DNA from: Agrobacterium tumefaciens
Lineage (GTDB): Bacteria > Pseudomonadota > Alphaproteobacteria > Rhizobiales > Rhizobiaceae
DNA: 64,000 nt
Reading direction: 5' to 3'
Assembly (NCBI RefSeq): GCF_013337285.1
Contig: NZ_SUPW01000003.1
Coordinates: 310,001 to 374,000, forward strand
Position numbers and translations under genes: made by a program. The notes beneath the pieces are model-generated. The model did no database searches. It saw only the letters and a list, made by a program, of their open reading frames with translations, and was not told where the DNA came from. This document shows, one piece after another, positions 1-64,000 of this stretch. Positions within the stretch are counted from its first letter, which is position 1. Each line of letters begins with the position of its first letter.

Positions 1-412
1 GCGTTTCGATGATCGTTGCAACGTCGTCGGTCGGCGGCGTGGCCGGACTTGCCGGACTGGCCTCCGCCTTCTTTTTCGGTGCCGTCGGGCTTGCGCTTTT
101 GCCGCCGGCATTGCCGCTTTCCAGTTCCTGGAAGCGGAATTCGTTATCTTCCTGCGCCTTGCGGATCGTTTCCTGCATCTGCAAAAGCTGGAAGCTCATT
201 TCTTCGATACGGCCGTTGAGCTGCCGGATCTGTTCTTCAAGCTGTTGAACCTTATAGGCTTCATTGGCCTGAACCCGCACAATCGGAGCTTGCTGAGAGT
301 TGATCGTGCCGAAGCTACCCCCCGCACCGAACAGCGGACCCGAAACGGCGATGCCGCTCAGACCGGTGCAGGCTGCAAGCCCCAGCATTCCCGCCACGAC
401 AAGTTTCTTCAT
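1..412 (-). CDS. cpoB: CpoB/YbgF, Tol-Pal associated periplasmic protein (5' part, runs off the window)
   Basis: The first 137 codons are visible; the gene continues past base 1. The product starts MKKLVVAGMLGLAA and has a signal peptide. A coiled-coil stretch follows at about residues 50-95 (alternating Glu/Gln/Leu), then an Ala/Pro/Lys linker. This is the N-terminal plan of CpoB, whose trimerising coiled coil is followed by TPRs, here outside the window. CpoB couples Tol-Pal to septal peptidoglycan synthesis in enterics. It is the usual last gene of the tol-pal cluster. A terminator-like hairpin separates it from pal, so it may have its own promoter. The ATG at 412 was chosen because the overlapping upstream ATG is followed directly by a stop. 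Confidence 0.85.
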   Translation of the reverse strand, partial: MKKLVVAGMLGLAACTGLSGIAVSGPLFGAGGSFGTINSQQAPIVRVQANEAYKVQQLEEQIRQLNGRIEEMSFQLLQMQETIRKAQEDNEFRFQELESGNAGGKSASPTAPKKKAEASPASPATPPTDDVATIIET

Positions 413-507
413 CTCATTCGTCCTGCCTTAACTGATTTGCACCGGAATGATGCAAGCCGGATTTTTTCCATATCAACCAAAAAAGCAACTTAACTTCGGC
501 CAAACTA

Positions 508-541
508 TGAAAAAAACGAAAGGCGGCCCGAAGACCGCCTT
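508..541 (-). terminator. Rho-independent terminator after pal
   Basis: On the minus strand an AAGGCGG/CCGCCTT stem (535-541 with 520-526) is followed by a T-rich run. It lies 30 bases beyond the pal stop codon and would separate pal from cpoB. Confidence 0.7.
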
Positions 542-570
542 CCATTCGAGATCACAATAACGTCAGGCAA

Positions 571-1101
571 TCACATGCCCGCGCCACCGAGAACCGTCAC
601 GGCGCGGCGGTTCTGCGACCAGCAGGAAATGTCGTCGCAAACTGCGACCGGCTTTTCCTTGCCGTAGGAGATCGTCTTCATGCGGTTTGCCGGAACGCCC
701 TGGGAAGCCAGGAAGTCACGGGTCGAAGCGGCACGACGGGCGCCGAGCGCCAGGTTGTATTCGCGCGTACCGCGTTCGTCGGCATGGCCTTCGACCGTGA
801 TCGCGTAGTTGGGGTAACGGGCAAGCCACTGTGCCTGGCGCTGCAGGGTCTGCTGCGCATCGGCGCGGATCGAGGTCGAGTCCGTATCGAAGAAGATGCG
901 GTCGCCGACATTGACCGTGAAGTCCTGCTGGGAGCCCGGCGTTGCGGAACCCGCGCCACCGAGACCGAGTTCACCGGCGTTGTTCGGCATGTTCTTCTTC
1001 GCGCAGCCTGCGAGAGCAAGCGCGAGAGTCATGGCGATAACAGCCGGGTTACGGGCCAGTTTCTGCATCGGGCTGAGTGCCGAAATGTTTGTACGGCTCA
1101 T
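571..1101 (-). CDS. pal: Peptidoglycan-associated lipoprotein Pal
   Basis: Pal is an outer-membrane lipoprotein that binds peptidoglycan and TolB and helps constrict the outer membrane at division. The 176-residue product has a hydrophobic signal ending in the lipobox LAGC, with Cys33 as the lipidated residue. An OmpA-like domain follows at about residues 65-170, with the phrases FFDTDS, VEGHADERGT and NLALGARRA typical of Pal. The ATG at 1101 has an AAGGAGA ribosome site just upstream; in-frame starts further upstream would put charged sequence before the signal peptide. It follows tolB on the same strand and is closed by its own terminator. Confidence 0.96.
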   Translation of the reverse strand: MSRTNISALSPMQKLARNPAVIAMTLALALAGCAKKNMPNNAGELGLGGAGSATPGSQQDFTVNVGDRIFFDTDSTSIRADAQQTLQRQAQWLARYPNYAITVEGHADERGTREYNLALGARRAASTRDFLASQGVPANRMKTISYGKEKPVAVCDDISCWSQNRRAVTVLGGAGM

Positions 1102-1269
1102 CGCCGGTCTCTCCTTGGAAATTTCAATAACGTTGCCAGACACTAACTGATCGCGGTTAATAGCCGGCAAACGCTTATGGTTAACAGAAAGGAAACGTCC
1201 CACTTTTTTGCTCCCTCACAACACTTTGCGGCAAGAAAGAGGCATTTTCCCGTGTGGCATGCGTAAAAC

Positions 1270-1300
1270 ATGACGGCGCCGGAGTTGCCGGCGCCGTCAT
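1270..1300 (-). terminator. 13-bp perfect hairpin between tolB and pal
   Basis: Arms ATGACGGCGCCGG and CCGGCGCCGTCAT are separated by five bases, 11 bases beyond the tolB stop. On the minus strand the stem is followed by TGTTTTACG, a short T-rich run. It may be a partial terminator or an mRNA-processing stem that sets Pal levels apart from TolB. Strand and function are inferred. Confidence 0.55.
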
Positions 1301-1311
1301 GGCAGTCAATA

Positions 1312-2619
1312 TCAGTCCAGAAGCGGCGACCATGCCGGGTCTGAAGCAAAGGTCGGCGTCTTGATGAGCTGTTCATTGTAGCCCGTCAGATCGATCGAAT
1401 AGAGCTGCGGGCCACCTGCACCAGCGTTCTGGCGGAAGAACATCAGCACGCGGCCATTCGGCGCCCAGGTGGGGCCTTCATTGTGGAAACCGCTGGTCAG
1501 AATGCGCTCACCCGAACCGTCGGTCTTCATCACACCGATCGAGAACTTGCCGCCCGACTGCTTGGTGAAGGCGATCAGATCGCCGCGCGGCGACCATACC
1601 GGGGTGGAATAAGAACCGTCGCCGAAAGAAAGGCGCTGCTGGCCGGAACCATCCGCATTCATCACGTAAATCTGCTGGCGGCCGCCACGGTCGCTTTCAA
1701 AGGCGACGCGCTGGCCGTCCGGCGAAAATGACGGCGCCGTATCGATCGCCGACGTGTTCGTCAGGCGGGTCGTGGTGCGCGAGCGCAGATCCATGGTGTA
1801 GATATTGGCGTTACCATCCTGCTGCAGGCTCATGATGACTTTCTGGCCATCCGGCGAAAAGCGCGGCGAGAACGTCATGCCGGGGAAGTTGCCGACCACT
1901 TCGCGCTGTCCGGTTTCCAGCTGCAGCAGGTAAACGCGCGGCTGCTGGCCTTCGAAGGACATGTAGGTCACTTCCTGGCGGTTCGGCGAGAAACGCGGCG
2001 TCAGAACGATGTCGTTCGAATTGGTGAGATTGCGAACGTTGAAACCGTCCTGATCCATGATCGACAGCTGGCGCTTGCGGGCCGTCTTCGGGCCGCTTTC
2101 GGAGACGAAAACCACGCGGGTGTCGAAATAACCCTTTTCACCGGTAATGCTCTCATAGATCGCATCCGCGATGATATGCGCGACACGCCGCCAGTTTTCC
2201 GGCTGGGTGAAGAATTGTTGGCCGGCCATCTGCTTATTTGCAAACGTGTCCCACAAACGGAACTCGGCACGTAGTCGGCCATCGCTTTCGCGCGTCACGC
2301 GGCCAGTCACAAGCGCCTGTGCATTGATGACTTTCCAGTCCTCGAAACGCGGCTGCTGATCCGGATTGGTGATCTTTTCGATGAAGGCGCTCTTGTTGAC
2401 CGGTTTGAACAGGCCTGAACGCTGCAAATCAGCCGCGATCACCGCGGAAACCTGCGCACCGATTCCATCTCCGGATATGAAATCGGTGATGGCGATGGGC
2501 AGAGGCTCGACGTTACCCTTGGTGAGGTTGAGTTCCACCAGCGCAAAAGCCGGTGCGGAGAAAACCGACATAAGGGCCGCGACAGCGAGCACCAGCCGGA
2601 TCGGCGAAAATATCTTCAT
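1312..2619 (-). CDS. tolB: Tol-Pal system beta-propeller protein TolB
   Basis: TolB is the periplasmic protein that shuttles between Pal and TolA. The 435-residue product has a cleavable signal peptide (about residues 1-26, ending in FAL), a TolB N-terminal domain to about residue 130, and a C-terminal beta-propeller. The propeller carries repeated FSPDGQ/WSPRGD/WAPNGR blade signatures (PD40 repeats). An in-frame ATG at 2643 overlaps the tolA stop (ATGA) and would add eight residues. The ATG at 2619 is preferred because it starts a clean signal peptide behind an AAAGG site. Translational coupling to tolA is likely with either start. Confidence 0.95.
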
Positions 2620-2639
2620 GTTGCCAGGCCTTTCAGCAT

Positions 2640-3809
2640 TCATAGCAATTCACTGGGATCGAAGTTCACAATGACTTCGTTCCACGCATCATATTTATCG
2701 GCAGGAAGGTTCGTGAACGGAGCAGAACGCATGATGGCGCGATAGGCTCCGCCGGAAAGAGCACGGCGCGTTCCTTCAGAACCACCCGTCGCCTCGATCT
2801 CGGGCCGACCGATGATCGTTCCATCACGATCGAGCTTCATGGTGACCCGAACGCGAACGTCCGAGGCATCCGCCATGCCGGGAATGATTTGCCAGTTTTT
2901 CTCGATCGCGCCACGCAGCGCATCCATTTCCGTCTGGCTGAGCGTCGAACCGCCCGTCGTCTTTTTACCGCCAAGCGACGCCGTCTGTGTCGACCGCTTC
3001 GCGCCGCCACCGGAGGGCGCCTGCTTGTTCAACAGGGCAGCAACATCGTCGGCGTTGAAATCACTTTCCTTGGATGAGGCGGATTTAGCCGTTTCCTGCT
3101 TCTTCTCGCCCGGCTTCTTGTCGGAAGGCTTGTCGGTGGACTTTGCCTGATCGGGCTTGGTCTCGGCCGGCTTTTCAGCCGGTTTCTGCTCGGCAGGCTT
3201 GGTTTCTGCCTGCTTCGGCTCTTCCGGCTTCGGCGGTTCGGGGCGGGAATTCGGGCGCGGCACGTTCTGCGGCACGGGAATCTCTGCCGGCTCCTGTGTG
3301 GCCGGCGGCGGTTCTTCCGCCTTGGTTTCCTGCGGCGGCGGTTCCGTCTTCGGCTGTGGCGTAATTTCCGGCTTGGTCTGCGGCAAGGCGGCCATTTCCT
3401 GCGGCTTCGGAGCCGAGGTTTCTTCCTTGACGATTTCCTTTACTTCATTCGCCTTGGTATCGACGACCGGCTGCGGCTTTTCCTGCTTGGGCGGAGCAGC
3501 GGCGGCCATATTGTCATTCGGCTTGGTCGTCGGCGTCGGCGGCGCTTCGATATCGGCCGTGTTATTGCCGATATTCTGGGCGTTTTCGATGATGTCAGGA
3601 CGTGTAGTCGGAACAGGAGCCGATTTTTCAGCTTTCGGCGCGTTCTTGTCGCCCTGCTGGATCTGCGTCAATTCCTCGATGGGCACCAGTTCCACCGGCA
3701 AGGCCTCGGCCTGCGACACGTCAAGGGGCTCCGGCGAGCCCAGGGAAACCAGGGCGAAAGCCAGAAGCGACGCATGCACGATCGCGGATGTGGTGATGCT
3801 GCCCTTCAT
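2640..3809 (-). CDS. tolA: TolA, cell-envelope integrity / TonB C-terminal protein
   Basis: TolA is the inner-membrane protein that spans the periplasm and contacts TolB/Pal, energised by TolQR. This 389-residue protein has one N-terminal membrane segment (about residues 8-24). A long central region rich in Pro, Lys, Glu, Gln and Thr follows (about 60-255), then a C-terminal TolA/TonB-like domain (about 290-389). The linker is Pro/Lys/Glu-based, unlike the Ala-rich helical linker of E. coli TolA. It sits nine bases after tolR and overlaps the upstream tolB start. Identity rests on position and architecture, since TolA sequences diverge widely. Confidence 0.9.
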
Positions 3810-3818
3810 CGTTTTACG

Positions 3819-4280
3819 TCAATTGTCCTGTTTCTGCTGGGTCACAAGGCCGATATTCTTAAAGCCCGCCGCCTGGATACGCGCCATCACATCGGCGACG
3901 ACGCCGTATGCAGCAACGGAATCCGCGCGCACGAAGATACGTTCGTTATAACCTGTCGTGGCGATTGCCTGCAGCTTGTCAGCCACCTCGGCAGCCTGGA
4001 TTTCGGTTTCCTGCAAATGGATCTGGCCATTGGCATTGACGGAAATCGTGATCGGCTGCGTGTCCGAATTCAGCGCATTGGCGGATGTCTGCGGCAGATC
4101 GATCGGTACGCCCACCGTCATCATCGGTGCCGCCACCATGAAGATGATGAGCAGCACGAGCATGACGTCGACCAGCGGCGTCACGTTGATCTCGCTGATC
4201 GCGCCGCCTTTGCGCCGTCCGCCGCGCCCACCCCGGCGTCCACCGGAACCGCCACCGCTGCCACCTGCTGACATACCCAT
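3819..4280 (-). CDS. tolR: TolR, proton-channel subunit of the Tol system
   Basis: TolR forms, with TolQ, the proton-motive-force-driven motor that energises TolA. The 153-residue protein starts with an unusual Gly/Arg/Ser-rich tail of about 25 residues. Next comes the ExbD/TolR membrane helix (about residues 34-54) with the conserved Asp38 in the phrase TPLVDVMLVLL, the proton-binding residue of the family. A periplasmic ExbD-like domain follows. It lies between tolQ and tolA, with 61 and nine bases of spacing. The Gly-rich tail is the only oddity. Confidence 0.95.
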   Translation of the reverse strand: MGMSAGGSGGGSGGRRGGRGGRRKGGAISEINVTPLVDVMLVLLIIFMVAAPMMTVGVPIDLPQTSANALNSDTQPITISVNANGQIHLQETEIQAAEVADKLQAIATTGYNERIFVRADSVAAYGVVADVMARIQAAGFKNIGLVTQQKQDN

Positions 4281-4341
4281 ACTATTTACTCCATTTTGCC
4301 TTGCGGCAAATTACTGCACGGCATGCAAGTTGCGCGGCCGC

Positions 4342-5061
4342 TTACTGGGCGGCCTGCCGTGTCTGAAGTTTTTCATCGATCTGGCGCGACAGGATCGCGG
4401 AGAACTCGTCGGCGAAACCTTCCATGCGGGCGGAAAGCTTGTGCGCATCGGCCGTGAACTTGTTATAGGCGATAACCGCCGGAATAGCCGCGACAAGGCC
4501 GATGGCCGTTGCCAGAAGCGCTTCAGCGATACCTGGCGCCACAACCGCAAGGTTGGTGGACTTCGAACCGGCAATCGCCTGGAACGAGGTCATGATACCC
4601 ACGACCGTACCGAAGAGGCCGATGAAAGGACCGGCCGAACCAATGGTCGCCAGCGAACCGAGGCGGGCCTCATATTGTTCGCCTTCACGCGCAATCGTCA
4701 CGTCCATTGCCCGATCGATGCGCATCTGCAGACCGATGGGCGAACGTGCGCCGCGTTCGAATGATTTTTTCCATTCCCGCATGGCGGAAACGAAAATTGC
4801 CGCAAGACCGCCATTCTGGCGTTCCGCCAGTGTGCGATAAAGCTCCTCAAGCGACTGGCCCGACCAGAACACCTGTTCGAACTGGTCGAACTGGCGCTTT
4901 GCCTTGCCGAAGCTCACATATTTGTCGAAGACGATCGCCCACGTCCAGACCGAGGCGGCGATCAGTCCGATCATCACGAGCTTCACGATGAGGCCCGCCT
5001 GCATAAACAGTGCCCAGAGACTTACATCGTGCGTCGCCGCTGCCAAACCTGCCTGTTCCAT
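4342..5061 (-). CDS. tolQ: TolQ, MotA/TolQ/ExbB proton-channel protein
   Basis: TolQ is the multi-spanning subunit of the TolQR motor. The product is 239 residues, standard for the family. It has a first membrane helix at about residues 17-40, a cytoplasmic loop with a conserved Arg/Glu-rich stretch, and two further helices in the C-terminal half. The latter contain GSAGPFIGLFGTVVGIM, a hallmark of TolQ/ExbB. ATG 5061 was chosen because it places MEQAGLAAATHDVS before helix 1, as in other TolQ proteins. The 261-base gap to ybgC suggests the tolQRAB promoter lies there, although no clear -35/-10 pair stood out. Confidence 0.95.
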   Translation of the reverse strand: MEQAGLAAATHDVSLWALFMQAGLIVKLVMIGLIAASVWTWAIVFDKYVSFGKAKRQFDQFEQVFWSGQSLEELYRTLAERQNGGLAAIFVSAMREWKKSFERGARSPIGLQMRIDRAMDVTIAREGEQYEARLGSLATIGSAGPFIGLFGTVVGIMTSFQAIAGSKSTNLAVVAPGIAEALLATAIGLVAAIPAVIAYNKFTADAHKLSARMEGFADEFSAILSRQIDEKLQTRQAAQ

Positions 5062-5322
5062 AAATATCCAATCCCCGAATCCAAACGCCCGGTACGGGAC
5101 CGGGCGATTCAAACGCGTGTTAACGCTCGAAGTCATGCGGCCGCAGCCGTCAACCCCTTTGCCATACCCCGATACTTGCCAGTAAGCCTTACTTGCCAAT
5201 AAATTTGGTGAAAGGAAGGCGTGCGCCGCACAAATGCCAGTTGCTAAAGTAAGACACCATTATGGTTAAAGGAGTGTTACAACCGCGCCACGCTGCATGG
5301 ATTTACTGGACCGGCCCCTCAA

Positions 5323-5763
5323 TTACTTCAGGAATTTTTCCGCCACCGTCTCCGGAAGACGCCTTGGCCGGCCATTGGCATTGATGACGGCGATGATGAC
5401 CTTGGCCGCAACAAGCAATGTTTCGCCACGCCGGATTTCCTGATTGAGCACCATTTTCGCGCCACCGGCCTTTTCAGTCACGGTGGTGATCGTCAGCACA
5501 TCATCCATACGCGCCGGGGTCTTGAAATCGATCTCCATTCGATGAACGACGAAGACCAGACCTTCCTCGTCAGCGGTCAGCAGCGTGCTTTGCTCACAAC
5601 CGAGGCAACGCAGGTAATCGGTGCGTCCGCGCTCGAGGAAATGCAGATAACGCGCATGATAAACGAGACCGGAGAAATCCGTGTCCTCATAATAGACCCG
5701 CTGCGTCAGGCGGTGCCCATGTTCGATGAGTTCGCCGGAAAGCGAAACCACAAGCTCGCTCAT
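5323..5763 (-). CDS. ybgC: YbgC-type acyl-CoA thioesterase of the Tol-Pal cluster
   Basis: This is a hot-dog-fold thioesterase of the 4-hydroxybenzoyl-CoA family, 146 residues, usual length. The N-terminal signature YYEDTDFSGLVYHARYLHF contains the catalytic Asp (residue 29) and the Tyr-His pair (35-36). YbgC hydrolyses short-chain acyl-CoAs in vitro and is linked to phospholipid metabolism; its exact role in the Tol system is unsettled. The start overlaps the stop of the upstream Nudix gene by four bases (ATGA), implying translational coupling with the Nudix pair rather than with tolQ. Confidence 0.92.
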   Translation of the reverse strand: MSELVVSLSGELIEHGHRLTQRVYYEDTDFSGLVYHARYLHFLERGRTDYLRCLGCEQSTLLTADEEGLVFVVHRMEIDFKTPARMDDVLTITTVTEKAGGAKMVLNQEIRRGETLLVAAKVIIAVINANGRPRRLPETVAEKFLK

Positions 5764-6296
5764 AATGTCTCCCTGGTAAATTCGTCCGTGTCGATATCGC
5801 CTTCGCGGACAATAAGATGCTCGTGGCGCGGCGGCAGCCCCTCGATACGTTCTGCGATAAACCGGGGTCGGAGATCATTTTCCAGCAAGGCGGCGGGCTT
5901 GGCGGCAAACCAGCGGAACTCCACTTCGACGCCATCCAGCACCCGATGCACGATGTCGCTCCCGTGGAACGGCAAAGGCTGGGGAAGCGAAATCAGATAA
6001 TAAAATCCCAGCTCATGCGCTGCGTAATCACCATAGGTGAAAAAATTCTCGACGGACCACAAAAGACGCTCGACTGAACAGTCCCGCTCAAGTTCCTCGC
6101 CGATTTCGCGGATGATGGTTTCTTGCGAGCTTTCGCCGATTTCCGCCCGTCCGCCCGGCAAGGCCCAATAGCTGTCGCCAGCACCGCGCTGAACGAGAAC
6201 ATGATCATTCTGGAAAATCAGTGCCGCCACGCGCATGCTGAAAAGCTGCGGCTTCCGGTCCAGCCGGATCATGTGGCGTTCAGAGGCAGAAGTCAT
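5760..6296 (-). CDS. Nudix hydrolase (downstream copy of a tandem pair)
   Basis: This is a 178-residue Nudix-family hydrolase. The Nudix box spans about residues 49-71, with G-x5-E, REIGEEL and the metal-binding glutamates present. Such enzymes cleave nucleoside diphosphates linked to another moiety, but the substrate cannot be read from sequence. It shares a layout with the neighbouring upstream gene: MRVA entry, Nudix box, a VENFF motif, HELGFYYL and a D-I-I/V-HRV stretch. The two are therefore a local duplication. Start and stop codons overlap by four bases on both sides, so the pair and ybgC are probably one translationally coupled unit. Confidence 0.88.
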   Translation of the reverse strand: MTSASERHMIRLDRKPQLFSMRVAALIFQNDHVLVQRGAGDSYWALPGGRAEIGESSQETIIREIGEELERDCSVERLLWSVENFFTYGDYAAHELGFYYLISLPQPLPFHGSDIVHRVLDGVEVEFRWFAAKPAALLENDLRPRFIAERIEGLPPRHEHLIVREGDIDTDEFTRETL

Positions 6297-6820
6297 TTGT
6301 CATCCAGATCGCCGTCATGCCAGACGAGATGTCTCGTGGTCTGCGGCAGGTGCTCGATTTCGTCGGCGATGAAATAGGGCGGAATATCGAGTTCCGTCAA
6401 TGCCTCACGGGTTGCCGCGACCCAGCGGAATTCCAGTTCATTGTCGCCATCCTGAACGCGGTGAATAATGTCGGTCGGATGAAAGGCCAGTGTCTCCGGC
6501 AGTTCCATCAGGTAATAAAAACCGAGTTCGTGCCAGTCCCTGCCTTCATAATGGAAGAAATTCTCAACCGCCCAGAGAAGCCGCCCGACCTTGGCCTCGA
6601 CGCCTAGCTCTTCAACCATTTCGCGCGCAAGCGTTTCGTCAGAACGCTCGCCCATCTCGGCACGACCACCCGGAAAGGTCCAGAATTTTTCGTGCGATGC
6701 GCGATGCACCAGCACATGGCCATCGCGAAACGCAAGTCCCGCAACGCGCATCTGGAAGATGCGCTTCGGCTTGAACTTCATGCGGATGCGGGTGTCTTGG
6801 CTTTTGCTGTCATGCGTCAT
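6293..6820 (-). CDS. Nudix hydrolase (upstream copy of a tandem pair)
   Basis: This 175-residue Nudix hydrolase has an intact box at about residues 51-72 (GGRAEMGE, then REMVEEL). It resembles the downstream neighbour across its whole length, pointing to an old tandem duplication. The ATG at 6820 was chosen because it begins MTHDSKSQ and sits exactly on the TAATG junction with the frame-restored end of the upstream DinB gene. An internal ATG 13 codons later is possible. Substrate unknown; a house-cleaning role on oxidised or noncanonical nucleotides is a family-level guess only. Confidence 0.85.
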   Translation of the reverse strand: MTHDSKSQDTRIRMKFKPKRIFQMRVAGLAFRDGHVLVHRASHEKFWTFPGGRAEMGERSDETLAREMVEELGVEAKVGRLLWAVENFFHYEGRDWHELGFYYLMELPETLAFHPTDIIHRVQDGDNELEFRWVAATREALTELDIPPYFIADEIEHLPQTTRHLVWHDGDLDDK

Positions 6821-6866
6821 TATCTGGACCTGCCGGCTGGAAACATCAAATCGGTTTCCGTCCATC

Positions 6867-7388
6867 CTAACGCATCCATTTCGTCTTTTCTTGCCTTCGC
6901 ATCGTCTCCCACAATGAATTCGTCGAGCTGAGGCGGTTTGATCCCAACATCGCATGCGCCTGTCCACGATGATGCGTCTGGTGCTGAAAAAGATGAGAGA
7001 GGACATCATCGCACCGATCCTGCTGGATGCGTGCGCCACGATGGATATTAACGGAGGTGGCGAGGCCGTCTTCATCCAAACCATCGACAAATGCGATCAG
7101 CGTTTCATCAAGCTCCGCCTGGGCAATACGCAGTTCCGCCACCGTGGCGAAGGGCTCCACTTGCGCAAAGGCGGCCGGACCGAGCATCCCGCCTTGCAGG
7201 GCATCGATATAAAAGCGGTCTACGATGTAGATGTGGTTCAGCGTTGCCCTCAGCGTCGGGAAGAAACTGACACGGGGTGCGATCAACGCTTCCTGCGAAA
7301 GTCCGAAGCAAGCCTGATGAAGCCGGAAATTGGCCAGCCGGTTGTTACGTGCGAGTTTGCAGAAAACCCGCAGCGGATCGTAAGCCAT
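6867..7388 (-). CDS. DinB/YfiT-family metalloprotein, apparent frameshift near the 3' end
   Basis: This four-helix-bundle DinB-superfamily protein reads 173 residues as written. The expected metal ligands are present: His52 and the HQTHHRGQAH cluster at residues 136-144. The family includes thiol-dependent transferases and damage-inducible proteins; this member's substrate is unknown. The last 25 residues look non-native. Shifting one base at about 6944-6950 gives IKPPQLDEFIVGDD and a sensible tail ending in TAA at 6820-6822. That TAA overlaps the next gene's ATG as TAATG, and PPQLDEF is typical of DinB tails. A one-base indel or sequencing error is therefore likely. The restored gene would span 6820-7388. 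Confidence 0.8.
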   Translation of the reverse strand: MAYDPLRVFCKLARNNRLANFRLHQACFGLSQEALIAPRVSFFPTLRATLNHIYIVDRFYIDALQGGMLGPAAFAQVEPFATVAELRIAQAELDETLIAFVDGLDEDGLATSVNIHRGARIQQDRCDDVLSHLFQHQTHHRGQAHAMLGSNRLSSTNSLWETMRRQEKTKWMR

Positions 7389-7456
7389 CAGCGTCCCTCC
7401 CTTGTCGCCGATTGACGGCGTCCTTCAATCGCCCCGCTCAAGCTCCGATCGGCTTT

Positions 7457-7642
7457 TCAGAACCTTTGCGCCGTCTTCCTGCTCGATAAAAAAGCGGGCT
7501 CGTCCTTGCTCGCCTTCCGCTTGATCCTGGAGCCGGCGATTACGCGCTCGACGTCATCAGTGAAGGTCTCGACAATCTTACCTTCGCCTGTCCCACGGCC
7601 CCAGTTCCAACGAACTGTCGTTCCTATGCGAAATGCCGACAT
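7457..7642 (-). CDS. Hypervirulence-associated Tudor-like (DUF2945) protein, apparent frameshift
   Basis: A small protein starting MSAFRIGTTVRWNWG with GTGEGKIVE and DDVERVIAGS, matching the DUF2945/HVA Tudor-like family, in which DEPAY-[FL]-I-E-Q-E-DG normally follows. Here the frame breaks after DEPAF. One extra T in the run of six complementary to 7489-7494 would give IEQEDGAKVLKSRSEL and a stop at 7425-7427. The gene as written ends early at 7457 with an unrelated tail. ATG 7642 is chosen over upstream in-frame starts because it matches family N-termini. Function unknown. Confidence 0.65.
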   Translation of the reverse strand: MSAFRIGTTVRWNWGRGTGEGKIVETFTDDVERVIAGSRIKRKASKDEPAFLSSRKTAQRF

Positions 7643-7694
7643 AATCATCTCCTTACCAAAGACGATCAAATGCCGGCATGCCGGGCTTGTTCCC

Positions 7695-8735
7695 TCAATC
7701 GTCTTCCAGCGTCAGCCGGAACTGCGCGGCCTCGAGATCCTTCGGCGGCTGCATGCCGAGATGTTTCCAGGCGGTTGCGGTCAGAATGCGCCCGCGCGGT
7801 GTGCGCTGGATGAAACCCTGCTGGATCATATAGGGCTCGATGATGTCCTCGATGGCATCGCGCGGCTCAGAAAGGCCAGCTGCGATAGTTTCGATGCCGA
7901 CCGGGCCGCCGCCGAAATTGACGGCGATCATGGTCAGATACCGCATGTCCAGCTGGTCGAGGCCCATATTGTCAACCAGCAACCGCGTCAAAGCCTCGTC
8001 GGCAATCTCGCGTGTCACAGCTTCTGCCCGCGCCACCTCGGCGAAATCGCGCACGCGGCGCAAAAGCCGACCGGCAATGCGCGGCGTACCCCGCGCGCGC
8101 CTTGCGATCTCCCGCGCACCGCCATCGGTCATATTGAGCCCCATCAGCCGCGCGCCACGCCGGACGATCAATTCCAGCTCATCGACCGTGTAGAAGGCGA
8201 GCCGGACGGGAATGCCGAAACGATCGCGAAGCGGTGTCGTCAGCAGGCCGAGGCGGGTCGTGGCCGCGACAAGGGTGAATTTGGACAGATCGATCTTCAC
8301 CGAGCGCGCCGCCGGCCCCTCGCCGATGATGAGGTCGAGCTGGAAATCCTCCATGGCCGGATAGAGGATTTCCTCCACAGCAGGGTTTAGACGGTGGATT
8401 TCATCGATGAAAAGAACGTCGCGCTCCTCGAGATTGGTGAGAAGTGCGGCAAGATCGCCTGCCTTGGCAATGACCGGCCCTGACGTGGACTTGAAGTTGA
8501 CGCCAAGCTCCTTGGCCATGATCTGCGCCAGCGTCGTCTTGCCGAGACCGGGAGGGCCGACGAACAGCACGTGATCGAGCGCCTCGCCCCGGTTCTTGGC
8601 GGCTTCAATAAATACCTTGAGATTGGCGCGGGCTTCTGCCTGGCCGGTAAAATCGTCCAGCGACTGCGGACGCAGGGTGGTGTCGATATCCTCACCGCGC
8701 TTTTCCGGGGTAATCAGTCTCTCCGCATCGCTCAT
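7695..8735 (-). CDS. ruvB: Holliday junction branch-migration ATPase RuvB
   Basis: RuvB is the hexameric AAA+ motor that drives branch migration of Holliday junctions together with RuvA. At 346 residues it has the normal length. Walker A is GPPGLGKTT (about 60-68) and Walker B is [10 protein letters not shown] (about 108-117). ARPGTPR-like sensor sequences and a C-terminal winged helix (RTPRGRILT) are also present. It is the last gene of ruvC-ruvA-ruvB, all on the minus strand. A gap of 128 bases precedes it, so an additional internal promoter is possible. Confidence 0.98.
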
Positions 8736-8863
8736 TCAGGGCATTCCGTTGTTATAGCCGAATTCATCAGGTAACCGCCGCCGCTATATCATGAGTATCG
8801 CAACAAGGCGCTTCACGAAATTCAGGATAGGCCTGGGCTACACGCCCGCTTGCCAAGCCGTTC

Positions 8864-9481
8864 TTACCTCGAAAGTTCCTTCAGCCCCAGCCGGATCAGC
8901 TTGGCGCTATCGCCGCCCTCCCCGCCATTCTTCAGCGCGGCGGCAACCGCATTGGCGGCCTGGTCTCGTGAATAGCCGAGGTTGGTGAGCGCGGAGACCG
9001 CATCAGCCACCGGCGCGGAGGCGACGCCCTCCCCAAGTTCCTGCTTCAGCCCGATGGACGCCGAAGCATCCCCGGCGAAAGCGGGCGCCTTGTTGCGAAG
9101 TTCAGTCACGAGACGCACCGCCACTTTCGGCCCCACACCGGGCGCACGTGAAATCATCACCTTGTCCTGAAGCGCGATCGCATTGGCGAGTTCGGAGGGC
9201 GACAGGGTGGACAAGACGGCCAGCGCCACTTTCGAGCCAACCCCCTGCACGCTCTGCAGCAGGTTGAACCACTCCCGCTCCAGTGCGGAGAGAAAGCCGA
9301 ACAGCTTCAACTGGTCCTCGCGCACGTAGGTTTCGATGAACAGCACCACCGCCTCTCCGGCGGAACCGATTTTCGACAGTGTGCGCGCCGAACAATAGGC
9401 GACGTAACAGACGCCGTGCACATCCACCAGCACATAATCCGCGCCGATTTCCTCAATGCTGCCCTTCAGTTTTCCGATCAT
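8864..9481 (-). CDS. ruvA: Holliday junction DNA-binding protein RuvA
   Basis: RuvA tetramers bind the four-way junction and load RuvB. The 205-residue product has an OB-fold N-terminus ([26 protein letters not shown]). Helix-hairpin-helix motifs follow ([10 protein letters not shown] and [13 protein letters not shown]), then the flexible acidic-pin/linker region and a C-terminal RuvB-binding domain. It lies 29 bases after ruvC, consistent with co-transcription. Confidence 0.97.
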
Positions 9482-9510
9482 GATGCCGCCCGCTCAATGA
9501 GACCTTATAT

Positions 9511-10023
9511 TCAACCGGCCGCCAGAAGCCGCCGCATCCTGTCACCGCCGCGATTATGGGCGTGGCAGATGGCGATGGCGAGCGCGTCCGCCGCATCGTT
9601 ACCCTTGAATTCGGCCTTCGGCATTAGGATTTTCAACATCATGTGAATTTGCTGCTTTTCGCCGTGCCCGACGCCGATGACCGCCTTCTTCACAGCGTTC
9701 GGCGCATATTCGAAGACCGGCAATCCCGCCCGTGCCGGAACCAGCATGGCAATGCCACGCGCCTGGCCAAGTTTCAGTGTAGCCACTGCGTCCTTGTTCA
9801 CGAAAGTCTGCTCCACCGCCGCCTCATCGGGCTGGTGGTTGTGCACGATATCCGCCAGCCCGTCATGCAGCTGGCAGAGGCGGGAGGCGAGATCCATATC
9901 GCCATCCGAGGTTACCGTGCCGGAAGCGACGAACCGCAGGCTGTTGCCGAGGGTGTCGATCACACCCCAGCCGGTGCGCCGCAGTCCGGGATCGATGCCG
10001 ATGATTCGAATCGTCTTTTGCAT
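9511..10023 (-). CDS. ruvC: Crossover junction endodeoxyribonuclease RuvC
   Basis: RuvC is the dimeric resolvase that cleaves Holliday junctions. The 170-residue product has the RNase-H-like fold. Its catalytic acidic residues are Asp11 in IGIDPGLR, a glutamate in AAVEQTFVN, and the C-terminal DAADALA cluster. It heads the ruvCAB unit. A LexA-like box lies 44-58 bases upstream of the start, suggesting SOS control of the operon as reported for other alphaproteobacteria. Confidence 0.97.
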
Positions 10024-10066
10024 GAGTTACCTTATCTTTCCGGCTGCGACCCTGCCAGCGATAAGT

Positions 10067-10081
10067 GAACAAAACGACAAC
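10067..10081 (-). promoter_or_regulatory. Candidate LexA (SOS) box upstream of ruvC
   Basis: On the minus strand the sequence reads GTTG-N7-GTTC, one mismatch from the alphaproteobacterial LexA direct repeat GTTC-N7-GTTC. It lies 44-58 bases before the ruvC ATG, a place where repressor binding would block transcription. ruvCAB belongs to the SOS regulon in several alphaproteobacteria; binding here is inferred. Confidence 0.45.
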
Positions 10082-10272
10082 ATTGATCAAATTTGCAACA
10101 CAGCATTTACCTCTGCTTAAACCGCGTACCGCATTGTTCCCCCACAAAACCAACAAAAGGGGAGCTGCGGACATGATGATCCGCAGCACAATATTTTCGC
10201 CATATCAGCCGTCCGATGGCGCCATTCATGCATGGCGCGGGAACTGATCCGGCATTGGGGGCTGCTTCGGCC

Positions 10273-12582
10273 ATGCTGAATCGTTTTCATTCCATATCCA
10301 CCAAAGTGCTGGTGATTTTCCTGGCGCTGATGGCGATCTCCACCGGGGCTCTGACGCTGCTCGGTTATCAAAGCAGCAGTGGCGTTCTCGAAGAACAGGC
10401 GTCGAGATCCATGGAGAGCATTCTCGTCTTCCGTGGCGACATGCTTCAGGAACGCCTTGAACAGCTGAAGACGCAGGCGGACTCCATCGCCAAGATCGAA
10501 GCACTGCAAATGGCTGTTGTTTCCATGCGCAGCGGCTGGGCGACCGTACAGAAGAATTCCGGTGACGCAAAAGCGGAACTGCAGCGTGTTTTCGTCAGGG
10601 AAAATCCCTTTGGTGAAAAGGAAAAGCTGATCAAGCCGGAAAGCCCAAGCGGCTTTTATTATTCGACCCATGAAAAGACCCAGACGGATATCGGCGGATA
10701 TCTGCAGGGAACGCCGTTCAGCGACATCCTCTTCATCGATCCAGCCGGCACGGTCTATTACTCTTATCTGAAGGGAGCGGCCTTTGCGGAAACCGTGACC
10801 GGCGGCGTCTGGGCGGAAAGCGGCCTCGGCGCGGCATTTGCACGCGGCACCGCGAATGCCGAAAAAGCCGTCAACGACATGGCACAAACCAGTTTCTCCG
10901 GCTTGCGGATCGACACAGCAACAAAAGAGGCCGGTATTTATTTCGGCGTTCCGGTCGTCAAGTTCGGTGCCTTCAAGGGCATCGTCCTCTTCCGCGTCAA
11001 GGAAGACGTGTTCAGCCAGATACTCGCAAAGGGCATCGCGGCCGGCAGCTCCGAACAATCGGCAATCATCTCGGCCGATGGCAAGGTTTTGGGCGAGCAG
11101 GGCGAAAAGCTCATCGGTCTCGACCCGGCAATCTACGGTTTCCATGGACAGGCGCTGAACGCCACCGGCATGACGATTGCCAAAATCGACCGCCCGGATG
11201 GTGAGGCCAATGCCTATGCCCGTCCCTTCTCCTTTGCAGGTGAAAAATATCTCGCCGTCGAAAGCATGTTGCGCAGCGAGTTGAACGCGGGTTCCATCTC
11301 GATTGCCGGCACACTTGCCGTGATCGGCCTTTGCGTTCTGGCCGCCATGTGCGCGGCGACGGCCTTTTTTGCGCGCCGCCTGTTCGCCCCGCTGGAAAAG
11401 CTCGCCGGGCTGACCGGCGAGGTGGCGGCAGGTCGTCTTGATGCGGAAATTGGCAATCAGGACCGGAAGGATGAGATCGGCCGCATGGCGCGGGCGCTCG
11501 GCAGTTTCCGTGAAAAGCTAATTCTGCAGCGGGAGATGGAAGAGACCGCAGCGCGCACGCAGGAGGAAGCCGAAGCAGCCCGCCGTGCACATCTTGAGCA
11601 GCGCGAGGCCGAGGCCGGTGCACTGCAGATGGTCGTGCAGTCTCTGGACGAAGGTCTGGACCGGCTGGCCAATGGCAATCTTGCCTATCGTATCGACACC
11701 GTATTCCCCGAGGATCTCGAAAGCCTGCGCCACAACTTCAATACGGCGCTTGCCCGGCTGAGCGAAACCATGCAGGCCATCGGCGGCAATTCCACAGCCG
11801 TTCGTGGCGGCTCCGAAGAAATGCGAGTGGGCGCCGACCAGCTGGCGGAGCGCACCGAGCGGCAGGCAGCCTCCATTACCGAGACGGCAAGCGCCATCAA
11901 GGCCATCACAGAGGCCGTCCGCGACCAGATCGAACGTGCCGAACAGGCAACGCGGATCGCCCATGATGCCAGCACGGAAGCGACGGCATCCAGCCGCGTG
12001 ATGGAGCAGACCATCGCCGCCATGGAGGCGATCCAGACCTCATCGCGCCAGATCAACCAGATCATCGGCGTCATCGATGAAATTGCCTTCCAGACCAACC
12101 TTCTCGCATTGAATGCGGGTGTGGAAGCCGCCCGCGCTGGCGACGCCGGCAGGGGTTTTGCCGTCGTGGCGCAGGAAGTCCGCGAACTGGCACAGCGTTC
12201 GGCCGCCGCCGCCAAGGAAATCTCCAGCCTGCTGAAACGCTCCACCGACGAGGTTTCCGCAGGTGTTGTGTTAGTCGAAAAGGCGGGCGCGTCACTCACC
12301 GGCATCGGCAAGCATGTACAGACCATCAGTTCCCGCATCGAGGAGATAATGGAATCGACCCGCGAGGAAGCGCAAACGCTTGCCGAAATCAATGGCACCG
12401 TCACCAGCCTCGACACCATGACCCAGCAAAATGCCGCCATGGTGGAGGAAACGACGGCCGCCATTCATAACCTCGCTTCCGAAGCGGGCGAGATGGACGG
12501 CAGGCTCGGACAATTCGTGCTGGCCACTGACGGGCAAGCGGCGCGACATGGCAAAACCCGTCAATTCCGGCGGGCCGGCTGA
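10273..12582 (+). CDS. Methyl-accepting chemotaxis protein
   Basis: A 769-residue transmembrane chemoreceptor. The first membrane helix is at about residues 9-30, followed by a large periplasmic sensing region (about 31-355). A second helix comes next ([20 protein letters not shown], about 355-375), then a HAMP domain, a second HAMP-like stretch and a long cytoplasmic signalling coiled coil. The conserved hairpin tip reads [20 protein letters not shown] followed by [12 protein letters not shown], which contacts CheA/CheW. No C-terminal CheR-tethering pentapeptide is seen. ATG 10273 places the first helix directly after a short charged tail. The ligand cannot be deduced. No che genes are nearby. 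Confidence 0.94.
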
Positions 12583-12586
12583 GTAA

Positions 12587-12614
12587 GGGGCCTCTTCGGA
12601 GGCCCCATTTTTTT
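12587..12614 (+). terminator. Rho-independent terminator after the chemoreceptor gene
   Basis: GGGGCCTC-TTCG-GAGGCCCC is an 8-bp stem with a stable TTCG tetraloop, followed by A and eight Ts. It starts four bases after the stop codon. Confidence 0.93.
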
Positions 12615-12708
12615 TGAACCATCCATCAATTCTATGCGACTTCTATGGTAAATCGGGACACGCGCCTTACATCCGCAGCAAAGATTTGAATTTACGCAGG
12701 AGCGTCGG

Positions 12709-13710
12709 ATGATCCCCTTTTCCATTCTCGACCTTTCGCCCATCGGCGAAGGCGAGAGCGTCAGTGAGGCGCTTGAAAATTCCCGCCGCATGGCAATCAA
12801 GGCCGAAGACCACGGCTATAACCGCGTCTGGCTGGCGGAACATCACGGCATGCCGGGTATTGCCAGTGCTGCGACATCGCTCGTCATCGCCCATGTGGGG
12901 GCAGCCACGAAACATATCCGTGTCGGCTCCGGCGGCATCATGCTGCCCAACCACTCCCCTCTCGTGATTGCCGAGCAGTTCGGCACGCTTGCAGCGCTGC
13001 TGCCCGGCCGGGTCGATCTTGGTCTTGGCCGCGCGCCCGGAACCGACATGCGAACGGCAAGGGCGCTTCGCCGCAATCTCGATGCCGGTGCGGAAAACTT
13101 CCCGCAGGACATCATCGAGTTGCAGCGTTACCTCGGCCCGCCGCAGCAGGATCAGGCCATCCTTGCAGTGCCGGGCATGAATTCCAACGTGCCACTGTGG
13201 CTGCTCGGCTCCAGCACCTACAGCGCGCATCTCGCCGCGGCACTTGGCCTGCCCTATTCCTTTGCATCTCATTTTGCCCCTGACATGCTGATGGAAGCGA
13301 TCCATATCTATCGCGAGCGCTTCCAGCCTTCGGAGGTGCTGGACAAGCCCTATGTGATGGTGGGTGTGATGGGTGTCGGCGCTGAGACGGACGAGGAAGC
13401 GCAACATCTCTTCACCTCGTCGCAGCAGCAATTCGTCAATCTGCGCCGCAACGTGCGCACTCCGTTCCCGAAGCCGGTGCACAGCATGGATGATTACTGG
13501 AATGAAATGGAGCGTTTCTCGGTGGAGCACACATTGCGTTTCGCCGCAGTTGGCTCGCCGGAAACGATCGGGCGCCATCTCGGTGGTTTCCTTGCCGAAA
13601 CGCAGGCAGACGAACTAATCGTATCGATGCCGATCCACGATATCGACAAACGTCTGCGTTCCGTGGAAATTTTCGCCGATGTGCGAAGTTCCATCAGGAA
13701 GGCTGCCTAA
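12709..13710 (+). CDS. LLM-class flavin-dependent oxidoreductase (luciferase-like)
   Basis: A 333-residue bacterial-luciferase-like protein of the YhbW/MsnO8 type: a TIM barrel using reduced FMN. Signatures visible include LAEHHGMPG near residue 44, [15 protein letters not shown] near 70, and [12 protein letters not shown] around 105. An oxidative role on an unknown small molecule is the family expectation; no luciferase activity is implied. A CAGGAG site precedes the ATG. It is a single-gene unit between two terminators, convergent with yebC. Confidence 0.9.
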
Positions 13711-13712
13711 AC

Positions 13713-13752
13713 AAAAAGCCCCGGAGCGAAAACGCTGCCGGGGCTTTTTTTA
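13713..13752. terminator. Bidirectional terminator between the LLM oxidoreductase gene and yebC
   Basis: AGCCCCGG/CCGGGGCT arms with an inner AGCG/CGCT pair are flanked by an A-run on the left and a T-run on the right. The hairpin can therefore end transcription of both convergent genes. Confidence 0.93.
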
Positions 13753-13766
13753 AAAAATCTGAAACG

Positions 13767-14513
13767 TCAGGCGGAAAGCTTGGCGAGAATTTCTTCGGAA
13801 ACCTCGAAGTTGGAATAGACGCTCTGCACGTCGTCATCGTCTTCGAGATTGTCGATGAGCTTCATCAGCGACTGCGCCTTTTCTTCGTCCACTGGCACCG
13901 TGTTCTGCGGCTTCCAGATGGCCTTGACGCTTTCGGCTTCGCCAAGCACGCCTTCCAGCGCCTTGGAAACCTCGTTCATCGCTTCGAAACCGCAGATGAT
14001 GGTGTGGCCGTCTTCGGAAGATTCGACATCGTCAGCACCCGCTTCGATGGCCGCTTCCATAACCTTGTCGGCATCGCCAACTTCCGCCTTGTAGGTGATT
14101 TCGCCAACGCGGTCGAAGGAGAAGGACACCGAGCCGGTTTCGCCGAGTGCGCCGCCAGCCTTGGTGAAGATGGAGCGTACGTTGGAGGCGGTGCGGTTGC
14201 GGTTGTCGGTCAGGGCCTCGACAACGACGGCAACGCCACCCGGGCCGTAACCCTCGTAACGGACTTCATCGTAGTTTTCGCTGTCTGCACCGGAAGCCTT
14301 CTTGATGGCGCGCTCGATATTGTCCTTCGGCATGGACTGGGCCTTGGCGTTCTGGATTGCCAGACGCAGGCGTGCGTTCATGTTCGGGTCGGGCATGCCC
14401 GTTTTTGCCGCAACGGTGATTTCACGCGCAAGCTTGGAAAACATTTTGGACCGAACGGAGTCCTGCTTGCCCTTGCGGTGCATGATGTTCTTGAACTGTG
14501 AATGACCAGCCAT
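13767..14513 (-). CDS. yebC: YebC/PmpR-family transcriptional/translation regulator
   Basis: A 248-residue TACO1/YebC-family protein starting [18 protein letters not shown]. Conserved central phrases are [25 protein letters not shown] and NRTASNVR. The family has been described as DNA-binding regulators, and more recently as factors that help ribosomes through proline-rich stretches. Which applies here cannot be told. It is a single gene on the minus strand, with a 197-base gap to the divergent stress-protein gene. Confidence 0.95.
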
Positions 14514-14710
14514 GGAAAACCTGATTGCCTAAATTTGGAGATTGCGGGCCTTATAAGTGCGATACGCCCGTCGTTCAACCCCGCAGGCACTTTCTCTTCC
14601 GTGAACAATAGAAGGAACTGATTTATCCGCTCCTCGTTTTGATCATGAACGCAGCAGATGAGGAGATGGTTTTCTCCCCGTCGCAGCATCAGACCGGAAG
14701 GAGAAAACAT

Positions 14711-15214
14711 ATGGTCAGCCTGACTGAAGCACGAGAAGCCCCGGCCCGTCAGCTCTGGGACGAAATCAATTCCGTCCATGCCGGCATGCTCGGTCTCGAG
14801 GGCCTGCACAACCACATGCAGCCCATGGCGCCTCATGCTGACCCAAAGACCAACACCATCTGGTTTTTCTCCAAAAAAGACACCGATCTTGTGAAATCGC
14901 TGAAGTCCGGCTCACGCGCGCATTTCTGCGTCATCGGCAAGGATCACGACTATCACGCCTGCCTTTCCGGAGTTCTGGAGACGCGTGACGACAGGTCGAA
15001 GATCGACGAATACTGGAACTCTGTCACCGCCGCCTGGTTCGAGCATGGCAAGACCGATCCGCAGCTGACGATGCTGGCGCTTCATGTCGATGATGCTGAT
15101 ATCTGGGCCTCGACCGACAGCACGCTGAAATTCGGCTGGGAAATCGCCAAGGCCAACATGTCGGATGACAAGACACCGGATGTCGGCGTCCGCCAACATC
15201 TTTCCTTCGCCTAG
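14711..15214 (+). CDS. General stress protein, pyridoxamine 5'-phosphate oxidase-like flavin-binding fold
   Basis: A 167-residue split-barrel protein of the Pyridox_ox_2/general stress protein 26 family. Visible features include NTIWFFSKKDTDLVK, a strand-rich core and WFEHGKTDP. Members bind FMN or F420-like cofactors and are linked to stress responses; no catalytic reaction can be assigned. The start at 14711 is supported by a strong GGAAGGAG site. Upstream in-frame ATGs lack one and would add an atypical tail. Confidence 0.85.
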   Translation: MVSLTEAREAPARQLWDEINSVHAGMLGLEGLHNHMQPMAPHADPKTNTIWFFSKKDTDLVKSLKSGSRAHFCVIGKDHDYHACLSGVLETRDDRSKIDEYWNSVTAAWFEHGKTDPQLTMLALHVDDADIWASTDSTLKFGWEIAKANMSDDKTPDVGVRQHLSFA

Positions 15215-15264
15215 TTCCGCCCCCGATTTATCGGCTCCCCCGGCCTTCCTCGCCCGTCGCCAGA

Positions 15265-16107
15265 CTACATGCCCTTGGGCACCAATATCTGCGGTTGGCG
15301 GGGAAGGTTTCTCATCGAAACCCGGATTACCGGATCGGTGGCATAGGCAATCTGGAAACTTTCGCCGAACATGGTCAGAAATTGCTCGAGCGGCGCCCCG
15401 GTACGGTGCATCGGCAGGATGAGCGCTGAGCGCAGACGCTTCACCACCCGGCTCATGCTGTCGGCTCCCATGGTCAGACCGCCATCCACCGGCACCATCA
15501 GCACATCCAGACGTCCAATCTCAGCGTAATGCGTATCCGTCAATTCATGATGCAGGTGGCCAAGATGGCCGATACAAAGTCCTGCAACTTCGAAGATGAA
15601 GATGGAATTGCCGTTTTCCTGGAAGGATTCGTAGTCACCCCAGCGGTTGCGGATATCGGTCGCGACGTTGCGGATATAGACATCGCCCACCAGAACCTTG
15701 TGCTCGGCCTTTTCTCCCGGCGTATCACTCCAGCCATGCAGCACGTGTTGAATGGCCGGATCCGGGTTCAGGGTGAAATGGGTCGAATGCGCCCGGTTCA
15801 TCGTCACCACGGTCGGGGTAAAGGGAGGGCGGTAGACGCCATTATAGTCGGTGGCGATCGTCACCCCACCGGGGCTTTCGATCAGATAGGTGGAATGGCC
15901 GATAAAGCTGATCTTCACTTCTTCCCGCGAAGCGGCCTGGGCAAGCTGAGCCCCGGGTGGATTGAAGCTGGCGAACATCACACCGGGAATATTGCGGGCA
16001 ATCGCCTGGCACTGGCTGACGGGCGGGCGGCTTTCCGCCTGGGCAAAGGTCACTCCCGCGCAGGTGAGCAATCCCGTTATTGCAAGCATTAGCACGCGTA
16101 GCATCAT
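15265..16107 (-). CDS. Exported metallo-beta-lactamase-fold protein with altered metal motif
   Basis: A 280-residue protein with an N-terminal signal peptide (MMLRVLML, cleaved near AQAES). A metallo-beta-lactamase fold of the UlaG-like type follows: FIGHSTYLIESPGG, then ATDYNG, then VTMNRAHSTHF where HxHxDH is normally found, then HLGHLHHE and MPVDGGLTMG. The metal-binding His/Asp set is only partly conserved in the first motif, so hydrolase activity is uncertain. ATG 16107 follows an AGGAGAG site. It is the probable last gene of its own unit. Confidence 0.8.
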   Translation of the reverse strand: MMLRVLMLAITGLLTCAGVTFAQAESRPPVSQCQAIARNIPGVMFASFNPPGAQLAQAASREEVKISFIGHSTYLIESPGGVTIATDYNGVYRPPFTPTVVTMNRAHSTHFTLNPDPAIQHVLHGWSDTPGEKAEHKVLVGDVYIRNVATDIRNRWGDYESFQENGNSIFIFEVAGLCIGHLGHLHHELTDTHYAEIGRLDVLMVPVDGGLTMGADSMSRVVKRLRSALILPMHRTGAPLEQFLTMFGESFQIAYATDPVIRVSMRNLPRQPQILVPKGM

Positions 16108-16224
16108 GCCACTCTCCTGAACTTGCGAAGGCTCGGAGGATGAGACAGGTTTTGCCGGGCGTCCAGTTGCAAGAGTGGCGGGAACGCTCACAATCTCGTC
16201 ATTGTGAGCATCGCTGAAGGAAGG

Positions 16225-17049
16225 TCAGGCCCAGAAAGACGGTAGGGTTTCGGCAAGCCGCGGTCCGATGCGCAGCGGCGCAATCTTTTCAGCGAGGCCA
16301 GTACGGTCGGAAATCTCCACACCGACGCCGCAGATCGTCGCAGGCCCGCTTGCCGCCTCAAATCGCCCCTTCGGCATCTTGGAGATGAAGCGGTTGATCG
16401 GCTCTTCCTTCTCCATACCGAGCGAGCTGTCATAATCACCGCACATGCCGGCATCCGACATATATGCCGTTCCGCCATTCAATATCTGGGCGTCAGCGGT
16501 CGGCACGTGGGTATGGGTGCCGACAACGAAGCTTGCACGGCCATCAACGAAATGGCCGAAACACTGCTTTTCGCTGGTCGCCTCGGCATGGAAGTCGAAA
16601 ATGATGGCATCGGCCTGCTCTTTCAGCGGGCAGGCGGCAAGAATAGTCTCGGCCGACTTGAAGGGATCATCAAGCTCGGGATGCATGAACACCCGCCCCA
16701 TGATGTTGGCGACGAGGATACGTGCGCCATTACGGGCGTAAAAAATGCCAGAGCCCTTGCCCGGCGTACCGTCAGGATAATTGGCGGGCCGCAGGAACTG
16801 GTCATGGCGCTCGCAGAAGGAAACCGCTTCTTTCTGGTCCCAGACATGGTTGCCCGTCGTCACCACATCGGCGCCGGCATTGATGGTCTCGAGATAAATA
16901 TCCTCGGTAATGCCGAAACCGCCGGCGGCGTTTTCACCGTTGACGATGACAAAATCGAGCTTCAGATCGGAAATCAGTCCCGGCAACCTGTCCCAGACCG
17001 CCGTGCGTCCGGTCTTGCCAACCATATCTCCGAGAAAAAGAAGTCTCAT
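16225..17049 (-). CDS. YmdB-type (TIGR00282) metallophosphoesterase
   Basis: A 274-residue calcineurin-like phosphoesterase of the YmdB family, which hydrolyses 2',3'-cyclic nucleotides in Bacillus. Metal-ligand motifs are FLGDMVGKTGR at the N-terminus, VNGENAAGG, TGNHVWDQKE, DFHAEATSEK and GTHTHVPTAD. In alphaproteobacteria it often sits beside 5-formyltetrahydrofolate cyclo-ligase, as it does here, 59 bases downstream of that gene. GAGG lies seven bases before the ATG. Its physiological role in this group is not established. Confidence 0.9.
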   Translation of the reverse strand: MRLLFLGDMVGKTGRTAVWDRLPGLISDLKLDFVIVNGENAAGGFGITEDIYLETINAGADVVTTGNHVWDQKEAVSFCERHDQFLRPANYPDGTPGKGSGIFYARNGARILVANIMGRVFMHPELDDPFKSAETILAACPLKEQADAIIFDFHAEATSEKQCFGHFVDGRASFVVGTHTHVPTADAQILNGGTAYMSDAGMCGDYDSSLGMEKEEPINRFISKMPKGRFEAASGPATICGVGVEISDRTGLAEKIAPLRIGPRLAETLPSFWA

Positions 17050-17108
17050 TCACCGCCTCGTTTGCGTATGTTCTTTGGATTGCGTCCCTCTAGCGGGTAA
17101 TCCGTGTT

Positions 17109-17693
17109 TTAAAAAGTGCTAAAGCGCCGCAGGCCGCTCTCCGTCAGAATTGCATCAAGCGGCACGTCATGCGGCTCCGCCGGCACCGACGGTACTTCCT
17201 GACAATCAAAGGCGACACCGATGAGAACGGGGCTCCGACCCTTGCCATGCAATCGCGCAATGGCGCGGTCATAGTGGCCCGCGCCATAACCGATACGCTG
17301 ACCCTGACCGTCGAAAACAGACAGCGGCACGAGCAGAATATCCGGATCGAGAACATCCGCATCCACCCCCGGCCCGGTCGTGCCGAAGCCGGTCTTCACC
17401 AGTGTGGTATCCGCCTCGAAGGCGCGGAAAACGATGGTTTCGCGGTCCAGTACAACGGGAAGCACAAGACGCCCTCCGCTCGTCCGCAGCGCCTCCATCA
17501 GCGGCCGGATATCGGCCTCGGAACGGATCGGCATGAAACCGGAAATGATCGCGCCCGGCGCAAAGGGGATGGCGGATGCGCCATTGGCGGTGATCGCCCG
17601 GCTCTTTTCCTGCCGCTCGGCTAACGTCAGAGCATCGCGCGCGGCAAGCCTTTCGCCGCGCAGTCTCGCTTTTTCGGCAATGTCGCCAGACAT
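17109..17693 (-). CDS. 5-formyltetrahydrofolate cyclo-ligase
   Basis: This enzyme converts 5-formyl-THF to 5,10-methenyl-THF using ATP. The 194-residue product has an N-terminal basic helix, FMPIRSEADIRPL in the middle, and the family signature around DILLVPLSVFDGQGQRIGYGAGHYDR, whose GYGxGYYDR-like end marks the substrate pocket. The ATG shares one base with the stop of the upstream CorC-type gene (TGATG), so the two are translationally coupled. In many proteobacteria this gene is linked to zapA and 6S RNA, which lie just upstream here. Confidence 0.95.
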   Translation of the reverse strand: MSGDIAEKARLRGERLAARDALTLAERQEKSRAITANGASAIPFAPGAIISGFMPIRSEADIRPLMEALRTSGGRLVLPVVLDRETIVFRAFEADTTLVKTGFGTTGPGVDADVLDPDILLVPLSVFDGQGQRIGYGAGHYDRAIARLHGKGRSPVLIGVAFDCQEVPSVPAEPHDVPLDAILTESGLRRFSTF

Positions 17694-18970
17694 CAGGCGG
17701 CCCGGCTCACGAGCACCTTGTCGATACGATGGCCGTCGAGGTCGATAACCTCGAAACGCCAGCCGTTGCGAGTGATATGCTCGCCCAGTTCCGGCAGACG
17801 ACGGAACTCATCCAGCACCAGACCGGCAACGGTCTCGAACTCGGCATCCTCGTCAATCTGGAAGCCCATGCGGTAAGCGAACTCATCGGCCGGCATCCAG
17901 CCGGCGACAAGGAACGAACCGTCCTCGCGCTCGACCATGGCCGGCTCCTCGTCGTTATCTTCCTGGAAGGCACCGGTGATGGCCTCCAGAACGTCGCCGG
18001 AGCTGACGATGCCTTCGAAATGGCCGTATTCGTCGTATACCAGCACCATATGCACCGTGGAACGGCGCAGAGACTGGATGACGTCCACAGCACTCGTCAG
18101 GTCCGAGACAACGGGAACTTCGCGCAGAAGCTCGCGGACATCCAGCTCCTTGCCGGAGGCAAGCGCATCAAAGGCGTCCTTGGCGAAAAGCACGCCGAGA
18201 ATTTCATCGGAAGCGCCGTTGCGTACCGGCAGGCGCGAACGCTGCGTCTGGCGAAGCTGCTCCCGGATTTCCTCCGCGCTGTCTTCGATATCGACCACTT
18301 CCACATCGCGGCGCGGCGTCATCAAGCCGCGTGCATTGCGGTCCGCCAAGCGCATGACGCTGGTGATCATCGCCGATTCCTCGGTTTCGATCACGCCGGC
18401 GCTGTGCGCCTCGGCCAGTACGGTGCGGATTTCGTCGTCGGTCACCGAGGCGTTGGACTCACCACTATGGCCGAGAAGGGCCAGAACAGCCTTGCCGGAT
18501 CTGTCGAGCAACCACACCAGCGGCGCGCCAACCCGCGAAAGCATCACCATGGTGGGCGCGACACGAGCGGCAATCTTTTCAGGATCGCGCAAGGCGATCT
18601 GCTTGGGCACCAGCTCGCCGACAATCAGCGACAGATATGTGATGGCGATGACGACTGAGCCGACACCGATTGCATCGGCAGCACGATCAGGAACGCCCTG
18701 CTCCAGAAGCCATGAGGTGAAACGGGCGCCAAGTGTGGCGCCGGAAAATGCGCCGGAGAGAACGCCAACCAGCGTGATGCCGATCTGCACCGTGGAAAGA
18801 AAACGTCCGGGATTGTCGGAAAGGCCGAGCGCCATGGTGGCGCCCCTGCTGCCTTGCGCTGCAAGCACCTTGAGCCTCGCCGGTCTGGAGGAGACAACGG
18901 CAAGCTCGGACATGGCAAGCACACCGTTCAATACGGTGAGCAGGACCACGATCATAATTTCAGTAAACAA
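17693..18970 (-). CDS. HlyC/CorC-family CNNM-type membrane protein with CBS pair
   Basis: A 425-residue membrane protein. An N-terminal DUF21/CNNM domain with about four hydrophobic segments covers residues 1-190. Two CBS domains follow at about 210-330 (phrases MTPRRDVEVVD and LVYDEYGHFEGIVS), and a CorC_HlyC C-terminal domain at about 345-425 (FLVAGWMPADEF). The family is implicated in Mg2+/Co2+ efflux, and the older name hemolysin is misleading. It is coupled to the 5-formyl-THF cyclo-ligase gene by a one-base stop/start overlap. Confidence 0.93.
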   Translation of the reverse strand: MFTEIMIVVLLTVLNGVLAMSELAVVSSRPARLKVLAAQGSRGATMALGLSDNPGRFLSTVQIGITLVGVLSGAFSGATLGARFTSWLLEQGVPDRAADAIGVGSVVIAITYLSLIVGELVPKQIALRDPEKIAARVAPTMVMLSRVGAPLVWLLDRSGKAVLALLGHSGESNASVTDDEIRTVLAEAHSAGVIETEESAMITSVMRLADRNARGLMTPRRDVEVVDIEDSAEEIREQLRQTQRSRLPVRNGASDEILGVLFAKDAFDALASGKELDVRELLREVPVVSDLTSAVDVIQSLRRSTVHMVLVYDEYGHFEGIVSSGDVLEAITGAFQEDNDEEPAMVEREDGSFLVAGWMPADEFAYRMGFQIDEDAEFETVAGLVLDEFRRLPELGEHITRNGWRFEVIDLDGHRIDKVLVSRAA

Positions 18971-19210
18971 GTTTAGCTCTTTGGGCTGTTGAACGGCACG
19001 TCGCGGTTTTGGCCGCAGCGCCCTTTAAAAGGGCATGACAGACATACCAATCCGGATAATAGGGAATTGTTCCGCTATTGCAATGACGGCAATGTAAAAA
19101 AGCCGCATCCGGCAGCAGTGAAAAATAACTGTCGACGATAAAATAGTCAGGTGAAGAACCGGGGTTAACCCAAAACTTCAAGTGCGATCCACGGCGACCG
19201 ATGGAGATTT
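18971..19210. other. Intergenic stretch between the CorC-type gene and the probable 6S RNA
   Basis: No convincing coding frame was found. The region is relatively AT-rich near 19120-19150 and holds a GGGTTAACCC palindrome near 19163. It probably carries the promoter of the CorC-type gene and the 3' flank of the 6S RNA; no clear terminator was seen. Confidence 0.4.
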
Positions 19211-19363
19211 ACGATCCTGGGTGCCTACAAATGTAGGTGGGCACCGTGTGTCCAGCCCCACGGGACTGGCCAGGGACAGCTCCCTTTGGATCGAGTATGG
19301 CCCCAGGGATTGTGGTTCCTGTCGGGAAGCGCAGAACGCATCCAAGATATAGGACGGATCGGA
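19211..19363 (-). ncRNA. ssrS: Probable 6S RNA (SsrS)
   Basis: A gene-free, highly structured 150-base segment lies between zapA and the CorC/5-formyl-THF cyclo-ligase genes, the classic 6S RNA position. On the minus strand the ends pair (CGATCC with GGATCG). The 5' half holds CCCTGGGGCCATA, resembling the conserved CCCUGAGCCGAUA of 6S RNAs. CCAGUCCC/GGGGCUGG can form a stem only with a G-U pair on this strand. A TTTTAT element sits just upstream as a possible -10. 6S RNA mimics an open promoter and sequesters housekeeping RNA polymerase. Ends are approximate and the strand is inferred. Confidence 0.6.
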
Positions 19364-19419
19364 TAAAACCGCCAGAGGGCGCGGTGCGAAATTTTGCCGC
19401 CTCAGAACTCTTCAGCCAG

Positions 19420-19797
19420 TCAATGCGCTGCGGGCTTCGGTCGGGCCAGCAATTTGTCGGTTATCCCGTTCAGGCGCTCAGCCAGATCGCCGATGGCAAG
19501 CGCCACCATTTCGTCCGATTTCGCCTTGTGCTCGGCCATGCCATCGCGGTTGCGGGAAAGGGAGGTAACTTCGCCTTCCAGCTTCTCGAGCTTGCGGTTG
19601 ATTTCGGAAAGCTCATCCATCACCATGATGCCGGCCATGACGGTGAGCCTGAGATCACCGATTTCACCGAACTGGCTCTTGAGGTGCCCGACGTAACGGT
19701 CAAAACGCGTGGCAAGGTCGGTCAGGTGATCTTCCTGCCCCGCCTCGCACGCCATGCGATAGGCCTTGCCGTCGATCATAACAGTGACTTGCGCCAT
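19420..19797 (-). CDS. zapA: Cell division protein ZapA
   Basis: ZapA bundles FtsZ filaments at the division ring. The 125-residue product starts MAQVTVMIDGKAYRMACEAGQ. It has the short N-terminal sheet and conserved DLATRFDRYV, followed by a long coiled coil (about residues 60-115). It is ten bases downstream of the DUF4164 coiled-coil gene, and the pair is conserved together in rhizobia. The probable 6S RNA follows on the same strand. Confidence 0.93.
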   Translation of the reverse strand: MAQVTVMIDGKAYRMACEAGQEDHLTDLATRFDRYVGHLKSQFGEIGDLRLTVMAGIMVMDELSEINRKLEKLEGEVTSLSRNRDGMAEHKAKSDEMVALAIGDLAERLNGITDKLLARPKPAAH

Positions 19798-19807
19798 GAA
19801 ACGGCTC

Positions 19808-20080
19808 CTATCGATCCAGCACCGCGCGGATTGTCTCCATCGCCGTCACCAGACGGCGGGAAACCTCGCGATTGACTTCTTCAAGACGGTTGGCGCGAAA
19901 CTCGGCCTGATCCAGTTCCTGCGCCAGCCTGGCGCGGTCAACATGGACCCGTTTGACCTCATTATCGATCTCGCCCGTCTCCCTTTGCCGCTCGATACGC
20001 ATATCGATGGCATTTTCGAGATTTGTGATGGCAGCATTCAGCTCCGTCAGCGCAGATTGTACGGTCTTCTCAGCCGACAT
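19808..20080 (-). CDS. DUF4164 coiled-coil protein upstream of zapA
   Basis: A 90-residue, almost entirely helical protein with heptad-like spacing (LTELNAAITNLENAIDMRIE, then ARLAQELDQAEFRANRLEEVN), the DUF4164 pattern. No enzymatic motif is present. The ATG at 20080 sits seven bases after GGAAAA and was preferred over an in-frame TTG at 20092. The tight link to zapA suggests a division-associated role, perhaps like the ZapB partner of ZapA, but this is inference from position and shape only. Confidence 0.8.
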   Translation of the reverse strand: MSAEKTVQSALTELNAAITNLENAIDMRIERQRETGEIDNEVKRVHVDRARLAQELDQAEFRANRLEEVNREVSRRLVTAMETIRAVLDR

Positions 20081-20404
20081 CGTTTTTTCCAACTCGCACG
20101 CAACCGGCCGAATCGTCCGGTTTCAGGCCTTTTCCACATTCAAGAGGTTATTACCCGATTTATCATCCCGTCAATCAAACCAGTGCATTGAGGCGTTTTG
20201 CTCTGTGGATGAACGAAGAAGTGCCGGCCCATATCGCACGAATTTTGTTGGGACACCCGATTTTCTAAACGATTTTTTCTCCCGCAGCGAACCGCAAACG
20301 CCCGTGGATTTATTGACTTGCCTGCCTCACCTGCTATGGATCAACCCGCTTTTTGGATAGTTGCGTAAAACTATCTCCTTTCACCCGGAACAGACGGAAA
20401 AGCC
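20081..20404. other. Divergent promoter region between DUF4164-zapA and tkt
   Basis: No convincing gene is seen in this 324-base stretch. It must hold promoters for both directions. The best tkt candidate is TTGACT (20313-20318) and TATGGA (20335-20340), 65 bases before the ATG. An AAACGATT half-site at about 20268-20275 repeats one arm core of the palindrome found before fba. Confidence 0.5.
20313..20340 (+). promoter_or_regulatory. Candidate sigma-70-type promoter of tkt
   Basis: TTGACT at 20313-20318 and TATGGA at 20335-20340 are separated by 16 bases, giving a start site about 60 bases before the tkt ATG. Match quality is moderate; no experimental start is known to me. Confidence 0.4.
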
Positions 20405-22387
20405 ATGATTTCTCGCGACAAACACAACCGGATGGCAAATGCGATCCGCTTTCTTGCCATGGATGCAGTGGAGAAGGCCAATTCAGGCCACCCCGGTCTG
20501 CCGATGGGCGCCGCCGATGTCGCCACCGTTCTTTTCACCCGCTATCTGAAATTCGATCCCAAAGCATCGCTGTGGCCGGATCGTGACCGCTTCGTGCTGT
20601 CTGCGGGCCATGGTTCGATGCTTCTTTACTCGCTGCTCTATTTGACGGGCTACGAGGACATGACGATCGACGAAATCAAGCGTTTCCGTCAGTTCGGCTC
20701 CAAGACCGCCGGCCATCCCGAATATGGCCATGCGACCGGCATCGAAACCACCACCGGCCCGCTCGGCCAGGGCATCGCCAACGCCGTCGGCATGGCAATC
20801 GCCGAGCGCAAGCTGGAAGAAGAATTCGGCTCCGACCTGCAGAGCCACTTCACCTATGTGCTGTGCGGCGACGGCTGCCTCATGGAAGGCATCAGCCACG
20901 AAGCCATCGCGCTTGCCGGCCACCTGAAGCTCAACAAGCTCGTTCTGTTCTGGGATGACAACAACATCACCATCGACGGTGAAGTGGGTCTTTCCGACAG
21001 CACCGACCAGATCGCCCGCTTCAACGCGGTTCACTGGAACACCATCCGCGTCGATGGCCATGATCCGGACGCGATTGCCGCCGCCATCGAAGCTGCGCAG
21101 AAATCCGATCGCCCGACCTTCATCGCCTGCAAGACCGTTATCGGCTTCGGCGCGCCCAACAAGCAGGGCACCCACAAGGTTCACGGCAACCCGCTCGGCG
21201 CAGAAGAAATTGCCGCTGCCCGCAAGAGCCTCAACTGGGAAGCCGAAGCTTTCGTCATTCCGGAAGACGTGCTCGATGCATGGCGTCTCGCCGGCCTGCG
21301 CTCCACCAAGACCCGCCAGGACTGGGAAGCCCGCCTCGAAGCTACTGAAGCCGGCAAGAAGGCCGAGTTCAAGCGTCGCTTCGCCGGCGATCTGCCCGGC
21401 AACTTCGACAGCTCCATCGATGCCTTCAAGAAGAAGATCATCGACAACAACCCGACGGTTGCCACACGCAAGGCCTCCGAAGACGCGCTCGAAATCATCA
21501 ACGGCATTTTGCCGGAAATGGTCGGCGGTTCGGCTGACCTGACGCCGTCCAACAACACCAAGACCAGCCAGATGAAGTCCATCACGCCGAGCGACTTCTC
21601 CGGCCGTTACCTGCATTACGGCATCCGCGAACACGGCATGGCGGCGGCAATGAACGGCATCGCGCTGCATGGCGGTCTCATCCCCTATGCCGGCGGCTTC
21701 CTGATCTTCTCGGACTATTGCCGTCCGTCGATCCGCCTTGCCGCACTCATGGGCATCCGCGTCGTCCACGTTCTGACGCATGATTCCATCGGCGTCGGCG
21801 AAGACGGCCCGACCCACCAGCCGGTGGAGCAGATCGCGGCACTCCGTGCTATTCCGAACCTTCTCCTCTTCCGCCCGGCGGATGAAACCGAGACGGCGGA
21901 ATGCTGGCAGCTGGCTCTCGAGCAGAAGCATCGCCCGTCCGCGCTGGCGCTTACCCGCCAGAATCTGACGCCTTCGCGCAAGGAATATGAAGAGAAGAAC
22001 CTTTCCGCTTACGGCGCTTACGAGCTCGTATCGGCAAGCGACGCGAAGGTTTCGATCTTCGCTTCCGGTTCGGAAGTCGAAGTGGCGCTGAAAGCCGCCG
22101 CAACGCTGAAGGACAACGGCATTTCGGCCCGCGTCGTCTCCGTTCCCTGCTTCGAACTCTTCAAGGAACAGCCGGAAACCTATCGCAACGCCATCATCGG
22201 CAAGGCTCCTGTCAAGATCGCGGTGGAAGCCGCCATCCGCCAGGGCTGGGATTATTTCATCGGCTCCAACGGTGCTTTCGTCGGCATGCATTCCTTCGGT
22301 GCATCCGCGCCGGCGAAGGATCTCTTCAAGCACTTCGGCATCACGGCGGAAGCCGTTGTCGCCGCAGTCGAGGCAAAACTTGCATGA
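20405..22387 (+). CDS. tkt: Transketolase
   Basis: Transketolase is the ThDP-dependent enzyme of the pentose phosphate pathway that exchanges two-carbon units. The 660-residue product has the N-terminal ThDP diphosphate site ([10 protein letters not shown] ... DDNNITIDG, about residues 155-195), [21 protein letters not shown] near 100, and the pyrimidine domain with [20 protein letters not shown] (about 405-425). A C-terminal domain follows ([11 protein letters not shown]). It is the first gene of tkt-gap on the plus strand, with a 64-base gap. The layout is the common carbon-metabolism cluster of rhizobia. Confidence 0.98.
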
Positions 22388-22451
22388 GGGCTTCCCAGCC
22401 CTCACTAATTTCAGCAAAGACCACGCACATATCTTGTTCGGGAGACTGTAA

Positions 22452-23462
22452 ATGACTGTAAAAGTTGCCATTAACGGCTTCGGCCGCATCGGCCGCAATG
22501 TTCTGCGCGCCATCGTCGAGTCCGGCCGCACCGATATCGAAGTCGTTGCCATCAACGACCTCGGCCCGGTTGAAACCAACGCGCACCTGCTGCGCTACGA
22601 TTCGATCCATGGCAAGTTCCCGGCTGACGTGAAGGTCGAAGGCGACACGATCACCGTTGGTGGTGGCAAGCCGATCAAGGTAACGGCTGTTCGTGATCCG
22701 GCAACGCTGCCGCACAAGGAACTGGGTGTCGACATCGCGCTCGAATGCACGGGCATCTTCACCGCCCGCGACAAGGCCGCCGCTCACCTGACGGCCGGCG
22801 CAAAGCGCGTTATCGTGTCTGCTCCAGCGGACGGCGCTGATCTCACCGTCGTTTTCGGCGTCAATGACGACCAGCTGACCAAGGACCATCTGGTCATCTC
22901 CAACGCGTCCTGCACCACCAACTGCCTGGTGCCGGTTGTGAAGGTTCTCGATGACGTCGTTGGTATCGATCATGGCTTCATGACCACGATCCACTCCTAC
23001 ACGGGCGACCAGCCGACGCTGGACACCATGCACAAGGATCTGTACCGCGCCCGCGCCGCAGCCCTTTCCATGATCCCGACCTCGACGGGTGCAGCCAAGG
23101 CCGTTGGCCTCGTTCTGCCGCACCTGAAGGGCAAGCTGGACGGCACGTCTATCCGTGTTCCGACCCCGAACGTTTCGGTTGTCGACTTCAAGTTCATTGC
23201 CAAGCGCGACACGAGCGTTGAGGAAATCAACGAAGCGATCAAGTCCGCTTCCAATGGCAAGCTGAAGGGCATTCTCGGCTATACCGAAGAGCCGCTGGTT
23301 TCCCGCGACTTCAACCATGACAGCCATTCGTCGATTTTCGCGATCGACCAGACCAAGGTCATGGAAGGCCGGTTCGTGCGCGTTCTGTCGTGGTACGACA
23401 ATGAGTGGGGCTTCTCCAACCGCATGTCGGACACAGCCGTCGCCTTCGCGAAGACCATCTGA
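22452..23462 (+). CDS. gap: Type I glyceraldehyde-3-phosphate dehydrogenase
   Basis: GAPDH oxidises glyceraldehyde 3-phosphate to 1,3-bisphosphoglycerate with NAD(P). The 336-residue product has the Rossmann start [18 protein letters not shown], the catalytic cysteine in [10 protein letters not shown] (about residue 155), a conserved HSYTGDQ histidine and the C-terminal [12 protein letters not shown]. It follows tkt and ends at a strong terminator, so tkt-gap is probably one unit separate from pgk. Confidence 0.98.
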
Positions 23463-23481
23463 GCATAAATCGCTCCATCAA

Positions 23482-23513
23482 AAAACCGGCAGGAGCAATC
23501 CTGCCGGTTTTTG
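23482..23513 (+). terminator. Rho-independent terminator after gap
   Basis: A 13-bp perfect stem (AAAACCGGCAGGA with its complement, GCAA loop) is followed by Ts. It starts 20 bases after the gap stop codon. Confidence 0.94.
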
Positions 23514-23520
23514 TTTGCCG

Positions 23521-23553
23521 AAAAAAACCGGCGGGACTGAGGGATCCCGCCGG
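23521..23553 (-). terminator. Rho-independent terminator of the small lipoprotein gene
   Basis: A CCGGCGGGA/TCCCGCCGG stem has its T-run on the minus strand (complement of 23521-23527). It would end transcription of the minus-strand lipoprotein gene about 100 bases downstream of its stop. Confidence 0.82.
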
Positions 23554-23653
23554 CGTCGATCCAGAAGCAAGGCGGGGACGCTTCGGATCGAAAACGGTCG
23601 CCGGCCAAAGAACTGGCCGTTCCTCATCGCGACGGATGAGGCACGCACATTCG

Positions 23654-23914
23654 TCATCTTTTATTGTTGATGATGACCGGTCCCCGGTCGCCGGCATTGC
23701 TCCAGATCGTATCGAAAGTCTGCTGTCGCAGGTCGCTTTGCTGCATGGAAAGCTTCATCATGCAGTCTGCAAAATCACGCGAACCTTCGGGGTAGCCAAA
23801 TACCCGGCAGCGTTCGCGTTGCGCGGCCATGTTTTCAGCTGTCTGCTCCGTGCTGGAGCAACCCGAAACGATCGAGCCCGCCGCCAGTAATATAATGATG
23901 GATATTCGTTTCAT
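23654..23914 (-). CDS. Small hypothetical lipoprotein
   Basis: An 86-residue protein starting MKRISIIILLAAGS with a lipobox-like VSGC (Cys19), so a lipid-anchored envelope protein is likely. The mature part is polar, with two further cysteines (in RERCRVFGYPEG and FADCMMKL), which could form a disulphide. No known domain was recognised. A terminator follows on the same strand, supporting a real transcription unit. Function unknown. Confidence 0.7.
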   Translation of the reverse strand: MKRISIIILLAAGSIVSGCSSTEQTAENMAAQRERCRVFGYPEGSRDFADCMMKLSMQQSDLRQQTFDTIWSNAGDRGPVIINNKR

Positions 23915-24335
23915 CCGATCGCTCCGGTAATGATGAAAAGCAATTCGGAGGTGACAACTAGCGCAGCTGGATTATCGCTATGTTACGTGAAAACACGGCT
24001 GACTAATCTATTTTGGCAATCTGCTCATCCCTTTCAGGCAAAAGATCGAGGCGCGGAACAGGTGTTGCTTCAAGCGACGCACCTTCGCCCGCTCGCCGAA
24101 AAAATTCCCATTTCCTGCCTTTGTCTGGTCCATTTTGAGACCGACAAGAAGCACAGGGACAACGGTCGTGCGCAATGCACTACGGCCCTGCCGTATCATT
24201 CGATACACCCCGCCTTGCGTCGCCTTTCAACGTCATCGACTGAAGCGCTGACAGGCCGCAACCCGTGGCGCATTGGCTGCAGACGCGCAGAGCATTCATT
24301 GCAGCGGCCAGCGCGGTTTGAATGAGGCGGTGGAC
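23915..24335. other. 421-base intergenic stretch upstream of the K+/H+ antiporter gene
   Basis: I see no credible gene, riboswitch or terminator in this stretch. It separates the divergent lipoprotein and antiporter genes and presumably holds both promoters, but no convincing -35/-10 pair was found. Confidence 0.4.
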
Positions 24336-26201
24336 GTGGAATCATTTTATCTTCTGTTGCTGGTGGCAACTGTTCTGGTTCTCGTCGCAGCCTTTTCCAG
24401 CCTCATCGCCTTTCGGTTCGGCGCGCCGCTGCTGCTGCTCTTTCTGATGATCGGCCTTGCCGCGGGCGTGGATGGCCTCGGCATCGAATTCACCAACAAT
24501 CCGCTCGCCTATATGCTCGGCTCGCTTGTGCTTGCCGTCATTCTTTTCGATTCCGGTTTTGGTACGTCGATACAATCCTTCCGACTTTCGGCAGCACCCG
24601 CCGTCGCCCTCGCCACAGTCGGCGTCATCCTCACATCCGTCTTTTTTGCCGGAGCGGCCGCCCTTTTGCTCGGCCTTTCGTGGCTGGAGGGCCTGCTGCT
24701 TGGCGCCATCGTCGCCTCCACGGATGCGGCAGCCGTATTCTTCCTGCTGCGCATCGGCGGCATTCACATCCGCGATCAGGTGCGCTCGACGCTGGAAGTG
24801 GAATCCGGCACCAACGACCCGATGGCGATTTTCCTCACCGTCGCGCTGGTGGAGATCATCGCCAAGGGTCAGGGGCTTTCCGGTATCGACAGCGGTTTCC
24901 TGCTGCTGTTCATCGAACAAATGGGCCTCGGGGTGATTTTCGGCTTGCTCGGCGGCGTCATGATCGCCACCGTGGTCAATCGTTTCGCAGCAGATCGCGG
25001 GCTTGCGCCGATCTTCGTTCTGGCGCTGGCATTGCTGGTCTTCTCCTTTACAGGCACAATTGGCGGCAGCGGTTTTCTGGCAGTCTATGTGGCGGGCATC
25101 GTCGCTGGCAACCGCAGGATTTTCGCCAAGGAAACCATCCGCCGTTTCCATGAAGGGCTGACATGGCTTGCCCAAATCATCATGTTCCTGATGCTCGGCC
25201 TTCTGGCCACGCCGTCGCAATTTCCGGCAATCGCCATCCCGGCCGTGCTGCTGGCGCTTTTCCTGATCTTCGTCGCTCGCCCGCTAGCGGTCTGGCTCAG
25301 CCTCATGCCCTTCAGCTATACCCAGCAGGAAACATCCTTCGTGGCATGGGTCGGCCTGCGCGGCGCGGTTTCCATTCTGCTCGCCATCATGCCGATTCTC
25401 GGCGGGCTGGACGATGCACAGATCTATTTCAACGCCGCCTTCATCATCGTTCTGGTATCGCTCTTGGTGCAGGGCTGGACCATCAAACCGGTGGCGACAA
25501 GGCTAGGGCTGATCGTGCCGCCGCGCATGGGCGACGTCGACAAGCTGGAAGTGGACCTTCCCGGCACCGCCAATCACGAACTGATTTCCTACCGTGTCGC
25601 CAAGGGCAGCGCCATCATGCAGGGCGAGCGCATTCCACGCTGGGCGATGCCTTCGCTGGTGGTGCGCGACGGCAAGTCGATCCGCTACCAATATGCAGGC
25701 CGGCTGCGGGAAAACGACCTCGTCTATCTTTTCATTGCACCGGGTTATTCGCGGCTGATCGACCGGCTGTTCGCCAGCGCCCTGCCGGTTGCCGACGACG
25801 ATGCCGATTTCTTCGGCACCTTCGTTATCTCTCCAGCCCGCCCGGCCAAAGAGCTGGATGCGGCCTATGGTCCCGGCCTGATTTCTCAGACCGAACAGGC
25901 GATGAGCATTGCCGAATTGATCGAGGCGCGTCTTGCCGGAAAGGCCGATTATGCCGACCGCGTCCGCCTCGGCTCCATTGTCCTCATCGTTCGGACGCTG
26001 GACGAACATGAGGCCATTACCGGCATCGGTATCTCACTGGAACCGGTTGAGCCCGCCACCAGCCTGCCGATCTTCATCAGCTTCGGCGAGATCATCCGCC
26101 GGGTGCGCAAGCATCTGGCGCAACGGCGTCAATCGCGCTCCGGCAACGCCATCGAAGACACCGCCGCGCCTTCGAACGCGGTGAGAGAAAATGAGGGCTG
26201 A
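24336..26201 (+). CDS. Potassium/proton antiporter, CPA1/NhaP2 (CvrA) type
   Basis: A 621-residue monovalent cation/proton antiporter. About 12-13 hydrophobic segments cover residues 1-385, including [34 protein letters not shown] (the ion-binding acidic pair region) and [13 protein letters not shown] cytoplasmic TrkA_C domain (about 400-485) and a CorC/HlyC-like C-terminal domain follow, the NhaP2/CvrA plan. I chose the GTG at 24336 because it begins VESFYLLLL directly before helix 1 with GAGG eight bases upstream. A GTG six bases earlier and an ATG at 24273 are alternatives. It lies between gap and pgk but is not metabolically related. Confidence 0.88.
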
Positions 26202-26269
26202 CCGGCTTGCGTCGGCAATCAGGCATAGTATGGTCCGTCCCGAACTCGCAACCAAATCAGGATCGCCCC

Positions 26270-27472
26270 ATGCCCGCCTTCAAGACCATCGACGACCTTA
26301 ACGACATTGCCGGAAAGCGCGTTCTCGTCCGCGTTGATCTCAACGTGCCGGTTGCGGATGGCAAAGTAACGGACGCGACCCGCATCGAGCGGGTTGCACC
26401 GACCATCCTGGAACTGTCCGGCAAGGGCGCGAAAGTCATTCTGCTTGCCCATTTCGGCCGGCCGAAGGGCGAACCGGTGGCCGACATGTCACTTTCGCAG
26501 ATCGTCCCCACCGTCGAGGGAGTGTTGGATCACGCCGTTTCCTTCGCGACCGATTGCATTGGCGCGCCGGCAGCGGACGCGGTCGCGAAGATGAATGATG
26601 GCGATATCCTGCTTCTGGAAAATACCCGCTTCCACAAGGGTGAAGAAAAGAACGACCCGGCATTCGCCGAGGCACTGGCCGCCAATGGCGATATTTATGT
26701 GAACGACGCCTTCTCCGCCGCCCACCGCGCCCACGCCTCCACCGAGGGTTTGGCGCGCCACCTGCCCGCCTATGCCGGCCGCACCATGCAGGCCGAACTC
26801 GAAGCGCTGGAAAAGGGTCTTGGCCAACCGGTCCGTCCGGTGGTCGCCATCGTCGGCGGCGCCAAGGTTTCGAGCAAGATCGATCTCCTGATGAACCTCG
26901 TCAAGAAGGTCGATGCCCTCGTTATCGGCGGTGGCATGGCCAACACCTTCCTCGCCGCCCGCGGTGCGCAGGTCGGCAAATCGCTGTGCGAACACGATCT
27001 GGCCGAGACCGCAAAACAGATCATGATAGAGGCGGCGACATCCGGCTGCGCGATCGTGCTGCCGGAAGACGGCGTTGTGGCCCGTGAATTCAAGGCAGGT
27101 GCTGCAAACGAAATCGTCGATATCAATGCCATTCCGGCTGACGCCATGGTTCTCGATGTCGGCCCAAAATCGGTTGAAAGCATCAAGGCCTGGATTTCCC
27201 GCGCAGAAACGCTGGTCTGGAACGGTCCTCTCGGCGCCTTCGAAATCGAGCCTTTCGATGCGGCGACCGTGGCAGCGGCAAAACACGCAGCCGAATGCAC
27301 GAAATCAGGAAAACTCGTCTCCGTCGCCGGTGGCGGCGACACGGTCGCGGCACTCAACCATGCCGGTGTTTCCGACGATTTCACCTATATCTCGACGGCG
27401 GGCGGCGCCTTCCTTGAGTGGATGGAAGGCAAGGAATTGCCGGGCGTTGCCATCCTGATCGCCGCCAAGTAA
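26270..27472 (+). CDS. pgk: Phosphoglycerate kinase
   Basis: PGK transfers phosphate from 1,3-bisphosphoglycerate to ADP. The 400-residue product has the N-domain signature [19 protein letters not shown] (about residues 17-35), the substrate motifs AHFGRPKG and [25 protein letters not shown], and the C-terminal GGGDTVAAL nucleotide loop. The ATG at 26270 starts [10 protein letters not shown], a typical rhizobial PGK N-terminus; upstream in-frame codons do not match the family. A strong terminator follows. Confidence 0.98.
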
Positions 27473-27492
27473 ACTCATTTCACTTGCCTGAC

Positions 27493-27533
27493 ACAAGGCC
27501 GGACAAGCCCTGCTTGTCCGGCCTTGTTTTTTG
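27493..27533 (+). terminator. Rho-independent terminator after pgk
   Basis: A 15-bp perfect stem (arms 27493-27507 and 27513-27527) is followed by a T-run, 20 bases after the pgk stop. It separates pgk from fba. Confidence 0.95.
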
Positions 27534-27560
27534 GTAAGTGCACGTGGGAGGAAAAGTTTC

Positions 27561-27587
27561 AAACGATTGAAATCATTTCAATCGTTT
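27561..27587. promoter_or_regulatory. Perfect 27-bp palindrome, probable operator of fba
   Basis: AAACGATTGAAAT, a central C, and ATTTCAATCGTTT form two perfect 13-base arms, 77 bases before the fba ATG. A long symmetric AT-rich site without a T-run after it suits a dimeric repressor. The CGATTGAAAT/ATTTCAATCG core resembles LacI-family operators used for central carbon control in alphaproteobacteria. The regulator is not identified here. Confidence 0.65.
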
Positions 27588-27663
27588 CAATGAGTTAGCG
27601 TGCCATTTCCCTGCCCTGGAACTTCTGTTATCGGGAATTTATTGTGCCTTGGGAGAATAGCAA

Positions 27664-28689
27664 ATGACCGAACGTCTCGAAGACATCGCAATCAAAATGG
27701 TCGCCGACGGCAAGGGCCTGCTCGCGGCCGACGAATCCACAGGAACGATCAAAAAACGTTTCGACAGCATCAATCTGGAGTCCACCGAGACCGCCCGTCG
27801 CGACTATCGCGAGATGCTGTTCCGCTCCGACGACGCCATGAAGAAATACATCTCCGGCGTCATCCTTTACGAAGAAACCCTGTTCCAGAAGGCTGCCGAC
27901 GGCACGCCTTTCGTTGACATCATCAAGGCTGCCGGCAGCCTGCCGGGCATCAAGGTGGATATCGGTGCAAAGCCGATGGCTTACCACCCGCATGAATTCA
28001 TCACCGAAGGCCTCGACGGTCTTTATGAGCGTCTGCGCAAATATCACGAGGCTGGCGCGCGTTTCGCCAAGTGGCGTGGCGTCATCACCATCGGTGAGCA
28101 GCGCCCGAGCTGGGGCTCCATCAAGGCCAACTCCCAGTCGCTCGCCCGTTACGCCGCTCTCTGCCAGCAGGCGGATATCGTGCCGATCGTGGAGCCTGAA
28201 GTGCTGATGGATGGCGAACCCGGCACGCACGACATCGATCGCTGTGCGGAAGTCACGCAATGGGTGCTCCAGACCGTCTTTGCGGATCTGTTCGACGCCC
28301 GCGTCAACCTTGAAGGCATGATCCTCAAGCCGAACATGATCATCGACGGCAAGAAGGCTCGCAAGGCTTCAGTCGAGGAAGTGGCGGAAAAGACCGTCAA
28401 GGTTCTGAAGGCCACCGTGCCTTCCGCCGTTCCGGGCATCGCCTTCCTTTCCGGCGGCCAGTCCTCCGAAGAAGCGACCGCGCATCTCTCCGCCATGAAT
28501 TCCGGTTACGACCTGCCCTGGTCGCTGACCTATTCGTATGGCCGCGCGCTCCAGGACACCGCACTCAAGACATGGGGCGGCAAACAGGAAAATGTCGCTG
28601 CCGGCCAGCGCGCCTTCACGCACCGCGCCGCCATGAACAGCCTTGCCGCCAAGGGCAACTGGAAGCTGGAACTCGAAAAGGCCGCATAA
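27664..28689 (+). CDS. fba: Class I fructose-bisphosphate aldolase
   Basis: This aldolase cleaves fructose 1,6-bisphosphate through a lysine Schiff base, without metal. The 341-residue product shows class I signatures: GKGLLAADESTGTIKKRF (about residues 17-34), ARFAKWRGV with the active-site lysine region, VPIVEPEVLMDG and LEGMILKPNMI, where K is the Schiff-base lysine, plus the C-terminal SYGRALQ. It stands behind the pgk terminator and the 27-bp palindrome, so it is likely regulated on its own. Confidence 0.97.
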   Translation: MTERLEDIAIKMVADGKGLLAADESTGTIKKRFDSINLESTETARRDYREMLFRSDDAMKKYISGVILYEETLFQKAADGTPFVDIIKAAGSLPGIKVDIGAKPMAYHPHEFITEGLDGLYERLRKYHEAGARFAKWRGVITIGEQRPSWGSIKANSQSLARYAALCQQADIVPIVEPEVLMDGEPGTHDIDRCAEVTQWVLQTVFADLFDARVNLEGMILKPNMIIDGKKARKASVEEVAEKTVKVLKATVPSAVPGIAFLSGGQSSEEATAHLSAMNSGYDLPWSLTYSYGRALQDTALKTWGGKQENVAAGQRAFTHRAAMNSLAAKGNWKLELEKAA

Positions 28690-28718
28690 GGCCCTTCGAC
28701 AGGCATGTAAAACAATCA

Positions 28719-28747
28719 AAGCCGCCCCGATGGGCGGCTTTTTCTTT
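28719..28747 (+). terminator. Rho-independent terminator after fba
   Basis: The AAGCCGCCC-CGAT-GGGCGGCTT stem is followed by TTTCTTT, 30 bases after the fba stop. Its end overlaps the stop codon of the small minus-strand gene. Confidence 0.9.
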
Positions 28748-28901
28748 ACGGGCGCAGGAGAAGCGTCGCCGACCAGATGACAAAGGCGGCCACCGCTATC
28801 TTCCAGCAATCGCCTCTTTTCTTAAGGCCCGGCAGACCCAAAGGCCGGATGATCTGGACCACCATGGCCAGCAGCAAAAAAAGCCCGATCGCCTTCGTCA
28901 T
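28746..28901 (-). CDS. Small predicted membrane protein (51 aa)
   Basis: A 51-codon frame starting MTKAIGLFLLLAMVVQIIRP. It has two hydrophobic segments (about residues 4-18 and 35-48) separated by a short basic loop (LKKRGDCWK), ending in RP. Similar tiny two-helix proteins are common in rhizobia, but I do not recognise a named family. Its stop abuts the fba terminator and its start faces the divergent MFS gene. Codon use resembles its neighbours. Confidence 0.55.
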   Translation of the reverse strand: MTKAIGLFLLLAMVVQIIRPLGLPGLKKRGDCWKIAVAAFVIWSATLLLRP

Positions 28902-29037
28902 TTATTGAGCCTTTTCTTTATTTCTGCATCGTCACAGGCTGGACATTTTTACCGTTCACCAGAAGAGTGCAACTCATTCGGGTAATCCCGTTTTATGGCC
29001 TGTCCGACCGTCCGTCCGAACGCATGAGAGTGTTTTC

Positions 29038-30327
29038 ATGAGCAGAAATCTTCTACCCGTATTCGCTCTTTTATCCAGCACTCTGTTTCTTTTTCTCGGC
29101 AACGGCCTTCAGGGCCTCGTGCTGCCGGTTCGCGGTTCGGCCGAAGGTTACTCCAATGAAATCCTGGGCTTTCTCGGCACCTCCTGGGCCGCCGGCTTCG
29201 TCATCGGCTGCTTCGTGGCGCCCGCCATTGTTCGCCGGGCGGGGCATGTGCGGGCTTTTGGCTCCTTCGTCGCGCTGATCTGCCTGACGGTGCTGATGAC
29301 TGGACTCATTGTCGATGATGTCTGGTGGATTGCCCTGCGCGCACTTACCGGCTTCTGCACGGCCGGCACCTCGATGATCATTGAGAGCTGGCTGAACGAG
29401 CGCGCCACCAATGAGAGCCGTGGCATGATCTTTTCGCTCTATATCGCCATAACGCTGCTCGGCGTCGTGGCGGGGCAGATGATCGTGCCGATGGGCGACA
29501 TCAGCAATACCTCACTGTTCATGATCTGCGGCATCATCTATTGCATCGCCATTCTGCCGGCCACGCTTTCCAAGGCGGCAAGCCCGCAACCCTTGCAGAA
29601 GGTCAGTCTGGATTTACCGGCGCTCTACCGCAACTCACCGGTGTCCTTCATCGGTATTCTGATGATCGGCATCGCCAACGGCGCTTATGGTACGCTCGGA
29701 GCGGTTTTCGGCGCGCGGGCCGGTCTTGACCCGACCATGATCGCCATCATGGTATCCGTCACGATTTTCTTCGGCGCGCTGGCGCAATTTCCGGCAGGCC
29801 GTCTTTCAGACCGGATAGACCGCCGTTACGTGCTGGCCGGATTGGCCGGGCTTGGCGCCGTCGCAGGCCTTGCCGTTGCCGTGGTGCAGCCGCGTGATGT
29901 CTATGTGCTGATTTCCATGGTCGCCATTTACGGCGCCGCCGCCAACGCGCTTTATCCCATCGCCGTGGCGCATGCCAACGACTATGCCGCCGCGGAAGAT
30001 TTCGTCAAGGTCTCGGGTGGTCTGCTGCTGCTCTACGGCATCGGCACCATTATCGGCCCGACACTCGGCGGCGCGGTCATGACCTATTCCGGCCCTTATG
30101 CCCTGTTTTTTGTGACAGCCGTGGCCCACGTGCTGATCACCGCCTATGCCATCATCAGGAGCCGTCAGCGCGCCGCCCTTTCAACCGGCGAGAAGGACAA
30201 TTTCTCGACGATGATGCCAACCACACCTTCACCGCTCGTTACACCGGAAAGTATTGCGCTTGACCCGCGCGCGCCGCAATATTCCGAAGACGATGGCGAC
30301 TATGTGGAAAAAGGAGCAGGCATATGA
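29038..30327 (+). CDS. MFS transporter, YcaD-like
   Basis: A 429-residue major-facilitator protein with about 12 hydrophobic helices. Charged inter-helix loops include ESWLNERATNESRG after helix 4 and PAGRLSDRIDRRYVL before the second half, the family's duplicated loop motif. The N-terminal half resembles YcaD-type transporters. The substrate is unknown. The C-terminal tail of about 50 residues is acidic and cytoplasmic. The stop overlaps the next gene's start by four bases, coupling it to the DUF1192 gene. Confidence 0.88.
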   Translation: MSRNLLPVFALLSSTLFLFLGNGLQGLVLPVRGSAEGYSNEILGFLGTSWAAGFVIGCFVAPAIVRRAGHVRAFGSFVALICLTVLMTGLIVDDVWWIALRALTGFCTAGTSMIIESWLNERATNESRGMIFSLYIAITLLGVVAGQMIVPMGDISNTSLFMICGIIYCIAILPATLSKAASPQPLQKVSLDLPALYRNSPVSFIGILMIGIANGAYGTLGAVFGARAGLDPTMIAIMVSVTIFFGALAQFPAGRLSDRIDRRYVLAGLAGLGAVAGLAVAVVQPRDVYVLISMVAIYGAAANALYPIAVAHANDYAAAEDFVKVSGGLLLLYGIGTIIGPTLGGAVMTYSGPYALFFVTAVAHVLITAYAIIRSRQRAALSTGEKDNFSTMMPTTPSPLVTPESIALDPRAPQYSEDDGDYVEKGAGI

Positions 30328-30515
30328 GCCTCTTTGACGATGACCGCCCACAAAAACCCGTGGCGCACGAGATAGGCAGCGATCTCAGCCTTCTTTCAGT
30401 CGATGAGTTGAGCAGCCGTATCGACCTTCTGCAGGCCGAAATCACCCGGCTGGAGGAGGAGAGAACCCAAAAATCCGCCGGGCGCCTCGCGGCGGAGAAC
30501 CTCTTCCGATCCTGA
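30324..30515 (+). CDS. DUF1192 family protein
   Basis: A 63-residue protein starting MSLFDDDRPQKP. The family-typical helix LLSVDELSSRIDLLQAEITRLEEE predicts a short coiled coil. DUF1192 proteins are conserved in alphaproteobacteria and commonly found near rcdA, as here; no function is established. ATGA overlap with the MFS gene indicates translational coupling. The short acidic head and single helix suggest a protein-interaction adaptor, which is inference. Confidence 0.85.
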   Translation: MSLFDDDRPQKPVAHEIGSDLSLLSVDELSSRIDLLQAEITRLEEERTQKSAGRLAAENLFRS

Positions 30516-30616
30516 CAGCAATTCAAGAAAAGGCCGAAGGCGATGCCCTTCAGCAGCAAGCTGCAACGCTGATGGTAAACGGGAATAAATATTCTGGCGC
30601 AGTCTTTCGTTTACCA

Positions 30617-30631
30617 TTAACCAAAAATTAA
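30617..30631. promoter_or_regulatory. CtrA-type box 1
   Basis: TTAA, seven bases, TTAA: an exact match to the CtrA recognition pattern TTAA-N7-TTAA. It lies 24 bases before the start of the 17-codon frame at 30655, a position from which CtrA could activate the short transcript. Confidence 0.65.
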
Positions 30632-30654
30632 GCTTTCTGAGAGATTACTATACA

Positions 30655-30756
30655 TGTCCAGTTCTTCTGGACCTCAGGCATCTTCTCCATACGGCGAATT
30701 GGTCTGATTTTTCTCCCTGTTTTACCTTGAGAGCCGCTTTCGCGGCTCTTTTTTTA
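30655..30756 (+). ncRNA. Putative short transcript with a 17-codon reading frame and its own terminator
   Basis: Downstream of CtrA box 1, an ATG at 30655 opens MSSSSGPQASSPYGELV and stops at 30706-30708. A perfect terminator follows at 30730-30749 with a T-run. The unit of about 100 bases has promoter-like, coding-like and terminator parts, so it may be a small RNA, a small protein gene or an rcdA leader. No family was recognised and the 5' end is a guess. Confidence 0.4.
30729..30756 (+). terminator. Rho-independent terminator of the short transcript before rcdA
   Basis: AGAGCCGC-TTTC-GCGGCTCT is an 8-bp stem followed by seven Ts. It lies 163 bases before the rcdA ATG, with no upstream full-length gene closer than DUF1192. 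Confidence 0.92.
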
Positions 30757-30787
30757 CCGATCAACGGATTCGGTAAAACTGTGGGTA

Positions 30788-30802
30788 TTAACCCTTCTTT
30801 AA
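30788..30802. promoter_or_regulatory. CtrA-type box 2, upstream of rcdA
   Basis: A second exact TTAA-N7-TTAA lies 117 bases before the rcdA ATG and after the terminator, so it is well placed to control rcdA itself. CtrA activates rcdA in Caulobacter; use of this box is inferred. Confidence 0.6.
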
Positions 30803-30918
30803 TAATTGCCTTGCGCATTTCGGGTAAAGATACCATCCTGAAAACACTAAAAGACCGGAACAAAACATCCGAGTCTTCGTTGCCTGACAGTGTGGTGCGT
30901 GAGCAGGGATTTAAAGAA

Positions 30919-31434
30919 ATGTCGGAACAGGTTTTAAATACCATAAGCTTTGCGGGGCGCGCTGCTGCTTCCAACCAGTTCAAAACCCTCTATACTGAGG
31001 GCATGACTTTGGTTGAGGAAACGGCAAGCTATCTCGATGGCGCCGGCCGCGTAGCCTCGAAGGTTCTGCCGCGCATGGCCTCGGTCCTTTACGCAGCGGA
31101 ATCGATGCGCCTCACCACTCGCCTGATGCAGATGGCCTCCTGGCTGCTTCTGCAACGCGCCGTCAACAATGGCGAAATGACGCGGGATCAGGTTCTGAAC
31201 GAAAAGAGCAAGGTGCGTCTCGACAGTTTCAATGTCGACCGCAATGCGCCGGGCTGGAACGATCTGCCGGAATCTTTCCGTGACCTCATCGAACGGTCGC
31301 TGCGCCTCCAGAACCGCATCGCCCTTCTCGACCGCGAAATCTATCGTCCGTCCGAAGCCACCAAAGTGCCGGACAACGAAAATAGCGTGCAGGCGCAGCT
31401 TAATCTCCTGCGCACGGCCTTCTCCATCAACTGA
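30919..31434 (+). CDS. rcdA: RcdA-like (DUF1465) regulator of CtrA degradation
   Basis: A 171-residue DUF1465 protein. In Caulobacter the family member RcdA is an adaptor delivering CtrA to ClpXP together with CpdR and PopA. The helical core shows LYTEGMTLVEETASYLDGAGR, then RMASVLYAAESMRLTTRLMQMASWLLLQRAV, and a C-terminal helical region with EIYRP. ATG 30919 follows AGGGAT. Upstream in-frame ATGs (from 30727) run through the terminator and boxes, so they are not used. Two CtrA-type boxes upstream suggest feedback: CtrA drives the gene whose product removes CtrA. Confidence 0.9.
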   Translation: MSEQVLNTISFAGRAAASNQFKTLYTEGMTLVEETASYLDGAGRVASKVLPRMASVLYAAESMRLTTRLMQMASWLLLQRAVNNGEMTRDQVLNEKSKVRLDSFNVDRNAPGWNDLPESFRDLIERSLRLQNRIALLDREIYRPSEATKVPDNENSVQAQLNLLRTAFSIN

Positions 31435-31462
31435 AAAAAGACGACCTTATCCGGACAATTTG

Positions 31463-31492
31463 AAAAGCAGGCTCATCGGCCTGCTTTTTTGT
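31463..31492 (+). terminator. Rho-independent terminator after rcdA
   Basis: AAAAGCAGGC, six bases, GCCTGCTTTT, then Ts, 28 bases after the rcdA stop. Confidence 0.92.
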
Positions 31493-31635
31493 TTCTAACA
31501 ATAGAACAGCGCGGTGCCTGATTATTGCCTTTGTTCAAGGCAACAAATGATCATCAATACTAACGACCGTAAATTCCGAATTGTTTTTATCACTCATGCT
31601 TCAGTGTGGCTACGACGCTTCCCAAAGAGTAGAAA

Positions 31636-31806
31636 ATGCGGTTTTTAATGTATATTGCAGTGGCGTCTGGATGGGCATTACTCATCATTGCTTACATTTG
31701 TTTAAAGCCACTTCTGGACGCGAGCGACCGTATTGACCGCTGCTCTGATGACTCCTCTCCGGCGTATATCCACGATGACGCTGCAAGAGCCGCAGCCTGC
31801 GACTGA
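31636..31806 (+). CDS. Possible small membrane protein (56 aa)
   Basis: A 56-codon frame with one N-terminal hydrophobic segment (about residues 3-25), then an acidic Asp-rich tail with two cysteines. AAGAGTAG upstream could serve as a ribosome site. The surrounding 300 bases are more AT-rich than the neighbours. No family was recognised, so this may be a real strain-variable small protein or chance. A bidirectional terminator follows. Confidence 0.35.
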   Translation: MRFLMYIAVASGWALLIIAYICLKPLLDASDRIDRCSDDSSPAYIHDDAARAAACD

Positions 31807-31896
31807 TCGAGCCGACTCCCCGCGAAATTCAAAGTCTCTGGCAGCTGTCAACAGGACTGTTGCAGTCGCGCAAGACAAATCCAGGCAGAGCAACAC

Positions 31897-31928
31897 AACA
31901 AAAAAGCCCGGCAAAACCGGGCTTTTTT
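31897..31928. terminator. Bidirectional terminator after rpmE
   Basis: AAAAAGCCCGG, five bases, CCGGGCTTTTTT. A- and T-runs on both sides allow use from either strand. On the minus strand it ends rpmE, 23 bases after its stop. Confidence 0.92.
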
Positions 31929-31950
31929 AAACAATCCGTCCGCAAGTGGA

Positions 31951-32172
31951 TCAGAGGCCGAGGCCGCCGAAACGCTTGTTGAACTTGGAAACACGGCCGC
32001 CGCGGTCCATAAGCTGCTGGTTGCCGCCCGTCCATGCCGGATGGGACTTAGGGTCGATTTCAAGGTTCATGACAGCGCCTTCCGAACCCCAGGTGGAGCG
32101 GGTTTCGTATTCGGTGCCATCGGTCATGACCACCTTGATCGTGTGGTAAGCGGGATGGATATCAGCCTTCAT
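31951..32172 (-). CDS. rpmE: 50S ribosomal protein L31, cysteine-free type
   Basis: L31 sits on the central protuberance and bridges the subunits. The 73-residue product starts [19 protein letters not shown] and ends [11 protein letters not shown]. None of the zinc-binding cysteines of classical L31 is present, so this is the zinc-independent form. ATG 32172 is chosen because upstream in-frame codons do not match L31 N-termini. A conspicuous stem-loop lies 71-100 bases upstream. Confidence 0.96.
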
Positions 32173-32242
32173 GACAATCTTCCTGGTTAAGTGACGTGCG
32201 GTCCATTGCCGCAATTGCGTCAATTGAGCCATTTCAATAAAT

Positions 32243-32272
32243 GAAGCCATAGACCAGATGGGCTATGGCTTC
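32243..32272. repeat. Inverted repeat between rpmE and the ABC exporter gene
   Basis: GAAGCCATAG and CTATGGCTTC are perfect 10-base arms around a 10-base loop that itself contains CCA/TGG. It could be an operator or an RNA stem in the rpmE 5' leader. No T-run follows on the plus strand; the minus strand shows only ATTTATT. Confidence 0.55.
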
Positions 32273-32432
32273 CCAATTCGATGCGGAGCCTATACATGAA
32301 GGTCGCCGAGATAACAAGAGCCTGCCATACCCTTGTGAAAGGAGATGGCCGCAGGGGCAGAAATTTTACCGCACGCCGGAAATCTTCTCCCTAAAAAGCC
32401 GAAAATGGCATGGAACGAGGAGCATCAGGCAC

Positions 32433-34232
32433 GTGGCAGACATAGAAGAGCAGAAAGCGGCGAAACAGCGAAGCCTTAAACCGCTTCTCAGCCTGTTTCC
32501 CTATCTCAGGCGTTATCGCGGCCTGATGGCGGCCGCCCTTTTTGCGCTCGTTCTTTCTTCCGCCACCACACTGGCCCTGCCACTCGCCGTTCGCCGCATC
32601 ATCGATCACGGTTTTCAGACGCCGGATGGCGGCATGATCAACAGCTATTTCGCCGTGCTTCTGGCGATCGCCGTCCTGCTCGCGCTCGCCAGCGCCATGC
32701 GTTATTATTATGTCATGACCATCGGTGAAAGAGTCGTCGCCGATCTGCGCCATGATGTCTTTGCCCACCTCACAACATTGTCGCAGCAATTTTTCGATAG
32801 CAACCGATCAGGGGAACTGACCTCGCGGCTCACGGCCGATACGGTGCAGATCCGCTCGGCCTTCGGTTCCTCGGCATCCGTGGCGTTGCGCAACATCATC
32901 ATGTGTTGTGGCGCGGTCGTCATGATGATCTATACCAGCCCCGGCCTTTCCGGCCTTGCGCTGCTTGCCATTCCCTTCATCGTCTTTCCGCTGATCGCTT
33001 TCGGACGGTCTGTTCGCGCCCGCTCGCGCACGACGCAGGATACGCTCGCCAATTCCGCCGCCTATGCGTCCGAAACGATCGCGGCAAGCCGCACCGTGCA
33101 ATCCTTCAATGCCGAAGCGCTTGCAAATGCCCGTTACGGCGCCTCCGTGGAAGCGGCTTATCAGGGTGCGCGCGCTGCAATCGGCGCCCGCTCCATCCTC
33201 ACCGCCGTCGCCATTGCGCTGGTCTTCGGCAGCGTCGTCGGCATTCTCTGGTATGGCGCGCAGAGTGTCCTTTCCGGCGGCATGACGGCGGGAACGCTCG
33301 GCCAGTTCGTGCTTTATTCGGTCATCGCCGCCAGTGGCCTTGGCCAGCTTTCGGAAGTCTGGGGTGAACTGGCGCAGGCGGGTGGCGCTGCCGAACGGCT
33401 TTCCGAGCTGCTAAATGAGCGCTCGCCCGTGATCGAACCCACGGCGCCTGTTGCCATGATCGAGCCGCCGCGCGGCGAGGCGGAATTCGAAAATGTCGAT
33501 TTTGTCTATCCGCTAGCGGCGGGACGCCCAACCCTCTCCGGCCTTTCCTTCAAGGTTGGCGCTGGCGAAACGGTCGCCATTGTCGGCCCGTCAGGCGCGG
33601 GCAAGAGCACGGTGTTTTCGCTGTTGATGCGGTTTTACGATCCGCAACAGGGCCGCATCACGGTCGATGGCGCTGATATTCGCGATGTCAGCCTCACCGA
33701 TCTGCGCGCACACCTGTCCATCGTTCCGCAGGATGTGGCGATCTTTGCCTCCTCCATTCACGATAATATCGCCTTCGGCCGGCCGGAGGCGACCCGCGAA
33801 GAGGTCCGCACCGCCGCAATCGCTGCTCAGGCAGACAGCTTCATCGAGCGTCTCACCGATGGTTACGATACGCAGGTGGGCGAGCGCGGTGTAACGCTGT
33901 CCGGCGGACAGCGCCAGCGCATCGCCATTGCCCGCGCCATTCTGCGCGACGCACCGATCCTGCTTCTCGACGAAGCGACCTCGGCACTGGATGCGGAAAG
34001 CGAAACGCTGGTGCAAAAGGCGCTCGACGAGCTGATGAACACCCGCACCACCATCGTCATCGCCCACCGCCTCGCCACGGTTCTGAAGGCAGACCGTATT
34101 CTGGTGATGGATGACGGCCGCATCATCGAAGAAGGCACGCACCAGAGCCTCATTCGCCAGAACGGCCTCTACGCAAGGCTCGCCCGGCTGCAATTTCAGA
34201 CCGGACCGGACGAGCTGCGCGCCCAGGCGTGA
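32433..34232 (+). CDS. ABC exporter, fused permease-ATPase (MsbA/lipid-exporter type)
   Basis: A 599-residue half-transporter. Six membrane helices cover about residues 20-310 and an ATPase domain about 340-590. Walker A is GPSGAGKST, the signature is LSGGQRQRIAIARA, Walker B is ILLLDEATSALD, followed by the switch histidine in IVIAHRL. The architecture matches MsbA/LmrA-like lipid or drug exporters; the cargo is unknown. I took the GTG at 32433 (VADIEEQ) since it gives the standard length. An ATG at 32265 would add 56 unlikely residues. Its stop is one base from the end of the convergent FAD dehydrogenase gene. Confidence 0.87.
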   Translation: MADIEEQKAAKQRSLKPLLSLFPYLRRYRGLMAAALFALVLSSATTLALPLAVRRIIDHGFQTPDGGMINSYFAVLLAIAVLLALASAMRYYYVMTIGERVVADLRHDVFAHLTTLSQQFFDSNRSGELTSRLTADTVQIRSAFGSSASVALRNIIMCCGAVVMMIYTSPGLSGLALLAIPFIVFPLIAFGRSVRARSRTTQDTLANSAAYASETIAASRTVQSFNAEALANARYGASVEAAYQGARAAIGARSILTAVAIALVFGSVVGILWYGAQSVLSGGMTAGTLGQFVLYSVIAASGLGQLSEVWGELAQAGGAAERLSELLNERSPVIEPTAPVAMIEPPRGEAEFENVDFVYPLAAGRPTLSGLSFKVGAGETVAIVGPSGAGKSTVFSLLMRFYDPQQGRITVDGADIRDVSLTDLRAHLSIVPQDVAIFASSIHDNIAFGRPEATREEVRTAAIAAQADSFIERLTDGYDTQVGERGVTLSGGQRQRIAIARAILRDAPILLLDEATSALDAESETLVQKALDELMNTRTTIVIAHRLATVLKADRILVMDDGRIIEEGTHQSLIRQNGLYARLARLQFQTGPDELRAQA

Positions 34233-34233
34233 G

Positions 34234-35883
34234 TCATTTAGCCAGCACGCTGCGCCCCGCAACGCGGCCTGAAAACAGGCAGCCACCAAGAAATGTGCCT
34301 TCAAGCGCGTTATAGCCATGCATGCCGCCGCCGCCAAAACCGGCCACTTCGCCAGCGGCATAAAGGCCCGGCACCGGCTCACCGGCAGCATCCAGCACCC
34401 GCGCCTCAAGGTCGGTATGCAGGCCGCCGAGCGTCTTGCGTGTCAGCACATGCAGGCGCACCGCGATCAACGGCCCCATTGCCGGATCGAGCAAGCGGTG
34501 TGGTTTTGCCGTCCGCATCAGCTTGTCGCCGAGATAACGGCGCGCGCCATGGATCGCGGTTACCTGCGCATCTTTGCTGAAACCATTGACGATTTCCCGG
34601 TCACGCGCTTCAATCTGCCGGCGGATGTGATCGATATCCAGCCGCTCGTCGCCGCTGATGGCGTTCATCGCCGCCACAAGCTCCTCCAGCGTGTCGCGGA
34701 CAGCGAAATCCTCACCGTGTTCCATGAAGGCCCGTACCGGCCCGGGTGGTTCCTTGCCCAGCCTTTTGAGCAGCAGCCGCACATTCTTGCCCGTCAGATC
34801 CGGATTTTGCTCGGAGCCGGAAAGAGCGAATTCCTTCTTGATGATCGCCTTGGTCAGAATGAACCAGCTATGACCGCTGCCACGCTCGCCCAGCATTTTA
34901 AGCGTGCCGAGCGTATCGAAGCCCGGCATGGCGGGGGCGGCAAGACGGTTTCCATCCGCATCGCACCAGAAGGAAGAGGGGCCGGGCAGGATGCGGATAC
35001 CATGGCCCGGCCAGATCGGATCGTGGTTCTTCACGCCTTCCGTGTAATGCCACATGTGATCAGGGTTGATGACAGCTCCGCCCGCTGCCTCGGTAATGGC
35101 GATCATGCGGCCGTCTACATGTGCGGGCACGCCGCAGACCATATCTGCCGGAGGTTTGCCCAGCCTCTCCACCGGCCAGTTGCGGCGCACCAGCTCCTGA
35201 TTGCCGCCAATGCCACCGGAACTGACGATGGTCGCCGCGGCTGAAATTGTGAAATCACCCTCAACCTCACGGCTGCTCTGTTGCCCACGCGCCACCGGGT
35301 CCGTTGCAAGGACCGCACCGGAAACGCCAGTCACCCGACCATCGGTGATATCCAGATGATCAACGCGATGGCGGAAGCGAAAGGTGAGCCGACCGCTTGC
35401 CGCCATGGCGTTTGCCTTTTCGATGAAAGGCGCCAGCACGCCGGGGCCGGTTCCCCAAGTGACATGAAACCGCGGAACGGAATTGCCGTGCCCATCAGCC
35501 AGCGCTCCGCCGCGTTCGGCCCAGCCGACCACGGGAAACCAGCGCATGCCGAGGCGATGCAGCCATTCACGTTTCTCTCCGGCAGCAAAATTCAGATAGG
35601 CTTCCGCCCAGCGGCGCGGCCAATAGTCCTCGGGACGGTCGAAACCAGCTGAACCGAACCAGTCCTGCCTTGCAAGATCGAGATTGTCGCGCACCCGCAT
35701 CCGGCGCTGCTCAGGACTATCGACAAAAAACAGTCCACCCAGCGACCAGAAGGCTTGCCCGCCAAGGTTCTGCTCGCCCTCCTGATCCACGACACAGACG
35801 GTCAGTCCTCGTTCGGCCGCTTCGGTCGCCGCCACCAGTCCGGCAAGCCCCGCACCAACAACGATCACATCATATCGCTCCAT
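34234..35883 (-). CDS. FAD-binding dehydrogenase (3-ketosteroid-dehydrogenase/fumarate-reductase-like)
   Basis: A 549-residue FAD-dependent oxidoreductase of the FAD_binding_2 superfamily. An N-terminal dinucleotide fold reads YDVIVVGAGLAGLVAATEAAERG, then GGQAFWSLGGLF. A C-terminal FAD-contacting segment contains YAAGEVAGFGGGGMHGYNALEG and LGGCLFSGRVAG. The family reduces or desaturates steroid-like or other substrates; the real substrate is unknown. GGGAGGGG lies just before ATG 35883. No partner electron-transfer genes are adjacent. Confidence 0.9.
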   Translation of the reverse strand: MERYDVIVVGAGLAGLVAATEAAERGLTVCVVDQEGEQNLGGQAFWSLGGLFFVDSPEQRRMRVRDNLDLARQDWFGSAGFDRPEDYWPRRWAEAYLNFAAGEKREWLHRLGMRWFPVVGWAERGGALADGHGNSVPRFHVTWGTGPGVLAPFIEKANAMAASGRLTFRFRHRVDHLDITDGRVTGVSGAVLATDPVARGQQSSREVEGDFTISAAATIVSSGGIGGNQELVRRNWPVERLGKPPADMVCGVPAHVDGRMIAITEAAGGAVINPDHMWHYTEGVKNHDPIWPGHGIRILPGPSSFWCDADGNRLAAPAMPGFDTLGTLKMLGERGSGHSWFILTKAIIKKEFALSGSEQNPDLTGKNVRLLLKRLGKEPPGPVRAFMEHGEDFAVRDTLEELVAAMNAISGDERLDIDHIRRQIEARDREIVNGFSKDAQVTAIHGARRYLGDKLMRTAKPHRLLDPAMGPLIAVRLHVLTRKTLGGLHTDLEARVLDAAGEPVPGLYAAGEVAGFGGGGMHGYNALEGTFLGGCLFSGRVAGRSVLAK

Positions 35884-35971
35884 CAACCCCTCCCAGATAT
35901 GACGGAATTACCTTTACGCGAACGTGAATTCACTTCCACCGGAAGGCAACCACCATGATGCGGCGGCGACG

Positions 35972-37003
35972 TCAGCGTTCGGTCAGCTTGAGTTCAATAC
36001 GGCGGTTCTGCTGGCGTGCTTCCGGCGTATCGCCCTCGGCAATCGGCTGAAACTCGCCAAACCCGGCAGCAACCAGCCGGTTTGCCGGCACGCCCCTGGA
36101 GATCAGGAATTTCACCACCGAGGTCGCGCGGGCCGAGGATAGTTCCCAGTTGTCGCGGAAACGGCCGGAACCGGAAAGCTGAACATTGTCCGTATGGCCA
36201 TCCACACGCAGGACCCAGTTGATTTCCGCCGGGATTTCCTTGGCGAGATCGATCAGCGCGGCCGCCAGTTTCTCCATTTCCGCCTGCCCGGCCGGATTGA
36301 GGTCATTGCCGCCGGAAGGAAACAGCACTTCGGACTGGAAAACGAAACGGTCACCAACGATGCGGATGTTTTCGCGATCCGAGAGGATTTCGCGCAGCCG
36401 ACCGAAGAAATCCGAACGATAACGGTTCAGTTCCTGCACCCGCTGCGCCAGCGCGACATTGAGGCGACGGCCGAGATCGGCGATCTTGACCTGAGAGGAA
36501 GTGTCCTTGGCTTCCGACGCCTGCAGGGCGGCCTCCACCGAGGCGATCTGCGCCCGCAGCGCCGCAATCTGCTGGTTGAGCAATTCGATTTGCGCGGACG
36601 CCCGCGAATTCGCCTGCTTCTGGTCATCCAGTTCGCCGGTCAGGCTGCCGATCCGGGCATTGGCGTTGGCGTTGTTGCCCGATCCCGCATCGAGAAGCGC
36701 CTGCAGCCGAGACCGTTCGTTTTCCGATGATGCGAGCGTCGATTGCAGGCTTGCCAGCGCATCCTCAATATCCTGCTTGTTGCCCTTTTCCATGGCCAGA
36801 AGTTCGGTCAATTCGGCAATCTGGCTGTTGAGGCGCGTCAGCACTTCGTCCTTGCCGGTAATTTCCCGCGACAGGACGAATTGCGCCAGCACGAAGACCG
36901 TCAACAGAAACATGATGGCCATGAGCAGCGTCGACAGCGCATCGACGAAACCCGGCCAATAATCCACACCCCTGTCGCGGCGGCGATTGCGCGCAAGCGC
37001 CAT
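35972..37003 (-). CDS. MotB/OmpA-like peptidoglycan-binding motor stator protein
   Basis: A 343-residue inner-membrane protein with one N-terminal helix (about 20-42). That helix carries the MotB-type proton-binding aspartate in WPGFVDALSTLLM (Asp21). A coiled coil of about 110 residues (85-205) and a C-terminal OmpA domain (about 220-343) follow, with VDGHTDNVQLSG and QNRRIELKL. It follows the MotA/ExbB-like gene two bases upstream on the same strand. The pair looks like a rotary ion channel anchored to the cell wall, but it is not flagellar MotB by context, since no flagellar gene is near. Confidence 0.85.
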   Translation of the reverse strand: MALARNRRRDRGVDYWPGFVDALSTLLMAIMFLLTVFVLAQFVLSREITGKDEVLTRLNSQIAELTELLAMEKGNKQDIEDALASLQSTLASSENERSRLQALLDAGSGNNANANARIGSLTGELDDQKQANSRASAQIELLNQQIAALRAQIASVEAALQASEAKDTSSQVKIADLGRRLNVALAQRVQELNRYRSDFFGRLREILSDRENIRIVGDRFVFQSEVLFPSGGNDLNPAGQAEMEKLAAALIDLAKEIPAEINWVLRVDGHTDNVQLSGSGRFRDNWELSSARATSVVKFLISRGVPANRLVAAGFGEFQPIAEGDTPEARQQNRRIELKLTER

Positions 37004-37005
37004 GG

Positions 37006-38049
37006 CTACTCGCTCCCGTTATCGTGCCGGGTGCGTCCGGAGGGTTTTGTCTCGCTGTCGATCCGCGTCGACAGCCGGTCGAGCGTGCGGCGGAGTGATT
37101 TCGATTCTTCCTGTTGCGCCTCGATCCAGTCGCGCAGCATCTGTTGTTCGCTGCGCATATTCTTGACGAGACCCTGAATGCCTTCGGCAAGACTGGTCAT
37201 GGCCGCAAGCGAGCGTTCGGTGCTGACCATGGTGCCGGGCTCCGCCTTGAATTCCCTCGGCCCATCGACCGTCGTATCCGTGACGGAAGACAGCCAGTTT
37301 TCAAGCTGCGTGTAAAAGCGGTTCTGAGCGCGGCCGGCCTGAAGATCGAGAAAGCCGAGGATCAGCGAGCCTGAAAGACCAAGAAGCGACGAGGAAAACG
37401 CCGTTCCCATGCCCGCCAGCGGCGCAGTGAGGCCGGCCTTGAGCGAACCAAGAATATCGTTGCTGTCGCCGGCGCTCGGGTCGAGCGACTGGATGACATT
37501 GCTGATGGCGCCGATGGTGCCGATCAGGCCCCAGAAGGTGCCTAGCAGACCGAGAAACACCAGAAGGCCGACGAGATAACGCGATGTGTCACGTGACTCG
37601 TCGAGACGTGTCCCTATGGAATCGAGGATGGTCCGCTGCGTGACGCCGGAAAGCCGGACTTCGCCGCCCTTGCCGATCAGCGTGCTCATGGGGGCGAGCA
37701 GTTTTGGCGCACGGCCAGCCTTTTCAACGCTGCCGGCGGCGCGGAAGGCATTAAACCAGCGCACTTCTGAACGCAGGCTCATGGTCTGGGTAAACACCAG
37801 AATGATGCCGATGGCCAAAACGCCGAGAATGAAACCGTTGAGACCGGGATTGGTCATGAAGGCGGTATGCGCCTGCCGGTAAAGAATAGCCGCCAGAAAA
37901 CCGACGAGGATCAGGAACAGAACCATCGTCCACAGAAACGGTGTGGGGCTGGACAGCTTGTAGCTGAATTGCCGCGTGGTCACCGGTTTCTCGACGCCGA
38001 GATCAAGTAACTCCGAATCCGCCATAACGTTCGCATTCCCTTCGGTCAT
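37006..38049 (-). CDS. MotA/TolQ/ExbB-like proton-channel protein
   Basis: A 347-residue membrane protein with two helices near the N-terminus (about residues 28-55 and 70-90). Two more lie in the channel region around VGLLVFLGLLGTFWGLIGTIG (about 170-195) and GMGTAFSSSLLGLSGSLILGF (about 225-250), the MotA/ExbB signature. A C-terminal cytoplasmic helical tail of about 90 residues, with MRSEQQMLRDWIEAQQEE, is longer than in TolQ. ATG 38049 was taken; an ATG at 38025 has a slightly better spacer to GAAGGGA. It forms a two-gene unit with the MotB/OmpA-like partner. Confidence 0.85.
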   Translation of the reverse strand: MTEGNANVMADSELLDLGVEKPVTTRQFSYKLSSPTPFLWTMVLFLILVGFLAAILYRQAHTAFMTNPGLNGFILGVLAIGIILVFTQTMSLRSEVRWFNAFRAAGSVEKAGRAPKLLAPMSTLIGKGGEVRLSGVTQRTILDSIGTRLDESRDTSRYLVGLLVFLGLLGTFWGLIGTIGAISNVIQSLDPSAGDSNDILGSLKAGLTAPLAGMGTAFSSSLLGLSGSLILGFLDLQAGRAQNRFYTQLENWLSSVTDTTVDGPREFKAEPGTMVSTERSLAAMTSLAEGIQGLVKNMRSEQQMLRDWIEAQQEESKSLRRTLDRLSTRIDSETKPSGRTRHDNGSE

Positions 38050-38149
38050 GTATCTAGCGGAAGCTATTTGAAAATTGCGACGATTTGAAGCGAAAAGCCG
38101 GTCTTTCGTCACAGGCATTTTACAAAACCGGGAGGGAACCATGCCCAGA

Positions 38150-38183
38150 AAAACAAAAACGCCCGGCAAGGGTTTGCCGGGCG
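38150..38183 (-). terminator. Rho-independent terminator after the inositol-phosphatase-family gene
   Basis: The GCCCGGCAA/TTGCCGGGC stem has a T-rich run on the minus strand (complement of 38150-38160). It lies 43 bases past the stop codon at 38226. Confidence 0.88.
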
Positions 38184-38225
38184 CCTGAAACTTGCATTAA
38201 ACGGCAGGTTTTCTGCCGAAATCGA

Positions 38226-39026
38226 TCAGCGGCCCGGGATCGGGCGATTGGCGACTTCCACCAGCGCCTTGTGGATATATTCGTTTCCGGCAGCGACACT
38301 GCCGGTGCCAAAGATGTCCGCACCACCCTTGACGTCGGACGTGAAGCCGCCAGCTTCGCGAATCAGCACCAGACCGGCCGCCACGTCCCACGGAGAAAGT
38401 TCCGCTTCCCAGAAACCGTCGAGACGACCTGCGGCAACATAGGCAAGGTCAAGCGCTGCAGCGCCCATGCGGCGGATGCCGGCAGCCTCGCCCATGACGT
38501 GGCGAAGCTCGACCAGGAACTTGCCGTGATTGCCGCGGCCAAGATGCGGAACGCCGCAGCCGATGACGCAGTCAGTCAGTGCTTTGCGCGCAGCAACACG
38601 AATGCGGCGATCATTGAGGAACGCGCCGCCGCCACGCTCGGCTGTGTAGAGTTCATCGGTGGCCGGATTGAAGATTACGCCGGCGACGACTTCACCATTG
38701 CGCTCCAGCGCGATGGAAACGGCGAAATGGGGAATGCCGTGCAGGAAATTGGTCGTGCCATCAAGCGGATCGACGATCCAGCGATGCGCGCCATCCGTGC
38801 CCTTTTCCTCGCCGCCTTCTTCGCCCAGAAAATCGTAGGTCGGGCGGGCTTTCATGAGTTCGTCGCGCACGATCTTTTCGGCTTTCAGATCCGCCTGCGA
38901 GACGAAATCACTCGGTCCCTTGACCGAAACCTGAAGGTTCTGCACTTCACCGAAGTCACGCGACAAAGACTTACCCGCCTTGATGGCGGCCTGAACCATG
39001 ACATTGAGAAGGGCTGAACGGGCCAT
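38226..39026 (-). CDS. suhB: Inositol-1-monophosphatase family protein
   Basis: A 266-residue metal-dependent phosphatase of the IMPase superfamily. Motifs are FVSQADLKAEKIV, GEEGGE, the core DPLDGTTNFLHGIPHF with the Mg-binding aspartates, and WDVAAGLVLIREAGG near the C-terminus. Possible substrates are inositol, histidinol or other sugar phosphates. SuhB homologues also act in rRNA transcription in enterics, so the exact role is open. AGGAAAC precedes ATG 39026. Confidence 0.92.
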   Translation of the reverse strand: MARSALLNVMVQAAIKAGKSLSRDFGEVQNLQVSVKGPSDFVSQADLKAEKIVRDELMKARPTYDFLGEEGGEEKGTDGAHRWIVDPLDGTTNFLHGIPHFAVSIALERNGEVVAGVIFNPATDELYTAERGGGAFLNDRRIRVAARKALTDCVIGCGVPHLGRGNHGKFLVELRHVMGEAAGIRRMGAAALDLAYVAAGRLDGFWEAELSPWDVAAGLVLIREAGGFTSDVKGGADIFGTGSVAAGNEYIHKALVEVANRPIPGR

Positions 39027-39144
39027 CGAATTTGTTTCCTGGAAAGCTTGCGAACCGCCCGAAAGCGCATCGGGCAGGCACGTCATTATTTTCTTGAATT
39101 GAAAGTTTGCGGTTCAAGACCACAAAACGCGCGGAAATTCAAGG

Positions 39145-39184
39145 CAAAAAGCCCGGCAGTGCCAGCTGGCACCGCAAGACCGGG
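39145..39184 (-). terminator. Probable terminator after the Sel1-repeat gene
   Basis: On the minus strand CCCGG, a GTGCC-AGCT-GGCAC inner stem with a small bulge, and CCGGG are followed by CTTTTTG. It lies seven bases after the stop. Confidence 0.78.
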
Positions 39185-39190
39185 TCTGCA

Positions 39191-40291
39191 TCACATCGGG
39201 CGGAAACGATTTGCGGCATCAATCGCCTTTTTCTGCTGCTCGTCGGTGATGCCGAGATAGAAATCCTCCAACCTTGGATCCTTCAACCCGGCGCGGCGGG
39301 AAAGCACATACCATTTGGCCGCTTCCACCGGATCTGGCCGGGTGCCGAGCGCCTGAATGTAAAGATGTGCGACCTTGTTCTGCGCAATGACATTGCCGCG
39401 CTGCGCCGCGCCATAAAGCCAGCGGAAGCCTTCATCCAGATTACGTTCACCGCCAAAGCCATTCACCAGCCAGATGCCCAGATCGACCTGCGCGGTATCA
39501 TAGCCCGCCTTTGCGGCGCGCATCAGCCAGTCCCGCGCCTTGGCCTTCTTCTCAGCCGGCACATCCTTGACCGACCAGTAGATCTGCGACACCGCATATT
39601 GCGCGTCGGCAATGCCCTGCTCGGCGGATTTTTCGTAGAATGGCATCGCCATCAGCAGACCCTTGGCACCGGGATTTTCCGAAACCAGTATCTGTCCCCA
39701 GTTGAACTGGGCGGACGCATTGCCGGCTTCCGCTGCGCGCCGCATGAAATCGTCGGCCTTCGCCTTGTCGCGGGTGACGAATTTGCCTTCCATCAGGATC
39801 AGGGCGAATTTGAACATGGCGACGGGATCGCCACCCTGCGCCGCCTGCTGATACCAGAAGGCCGAGGTCTTTTCATCGCGGGCGATGCCAAGGCCGCGCG
39901 ACATCATTTCGGCCACCAGCGTCTGGGCCGACGCATCGCCGTTCTGCGCCCGGTTCAGCGCCTTGTCGAGCGCCTGCACATATTCGCCGCGCTGGAAATG
40001 GCCATAGGCCTCATCCACCCTGCCCTTGAATTCCTTCTCCGGCGGCAGGGCCGGCAGGTCCGCGCCCATGCGCTGATAAACATTGACGCCCTGCGACGGC
40101 TGCAAATCCTTCTGTTCCTCGGATTGCACCCTACCCTGACGGGAAGGCTGGGCCTCATCTTCCAGCTGGCGGGAGAGCGCATTGCTTTCGCTCTGCGGTC
40201 CGGACTGGGCAAAGGCGACGCCTGCCGGCGCGCCGAAAACAAGCGCCAGCAGCGAAACGGAAAGGCAGAAAGGAACCGAGCGCATGAACAT
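39191..40291 (-). CDS. Exported Sel1-repeat (TPR-like) protein
   Basis: A 366-residue protein with a signal peptide (cleavage near VAFAQ), a polar Gln/Ser/Glu linker, and about six to seven Sel1-like repeats from residue 110. Repeat marks include SAFWYQQAAQGGDPVAM, DFMRRAAEAGNASAQF, PFYEKSAEQGIADAQY and RWLYGAAQRGNVIAQN. Sel1 proteins scaffold interactions; the rhizobial regulator ExoR is one example. ATG 40291 is used; 40285 is equally plausible. The start overlaps the end of the ThiE-like gene region closely, suggesting an operon. Partner unknown. Confidence 0.88.
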   Translation of the reverse strand: MFMRSVPFCLSVSLLALVFGAPAGVAFAQSGPQSESNALSRQLEDEAQPSRQGRVQSEEQKDLQPSQGVNVYQRMGADLPALPPEKEFKGRVDEAYGHFQRGEYVQALDKALNRAQNGDASAQTLVAEMMSRGLGIARDEKTSAFWYQQAAQGGDPVAMFKFALILMEGKFVTRDKAKADDFMRRAAEAGNASAQFNWGQILVSENPGAKGLLMAMPFYEKSAEQGIADAQYAVSQIYWSVKDVPAEKKAKARDWLMRAAKAGYDTAQVDLGIWLVNGFGGERNLDEGFRWLYGAAQRGNVIAQNKVAHLYIQALGTRPDPVEAAKWYVLSRRAGLKDPRLEDFYLGITDEQQKKAIDAANRFRPM

Positions 40292-40299
40292 CGCCTGTA

Positions 40300-40965
40300 T
40301 CAACCGCCAAACCGTGGCGCTTTTTCGTCAAGCAAAGCGTTGATTTCAGAAACGGCCTGAGCGGCGCCGGCGGGATTGTCGAAAACGCCGCTGCGCATCG
40401 CCACAAATTCCACGCCGGTTTCGGAAACGGCGACCACCGAAGACGGATCCGTGCCGCCCATGACGATGGCCGGGATTTCGATCATCGACGCCCACCACTC
40501 GCCGAGCGCCAGATTTTTGGGATGCGCCTCCGGCTTGATGTCGCCTTCGAGTTTGCCAAAGAAGACATAGTCCGGATTGGACTCACCCATCTCCAGCGCC
40601 TTGTGGCGGTCATCGGCATTGCCGCCGCCGACGATCAGTTTCGGCGTAAAGTTTTCCACAGCCTCTGCAAGCGCCTCGGCATTACCAATAACATGCAGGC
40701 CATCCGCCTTCACCCGGCTGGCGACGCGGCTGTCGCCGGCGACAAGGGCGGCCGCACCGGCCGCCTGAACGATCGGCACGATCAGTTCGGCCCATTTCTG
40801 GAAAGACGCGTCATCCAGACCGTATTGCGGAATGATGACGGAAGCCACATCGCCGCCCTTTAGCGCGCCTTCCACTTCTGTCGCCTGCTTTCGCGCATCG
40901 TCCGATTGCGGAAGGATCAGAACAAGGCGGCAACGGTCTTCAACTATGGTCATCGGTTCGTCCAT
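40300..40965 (-). CDS. ThiE-like (TMP-TENI superfamily) protein, probably not a true ThiE
   Basis: A 221-residue (beta/alpha)8-barrel protein of the thiamine-phosphate-synthase superfamily. Visible are VAGDSRVASRVKADGLHVIGN, GGGNADDRHKALEMGESNPDYVFFGKLEG and MGGTDPSSVVAVSETGVEFVAMRSGVF. The usual ThiE pyrophosphate and substrate signatures, such as HLGQ(D/E)D, are replaced here by LHVIGN. No other thiamine gene is nearby. It is coupled with the Sel1 gene. Annotation as thiE would be over-reach; the function is open. Confidence 0.8.
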   Translation of the reverse strand: MDEPMTIVEDRCRLVLILPQSDDARKQATEVEGALKGGDVASVIIPQYGLDDASFQKWAELIVPIVQAAGAAALVAGDSRVASRVKADGLHVIGNAEALAEAVENFTPKLIVGGGNADDRHKALEMGESNPDYVFFGKLEGDIKPEAHPKNLALGEWWASMIEIPAIVMGGTDPSSVVAVSETGVEFVAMRSGVFDNPAGAAQAVSEINALLDEKAPRFGG

Positions 40966-41057
40966 TTCAGGCAGAAGACACTTCTGGAGCGATCTGCACT
41001 CGTTTTGATATGATAAATCCGATAAACCGGACCGGCGAAAGGATCAACCATCCATCC

Positions 41058-41822
41058 ATGCTGACCGATTTTCATTTTTTTCTCGTCGCCATTCCCGCAG
41101 TCGTGCTTGTCGGCCTTTCCAAGGGCGGATTGGGCGGTGCGCTGGCACTGATGGGTGTGCCGCTGATGGCGCTTGCGATCCCGCCCGTACAGGCGGCGGC
41201 GATCTTCCTGCCGATCCTGATCGTCATGGATCTCGTGGCTCTTTGGGCGTGGCGGCACCATAATCATCGTCAAACGCTCCTCATCATGCTGCCGGGCGCA
41301 ATCGCCGGCATCACTCTCGGTTGGGCCACCTCGAGCTTCATATCAGCGGACGCCATGCGCCTTGTCGTCGCCTCGGTGACCATCCTCTTCGTCTTGCGTT
41401 ATTTTTACGAGAGCTTCAAAAGCCGAAGGGGACAGGCAATCCCGGCCAAACCGCAACGACCGGCGGCGGCAACGCTCTGGTCCAGCCTGTCGGGTTATGC
41501 GAGTTTCGTGGCCCATGCGGGCGGCCCGCCCTTCCAGATTTACGTCCTGCCGCTGAAGCTCGACCCCAAAACCTATACCGGCATGAGCGTGCGTTTCTTC
41601 GCCATCATGAATGCGATCAAGCTCATCCCCTATTTCGCGCTGGGGGCGCTGGACGCCACCAACCTCAAGACATCGGCGAGCCTGCTACCTGTGGCGATGC
41701 TGGCGACACTCGCCGGCGCCAAAGTGGTGAAATATATGAAGCCGGCCGTGTTTTATCCGCTCATGTATGCCATGGCGCTTGTCGCCGCATCAAAGCTGCT
41801 ATGGGACGGGCTGCCGCTTTAG
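41058..41822 (+). CDS. TauE/SafE-family membrane permease
   Basis: A 254-residue protein with about eight hydrophobic helices in two repeats, the sulfite-exporter TauE/SafE (TSUP) family. The N-terminal signature is GLSKGGLGGALALMGVPLMAL. The second-half repeat contains GYASFVAHAGGPPFQIYVLPL. Members move sulfite, sulfonates or other small organic anions; the substrate is not clear. ATG 41058 places helix 1 directly after it; an ATG at 41010 would add 16 residues. Confidence 0.87.
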   Translation: MLTDFHFFLVAIPAVVLVGLSKGGLGGALALMGVPLMALAIPPVQAAAIFLPILIVMDLVALWAWRHHNHRQTLLIMLPGAIAGITLGWATSSFISADAMRLVVASVTILFVLRYFYESFKSRRGQAIPAKPQRPAAATLWSSLSGYASFVAHAGGPPFQIYVLPLKLDPKTYTGMSVRFFAIMNAIKLIPYFALGALDATNLKTSASLLPVAMLATLAGAKVVKYMKPAVFYPLMYAMALVAASKLLWDGLPL

Positions 41823-41835
41823 TCTTCGGCAGCCA

Positions 41836-41873
41836 ATAAAAAGCCCCGGCTGCACCACAGGTGCTGCCGGGGC
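41836..41873 (-). terminator. Rho-independent terminator of the minus-strand DUF465 gene
   Basis: GCCCCGGC/GCCGGGGC outer arms with an inner GCACC/GGTGC stem. On the minus strand it is followed by TTTTTATTGG. It lies downstream of the 41936-42112 gene and also of the convergent TauE gene. Confidence 0.88.
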
Positions 41874-41935
41874 CGAAAGAGATCAAACCGTCAGTCCTTC
41901 ATTTCATCGACGGCTGCGGTTCGGCATTATTCAAT

Positions 41936-42112
41936 TTAATGCCTGGTGGAGGCTCTGAGCCTCTGCAATTCATCCTTCAGGCGCAGTTTTCGACGTTTGA
42001 GGTCGGCAATCTCCGTATCGTCCGAAGACGGGGAAGAAAGAATACTTTCGAGCTGCTCCTCCAGAGCGCCGTGTTTCTTTTCGAGCGATGCAATATGAGC
42101 CTGAATGGTCAT
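41936..42112 (-). CDS. DUF465 (YdcH-like) small coiled-coil protein
   Basis: A 58-residue protein starting MTIQAHIASLEKKHGALEEQ and containing the DUF465 helix TEIADLKRRKLRLKDELQRL. It is entirely helical and basic at the C-terminus, resembling SlyX/YdcH proteins. A strong AAGGAAGGA site supports the ATG at 42112. A second DUF465 gene is transcribed away from it 236 bases upstream. Function unknown. Confidence 0.88.
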   Translation of the reverse strand: MTIQAHIASLEKKHGALEEQLESILSSPSSDDTEIADLKRRKLRLKDELQRLRASTRH

Positions 42113-42347
42113 GCGGCACGTCCTTCCTTTTTTAAACCTACCTCCAGCTCTCCATCGCTGGAGTTTCAGGTTTGCGACGACAATGTGACATGGATTAACT
42201 GTATTGTCGAAGGCGAAATGAAGGCAATAAGTGGGCAATTTGGTCGCAAGGGATAACTTCCCGTTACCGCGATTTGATGATAGAGGCTCGTGAACGATGA
42301 CATACGCGCCGGAGGCTATCCGGCTGGCATAAAATGGGGATGACAAG

Positions 42348-42551
42348 ATGCCCGATCAGGACCAGGCGGACATCAGGCTCACGCTGGCGCGGCTGCGCCA
42401 GGAGCATGAGGACTACGACGCGGCGATCAACGCGATGATCCAGACCAGCTGCGATGCGCTGCGGATACAGCGCATGAAAAAGAAGAAGCTGGCCGTCAAG
42501 GACAAGATGACCCAGATCGAAGATCAGGTCATTCCCGATATCATCGCCTGA
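42348..42551 (+). CDS. DUF465 (YdcH-like) protein, second copy
   Basis: A 67-residue helical protein, [30 protein letters not shown], with the basic DUF465 core [21 protein letters not shown]. It is divergent from the other DUF465 gene and 13 bases before purE, so it is probably co-transcribed with purEK. The two copies share the fold but not close sequence, indicating an old duplication. No function is known. Confidence 0.88.
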
Positions 42552-42564
42552 GCGGAGAAGCCAA

Positions 42565-43065
42565 GTGACAACAGAAACACCCCCCGTCGCCATCATCATG
42601 GGCAGCCAGTCAGACTGGGAGACCATGAAGAACGCCGCCGACACGCTGGACGCACTGGATGTGGAATATGAAGCCCGCATCATTTCCGCCCACCGCACGC
42701 CGGACAGGCTTTATGATTTCGCCAATGGAGCCAAAGACGAAGGTTTCAAGGTCATCATAGCAGGTGCCGGCGGTGCCGCCCATCTACCGGGCATGACGGC
42801 CGCGATGACACCTCTGCCCGTCTTCGGCGTTCCGGTACAGTCCAAGACCATGTCCGGACAGGACAGCCTCTACTCCATAGTGCAGATGCCGGCCGGTATT
42901 CCCGTCGGCACGCTTGCCATCGGCAAGGCCGGCGCCATCAATGCCGCACTTCTGGCGGCTGCGGTTCTGGCGCTTGGTGACGACGATCTGGCCGACCGGC
43001 TGGATGCATGGCGCGCGCGCCAGTCGGCAGCCGTCGCCGAATATCCCATGGACAGCGCCCAGTGA
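42565..43065 (+). CDS. purE: N5-carboxyaminoimidazole ribonucleotide mutase PurE
   Basis: Class I PurE moves the carboxyl group of N5-CAIR to give CAIR in purine synthesis. The 166-residue product shows [10 protein letters not shown], a flexible loop with [15 protein letters not shown] (catalytic His in SAHRTP), [16 protein letters not shown] and [16 protein letters not shown]. The start is a GTG at 42565, behind GGAGAAG. The stop overlaps the purK start by one base (TGATG). Confidence 0.97.
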
Positions 43066-44150
43066 TGGCGAAGATGAATGATCTGACCATCGGCATCATC
43101 GGTGGCGGGCAGCTTGGCCGCATGCTGGCGATGGCGGCGGCGCGCCTCAACCACCGTACCATCGTGCTGGAGCCGCAGGCTGATTGTCCGGCCGCGCAGG
43201 TCTGCAACGATCAGATCGTTGCAGATTATGACGATGAACGCGCCCTTGCGGAACTTGCCCGTCGCTGCGATGTCGTAACTTATGAATTCGAGAATGTACC
43301 TGTCGCGGCAGCCGAAACGCTCGCCGCCTCCGTTCCCGTCTATCCGCCACCGCAGGCGCTCAACGCCTCGCAGGACCGGCTGACCGAAAAACGCTTCCTC
43401 AATGGTTGCGGCATTCCGACGGCCGATTTTCGCGCCGTGGATAGCCAGGAAGAACTGGAGGCCGCCCTGGTAGCTTTCGGCGGCAAGGGCGTGCTGAAAA
43501 CCCGCCGCATGGGCTATGACGGCAAAGGCCAGCGCCTTTTCCGCGGCGACGAGGACAGCACGGGTGCTTTCGAGGCGCTCGGCGGTGTACCCCTGATCCT
43601 CGAAAGTTTCGTCGCCTTCGAGCGGGAAATATCGATCATCGCCGCCCGCTTCAGGGACGGCACCGTCGTCTGCTACGATCCGGCTGAAAATATTCATTTG
43701 AACGGCATTCTGCATACATCAACCGTGCCGGCAGCGCTCGCCGAAGCGGTTGCGGCAGTTGCCGTCCGGTCTGCGGAGAAGCTTCTGGCGGCGCTCGATT
43801 ATGTCGGCGTCATCGGCATCGAATTCTTCGTGCTCCCCGATGGCTCTCTGGTTGCCAATGAAATGGCCCCACGCGTGCACAATACCGGGCACTGGACGGA
43901 AGCCGCCTGCGTGATCTCGCAATTCGAACAGCATATACGCGCCGTGTCCGGCCTCGCTCCCGGCAACACGGAGCGCCATTCGGATTGCGTCATGACCAAT
44001 CTCATCGGTGACGACATCGATGATGTTCCGGCATGGCTGTCGAAAAAAGACTGTCTCGTGCACCTCTACGGCAAGACGGAAGCACGGCCCGGCCGCAAGA
44101 TGGGCCATGTGACCGAGCTTTTGCACACGGGAAAAGCCTCAGTCTTTTAG
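43065..44150 (+). CDS. purK: N5-carboxyaminoimidazole ribonucleotide synthase PurK
   Basis: PurK makes N5-CAIR from AIR, bicarbonate and ATP, the step before PurE. The 361-residue ATP-grasp protein starts [20 protein letters not shown]. It contains [14 protein letters not shown] (ATP loop), [13 protein letters not shown] and [14 protein letters not shown] (metal site). The start shares one base with the purE stop, so translation is coupled. A hairpin with a T-run follows. Confidence 0.97.
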
Positions 44151-44170
44151 GGCAAAGACACCGGCAAGTG

Positions 44171-44199
44171 TTGACAGGCAGGGCTCAAACGGGTATCTG
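44171..44199 (+). promoter_or_regulatory. Candidate sigma-70-type promoter of rpmJ
   Basis: TTGACA (44171-44176), a 17-base spacer, and TATCTG (44194-44199): consensus -35, moderate -10, optimal spacing. The rpmJ ATG is about 90 bases downstream, so a 5' leader containing the next hairpin is predicted. Confidence 0.5.
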
Positions 44200-44210
44200 C
44201 CTGCCAACCG

Positions 44211-44245
44211 AAAAGAGCGCGCCCCGTTGCGCGCTTTTGATTGTT
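44211..44245 (+). terminator. Hairpin with T-run between purK and rpmJ
   Basis: AAAAG, GCGCGC/GCGCGC arms around CCCGTT, then TTTTGATTG. It lies about 60 bases after the purK stop and may end purEK. It also lies downstream of the candidate rpmJ promoter, so it could alternatively be a leader element. Confidence 0.65.
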
Positions 44246-44289
44246 TGAATAAGCACGGTAAATGCCGTGCAAAACTGCGGACCAGTAAA

Positions 44290-44415
44290 ATGAAAATCAA
44301 GAATTCGCTTAAAGCGCTTAAGGCCCGTCATCGCGATAACCGCCTGGTTCGCCGCAAGGGCCGCGTCTACATCATCAACAAGCAGAACCCGCGCTTCAAG
44401 GCTCGTCAGGGCTGA
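44290..44415 (+). CDS. rpmJ: 50S ribosomal protein L36, cysteine-free (YkgO-type)
   Basis: L36 is a small basic 23S-binding protein. The 41-residue product, [17 protein letters not shown] then [21 protein letters not shown], is the longer, cysteine-free form that does not bind zinc. It has its own promoter candidate and hairpin upstream. Together with the cysteine-free L31 in this window, this means neither protein can hold zinc. Confidence 0.96.
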
Positions 44416-44459
44416 TTGACTGCGACTGCGGTTCGCGATCAATGTCGCGGATCACTTTG

Positions 44460-44489
44460 TTGACAGAGCAAAACTTTGCATTTGATATT
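44460..44489 (+). promoter_or_regulatory. Candidate promoter of the TPR-protein gene
   Basis: TTGACA (44460-44465) with GATATT 18 bases later, 28 bases before the ATG. The -35 is perfect and the -10 only moderate. Confidence 0.4.
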
Positions 44490-44516
44490 GGGCGCAGGCG
44501 GGTTAATCTTTAGCCC

Positions 44517-45122
44517 ATGCGCCCAAATCGTTTTTGCATGTCCATCATAGTCGCTCAGGGTCTCCTGTTATCAGGAATGGCTTCCGTTGCTCATGCGGCG
44601 GATGGGCAAACCCCTGCGGTGGCGGAAGTTGCGCCTTCACCGGCCGGAACCATCGACACGCTTTTTGCGTCGCTAAAAAAAGAGCGAAATGCGGTCAAGG
44701 CGCGCAGCATCGCCAACCAGATTGCGTCCGAATGGAACGATTCCGGCAGCGCGACAATCAATCTCCTGATGCAATGGGCAGGCGAAGCCTCCGACGAAAA
44801 GCGCAACGCCGCCGCTTATGATTTTCTCGACCAGATCATTCTACTCGATCCGGACTATGTGCAGGCGCCCTATCGCCGTGCCATGGTACACTTTGCCGAT
44901 GGCGACACCCGCAAGGCGATGGCGGATATCAATCTGACGCTGGAAAAGGAGCCGCGCTATTTTCCAGCGCTGGCAAGCCTCGCCAATATCCTCGAAGCCT
45001 CCGGTCGCGAGGAACTCGCGCTAAAGGCATGGGAGCGCTATCTGGCGGTCTATCCGGCAGACAAGGATGCCCGCAAACAGGCTATCGATCTTTCGGAGAA
45101 GCTGGCTGGCACACGCGGGTGA
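44517..45122 (+). CDS. Exported tetratricopeptide-repeat protein
   Basis: A 201-residue protein with a signal peptide (cleavage near AHAAD), a helical region, and two to three TPR units in the C-terminal half. Examples are DQIILLDPDYVQAPYRRAMVHFADGDTRKAM and ALASLANILEASGREELALKAWERYLAVYPADKDA. A periplasmic protein-interaction role is likely; no partner is indicated. It is a single gene with its own promoter candidate and terminator. Confidence 0.87.
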   Translation: MRPNRFCMSIIVAQGLLLSGMASVAHAADGQTPAVAEVAPSPAGTIDTLFASLKKERNAVKARSIANQIASEWNDSGSATINLLMQWAGEASDEKRNAAAYDFLDQIILLDPDYVQAPYRRAMVHFADGDTRKAMADINLTLEKEPRYFPALASLANILEASGREELALKAWERYLAVYPADKDARKQAIDLSEKLAGTRG

Positions 45123-45137
45123 ATCTGCGGGACCAAA

Positions 45138-45168
45138 CAAAAATCGCCGCAAAAGCGGCGATTTTTTA
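45138..45168. terminator. Bidirectional terminator between the TPR gene and gapR
   Basis: AAATCGCCGC-AAAA-GCGGCGATTT with T-runs on both strands, serving the two convergent genes. Confidence 0.94.
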
Positions 45169-45187
45169 TTGAGCGATCGGTAACCGA

Positions 45188-45445
45188 TCATTCCATACCA
45201 AGCGCCGCCATATAGGTCTGCAGGATGGTTTCTTCCTCGATACGCTCGTTGGCGTCCTTCTTGCGAAGGCGGATGATGGTGCGGATCGCCTTGGTATCGT
45301 AGCCACGACCCTTCGCCTCGCCCATGACATCCTTGATATCACCCTGAATGGCGGCTTTTTCTTCTTCGAGACGCTCGACGCGCTCGATGAACTGACGCAG
45401 TTCGGCGGCGGCGACGGTTTCGGTGGTGCTGGTTTCGTCCATCAT
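45188..45445 (-). CDS. gapR: GapR (DUF2312), chromosome-structuring DNA-binding protein
   Basis: An 85-residue DUF2312 protein. In Caulobacter GapR binds overtwisted DNA ahead of polymerases and is needed for chromosome replication. The whole family signature is seen: [50 protein letters not shown]. The ATG at 45445 follows AAGGATGAT; a second ATG is the next codon. It is a single minus-strand gene. Confidence 0.93.
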
Positions 45446-45601
45446 ATCATCCTTCGTAGTGGCGGCTCTTTTTGCGTGAGCCCTGTTCATTGTATCCGGG
45501 CTAAAACTTTCGCCGGTCGCCGCCAGCCGGACGGCAGAAATTCAGGCCTGTGAACTGCCCATTGCCGGGCCTCACGTCAAGTCGTTTCCGTCGATCGGGG
45601 G

Positions 45602-45907
45602 TTATTCCTTCGGTCTGTTCTGCTCAAAGGCGACTTTCTGGGCGTCGCTCGCCTCCGCTTGATATTTTTCCTTCCAGTCGTCATAGGGCATGCCATAGAC
45701 AATTTCGCGGGATTGCTCCTTGCTGAGCGCGACGCCCGCTTCCTCTGCCGCTTCGCGGTACCAGTTGGAAAGGCAATTGCGACAGAAGCCCGCCAGATTC
45801 ATCATATCGATGTTCTGCACATCGTGGCGCTCGCGAAGATGCTGCACCAGACGGCGAAAGGCGGCAGCCTCGAACTCGATCTGGTGTTTGTCGTTCTCTT
45901 TCGTCAT
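45602..45907 (-). CDS. DUF1244 family protein
   Basis: A 101-residue DUF1244 protein with the typical AAFRRLVQHLRERHDVQNIDMMNLAGFCRNCLSNWYREAA and a YGMPYDDWKEKYQ tail. Conserved cysteines in FCRNCL hint at metal or redox chemistry, not proven. The family is widespread in proteobacteria with no assigned role. It sits 15 bases downstream of the N-formylglutamate amidohydrolase gene and is probably co-transcribed with it. Confidence 0.88.
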   Translation of the reverse strand: MTKENDKHQIEFEAAAFRRLVQHLRERHDVQNIDMMNLAGFCRNCLSNWYREAAEEAGVALSKEQSREIVYGMPYDDWKEKYQAEASDAQKVAFEQNRPKE

Positions 45908-45922
45908 GGGGCAACTCCAGGC

Positions 45923-46711
45923 TCAATAGGGGCCGGTGCGAGAGGCGAACAGCTGATATTCATGCAAAACCGGATCGTCGTTCATTGCGGCGAAAATGGG
46001 AGCGAGACGGTTCGACCAGGCCGCAATCCCCTCCTTATCCGCGATCAGATCCTGCCGAACCTCCAGAAGCGCATGCGGTATGCCCTTCATCATGCAGTGG
46101 CGGAACATGGTATCGCCCTTCAACGCCCCGTCATAGGGTTCGTTATCGCCGACGAGAATGTCGCCGGTCGCGCGCAGATGCGCCAGAAGCGGATCGACTG
46201 CGCGATTATCCGTGTCCCACAGAACCGCCGCATGCCAGGGCCGCGGCGTTTCCTTCCAGAACGGGGTGTAAGAATGCAGCGACAAGACGAGGGGGGCTTC
46301 TTCCGATGCTTCCGCAACGCCTTTCAGCACACGGTCCACGGCATTGTGATAAGGCCTATGAAAAACCTCGATGCGCCTTTGCCATTCCTCATCCGAAATC
46401 GGGTGATTGCCGGGAATGATCGCCCCGTCCGAAATCTTCATGATGAGAGTGGGATCATCCTCGCCGCGATTCGGATCGATCAGCAGCCGCGAAAACCGTC
46501 CGAGCACCGCCGGCACGCCAAGACGGGCGGCGAGCGACCGTGTCAACGCTTCTATGCCGATATCAAATGCGATATGGCGATGAAAAGCGGTTTGCGGAAG
46601 GCCAAGTTTGCCGTAGTGTGCCGGCAGAAGGTTCATCGCGTGGTCTGCCAGAAGGACCATGCCTTTGTCATATTCGCCTTCTATGATTTCATAAGGTATG
46701 AAGTCGTTCAT
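45923..46711 (-). CDS. N-formylglutamate amidohydrolase family protein
   Basis: A 262-residue hydrolase of the HutG-like N-formylglutamate amidohydrolase family. It contains LLADHAMNLLPAHYG, FDIGIEALTRSLA, GRFSRLLIDPNRGEDDPTL and VLSLHSYTPFWKE, which hold the metal-ligand His/Glu positions of the family. In histidine catabolism the enzyme releases formate from N-formylglutamate, but no hut genes are nearby, so the true substrate is uncertain. ATG 46711 is used; its ribosome site is weak. Confidence 0.85.
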   Translation of the reverse strand: MNDFIPYEIIEGEYDKGMVLLADHAMNLLPAHYGKLGLPQTAFHRHIAFDIGIEALTRSLAARLGVPAVLGRFSRLLIDPNRGEDDPTLIMKISDGAIIPGNHPISDEEWQRRIEVFHRPYHNAVDRVLKGVAEASEEAPLVLSLHSYTPFWKETPRPWHAAVLWDTDNRAVDPLLAHLRATGDILVGDNEPYDGALKGDTMFRHCMMKGIPHALLEVRQDLIADKEGIAAWSNRLAPIFAAMNDDPVLHEYQLFASRTGPY

Positions 46712-46906
46712 CGATGATTTTCTGGGGCAGGATTGAGGAGAAAAGCTTGATGGCATGGCTTGAGGCCGGGCGCAAGTTTCGGCGCAGGAACAGCCATCTA
46801 CCTTACCGCACTCACGATCCCACGAACAATATAATCGATTAAACTCGCGTTGACTTTCTTGGGCGGCCACGCCAAGAAGTGTGTTCATTATAACCATGGA
46901 ATCCGG

Positions 46907-47389
46907 ATGGAAGCCGTGACTCAGTCATCTCTCGCTCGTCCTCGCCACTTTCGGCATCTTGCCCGTCTTTTTTCCGCAGCGGCATTGTTTATGACCCCGT
47001 TTGTGTTCGTGGAAACCGCACATGCGGATTTTCGCGTCTGCAACAGCACGCAAAATCTCGTGGGGGTCGCAATCGGCTATCGTGGACAGGAGGGCTGGGT
47101 CAGTGAAGGCTGGTGGCAGGTCCCCTCCTCCACCTGCGCAACGCTGATCGAGGGTGAGCTGCAGTCGCGTTATTATTATCTTTATGCCGAAGACGCCGCC
47201 CATGGCGGCCGCTGGACCGGTGACGTCAACATGTGCGTGGCGGAAAACGAGTTCAAGATCGGCGGCGTAGACGATTGTTATGCCCGCAGCTTCCAGAGAA
47301 TGGGTTTCAAGGAATATGACACGGGCAGACAGGGCAGCTGGATGGTCCAGCTTTCCGATACGCCAGGCACACAGGGAAATCAAAACTGA
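46907..47389 (+). CDS. Exported DUF1036 protein
   Basis: A 160-residue protein with a signal peptide (cleavage after AHA). The DUF1036 domain shows FRVCNSTQNLVGVAIGYRG, WVSEGWWQVPSSTCATLI and MCVAENEFKIGGVDDCYARSFQRMGF; four cysteines could form disulphides. The family is periplasmic and of unknown function. The stop overlaps the pyk start by one base (TGATG), so it is translationally coupled to pyruvate kinase, a linkage also seen in rhizobia. Confidence 0.88.
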   Translation: MEAVTQSSLARPRHFRHLARLFSAAALFMTPFVFVETAHADFRVCNSTQNLVGVAIGYRGQEGWVSEGWWQVPSSTCATLIEGELQSRYYYLYAEDAAHGGRWTGDVNMCVAENEFKIGGVDDCYARSFQRMGFKEYDTGRQGSWMVQLSDTPGTQGNQN

Positions 47390-48828
47390 TGAAGCGTAAC
47401 CGCAAAGTCAAAATTCTTGCAACTCTCGGCCCCGCCTCCTCGGATGAGGCGATGATCGAAAAGCTGCATCTGGCTGGCGCCGATCTTTTCCGGATCAACA
47501 TGAGTCACGCAAGCCACGACGTGATGCGCACGCTGATTGAGCGTATCCGCTCGGTCGAGAGCCGCAACGGCCGTCCCATCGGCATTCTGGCCGACCTGCA
47601 GGGTCCCAAGCTGCGCGTCGGAAAGTTTGCCGAAACCAAGGTCGATCTGGTTCCGGGCCAGACCTTCACGCTGGACAATAACGACACACCCGGCGACAAC
47701 ACCCGCGTTTTCCTGCCGCATCCTGAAATCCTCGAAGCGGTCAAGCCCGGCCATCGCCTGCTGATCGATGACGGCAAGCTGCATCTGCGCGCTGAAAAGA
47801 GCGACGGCAAAAGCATCGTCACCACGGTTGTTTCCGGCACCAAGATTTCAGACCGCAAGGGCATAAGCCTGCCCGACACCCTGCTCGGCGTCGGCGTTTT
47901 GACCGACAAGGACCGTGTCGACCTTGATGCCGTTCTCGCCACCAACGAAGTGGACTGGGTCGCCCTTTCCTTCGTCCAGCGTCCGGAAGACCTGGCCGAA
48001 GTGCGCAAGATCGCGCGCGGCCGCGTTGGCCTGATGTCCAAGATCGAAAAGCCGCAGGCCGTCGAGCGTATCGAGGAAATCATCGAGCTTTCCGACGCCT
48101 TGATGGTCGCGCGCGGCGATCTGGGTGTCGAAATGCCGCTGGAAGCGGTTCCGGGCATCCAGAAGCAGCTGACGCGCGCCTGCCGTCGCGCCGGCAAGCC
48201 GGTCGTGGTCGCCACGCAGATGCTGGAATCGATGATCACCGCGCCCGTCCCGACGCGCGCTGAAGTGTCCGACGTCGCCACCGCCGTGTTCGAAGGCGCT
48301 GATGCCATCATGCTTTCGGCTGAATCGGCCTCCGGCGATTATCCGATCGAAGCCGTCTCCACCATGGCGTCCATCGCCAGCACCGTGGAACAGGATCCCT
48401 ATTATTCCAACATCATCTACGCGCAGCGCCCGCAGCCGGAAGCCACAGGCGCCGACGCCATTTCGCTCGCCGCCCGCCAGATCGCCGAAACGCTGCAACT
48501 GTCGGCGATCGTCACCTATACCTCGTCCGGCACGACGGGTCTGCGTGCGGCACGCGAACGGCCGCAGGTTCCGATCATTGCGCTTTCGCCAATCATCCAG
48601 ACCGCACGCCGCCTGTCGGTTGTCTGGGGTCTGCACTGCGTCGTGACGGGCGATGCCAGCGATCTCGACGACATGGTGAACCGCGCTTGTCGCATCGTCG
48701 TTTCCGAAGGTTTCGGCAAGCCGGGCGACCGCATCATCATCTCTGCCGGCGTGCCGCTCGGAACCCCCGGCGCGACCAACATGGTGCGCATCGCCTATAT
48801 CGGCTCGGACGGCCAAAGCGGCGTCTGA
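47389..48828 (+). CDS. pyk: Pyruvate kinase
   Basis: Pyruvate kinase transfers phosphate from PEP to ADP, the last glycolytic step. The 479-residue product has RNRKVKILATLGPAS at the N-terminus, DLFRINMSHAS, the metal/substrate motif MVARGDLGVEMPLE, and ATQMLESMI. A C-terminal regulatory-type domain follows (TYTSSGTTGLRAARERP). It starts on the last base of the DUF1036 stop and ends at a strong terminator. Confidence 0.98.
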   Translation: MKRNRKVKILATLGPASSDEAMIEKLHLAGADLFRINMSHASHDVMRTLIERIRSVESRNGRPIGILADLQGPKLRVGKFAETKVDLVPGQTFTLDNNDTPGDNTRVFLPHPEILEAVKPGHRLLIDDGKLHLRAEKSDGKSIVTTVVSGTKISDRKGISLPDTLLGVGVLTDKDRVDLDAVLATNEVDWVALSFVQRPEDLAEVRKIARGRVGLMSKIEKPQAVERIEEIIELSDALMVARGDLGVEMPLEAVPGIQKQLTRACRRAGKPVVVATQMLESMITAPVPTRAEVSDVATAVFEGADAIMLSAESASGDYPIEAVSTMASIASTVEQDPYYSNIIYAQRPQPEATGADAISLAARQIAETLQLSAIVTYTSSGTTGLRAARERPQVPIIALSPIIQTARRLSVVWGLHCVVTGDASDLDDMVNRACRIVVSEGFGKPGDRIIISAGVPLGTPGATNMVRIAYIGSDGQSGV

Positions 48829-48849
48829 TAGAGGAATATCCAAGGTATA

Positions 48850-48880
48850 AAAAAACCCGCCGGCAACGGCGGGTTTTTTG
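48850..48880. terminator. Bidirectional terminator between pyk and the DUF882 gene
   Basis: AAAAACCCGCCG-GCAA-CGGCGGGTTTTT. Both flanks are A/T homopolymers, so it serves both convergent genes. Confidence 0.94.
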
Positions 48881-48912
48881 TTGGCCTTGTGGCCGATTAC
48901 AAAAGCAGGGGC

Positions 48913-50826
48913 TCAGTGCATCTTCACCGGTGTGCTGAAGCGGCTGGACTCGATTGCCGCCGCGCCCGGCTTGAAGCTTGCCGAGGTGGCCGAAGCCGAC
49001 ATGTCGTGGCTGAGCATGCGGTTGGCGACAACACGCGGCGCCTTTACCGAGCGTCCGGTCGTACCCTTGTTCTGGTTGAGCGCCCAGTCAGAGATCGAAT
49101 CCTGCGTCAGGCGACCACCACCGACCATGGCCTGATGGGAAACGGCCGCATCCTGCCTGCTCGGACGCGAGCCTTTGGTTGGCAAACCAGCAGTAAGGCC
49201 ACCATTGACGGCGGGCTTCAGATCAAAGGCGTCACCGAAACCTTCCTGTGGAGCGGCCTTTGCGGTTTCAGCAGGCGCGACCGTAACCTTGTGGTTGACG
49301 GCGGCCGGGAATTGCGCGGCCGTCGGCATGGCAGCGGACTGAACCTGTGAACGGGCGGCCTGGCCGCTCTGTTCAAGCGCCGCAACCACCGTCGGCGAAA
49401 GCGTATCCTGCTGCGCCTCGGCGAGATCGTCTTCGCCTTCCTGATCAGCATTGGCGGCAGCGAGAAGAGCTTCAGCCACGGCCGGGCGATTGGCGGGAAC
49501 CGGAATGGAGGCAAGCTCACCGGTCGCCGCAGGGGTCGCACCATCGGCGGAAGCCGTCAGAACTGATCCTTCCGCATCGCCTCTCATGCCACGCGGCCCG
49601 AGAAGTGTGGGTACTGGCACGGAGACTTCAGCCAGATCGGCAAATTGCTGGCGTTCGGCCGGAGCAGATGCCGGGGTCGGCGTCGTTGCAGCCTGCAAGG
49701 CGTCCTGTGCGGCATTACGGGCTGGAGAATAAAGTGCCGTCGCCAAGCCGGTATTAGCCGGCGGCTGGTTGCCGAAAGCTGGACGAGCCGTCGGCAGCGG
49801 CGCATCGTTCACGCCCGGAAGAGCTTGGGCGGAAGCCACCGCAATCGTCGGTTCTGGCTCAGGCGCTGCTTGCTGCTGCGGAGCAGCCGGCCGTGCGACC
49901 GCCGGGCGTTCTGCGGGCTCCGGCGCTGCGATGCTATCGGGATCTTCATCCTCATCACCACCACCGCCAAACAGCGCCTGCAACAGCGTCTTGCGCTTGC
50001 CACCGCCACCAGAGGAAGCGGGACCGGAACCGGCGCTGGACGCAACCTGAACGGAGGAGGAGCTGACGCGCTTCTTGTAATCCGCCAGCGCCTGCTCATA
50101 ACCGGGAAGCGGCTTGCCATCGGACGGAACGTGCAGCGTATTGCCTTTCGGGAAAATACGCACGAGTTCCTGGCGGCTCATGCGTGGCCAGGCGCGAACG
50201 CCGCCGACATCCATGTGCACGAAGGGAGAACCGGAACTCGGATAAAAGCCGACGCCGCCGATCTGCATCTGCATGCCTACTTCACGCAGGGTGGCAAGCT
50301 TCACACCGGGAATGTAAAAATCCATGGCCTTGCCGAGCATGTGCTGGCTTTTTTCCGCGACACCCTTGGTGCGCGAACGCAAGAGGCCGTTGGTCTCCGG
50401 CGAACGGAAGGCCGAGACGACATTGATATAATCGGTCGCGCCGCTGCGGCGATAAACTTCCCAGACAAGATCGAAAAGGCGCGGGTCCATGCGCGTGGGC
50501 TGGTTGCGACGCCAGTCACGCAGGAAGCGGTTCAGCTCCTGCAGGCCCTTCTGGTCGTATTTTCCATTGCGCTTAAAGGTGATGACCGCCTTCTCGCGTG
50601 TATGGATATAATACAGTTTGAGGCTGCGCGTTTCGGCGGCGGCTTCCGTCGCCGAAACACCTACGAAAGGCATGGCGGCGAGCATCAGGCAGGCAAAGGT
50701 GACAGCGCGTGCCGACAGCTTCGTGCATATATCCTTGATCAAGCCGCGCGCAATCTTTGTCGAAAGCGCGTTATTCCGATGCAGATATGGCAATTCGATC
50801 CCCGCCTGGAAGACAATTTCTGTCAC
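48913..50826 (-). CDS. DUF882 (M15-like) peptidoglycan-related protein with long disordered tail
   Basis: A 637-residue protein. A signal-type segment lies at about residues 36-65. A DUF882/YcbK-like peptidase domain follows (about 65-240) with SAFRSPETN, KSQHMLGKAMDFYIPG and SGSPFVHMDVG, the His/Asp zinc set of M15-type LD-carboxypeptidases. The C-terminal 380 residues are Ala/Pro/Gln-rich low complexity. The start is a GTG at 50826 behind GAGG. The role is probably cell-wall remodelling. The long tail is unusual compared with the roughly 180-residue YcbK. Confidence 0.87.
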   Translation of the reverse strand: MTEIVFQAGIELPYLHRNNALSTKIARGLIKDICTKLSARAVTFACLMLAAMPFVGVSATEAAAETRSLKLYYIHTREKAVITFKRNGKYDQKGLQELNRFLRDWRRNQPTRMDPRLFDLVWEVYRRSGATDYINVVSAFRSPETNGLLRSRTKGVAEKSQHMLGKAMDFYIPGVKLATLREVGMQMQIGGVGFYPSSGSPFVHMDVGGVRAWPRMSRQELVRIFPKGNTLHVPSDGKPLPGYEQALADYKKRVSSSSVQVASSAGSGPASSGGGGKRKTLLQALFGGGGDEDEDPDSIAAPEPAERPAVARPAAPQQQAAPEPEPTIAVASAQALPGVNDAPLPTARPAFGNQPPANTGLATALYSPARNAAQDALQAATTPTPASAPAERQQFADLAEVSVPVPTLLGPRGMRGDAEGSVLTASADGATPAATGELASIPVPANRPAVAEALLAAANADQEGEDDLAEAQQDTLSPTVVAALEQSGQAARSQVQSAAMPTAAQFPAAVNHKVTVAPAETAKAAPQEGFGDAFDLKPAVNGGLTAGLPTKGSRPSRQDAAVSHQAMVGGGRLTQDSISDWALNQNKGTTGRSVKAPRVVANRMLSHDMSASATSASFKPGAAAIESSRFSTPVKMH

Positions 50827-50861
50827 ATTGCCTCAAATGAACGTCAAATACGGTGACACGA

Positions 50862-50875
50862 TGGCAAAATTGCCA
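50862..50875. promoter_or_regulatory. 14-bp palindrome upstream of the DUF882 gene
   Basis: TGGCAA-AA-TTGCCA is a perfect inverted repeat 36 bases before the GTG start. It could be an operator. The spacing between GG and GC is too short for a sigma-54 -24/-12 promoter. Confidence 0.35.
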
Positions 50876-51002
50876 CACAGATGCAACCTTCCTCTATATA
50901 GTGAATCAGCCACTAACAAGAGGTTTATAGACGGTAAGCGGATATCCTTGCTCAGAAGTTAACGAATTTCACGATCTGCCGGGCAATGCGCCATTTGCGA
51001 CT

Positions 51003-52544
51003 TCATGCGGCATCTCGAAGCGGATCGTCGGGATCAATGCCGTAATCCTTCAGTTTTCGATAAAGCGTCGAACGGCCAATGCCGAGTTTCCTGGCGACCT
51101 GGCTCATCTGCCCGCGATAGAAACGCAGCGCGAAGCGGATAAGCTCCTCTTCGATCTCGGCCAGCTTTCGAATATTGCCCGCCTCATCCATGCTCGAGAT
51201 CAGATTTCCGCCCCGGTAGATGGTGGTGGAAACATCCGATGCTTCTTCCACAACAGCGTGGCTTTCGGCGAGCGGCGGCGGCGAATAGGCAGCCAGCTTC
51301 AGCGACGATCCGGACGGCGAGCGGATGGAATCGCCCGCATCGTCCATCGCTGCGAATTCCGGCAGCTGCAACGCGATCTGCGGAAAATCGGTATCCGCCA
51401 GGTCCTCGCCCTGCGACAGCACAACGGCGCGGAAGACCGCGTTTTCAAGCTGACGAATATTGCCCGGCCAGTCATAGGCCGTCAGAAGCGCAAGCGCGCT
51501 GGCATCAAGGCCGACGGGATTGGGCAATTTCTGTTCGGCCGAAAAACGCTCGGCAAAAACCCGCGCCAGATGCGGGATGTCTTCTTTACGGCGACGCAGC
51601 GCCGGGATGGTGATCGGGAAAACGTTGAGGCGGTAATAAAGGTCTTCGCGGAAACGGCCTTCCTTCACCTCTTCGATCAGGTTCTTGTTGGTGGCGGAAA
51701 TCAGCCGGACATTGACCTTCTGCACCCGTGCGGAGCCGACGGTTTCGATTTCGCCCTGCTGAACCGCGCGCAACAGCTTGACCTGCACGTCCAGCGGCAG
51801 GTCGCCGATTTCATCGAGGAACAGCGTGCCGCCATCCGCTTCCATGAATTTACCGATGTGTTTTTCCGTAGCACCGGTAAAAGCGCCCTTCTCGTGGCCG
51901 AAGAGGATGCTTTCCACCAGATTATGCGGGATGGCGCCGCAATTGACGGTGATGAACGGCTTGTTCGCCCTGTCGCCGGCCGACTGGATAGCGCGAGCAA
52001 CCATTTCCTTGCCGACACCGGATTCGCCTTCCAGCACCACGGGAATGCTGGACTGGGCGGCGCGCTGCGCCAGCTCTATGACCCTCAGCATTGCCGGGCT
52101 GGCGGAAACGATATCGGTAAAATTCACTGCATTGCTCCGTCCACGCCTGCCCGTGCGGGCCTTTGCCTCTCTCCTGTCCAGCTTGAGGGCATTGGAGATG
52201 GCCGCGCCGATCCTTTCCGGCGAAACCGGCTTGACGACGAAATCGAAAGCGCCGGCGCGCATGGCCTGCACGACGGTATCGATGCCGCCCTGCCCCGTCT
52301 GAACGATGACGGGAACATCGGTGCCGAGTTCACCAACGGCTTTCAGAAAAGAAAGACCGTCCATTTCCGGCATCATGAGGTCGAGGACGATAACATTGAT
52401 CTCGCCGCTATATTGCTTGAGCAGCTCCAGCCCCGCCCTGCCGTTTTCGGCAAGCAAGGCCAGATGCCCATAACGTTCCACCGCATTTTTGAGCAGGCGG
52501 CGCTGGACGGGATCATCGTCTATCACGAGAACATGCGCGGTCAT
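51003..52544 (-). CDS. Sigma-54-dependent NtrC-type response regulator (orphan)
   Basis: A 513-residue regulator. The receiver domain (1-120) has DDD near residues 9-11 and the phospho-acceptor Asp in [13 protein letters not shown]. The AAA+ sigma-54 activator domain (about 145-380) has Walker A GESGVGKE, the sigma-54 contact loop GAFTGA, and [13 protein letters not shown] Fis-type helix-turn-helix ends it ([20 protein letters not shown]). No sensor kinase is adjacent, so it is an orphan. Target promoters cannot be read here. Confidence 0.95.
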
Positions 52545-52713
52545 TTTTGGCTCCGGTTTCCGGTTTATGGACCTGCGTCATGCGGTCCCTTGTGGCGCAC
52601 TCTGGCACGGGAGACTTGAACATCCAGTTTTGAGATTTGCTTGCATTTTATCCATTGCTGCGGGAAACAAAGGCTCCATATGCTTCGCAAGCATAATCAG
52701 AAGGACGCGTTCG

Positions 52714-54564
52714 ATGACCCTCAATCGCCTCACCCCGCCGCCCGTATTCTCCCTTGCCGAAACCTCCGGTCCCGTGCTTGGCGACCTGCCCGGCTGGAAG
52801 CTCGCGGATCTCTACCCATCGGGTGATTCACCGGAATATAAGGGCGACATCGAAAAGGCGGCGGCAATGGCGACCGCTTTTGAAGGCAAGTGGAAGGGCA
52901 AGCTTGAGGCAGCTGCAAAGGTCACCGGCGACAAGGGCGTTGGCGCAGCGCTGAAGGAATATGAGGCGCTGGACGATCTTATCGGCCGCATCGGCTCCTT
53001 TGCCGGGCTGACCTATTTTTCTGACACCTCGAACCCGGCGAACGGCAAATTATACGGAGATGCACAGGCGAAGTTGACGGATATTTCCGCACATCTCCTG
53101 TTCTTCACGCTTGAACTCAACCGCATCGACGATGCGACGATGGACGCATGCATGGTGAACGACGCCGCAGCGGGACACTACCGGCCTTGGCTGGTGGATT
53201 TGCGCAAGGACAAGCCGCATCAGCTTGACGACCAGCTGGAGCAGCTGTTCCTCGAAAAATCGATGACAAGTGCCTCAGCCTTCAACCGCCTGTTCGACGA
53301 AACGATGGCCGATCTGCGTTTCGACATTGACGGCGCGAGCCTTCCGCTGGAAGTGACGCTCAACATGCTGCAGGAGCCGGAGCCAGAAACCCGGAAAAAG
53401 GCGGCGGAAGCATTGAGCGCCACCTTCAAGGATAATCTGCGGGTCTTCACCCTCATCACCAACACGCTTGCCAAGGACAAGGACATTTCCGACCGCTGGC
53501 GCAAGTTCGAGGACATTGCCGATAGCCGCCATCTGGCCAACCGCGTCGAGCGTGAAGTGGTCGATGCATTGGCCGCCGCCGTAAAGAAGGCTTACCCGCG
53601 CCTTTCGCATCGCTATTACGCCATGAAGGCAAAGTGGCTCGGCATGGAGCAGATGAATTACTGGGACCGCAACGCGCCGCTTCCCGATACATCGAACACG
53701 ATCATTCCATGGGATGAGGCGAAGGACACGGTGCTTTCCGCCTATGGCAATTTCGCCCCGGAAATGGCCGATATCGCCCGCCGTTTCTTCGACGAAGAAT
53801 GGATCGACGCCCCGGCCCGGCCAGGCAAGGCGCCGGGCGCATTCGCGCATCCGACCGTGCCTTCGGCCCACCCTTACGTGCTCGTCAACTATCTCGGCAA
53901 ACCGCGCGACGTGATGACGCTTGCCCATGAGCTTGGCCATGGCGTGCATCAGGTACTGGCCGGTCAGCAGGGCGCCTTGATGTGCGCAACACCGCTGACG
54001 CTTGCCGAAACCGCCTCCGTTTTCGGTGAAATGCTGACCTTCCGCAAATTGCTCGACGACACGAAAGACATCCGCGAACGCAAGGCCATGCTCGCCCGCA
54101 AGGTCGAGGACATGATCAACACGGTCGTGCGCCAGATCGCTTTCTACGAATTCGAGCGCAAGCTGCACACCGCCCGCAAGGACGGTGAACTGACTTCCGA
54201 CCAGATCGGCGAATTGTGGCTGTCCATTCAGGCCGAAAGCCTCGGACCGGCGATCCGCATTTCCGAGGGCTACGAGACATGGTGGACCTATATCCCCCAT
54301 TTCATCCATTCGCCCTTCTACGTCTATGCCTATGCCTTCGGCGATTGCCTGGTGAACTCGCTTTATGCGGTTTACCAGAAGGCCGAGACGGGCTTTCAGG
54401 AGAAATATTTCGAGCTTCTGAAAGCCGGCGGCACCAAACACCATTCGGAGCTTCTAAAACCCTTCGGCCTTGATGCCACCGATCCCTCCTTCTGGGACAA
54501 GGGGCTTTCGATGATCGAAGGGCTGATCGACGAGCTGGAAGCGCTGGACAATAAACAGGCTTAA
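52714..54564 (+). CDS. M3-family oligoendopeptidase F-like metallopeptidase
   Basis: A 616-residue zinc metallopeptidase of family M3 (PepF type), which cleaves short peptides in the cytoplasm. The HExxH active site is TLAHELGHGVHQ (about residue 405), with the third ligand Glu in ETASVFGEM about 25 residues later. A substrate-cap region covers the N-terminal half, and YIPHFIHSPFYVYAYAFG marks the C-terminal core. ATG 52714 follows AGAAGGA; upstream in-frame codons overlap the divergent regulator gene and are not used. Confidence 0.94.
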   Translation: MTLNRLTPPPVFSLAETSGPVLGDLPGWKLADLYPSGDSPEYKGDIEKAAAMATAFEGKWKGKLEAAAKVTGDKGVGAALKEYEALDDLIGRIGSFAGLTYFSDTSNPANGKLYGDAQAKLTDISAHLLFFTLELNRIDDATMDACMVNDAAAGHYRPWLVDLRKDKPHQLDDQLEQLFLEKSMTSASAFNRLFDETMADLRFDIDGASLPLEVTLNMLQEPEPETRKKAAEALSATFKDNLRVFTLITNTLAKDKDISDRWRKFEDIADSRHLANRVEREVVDALAAAVKKAYPRLSHRYYAMKAKWLGMEQMNYWDRNAPLPDTSNTIIPWDEAKDTVLSAYGNFAPEMADIARRFFDEEWIDAPARPGKAPGAFAHPTVPSAHPYVLVNYLGKPRDVMTLAHELGHGVHQVLAGQQGALMCATPLTLAETASVFGEMLTFRKLLDDTKDIRERKAMLARKVEDMINTVVRQIAFYEFERKLHTARKDGELTSDQIGELWLSIQAESLGPAIRISEGYETWWTYIPHFIHSPFYVYAYAFGDCLVNSLYAVYQKAETGFQEKYFELLKAGGTKHHSELLKPFGLDATDPSFWDKGLSMIEGLIDELEALDNKQA

Positions 54565-54663
54565 CCTCGCCAGCCGGCAAGGCTATCCTATTTCGGATAA
54601 GCTTTGCCGGTTGATAGTGCCGGCGCAGAAACCGACCATGATGACAGGCGACGAGCACAGGCA

Positions 54664-55299
54664 ATGAAACGCAAACCCGCCGATCTGACCTTGAGGGAAA
54701 CCCTGCGCTGGGAGCCGCAATCGGGCTTTCAGCGCATCGACCAGCATATGCGCCGGCTGCTGCGTTCGGCCGATGCGCTCGGTTTTCGTGCGCCGGCCAA
54801 TGCGGTTGAGGCGCTGGAAAAGACGGTGGGCGGCGAAAACCCGCTCTGCGTCAGGCTGGTGATGAACTACAAGGGCGAACTCGATATCGAGACGGCCAAT
54901 TTTAGTCCCATAGAAACAAATGCGATCTGGCGCGTTCGTATCGCGACAAAAACCACGCTCGATTCCACGGATACCTTCTATCGTCACAAGTCGTCACGTC
55001 GCGAACCTTATGATGCCGCTCGCGCCGAGTTTTCAGCGGAGGAGGCGGATGAAGTTCTCCTGCTCAATGAACGCGGCGAGTTGTGCGAGGGATCATCGAC
55101 CAGCATTTTCGTCGAAATGCCGGATGGGCAGTTGCTCACACCACCGCTCGACAGCGGTATCCTGCCGGGCGTGCTGCGTGCCGACCTGATCCGTGAACGC
55201 AAGGCGCGCGGGCAGGCGCTGAAACCGGATGATATCGCCGGGCGGCGGCTGTTCGTCGGTAATTCGCTGCATGGGCTTATTGCGGCTGAGTTGATTTAA
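54664..55299 (+). CDS. PLP-dependent class IV aminotransferase-like protein (PabC/Ilve fold)
   Basis: A 211-residue class IV aminotransferase. The PLP lysine lies in FYRHKSSRREPYD; DEVLLLNERGELCEGSSTSIF and PLDSGILPGVLRADLIRE match the PabC/BCAT signature. A 4-amino-4-deoxychorismate lyase role is the commonest annotation, yet the protein is shorter than PabC (about 270) and lacks its N-terminal part, so the reaction is uncertain. It is convergent with the diguanylate cyclase gene; the two TAA stops overlap by four bases. Confidence 0.82.
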   Translation: MKRKPADLTLRETLRWEPQSGFQRIDQHMRRLLRSADALGFRAPANAVEALEKTVGGENPLCVRLVMNYKGELDIETANFSPIETNAIWRVRIATKTTLDSTDTFYRHKSSRREPYDAARAEFSAEEADEVLLLNERGELCEGSSTSIFVEMPDGQLLTPPLDSGILPGVLRADLIRERKARGQALKPDDIAGRRLFVGNSLHGLIAAELI

Positions 55300-56204
55300 A
55301 CAGTCACCGCCAGAAGCCGGTCGCGGCCTTTTTCCTTGGCTGCATAAAGAGCCTGATCGGCGCGCATGAAAACATCATCGGCGCTTTCCGCCATCCGATA
55401 GGCCGTCATGCCGGCCGAGCAGCTGTAAGAGAAATCCGGAAATTCGGCCAGAGGCCTTGAAAGCCGCACCCTTTGCAGCAGGCGCTCGACGATCTCCCGG
55501 CCTTCGGCAACCGTGCTGCGCGGCAGGACGAGCATGAATTCCTCACCGCCGATCCTGCCGAAACAATCCACCCGGCGAATGACGGAATGGGCGATGCCGA
55601 CAAAATCGCGCAGCACCGCATCTCCACATTTATGGCCGAAACGATCATTGATCTGCTTGAAAAAATCGATATCCAGCGTGCAAAGACAAAACGGTGCTTC
55701 AAGCCCCTTGCCGACCCGTTCCACCTGCAAAGCCAGCTTGGCGAAAACGAAACGGCGGTTCGCCGTTCCCGTCAGTTCATCCGTCTGCGAGGCGCGCACG
55801 GCCAGATCCCGGTCCTGTCGCAGCGTTCGGTAACCCTGACGCAATTCGGTGACATCGCTTGCGACGCACAGCATCCAGCCATCCTGCTGCACCGTCTCCG
55901 TCATCCAGAACCAGCGGCCGTCATACATGTCCATCTCAAAGGCGCGATATGGCAGCTTGCCGCGCCGGGACTGCGCCGACAGAAGCCAGCCCTCGAAATC
56001 CCTGTGTCGAACGACGACACCGGTTTGCAGGCGATGGTTCAGCCGCATGATATCCGCCCAGGTCGGAAATTCTTCCGGGGTAATTTGAAAGCTCTCCAGA
56101 AACGACGGGTTGGCATGCCGCAGCCGGTCTTCGGAATCGTAAAGGGCAATCAGAACGGGGGTGGCACTTTGAAGCGCTGCGACACGCTCGATGAAACTGT
56201 TCAA
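55296..56204 (-). CDS. Diguanylate cyclase with PAS sensor domain
   Basis: A 302-residue protein. A PAS domain covers about residues 10-115 (ALYDSEDRLRHANPSFLESF), then a linker helix and a GGDEF domain (about 140-300). The active site is intact: RIGGEEF. An inhibitory RRVD site lies five residues before it, so product inhibition by c-di-GMP is expected. It makes c-di-GMP from GTP. No EAL domain or N-terminal membrane segment is present. The TTG at 56204 behind AGGAG was preferred over a TTG at 56228. Confidence 0.87.
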   Translation of the reverse strand: MNSFIERVAALQSATPVLIALYDSEDRLRHANPSFLESFQITPEEFPTWADIMRLNHRLQTGVVVRHRDFEGWLLSAQSRRGKLPYRAFEMDMYDGRWFWMTETVQQDGWMLCVASDVTELRQGYRTLRQDRDLAVRASQTDELTGTANRRFVFAKLALQVERVGKGLEAPFCLCTLDIDFFKQINDRFGHKCGDAVLRDFVGIAHSVIRRVDCFGRIGGEEFMLVLPRSTVAEGREIVERLLQRVRLSRPLAEFPDFSYSCSAGMTAYRMAESADDVFMRADQALYAAKEKGRDRLLAVTV

Positions 56205-56447
56205 CAGGCAATTCTCCTGTGATGGCAAAAACTCTCGTCGTCATCCGGCCAAAGCCCCCAGCACATGACCTTACGCACGAAAAGAAGAATTCGATTATAA
56301 ACGCAGTCTCTAAAATGCGAAGGGGCAGAATGCGTCCGTCTGCCTGCTTTCACCCTGACCGTCATATGTCCGTCATCCACCTGCCCTTTATTGTGGCACG
56401 CTTTTATGATCTAGCTTACTTATTGGCTGAAAAAGGAAAATTGACGA

Positions 56448-57893
56448 ATGACGGACGCAAACCATCCGATTTACGGCGATATTGACGGCCCCATCATCAT
56501 GATCGGCTTCGGCTCCATTGGGCGCGGTACTCTTCCGTTGATCGAACGTCATTTCAATTTTGACAAGACCCGGCTCGTCGTTATCGATCCGCGCGAGGAT
56601 ATCGCCGCATTTCTGGCCGAGAGGAACATTCAGCATATCCGCACGCATCTGACCAAGGAGAATTACAAGGAGGTTCTGAAGCCGCTGCTCAAGGGCGTTC
56701 AGGGTCAGGGCTTCTGCGTCAATCTTTCGGTCGATGCCGCCTCCGTCGATCTGATGCGGCTTTGTCGCAAACACGGCATGCTCTACATCGACACCGTAGT
56801 TGAGCCATGGCCGGGCTTTTATTTCGATGCCGATGCCGACAATGCCTCCAGAACCAATTATTCACTTCGCGAAACCATGCTGAAAGAAAAGGCGCGCAGG
56901 CCGGGCGGCACGACGGCCGTTTCCACCTGCGGGGCAAATCCCGGCATGGTGTCCTGGTTCGTGAAACAGGCGTTGATCAATCTCGCCAAGGATACCGGTC
57001 TCGAGATCGAAGAACCGCAACCGCATGACCGGGAGGCATGGGCAAAGCTCATGAAACAGCTCGGCGTCAAGGGCGTGCATGTGGCCGAGCGCGATACGCA
57101 GCGGGCGAAAGATCCCAAGCCCTTCGGCGCTTTCTGGAATACCTGGTCGGTCGAAGGTTTCATCGCCGAGGGGTTCCAGCCCGCCGAACTCGGCTGGGGC
57201 ACCCATGAAAACTGGATGCCGAAAAACGCAAAAAAACAGAAGAAAGGCAGCAAGGCGGCGATCTATCTCGATCAACCCGGGGCCAATACGCGGGTGCGGA
57301 CATGGTGTCCGGGACAGGGACCGCAATATGGCTTTCTGGTCACCCACAATGAGGCGATCTCGATTTCCGACTATTTCACCGTCCGCAATGACGATGGCGA
57401 GGTGACCTATCGGCCGACCTGCCATTACGCCTATCACCCCTGCAACGACGCCATTCTTTCCCTGCATGAACTTTTCGGCAATGGCGGCATCCCCCAGCCG
57501 GTACAACATGTGCTGGGCGAAGATGAGCTGGTCGACGGCGCCGACGAGCTGGGCGTTCTGCTTTATGGTCACAACAAAAACGCCTATTGGTACGGCTCGC
57601 GGCTGAGCCTGCAGGAGGCGCGTTCACTTGCCCCCAGCCAGAATGCGACCGGGCTGCAGGTCAGTTCCGCAGTGCTGGCCGGAATGGTCTGGGCCATTGA
57701 AAATCCGCAAGCCGGCATCGTCGAAGCGGATGAAGTAGATTACCGCCGATGCCTGGAGGTGCAGCGCCCCTATCTAGGCCCGGTCGAAGGACACTACACG
57801 GACTGGACGCCGCTCGACGGCCGCCCCGGCCTGTTTCCCGACAATATCGACACATCTGATCCATGGCAGTTCCGCAATATTCTGGTGCGGTGA
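56448..57893 (+). CDS. hss: Homospermidine synthase
   Basis: This enzyme makes homospermidine from putrescine units with NAD; homospermidine is the main polyamine of many rhizobia. The 481-residue product has a Rossmann start (GPIIMIGFGSIGRGTLPLIERHF, about residues 14-36), STCGANPGMVSWF, and a C-terminal substrate region (HNKNAYWYGSRLSLQEA, then PQAGIVEADEVDYRRCLE). AAAGGA precedes the ATG. It is a single-gene unit. Confidence 0.96.
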   Translation: MTDANHPIYGDIDGPIIMIGFGSIGRGTLPLIERHFNFDKTRLVVIDPREDIAAFLAERNIQHIRTHLTKENYKEVLKPLLKGVQGQGFCVNLSVDAASVDLMRLCRKHGMLYIDTVVEPWPGFYFDADADNASRTNYSLRETMLKEKARRPGGTTAVSTCGANPGMVSWFVKQALINLAKDTGLEIEEPQPHDREAWAKLMKQLGVKGVHVAERDTQRAKDPKPFGAFWNTWSVEGFIAEGFQPAELGWGTHENWMPKNAKKQKKGSKAAIYLDQPGANTRVRTWCPGQGPQYGFLVTHNEAISISDYFTVRNDDGEVTYRPTCHYAYHPCNDAILSLHELFGNGGIPQPVQHVLGEDELVDGADELGVLLYGHNKNAYWYGSRLSLQEARSLAPSQNATGLQVSSAVLAGMVWAIENPQAGIVEADEVDYRRCLEVQRPYLGPVEGHYTDWTPLDGRPGLFPDNIDTSDPWQFRNILVR

Positions 57894-58043
57894 GGAAAGC
57901 GGCGTCTCATATTTGTCACGTCACCGCTTTCATGTGGGATGTGAGGAACCGGCAAGAGCAAACAACGTTGCCTTGAAATAAGGAACGCTTCACGGCATGG
58001 TCGAAACACGGAAAGTTTCATCGAATCGCAGGAGAACAGGCTC

Positions 58044-58418
58044 ATGAACTTCAAGACAAGCGCTGCTTTGCTTTCAGCCGCCATCGCGGTGTCTTCATGC
58101 GTCGCGCCAGGTCCCTCGCAGCAGACCTCGATGGCGCCTTCGCTTTCCCGCGGCCCAGCCGTGGATGGCCGGTGGATCGATCGCAACGGCATCATATCGA
58201 CGTTTCAGAACGGCGCCTTCTCCACCCGTTCGACCGACACCAACACGCTTCTGGCCTCGGGCACCTATGTGACGATTTCGCCGACGCTCTACGAAATCAA
58301 CATGACATCGCTGGTGCGCAACACACAGTCGCGCGTCAACTGCGCCCTCGTCTCGCCGTCACAATTGAACTGCACGACAGACAGCAACAGCCAGTTTTCG
58401 CTGAACCGCCAGGGCTGA
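58044..58418 (+). CDS. omp10: Omp10-like outer-membrane lipoprotein
   Basis: A 124-residue lipoprotein with signal and lipobox-like VSSC (Cys19). The domain resembles Brucella Omp10: [28 protein letters not shown], then [14 protein letters not shown] and [13 protein letters not shown]. Omp10 is a surface-exposed lipoprotein involved in envelope stability in Brucella; the role here is inferred by homology. A terminator follows 33 bases after the stop. Confidence 0.85.
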
Positions 58419-58450
58419 TATCGTCGACTTTTCAATGGGATGATCTTCTG

Positions 58451-58479
58451 AAACGCACGCTTCCAGCGTGCGTTTTTGT
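58451..58479 (+). terminator. Rho-independent terminator after omp10
   Basis: AAACGCACGC, five bases, GCGTGCGTTT, then T-rich sequence: a 10-bp perfect stem. Confidence 0.92.
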
Positions 58480-58639
58480 TTGTCGCACACCTGTCATAAT
58501 TTCGCTTGCGGCAATTGCCGCTAAATGGAAACATCCGGTTTTGAAAGACTGACATACTTTCAGCTTAAAAAATGATGGAAGCACGGTCGGATGATGATCG
58601 GCCGGCCCGGGCTTCCGCCTTGAACAGGAGAGAGGGACC

Positions 58640-60565
58640 ATGAAGAAAATTTTGGGACTTGGCATGCTGAGCGTTTCGGCGATCACGCTTTCGGCTGGAG
58701 CGGCACTGGCCGACTACGAACTCAACATTCTCCACATCAACGATTTTCACTCCCGTATCGAATCGATCAACAAATCCGATTCGACCTGCTCGGCGGCAGA
58801 AGAAGGCAAAAACGAGTGCTTCGGCGGTGCCGCACGCCTTCTGACCGCAATCAACCAGACCCGTGATGCGCTGAAGGCTGAAGGCAAGAATGTTCTCCTG
58901 CTCAATGCCGGCGATAATTTCCAGGGGTCGCTTTTCTACACTACCTACAAGGGCACCGTTGAAGCCGAAATGCTGAACGCCATGAAGTTCGACGCCATGA
59001 CCGTCGGCAATCATGAATTCGACGATAGCGAAGACGGGCTTGCCGGCTTCCTCGACAAGGTCCAGTTTCCGGTTGTGACTGCCAATGTGGTAGCCACCGC
59101 CGCCTCGAAAATCGGCGATCGCGTCAAGCCGTCCATCGTGCTTGAGGTCGGCGGCCAGAAAATCGGCATCGTTGGCGCCGTCGCCAATGACACGGCCGAA
59201 CTGGCCACCCCCGGCCCCAATATCACCATTGCCGAAGATGTCGTAAAAATCAGCGAACAGGTGCAGAAGCTGAAGCAGGAGGGTGTCGACAAGATCATCG
59301 CCCTTACCCATGTCGGATATCCGCGTGACCTCGAATTCATCGCGAAGATCCCGGATGTGGACGTTGTGGTCGGCGGCCACTCGCACACGCTGCTTTCAAA
59401 CACCGACCAGAAGGCCGAAGGCCCTTATCCGACCCTCGTCGACAATCCCGGTGGTTACAAAGTTCCGGTCGTTCAGGCCGGACAATACAGCAAGTATCTC
59501 GGCGACCTGAAAGTCGTCTTCGACGACAGCGGCGTGGTCAAGGAAAGCAAGGGCGATCCCATCCTGATCGATTCCTCCTTCAAGCCCGACGAAGCGACAC
59601 TCAAGCGCATCGATGAGCTGAAGGCTCCGATCGAGGCGCTAAAAACCAAGGTCGTTGGTTCCTCGGAAGGCCCGATCGAGGGAGACCGCAAGGTTTGCCG
59701 CGTGAAGGAATGCTCTATGGGCAATCTGGTGGCGGATGCTACACTTGCGCGCGTCAAGGATCAGGGCGTCACCATCGCTTTCGCCAATAGTGGCGGGCTG
59801 CGCTCCTCCATCGATGCCGGCGATGTTTCCATGGGCGAAGTTCTAACGGTCCTGCCGTTCCAGAACACCGTTGCCACCTTCCAGCTGAAGGGCGAGGATA
59901 TTCGCGCCGCCCTCGAAAACGGCGTCAGCCAGATCGACGACGGCGCGGGCCGTTTCATGCAGGTTTCCGGCATGAAATATTCCTTCGACCGGTCGAAGCC
60001 GGCTGGCAGCCGTGTCGTTTCGGTTGACGTCAAGGAAGGGGAGGCCTTCGTGCCGCTCGACCCGGCCAAGACCTATATCGTCGCGGCCAATAACTACGTG
60101 CGCACCGGTGGTGACGGCTTCAAGGTCTTTGCGGAAAAAGCGATCAACGCCTATGATTTCGGCCCCAACCTTGAAGAGGCTGTCGCCGCGTTTATCACCG
60201 CCAACAGCCCCTATAAGCCCTATACGGACGGCCGCATCAATGAAGTGACGCCGGCGGGTTACGTTGCGCCGGCAAAACCTGCAGCACCTGCACCCGCCGC
60301 AACCGCACCGGCGCCGGCGGCAAGCACACCTGCCCCTGCGGCCACACCGGCCCCGGCACCTGCGGCCACTGCACCGGCATCCGCAGCACCCGCAGCAGCG
60401 GCTGCTGCCGTCAAGTATGTCGTCGAAAAGGGCGACTCGCTCTGGAAGATCGCGGCGGAAAAATATGGCGACGGCGCGCTTTGGACAAGAATTGCCAAGG
60501 CGAACACTCTGAAACGGCCGAACCATATCGAGATCGGCGAGGAACTCGAACTTCCGGCTCAATAA
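58640..60565 (+). CDS. Periplasmic 5'-nucleotidase/metallophosphatase fused to a LysM domain
   Basis: A 641-residue exported protein. A signal peptide (ends near ALAD) leads into a calcineurin-type metallophosphatase domain: NILHINDFHSRIES, NAGDNFQGS, TVGNHEFDDSEDG, VVGGHSHTLL. The 5'-nucleotidase C-terminal domain follows (ANSGGLRSSIDAGDVSMGEV to about residue 530). An Ala/Pro-rich linker of about 50 residues comes next, then a C-terminal LysM (KYVVEKGDSLWKIAAEKYGD). It probably scavenges nucleotides while bound to peptidoglycan. Confidence 0.94.
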   Translation: MKKILGLGMLSVSAITLSAGAALADYELNILHINDFHSRIESINKSDSTCSAAEEGKNECFGGAARLLTAINQTRDALKAEGKNVLLLNAGDNFQGSLFYTTYKGTVEAEMLNAMKFDAMTVGNHEFDDSEDGLAGFLDKVQFPVVTANVVATAASKIGDRVKPSIVLEVGGQKIGIVGAVANDTAELATPGPNITIAEDVVKISEQVQKLKQEGVDKIIALTHVGYPRDLEFIAKIPDVDVVVGGHSHTLLSNTDQKAEGPYPTLVDNPGGYKVPVVQAGQYSKYLGDLKVVFDDSGVVKESKGDPILIDSSFKPDEATLKRIDELKAPIEALKTKVVGSSEGPIEGDRKVCRVKECSMGNLVADATLARVKDQGVTIAFANSGGLRSSIDAGDVSMGEVLTVLPFQNTVATFQLKGEDIRAALENGVSQIDDGAGRFMQVSGMKYSFDRSKPAGSRVVSVDVKEGEAFVPLDPAKTYIVAANNYVRTGGDGFKVFAEKAINAYDFGPNLEEAVAAFITANSPYKPYTDGRINEVTPAGYVAPAKPAAPAPAATAPAPAASTPAPAATPAPAPAATAPASAAPAAAAAAVKYVVEKGDSLWKIAAEKYGDGALWTRIAKANTLKRPNHIEIGEELELPAQ

Positions 60566-60916
60566 GCCGCAAGCCGAGAGACAGGGCAATTTGCCGCAGA
60601 CCGGAAGCCGGCCCTCAGTCAAGGGGGCCGGCTTCTTATTTTTCCATAAAAAACAGGCAATTACAGGCCGTTAGTTGTCAAAAAGTATCCTGCCTGCCGC
60701 TCAACCCCGGAAATCACGTCTGCCGGTGGTTCAATCCTGAGAAAATTCGTCTAGAACACGTGAACAAATTGACGTCACGGGCGTATAGCTCGTGCATTTC
60801 CGGCAAACCCCGTCACGGTTCTCGCCGGTGTGTATAAAATAAAAGATGGAGCCTTTCCGCCCCTATCTCAAACGGAAAAGTTCTCACGCAACCAGTCCGA
60901 GTTTCAGGTGTCATTC
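60566..60916. other. Intergenic region between the nucleotidase gene and hemH
   Basis: The first part holds the nucleotidase terminator. The rest presumably contains the hemH promoter; a TATAAAAT-like element lies near 60833. I did not find an iron-response box of Irr or RirA type, nor a riboswitch. Confidence 0.45.
60604..60642 (+). terminator. Rho-independent terminator after the nucleotidase gene
   Basis: GAAGCCGGCCC, ten bases, GGGCCGGCTTC, then TTATTTTT: an 11-bp perfect stem. Confidence 0.92.
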
Positions 60917-61951
60917 ATGGCGACAGAACTATCCGCACTCCCCGTAGACCATCCACGCATCGCGTTCGGCAAGGTTGGCGTCCTGCTCGTCAATCTCGGC
61001 ACGCCAGATGGTACGGACTACTGGCCGATGCGCCGTTATCTGGCGGAATTTTTGAGCGACAAGCGCGTGATCGAATGGTCGCGCCTTTACTGGTATCCGA
61101 TCCTTTACGGCATCGTTCTCAACAAGCGCCCCCAGAAGGTCGGCAAGGCCTATGAGGCGATCTGGAATCGCGAGCGCAACGAAAGCTACCTGCGCACCTT
61201 CACCCGCAGCCAGGGCGAACTGATGGCGCAGGCGTTGAAGGATCTGCCCAATGTCGTCGTGGATTGGGCGATGCGGTACGGCCAGCCTTCCATCGCCTCG
61301 AAAATCGACGCGCTGAAGGAACAGGGTTGTGAAAAAATCCTGCTTTTCCCGCTTTACCCGCAATATGCCGCATCGACCACGGCAACGGTGAACGACAAGG
61401 CATTCGAACATCTGATGAAGCTGCGCTGGCAGCCCGCCATTCGCACCGTACCGCCCTATCACGACGATCCGGCCTATATCGAGGCGCTTGCCGCCTCCGT
61501 CAAAAACCATCTGGCAACGCTGGATTGGGAGCCGGAGATGCTGATCACCTCCTTCCATGGCATTCCGCAATCATACTTCAAAAAGGGCGATCCCTATTAT
61601 TGTCATTGCCAGAAAACCGCACGCCTGCTGCGGGAGGCTCTTGGCCGGACCGACAAGAATTTCATGATCACCTTCCAGTCACGTTTCGGGCCGGAAGAGT
61701 GGTTGCAGCCCTATACCGACAAGACCGTGGAGAAACTGGCATCCGAGGGCATGAAGCGCATCGCCGTCATGAACCCCGGCTTCGTATCGGATTGTCTTGA
61801 GACGCTGGAGGAAATTGCCGGTGAAGCTGGAGAAATTTTCCTGCATAATGGCGGTGAGAAATTCACCCATATTCCCTGCCTGAACGACAGCACCGAGGGC
61901 ATGACCGTTCTCGAAAAGGTTGTAAGACAGGAGTTGCAAGGCTGGGTGTAA
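60917..61951 (+). CDS. hemH: Ferrochelatase
   Basis: HemH inserts ferrous iron into protoporphyrin IX, the last step of heme synthesis. The 344-residue product has VGVLLVNLGTPDG at the N-terminus, YPQYAASTTATVND, the active-site SFHGIPQSYFKKGDPYYCHC, and the C-terminal CLNDS. ATG 60917 is used because it starts at a family-typical N-terminus; an upstream in-frame ATG at 60830 adds 29 residues. Confidence 0.97.
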   Translation: MATELSALPVDHPRIAFGKVGVLLVNLGTPDGTDYWPMRRYLAEFLSDKRVIEWSRLYWYPILYGIVLNKRPQKVGKAYEAIWNRERNESYLRTFTRSQGELMAQALKDLPNVVVDWAMRYGQPSIASKIDALKEQGCEKILLFPLYPQYAASTTATVNDKAFEHLMKLRWQPAIRTVPPYHDDPAYIEALAASVKNHLATLDWEPEMLITSFHGIPQSYFKKGDPYYCHCQKTARLLREALGRTDKNFMITFQSRFGPEEWLQPYTDKTVEKLASEGMKRIAVMNPGFVSDCLETLEEIAGEAGEIFLHNGGEKFTHIPCLNDSTEGMTVLEKVVRQELQGWV

Positions 61952-62009
61952 TTTTGCCATAACGATGATGGGGTAAAACCCTGATAGTTCGGATTTTGGA
62001 GGAAAAGTG

Positions 62010-63026
62010 ATGATTGCATTGGGCGGTTTCGACATCGTCGTCATAGCGGCGGTTGTTCTGGTTATTCTGGTGCTGTTTGCCGGCATCAAGACCGTGCCGC
62101 AGGGGCATCGTTACACGGTTGAACGGTTCGGGCGTTACACCCGCACACTCGAACCCGGCCTGAACCTCATCGTGCCGTTCTTCGAAAGCATCGGTTCGAA
62201 AATGAACGTGATGGAGCAGGTGCTGCATATTCCGACGCAGGAAGTCATCACCCGAGACAACGCCAGCGTCTCCGCCGATGCCGTCACCTTCTATCAGGTG
62301 CTCAATGCCGCACAGGCCGCTTATCAGATTTCCAATCTACAAATGGCGATCGAAAACCTGACCATGACCAACATCCGCTCGGTGATGGGCTCGATGGACC
62401 TCGATGAGTTGCTGTCGAACCGCGATGCTATTAACGACCGCCTATTGCGCGTGGTGGACGAGGCGGTGGGACCATGGGGCATCAAGGTCACCCGCATCGA
62501 GATCAAGGACATCGCGCCGCCGAAGGATCTGGTTGACTCCATGGCGCGACAGATGAAGGCCGAGCGCGAAAAACGCGCGCAGGTGCTGGAGGCTGAAGGC
62601 TCCCGTAACGCCCAGATTCTGCGGGCGGAAGGTGCAAAACAATCCGCCATTCTGGAAGCGGAAGGCCAGCGCGAGGCGGCATTCCGGGATGCCGAAGCCC
62701 GTGAACGTCTGGCGGAAGCCGAAGCCAATGCGACCCGAATGGTGTCGGAAGCTATCGCCGCCGGTAATGTCCATGCCATCAACTATTTCGTCGCCCAGAA
62801 ATATACCGAGGCTCTGGCCGAGATCGGTACGGCCAAGAATTCCAAAATCGTTCTGATGCCGATGGAGGCCTCGGCGCTGATCGGCTCTCTCGGAGGTATT
62901 GGCACGATTGCGAGAGAAGTTTTCGGTGACAGGGGCGACACACCAACTGCCCCCCCTGCCTCCACATCTCCCCGCTCGGTGCCGCCGACGCGGTCCTCCC
63001 CCTTCGGTTCTTCATCGGAGAAATAA
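62010..63026 (+). CDS. SPFH/band-7 (stomatin, QmcA-like) membrane protein
   Basis: A 338-residue protein with an N-terminal membrane anchor (about 7-27) and the band-7 domain QGHRYTVERFGRYTRTLEPGLN. A long coiled coil follows (QMKAEREKRAQVLEAEG ... QREAAFRDAEARERLAEAEANA) and a Pro/Ser-rich tail. These proteins form oligomeric membrane microdomain scaffolds and protect or regulate proteases. ATG 62010 is set by GGAGG seven bases away; a GTG one codon earlier is also possible. Its stop is two bases before nfeD. Confidence 0.95.
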   Translation: MIALGGFDIVVIAAVVLVILVLFAGIKTVPQGHRYTVERFGRYTRTLEPGLNLIVPFFESIGSKMNVMEQVLHIPTQEVITRDNASVSADAVTFYQVLNAAQAAYQISNLQMAIENLTMTNIRSVMGSMDLDELLSNRDAINDRLLRVVDEAVGPWGIKVTRIEIKDIAPPKDLVDSMARQMKAEREKRAQVLEAEGSRNAQILRAEGAKQSAILEAEGQREAAFRDAEARERLAEAEANATRMVSEAIAAGNVHAINYFVAQKYTEALAEIGTAKNSKIVLMPMEASALIGSLGGIGTIAREVFGDRGDTPTAPPASTSPRSVPPTRSSPFGSSSEK

Positions 63027-63028
63027 CG

Positions 63029-63493
63029 ATGCTGCAACGGCTTGCCACTGAGTTGGGACCATGGAGCTGGTGGATCGTCGGCTTTGTGCTGCTGGCCGCC
63101 GAGCTCATCGCTCCGGGCGTTTTCCTGATCTGGATTGGCCTTGCCGCGCTGGTCATCGGCGCGCTCTCGTTGCTTTTATGGGATGCGGCATATTGGGCCT
63201 GGCAATTGCAACTGGTGCTGTTTGCCGCACTCTCCATCGTCTTTGCCCTGCTTGGCCGCAAATATTTCGGCAGGAACCGAGAGACCACCGATGAACCGTT
63301 CCTCAATCAGCGCGAGGCAAGCCTTGTCGGCCGCACCGCGACGCTGCAGGAACCGATTGTCGAAGGACGTGGCCGGATAAGACTGGACGACACATGGTGG
63401 CCGGTAAATGGTGAAGACCTTCCGGCCGGAACCCGCGTGAGGATCGCGTCAGCACGCGGCCGCACGCTGACGATCGAACCAATAGACCGATAA
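63029..63493 (+). CDS. NfeD-family partner of the band-7 protein
   Basis: A 154-residue membrane protein of the NfeD family. Hydrophobic helices lie in about residues 10-80, followed by an OB-fold C-terminal domain (SLVGRTATLQEPIVEGRGRIRLDDTWWPVNGEDLPAGTRVRI). NfeD proteins are conserved next to stomatin-like proteins and are thought to modulate the complex. It overlaps the operon start by a two-base gap. Confidence 0.93.
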   Translation: MLQRLATELGPWSWWIVGFVLLAAELIAPGVFLIWIGLAALVIGALSLLLWDAAYWAWQLQLVLFAALSIVFALLGRKYFGRNRETTDEPFLNQREASLVGRTATLQEPIVEGRGRIRLDDTWWPVNGEDLPAGTRVRIASARGRTLTIEPIDR

Positions 63494-63509
63494 GAGAGAC
63501 AAGTGGGCC

Positions 63510-64000
63510 TCAGGCCACGCCGATTCTCAATAGATCGTGGAAATGCACCAGGCCGATCGGCCGGTTGTCATCATCCACCACGATCAGCGCGCCAATGTGG
63601 AATTTTTCCAGTGTCGCCAGCGCGCTGGTCGCCAGCACCGATTTTTTGACCGTTTTCGGATTGCGGGTCATGATATCGTCGGCCGTCAGTTCTGCGAGGT
63701 TGCGAGACAGATTGCGGGCCAGATCACCCTCGGTGACGATGCCGCACAGACGGCCATGCTCGTCCAGAATACCGACACAGCCGAAATGCTTGCGGGAAAG
63801 AACGCCGACCGCTTCCGGCATCGCCGTTCCCTTGGCCACCAGCGGCACGCGGTCGCCGGTATGCATGATATCGCTGACCAGCGTGAGGCTAGCGCCCAGT
63901 TTGCCACCGGGGTGAAACACCCGGAAATCACCGGCAGTAAAATTGCGCGCTTCCAGAAGTGCTACGGCAAGGGCGTCACCCAGCGCCAGTTGCATCAAGG
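63510..64000 (-). CDS. kdsD: KpsF/GutQ-type arabinose-5-phosphate isomerase (C-terminal part, runs off the window)
   Basis: The 3' part of a minus-strand gene that continues past base 64000; about 163 codons are visible. Seen are the end of the SIS domain (LALGDALAVALLEARNF, then FHPGGKLG) and a CBS pair (VSDIMHTGDRVPLVA ... ILDEHGRLCGIVTEGDL ... ADDIMTRNPKTV). KdsD makes D-arabinose 5-phosphate for KDO in lipopolysaccharide. The start is outside the window. Confidence 0.9.
   Translation of the reverse strand, partial: LMQLALGDALAVALLEARNFTAGDFRVFHPGGKLGASLTLVSDIMHTGDRVPLVAKGTAMPEAVGVLSRKHFGCVGILDEHGRLCGIVTEGDLARNLSRNLAELTADDIMTRNPKTVKKSVLATSALATLEKFHIGALIVVDDDNRPIGLVHFHDLLRIGVA

Follow-up and report, generated by a model that had tools for sequence, protein, structure and literature searches.

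What is encoded in the short interval between two CtrA-type boxes in front of rcdA in this Agrobacterium tumefaciens DNA, and from which promoter is rcdA itself read? The interval encodes a genuine small RNA that belongs to a known family and whose regulatory position is both conserved and telling; it probably represents a CtrA-driven, trans-acting RNA placed beside the gene of CtrA's degradation adaptor, with rcdA being transcribed from its own promoter, P2.

The locus and the fold of its transcript

The sequence TTAA-N7-TTAA, which is the CtrA motif (PMC12403871), occurs exactly twice in the window, i.e., the whole 64-kb stretch of DNA analysed, with 0.18 occurrences expected and two or more found in 2 of 100 shuffles; both sites pointed out in the initial annotation are exact and they are the sole pair in the window. 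Box 1 (30617..30631, + strand, as are all the elements of the locus that follow; TTAACCAAAAATTAA), a putative CtrA-binding site, takes the place of the -35 in P1, the promoter of the RNA, and precedes a -10-like stretch (GATTACTATA, approximately 30643..30652) whose letters are conserved in a 55-locus consensus and which would act as the -10 of this promoter. Box 2 (30788..30802; TTAACCCTTCTTTAA) lies upstream of CTTGCG (30810..30815), conserved in a 67-locus consensus and presumed to be the -35 of P2.

The small RNA, of about 100 nt (~30655..30755, the predicted start being accurate to +/- 3 nt), consists of stem-loop 1 (30656..30672), stem-loop 2 (30674..30707), a single-stranded CUCCCUGUUUUACC (30713..30726), which is presumed to be a pairing region of the anti-Shine-Dalgarno type, and an intrinsic terminator (30729..30755) made of a perfect 9-bp stem (30729-30750) and a T run. 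The terminator and the 17-codon frame (MSSSSGPQASSPYGELV, 30654..30707), the latter judged here to be non-coding, had been reported between the boxes and are both present where they were placed. The next gene (30919..31434) is indeed rcdA (DUF1465; PF07323, E 3.5e-59), by family an adaptor in the proteolysis of CtrA, a process in which RcdA has a role (PMC4433202). The upstream gene (30324..30515), of DUF1192 type, was read from the sequence and owes its name only to synteny with S. meliloti CP090106.1. Between rcdA and rpmE there is a frame of 56 codons (31636-31806) whose N-terminal part includes a hydrophobic stretch, and further terminator-like hairpins are seen after rcdA (31462-31489, + strand) and after rpmE (31899-31929, - strand). 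A 6S RNA (RF00013, 78 bits; 19182-19340, - strand) offers a usable syntenic anchor to S. meliloti.

The predicted fold of the window RNA (-36.5 kcal/mol, z -5.03) was equalled by none of 200 shuffles and contains both the open core and the U-run of the terminator. In alignment A2, composed of 42 relatives of another sequence type, two-sided changes affect 10 of the 19 pairs, compared to 2.7 in shuffles, none of 500 of which scored as high; the terminator helix is 99.3% paired in the sequences of these relatives, in which compensatory changes occur in the helix of stem-loop 1 and the helix at the place of stem-loop 2 covaries. The pair count is taken from A2 and not from A3, because the latter includes seven matches below 20 bits and is a model-fitted alignment; furthermore, since the loci of A1 and A2 were selected by the letters TCCCTGT, the invariance seen in them is in part by construction. 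With 36 sequences of the window's own type RNAalifold recovered hairpin 2 and the terminator, but missed hairpin 1 and found zero two-sided changes, so that the covariation support derives from the relatives and from a stem change of hairpin 1 within the genus, GUCCAG/CUGGAC -> GUUCAG/CUGAAC, that preserves the pairing while altering the residues of the 17-codon frame. The compensatory stem changes that had been proposed as a check for an RNA are seen among the relatives and within the genus. As to the core, CUCCCUGU is found in 29 of 30 loci selected by rcdA, in 29 of 30 selected by RF02356 and in 11 of 12 loci of the wider class, none of them chosen for the motif.

Family, identity and spread of the RNA

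A default Rfam scan gave no match at the RNA locus, whereas a permissive one yielded a full-length match to RF02356 (BjrC1505) with 36.5 bits (E 1.7e-5); since the gathering cut-off of the family is 50 bits, the window RNA is to be regarded as a divergent homologue and not as a filed member. Its homology to the wider RF02356 members, in both sequence and structure, is borne out by model R1, built from the 42 relatives with the window's sequence type left out, which produced a single match in the 64-kb window (57.2 bits, E 1.6e-11, the E-values being rough). Like the window RNA, BjrC1505 displays box, hairpin 1, hairpin 2, CUCCCUGU and GC-rich terminator in this order, and its members in other families also sit upstream of rcdA; what differs is hairpin 2 and the bases flanking the core, UUUCUCCCUGUUUUACC in the window and GACGCCUCCCUGUUAAC-like in BjrC1505. 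The RF02356 model apparently starts at a CtrA-type box and so probably includes promoter DNA, its positions 1 to ~30 apparently lying upstream of the transcript start. The rcdA-adjacent placement emerges from the present analysis and is not part of the Rfam definition of the family.

Two other RNAs, mmgR/suhB (RF00519) and SorY (RF02651), share with the window RNA the succession of CUCCCU, ACUU-like bases and a GC-rich terminator, but their matches (21.9 and 15.9 bits, E 0.022 and 0.7, respectively) span only its 3' part and fall far under the cut-offs; with a gathering threshold of 41 bits, the window RNA does not belong to RF00519.

SmelC671 of S. meliloti was described in 2011 as having a long single-stranded stretch with a conserved CUCCCUGU between variable hairpins and a 3' terminator, as well as a broad spread in the Rhizobiales with extensive microsynteny (PMC3927594), and the fold and sequence of the window RNA carry the same hallmark. 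SmelC671, alias Sm84, which is ReC71 in R. etli, was found by RNA-seq, with a Northern reference listed, as a 100-nt plus-strand RNA located ~14.2 kb from the 6S RNA in strain 1021 (PMC2873474). The homologue in S. meliloti Ak57 has 100 nt by its predicted ends, is on the same strand and lies 12.8 kb from 6S, the corresponding distance in 4H41 being 12.4 kb; length and strand (the latter two in Ak57) thus agree, whereas the spacing from 6S differs by 1.3-1.7 kb between strains. In a comparison of described motif, length, strand and position, the window RNA is almost certainly the same RNA as SmelC671/Sm84.

It follows that the separately terminated unit, which the initial annotation held to be undescribed, yields a transcript of a known family (RF02356 BjrC1505, SmelC671/Sm84; PMC3927594). 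The families that the text of this paper names as experimentally verified for A. tumefaciens are five, SmelC671 not being among them, and its main text makes no mention of CtrA, rcdA, rpmE or DUF1465; as this negative covers the main text, the rcdA neighbourhood may be listed in its Table S1. SmelC671 is listed without a promoter motif in the table of PMC7143759, the terms atu374, rcdA and ctrA do not occur in the Agrobacterium small-RNA papers PMC3738593 and PMC4201532, and no description of a CtrA box of a SmelC671-type RNA was found in an open-access library or in the papers cited here. Thus, the transcript family and its CUCCCUGU motif are already published, and the conserved boxes suggest that the CtrA-type switch is a new and testable link to the cell cycle.

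The linkage of the RNA with rcdA was followed in 150 genomes drawn evenly across the order. An RF02356 match with E<=0.001 was obtained in 126 of them, 107 being over the cut-off, in a scan whose stricter filters lost some weak matches, and DUF1465 was present in 136. Both were detected in 121 genomes, in 118 of which the RNA directly precedes rcdA on the same strand, at a distance of 153-1224 nt (median 220) from the DUF1465 match, while in the other three the two are on different contigs of assemblies of 160-500 contigs. The RNA alone was detected in five genomes, one of which has two copies of it, rcdA without detected RNA in 15 and neither in nine; three genomes show a second match, weak in one of them, on a contig other than that of rcdA.

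Across the class, an RF02356 match was found in 20 of 190 genomes (nine over the cut-off), and RcdA was detected downstream by tblastn in six of 12 class loci, one of the six belonging to the same order and one of the 12 loci ending too soon after the RNA to be judged. The core UUUGACGCCUCCCUGUU, or a near variant of it, also occurs together with a terminator in alphaproteobacteria outside the order, in several loci after a TTAAC-type half box.

At the opposite end of the scale, the DNA of the locus is present in every one of 37 genomes from the genus, the own one among them, and S. meliloti Ak57 shares this gene order and has both boxes exact. In this strain a DUF1153 gene, ctrA, rcdA and cpdR1 all lie within ~143 kb (CP090106.1, 3015835-3158411), on a sequence that is titled pSymB yet carries genes expected on the chromosome.

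Promoters, targets and competing explanations

The conservation of the boxes was followed over 89 loci of rcdA from the GTDB family, 30 taken as the best-scoring and 59 chosen to span genera; only three, window included, represent the window's genus. RNA core and perfect-stem terminator are present in 76 of them, with an exact box 1 in 54, an exact box 2 in 65 and both in 50, so that paired boxes, separately terminated short transcript and adjoining rcdA are all kept beyond the strain in which they were first noticed. As to the 13 loci lacking the unit, the model recovered it in four, gave only 19 bits in one and nothing in eight, six of these eight being genomes of 1.2-2.0 Mb. Among the 30 best RF02356 loci from other families, box 1 is exact in 15 and exact or one letter off in 28, at a nearly constant 83-91 nt before the core, whereas no exact second box was seen in any of the 30 within 400 nt downstream of the core. 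By comparison, the flanking DNA, a partly redundant total of 257,724 nt inclusive of same-genus loci, contains zero exact boxes and seven of a looser kind (0.0014 of the latter per 50 nt), so that chance does not account for the boxes of the locus.

A conserved TTAA-N7-TTAA box in the promoter, one mark of a member of the CtrA regulon, is present, and the CtrA link proposed at the outset finds support at the level of sequence. Since box 2 was not seen in the 30 other-family loci, it is apparently the RNA rather than rcdA whose control by CtrA is widely conserved; RNA and box 1 would represent the widely conserved part of the locus, box 2 having presumably been either gained in Rhizobiaceae or lost elsewhere.

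In S. meliloti, CtrA was found by ChIP-seq to bind at the promoter of rcdA, an essential gene whose mRNA is unchanged upon CtrA depletion (PMC4433202); the words sRNA, small RNA and SmelC do not occur in the text of this study. With respect to the proposed delayed feedback, these findings point in both directions. In all three agrobacterial lineages, multiple mapped starts and possible or predicted CtrA sites occur upstream of rcdA (atu3742), the mentions of small RNAs in the portion of that report consulted concerning earlier work only (PMC10469942).

Occupying the -35 of P1, box 1 most likely makes CtrA a direct activator of the RNA gene. The opposite sign deserves consideration: CtrA can also act as a repressor, and a box whose centre is ~31 nt before the presumed RNA start could cover the -35, so that the RNA would be made when CtrA is absent. 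Such repression is, however, unlikely, as the P1 consensus has no other obvious -35 besides box 1, which is therefore probably needed for activation.

With CtrA as the likely activator of P1, the second question concerns the partners of the RNA, whose core CUCCCUGU is complementary to Shine-Dalgarno sequences. For the start regions of ctrA and gcrA the predicted pairing was no better than with shuffles, and both genes were rejected as targets: with one type-B core used for all genomes, none of 30 start regions of either gene reached p<=0.05 across families, and with the window core none of 12 ctrA and 12 gcrA loci did so at 0.05, the lowest values being 0.06 and 0.34, respectively.

For rcdA the data are mixed. 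The idea that the main role of the RNA in Rhizobiaceae is to silence rcdA by base pairing at the ribosome-binding site of this gene, thereby delaying the degradation of CtrA, can draw on the window, where the pairing has a p of 0.033 (0.055 with another stretch) and the rcdA duplex (-17.3 kcal/mol) is the strongest of 59 predicted gene starts, albeit nearly tied with the next two (-17.2 and -17.1), and on CAGGGA, a sequence that 18 of the 27 type-A leaders of rcdA carry. Yet this sequence is found in two of 49 type-B leaders, the pairing attains p<=0.05 in only eight of the 27 type-A and five of the 49 type-B loci, and in S. meliloti rcdA ranks 14th of 46 predicted starts. It is hence distinctly improbable that silencing of rcdA is the main function of the RNA; with that rank in S. 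meliloti and no general match in type-B relatives, rcdA was rejected as a general target and may be retained as a weak, lineage-limited candidate.

The own genome contains four copies of the complement of the core, AAACAGGGAGA. One belongs to the RNA itself, another comes before a 76-codon frame, and the remaining two lack any frame of more than 40 codons starting within 40 nt. As a separate lead to a target, the start region of S. meliloti gap (L192 20938) contains GACAGGGAGAGA and gives -19.2 kcal/mol with the core, the second of 46.

A third reading would make of the unit a leader of rcdA, P1 producing a long leader transcript in which the terminator sets how much transcription reaches the gene. 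The position of the RNA in 118 of the 121 genomes having both elements would fit an attenuator of this kind, and because no exact second box was seen in the 30 other-family loci, read-through could matter there. In Rhizobiaceae, however, the terminator is followed by a separate conserved promoter, formed by box 2 and CTTGCG in the 67-locus consensus, and the genomes with the RNA but no detected rcdA (five) or with an extra copy on another contig (three) also speak against attenuation, which we consider very unlikely.

Finally, a reading in which CtrA controls a peptide translated from the 17-codon frame, perhaps without a leader, is scarcely credible: the frame begins approximately at the predicted 5' end of the RNA, and of the 31 loci from the genus (the own one among them, 14 sequences being distinct) 29 keep it open with its ATG, but the ATG is absent in the other two, the residues are altered by compensatory stem changes, the distinct changes after the start codon (13 nonsynonymous, 4 synonymous) are close in ratio to the sites (35:13) and thus reveal no synonymous bias, and outside the genus an ATG is near the RNA 5' end in 23 of 75 loci, heading frames of 1 to at least 40 codons with no evident common peptide. 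Neither a conserved start codon nor synonymous-biased substitutions, the signs of a small protein, distinguish this frame, and the micropeptide was rejected. Of the two products originally envisaged between the boxes, the short RNA is borne out by its compensatory changes and the peptide, for which the proposed check of substitutions offered no support, is not.

The proposed mechanism and its place among cell-cycle RNAs

The trans-acting RNA favored above would work as follows. CtrA, most likely as a direct activator, would drive from P1 the synthesis of a ~100-nt RNA in which two hairpins and the terminator leave CUCCCUGU single-stranded; the RNA would most likely act in trans, aided by Hfq, by pairing with the Shine-Dalgarno regions of its target mRNAs. 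The terminator would end this transcription, rcdA being read from P2, which in Rhizobiaceae has the second CtrA box. Activation by CtrA would thereby bring together, in one part of the cell cycle, an RNA acting as a repressor and the adaptor responsible for the later removal of CtrA itself. The binding of CtrA and its sign, the contribution of Hfq and the pairing in trans are deductions in this scheme, and the delayed negative feedback through CtrA's own degradation adaptor that had been proposed is plausible.

More tentatively, and with somewhat less than an even chance of being right, the RNA could represent an ancestral post-transcriptional arm of the CtrA regulon, activated by CtrA and maintained next to rcdA throughout the Hyphomicrobiales, with representatives in parts of the class beyond, which silences a set of mRNAs by laying the near-invariant CUCCCUGU over their ribosome-binding sites.

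Other small RNAs have been connected to the cell cycle. EcpR1 (SmelC291) is likewise an order-wide rhizobial RNA beside a cell-cycle gene (divK-pleD) and acts on cell-cycle mRNAs (PMC4414408), but it belongs to another locus, is induced by ppGpp and acts on dnaA and gcrA via a GC-rich loop (PMC7143759). GspR (SmelC775) is a small RNA of the CtrA network which is restricted to Sinorhizobium, is encoded between SMc03844 and SMc03845 and represses ctrA (PMC5928217); unlike GspR, the window RNA does not have ctrA among its predicted targets. CcnA of Caulobacter, a non-coding RNA that is presumably CtrA-activated and has a C-rich pairing stretch, differs in being encoded at the replication origin and in acting on ctrA and gcrA through a CCCC loop; a homologue of CcnA in S. 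meliloti was not clearly detected by its authors, according to the part of their report consulted here (PMC8959179).

Whereas EcpR1 and GspR, the described rhizobial cell-cycle RNAs, act on regulators, the window RNA would be an output of CtrA itself. For the SmelC671 and RF02356 family, to which no function has been assigned, this offers a concrete hypothesis, namely that CtrA controls the RNA and times it to the cell cycle. The presence of CtrA at the S. meliloti rcdA promoter without a change of rcdA mRNA may possibly be accounted for in the same way, part of the signal coming from the RNA promoter located ~170 nt upstream. If the ancestral arm is real, CtrA would repress genes that it does not bind, in step with the making of its own degradation adaptor.
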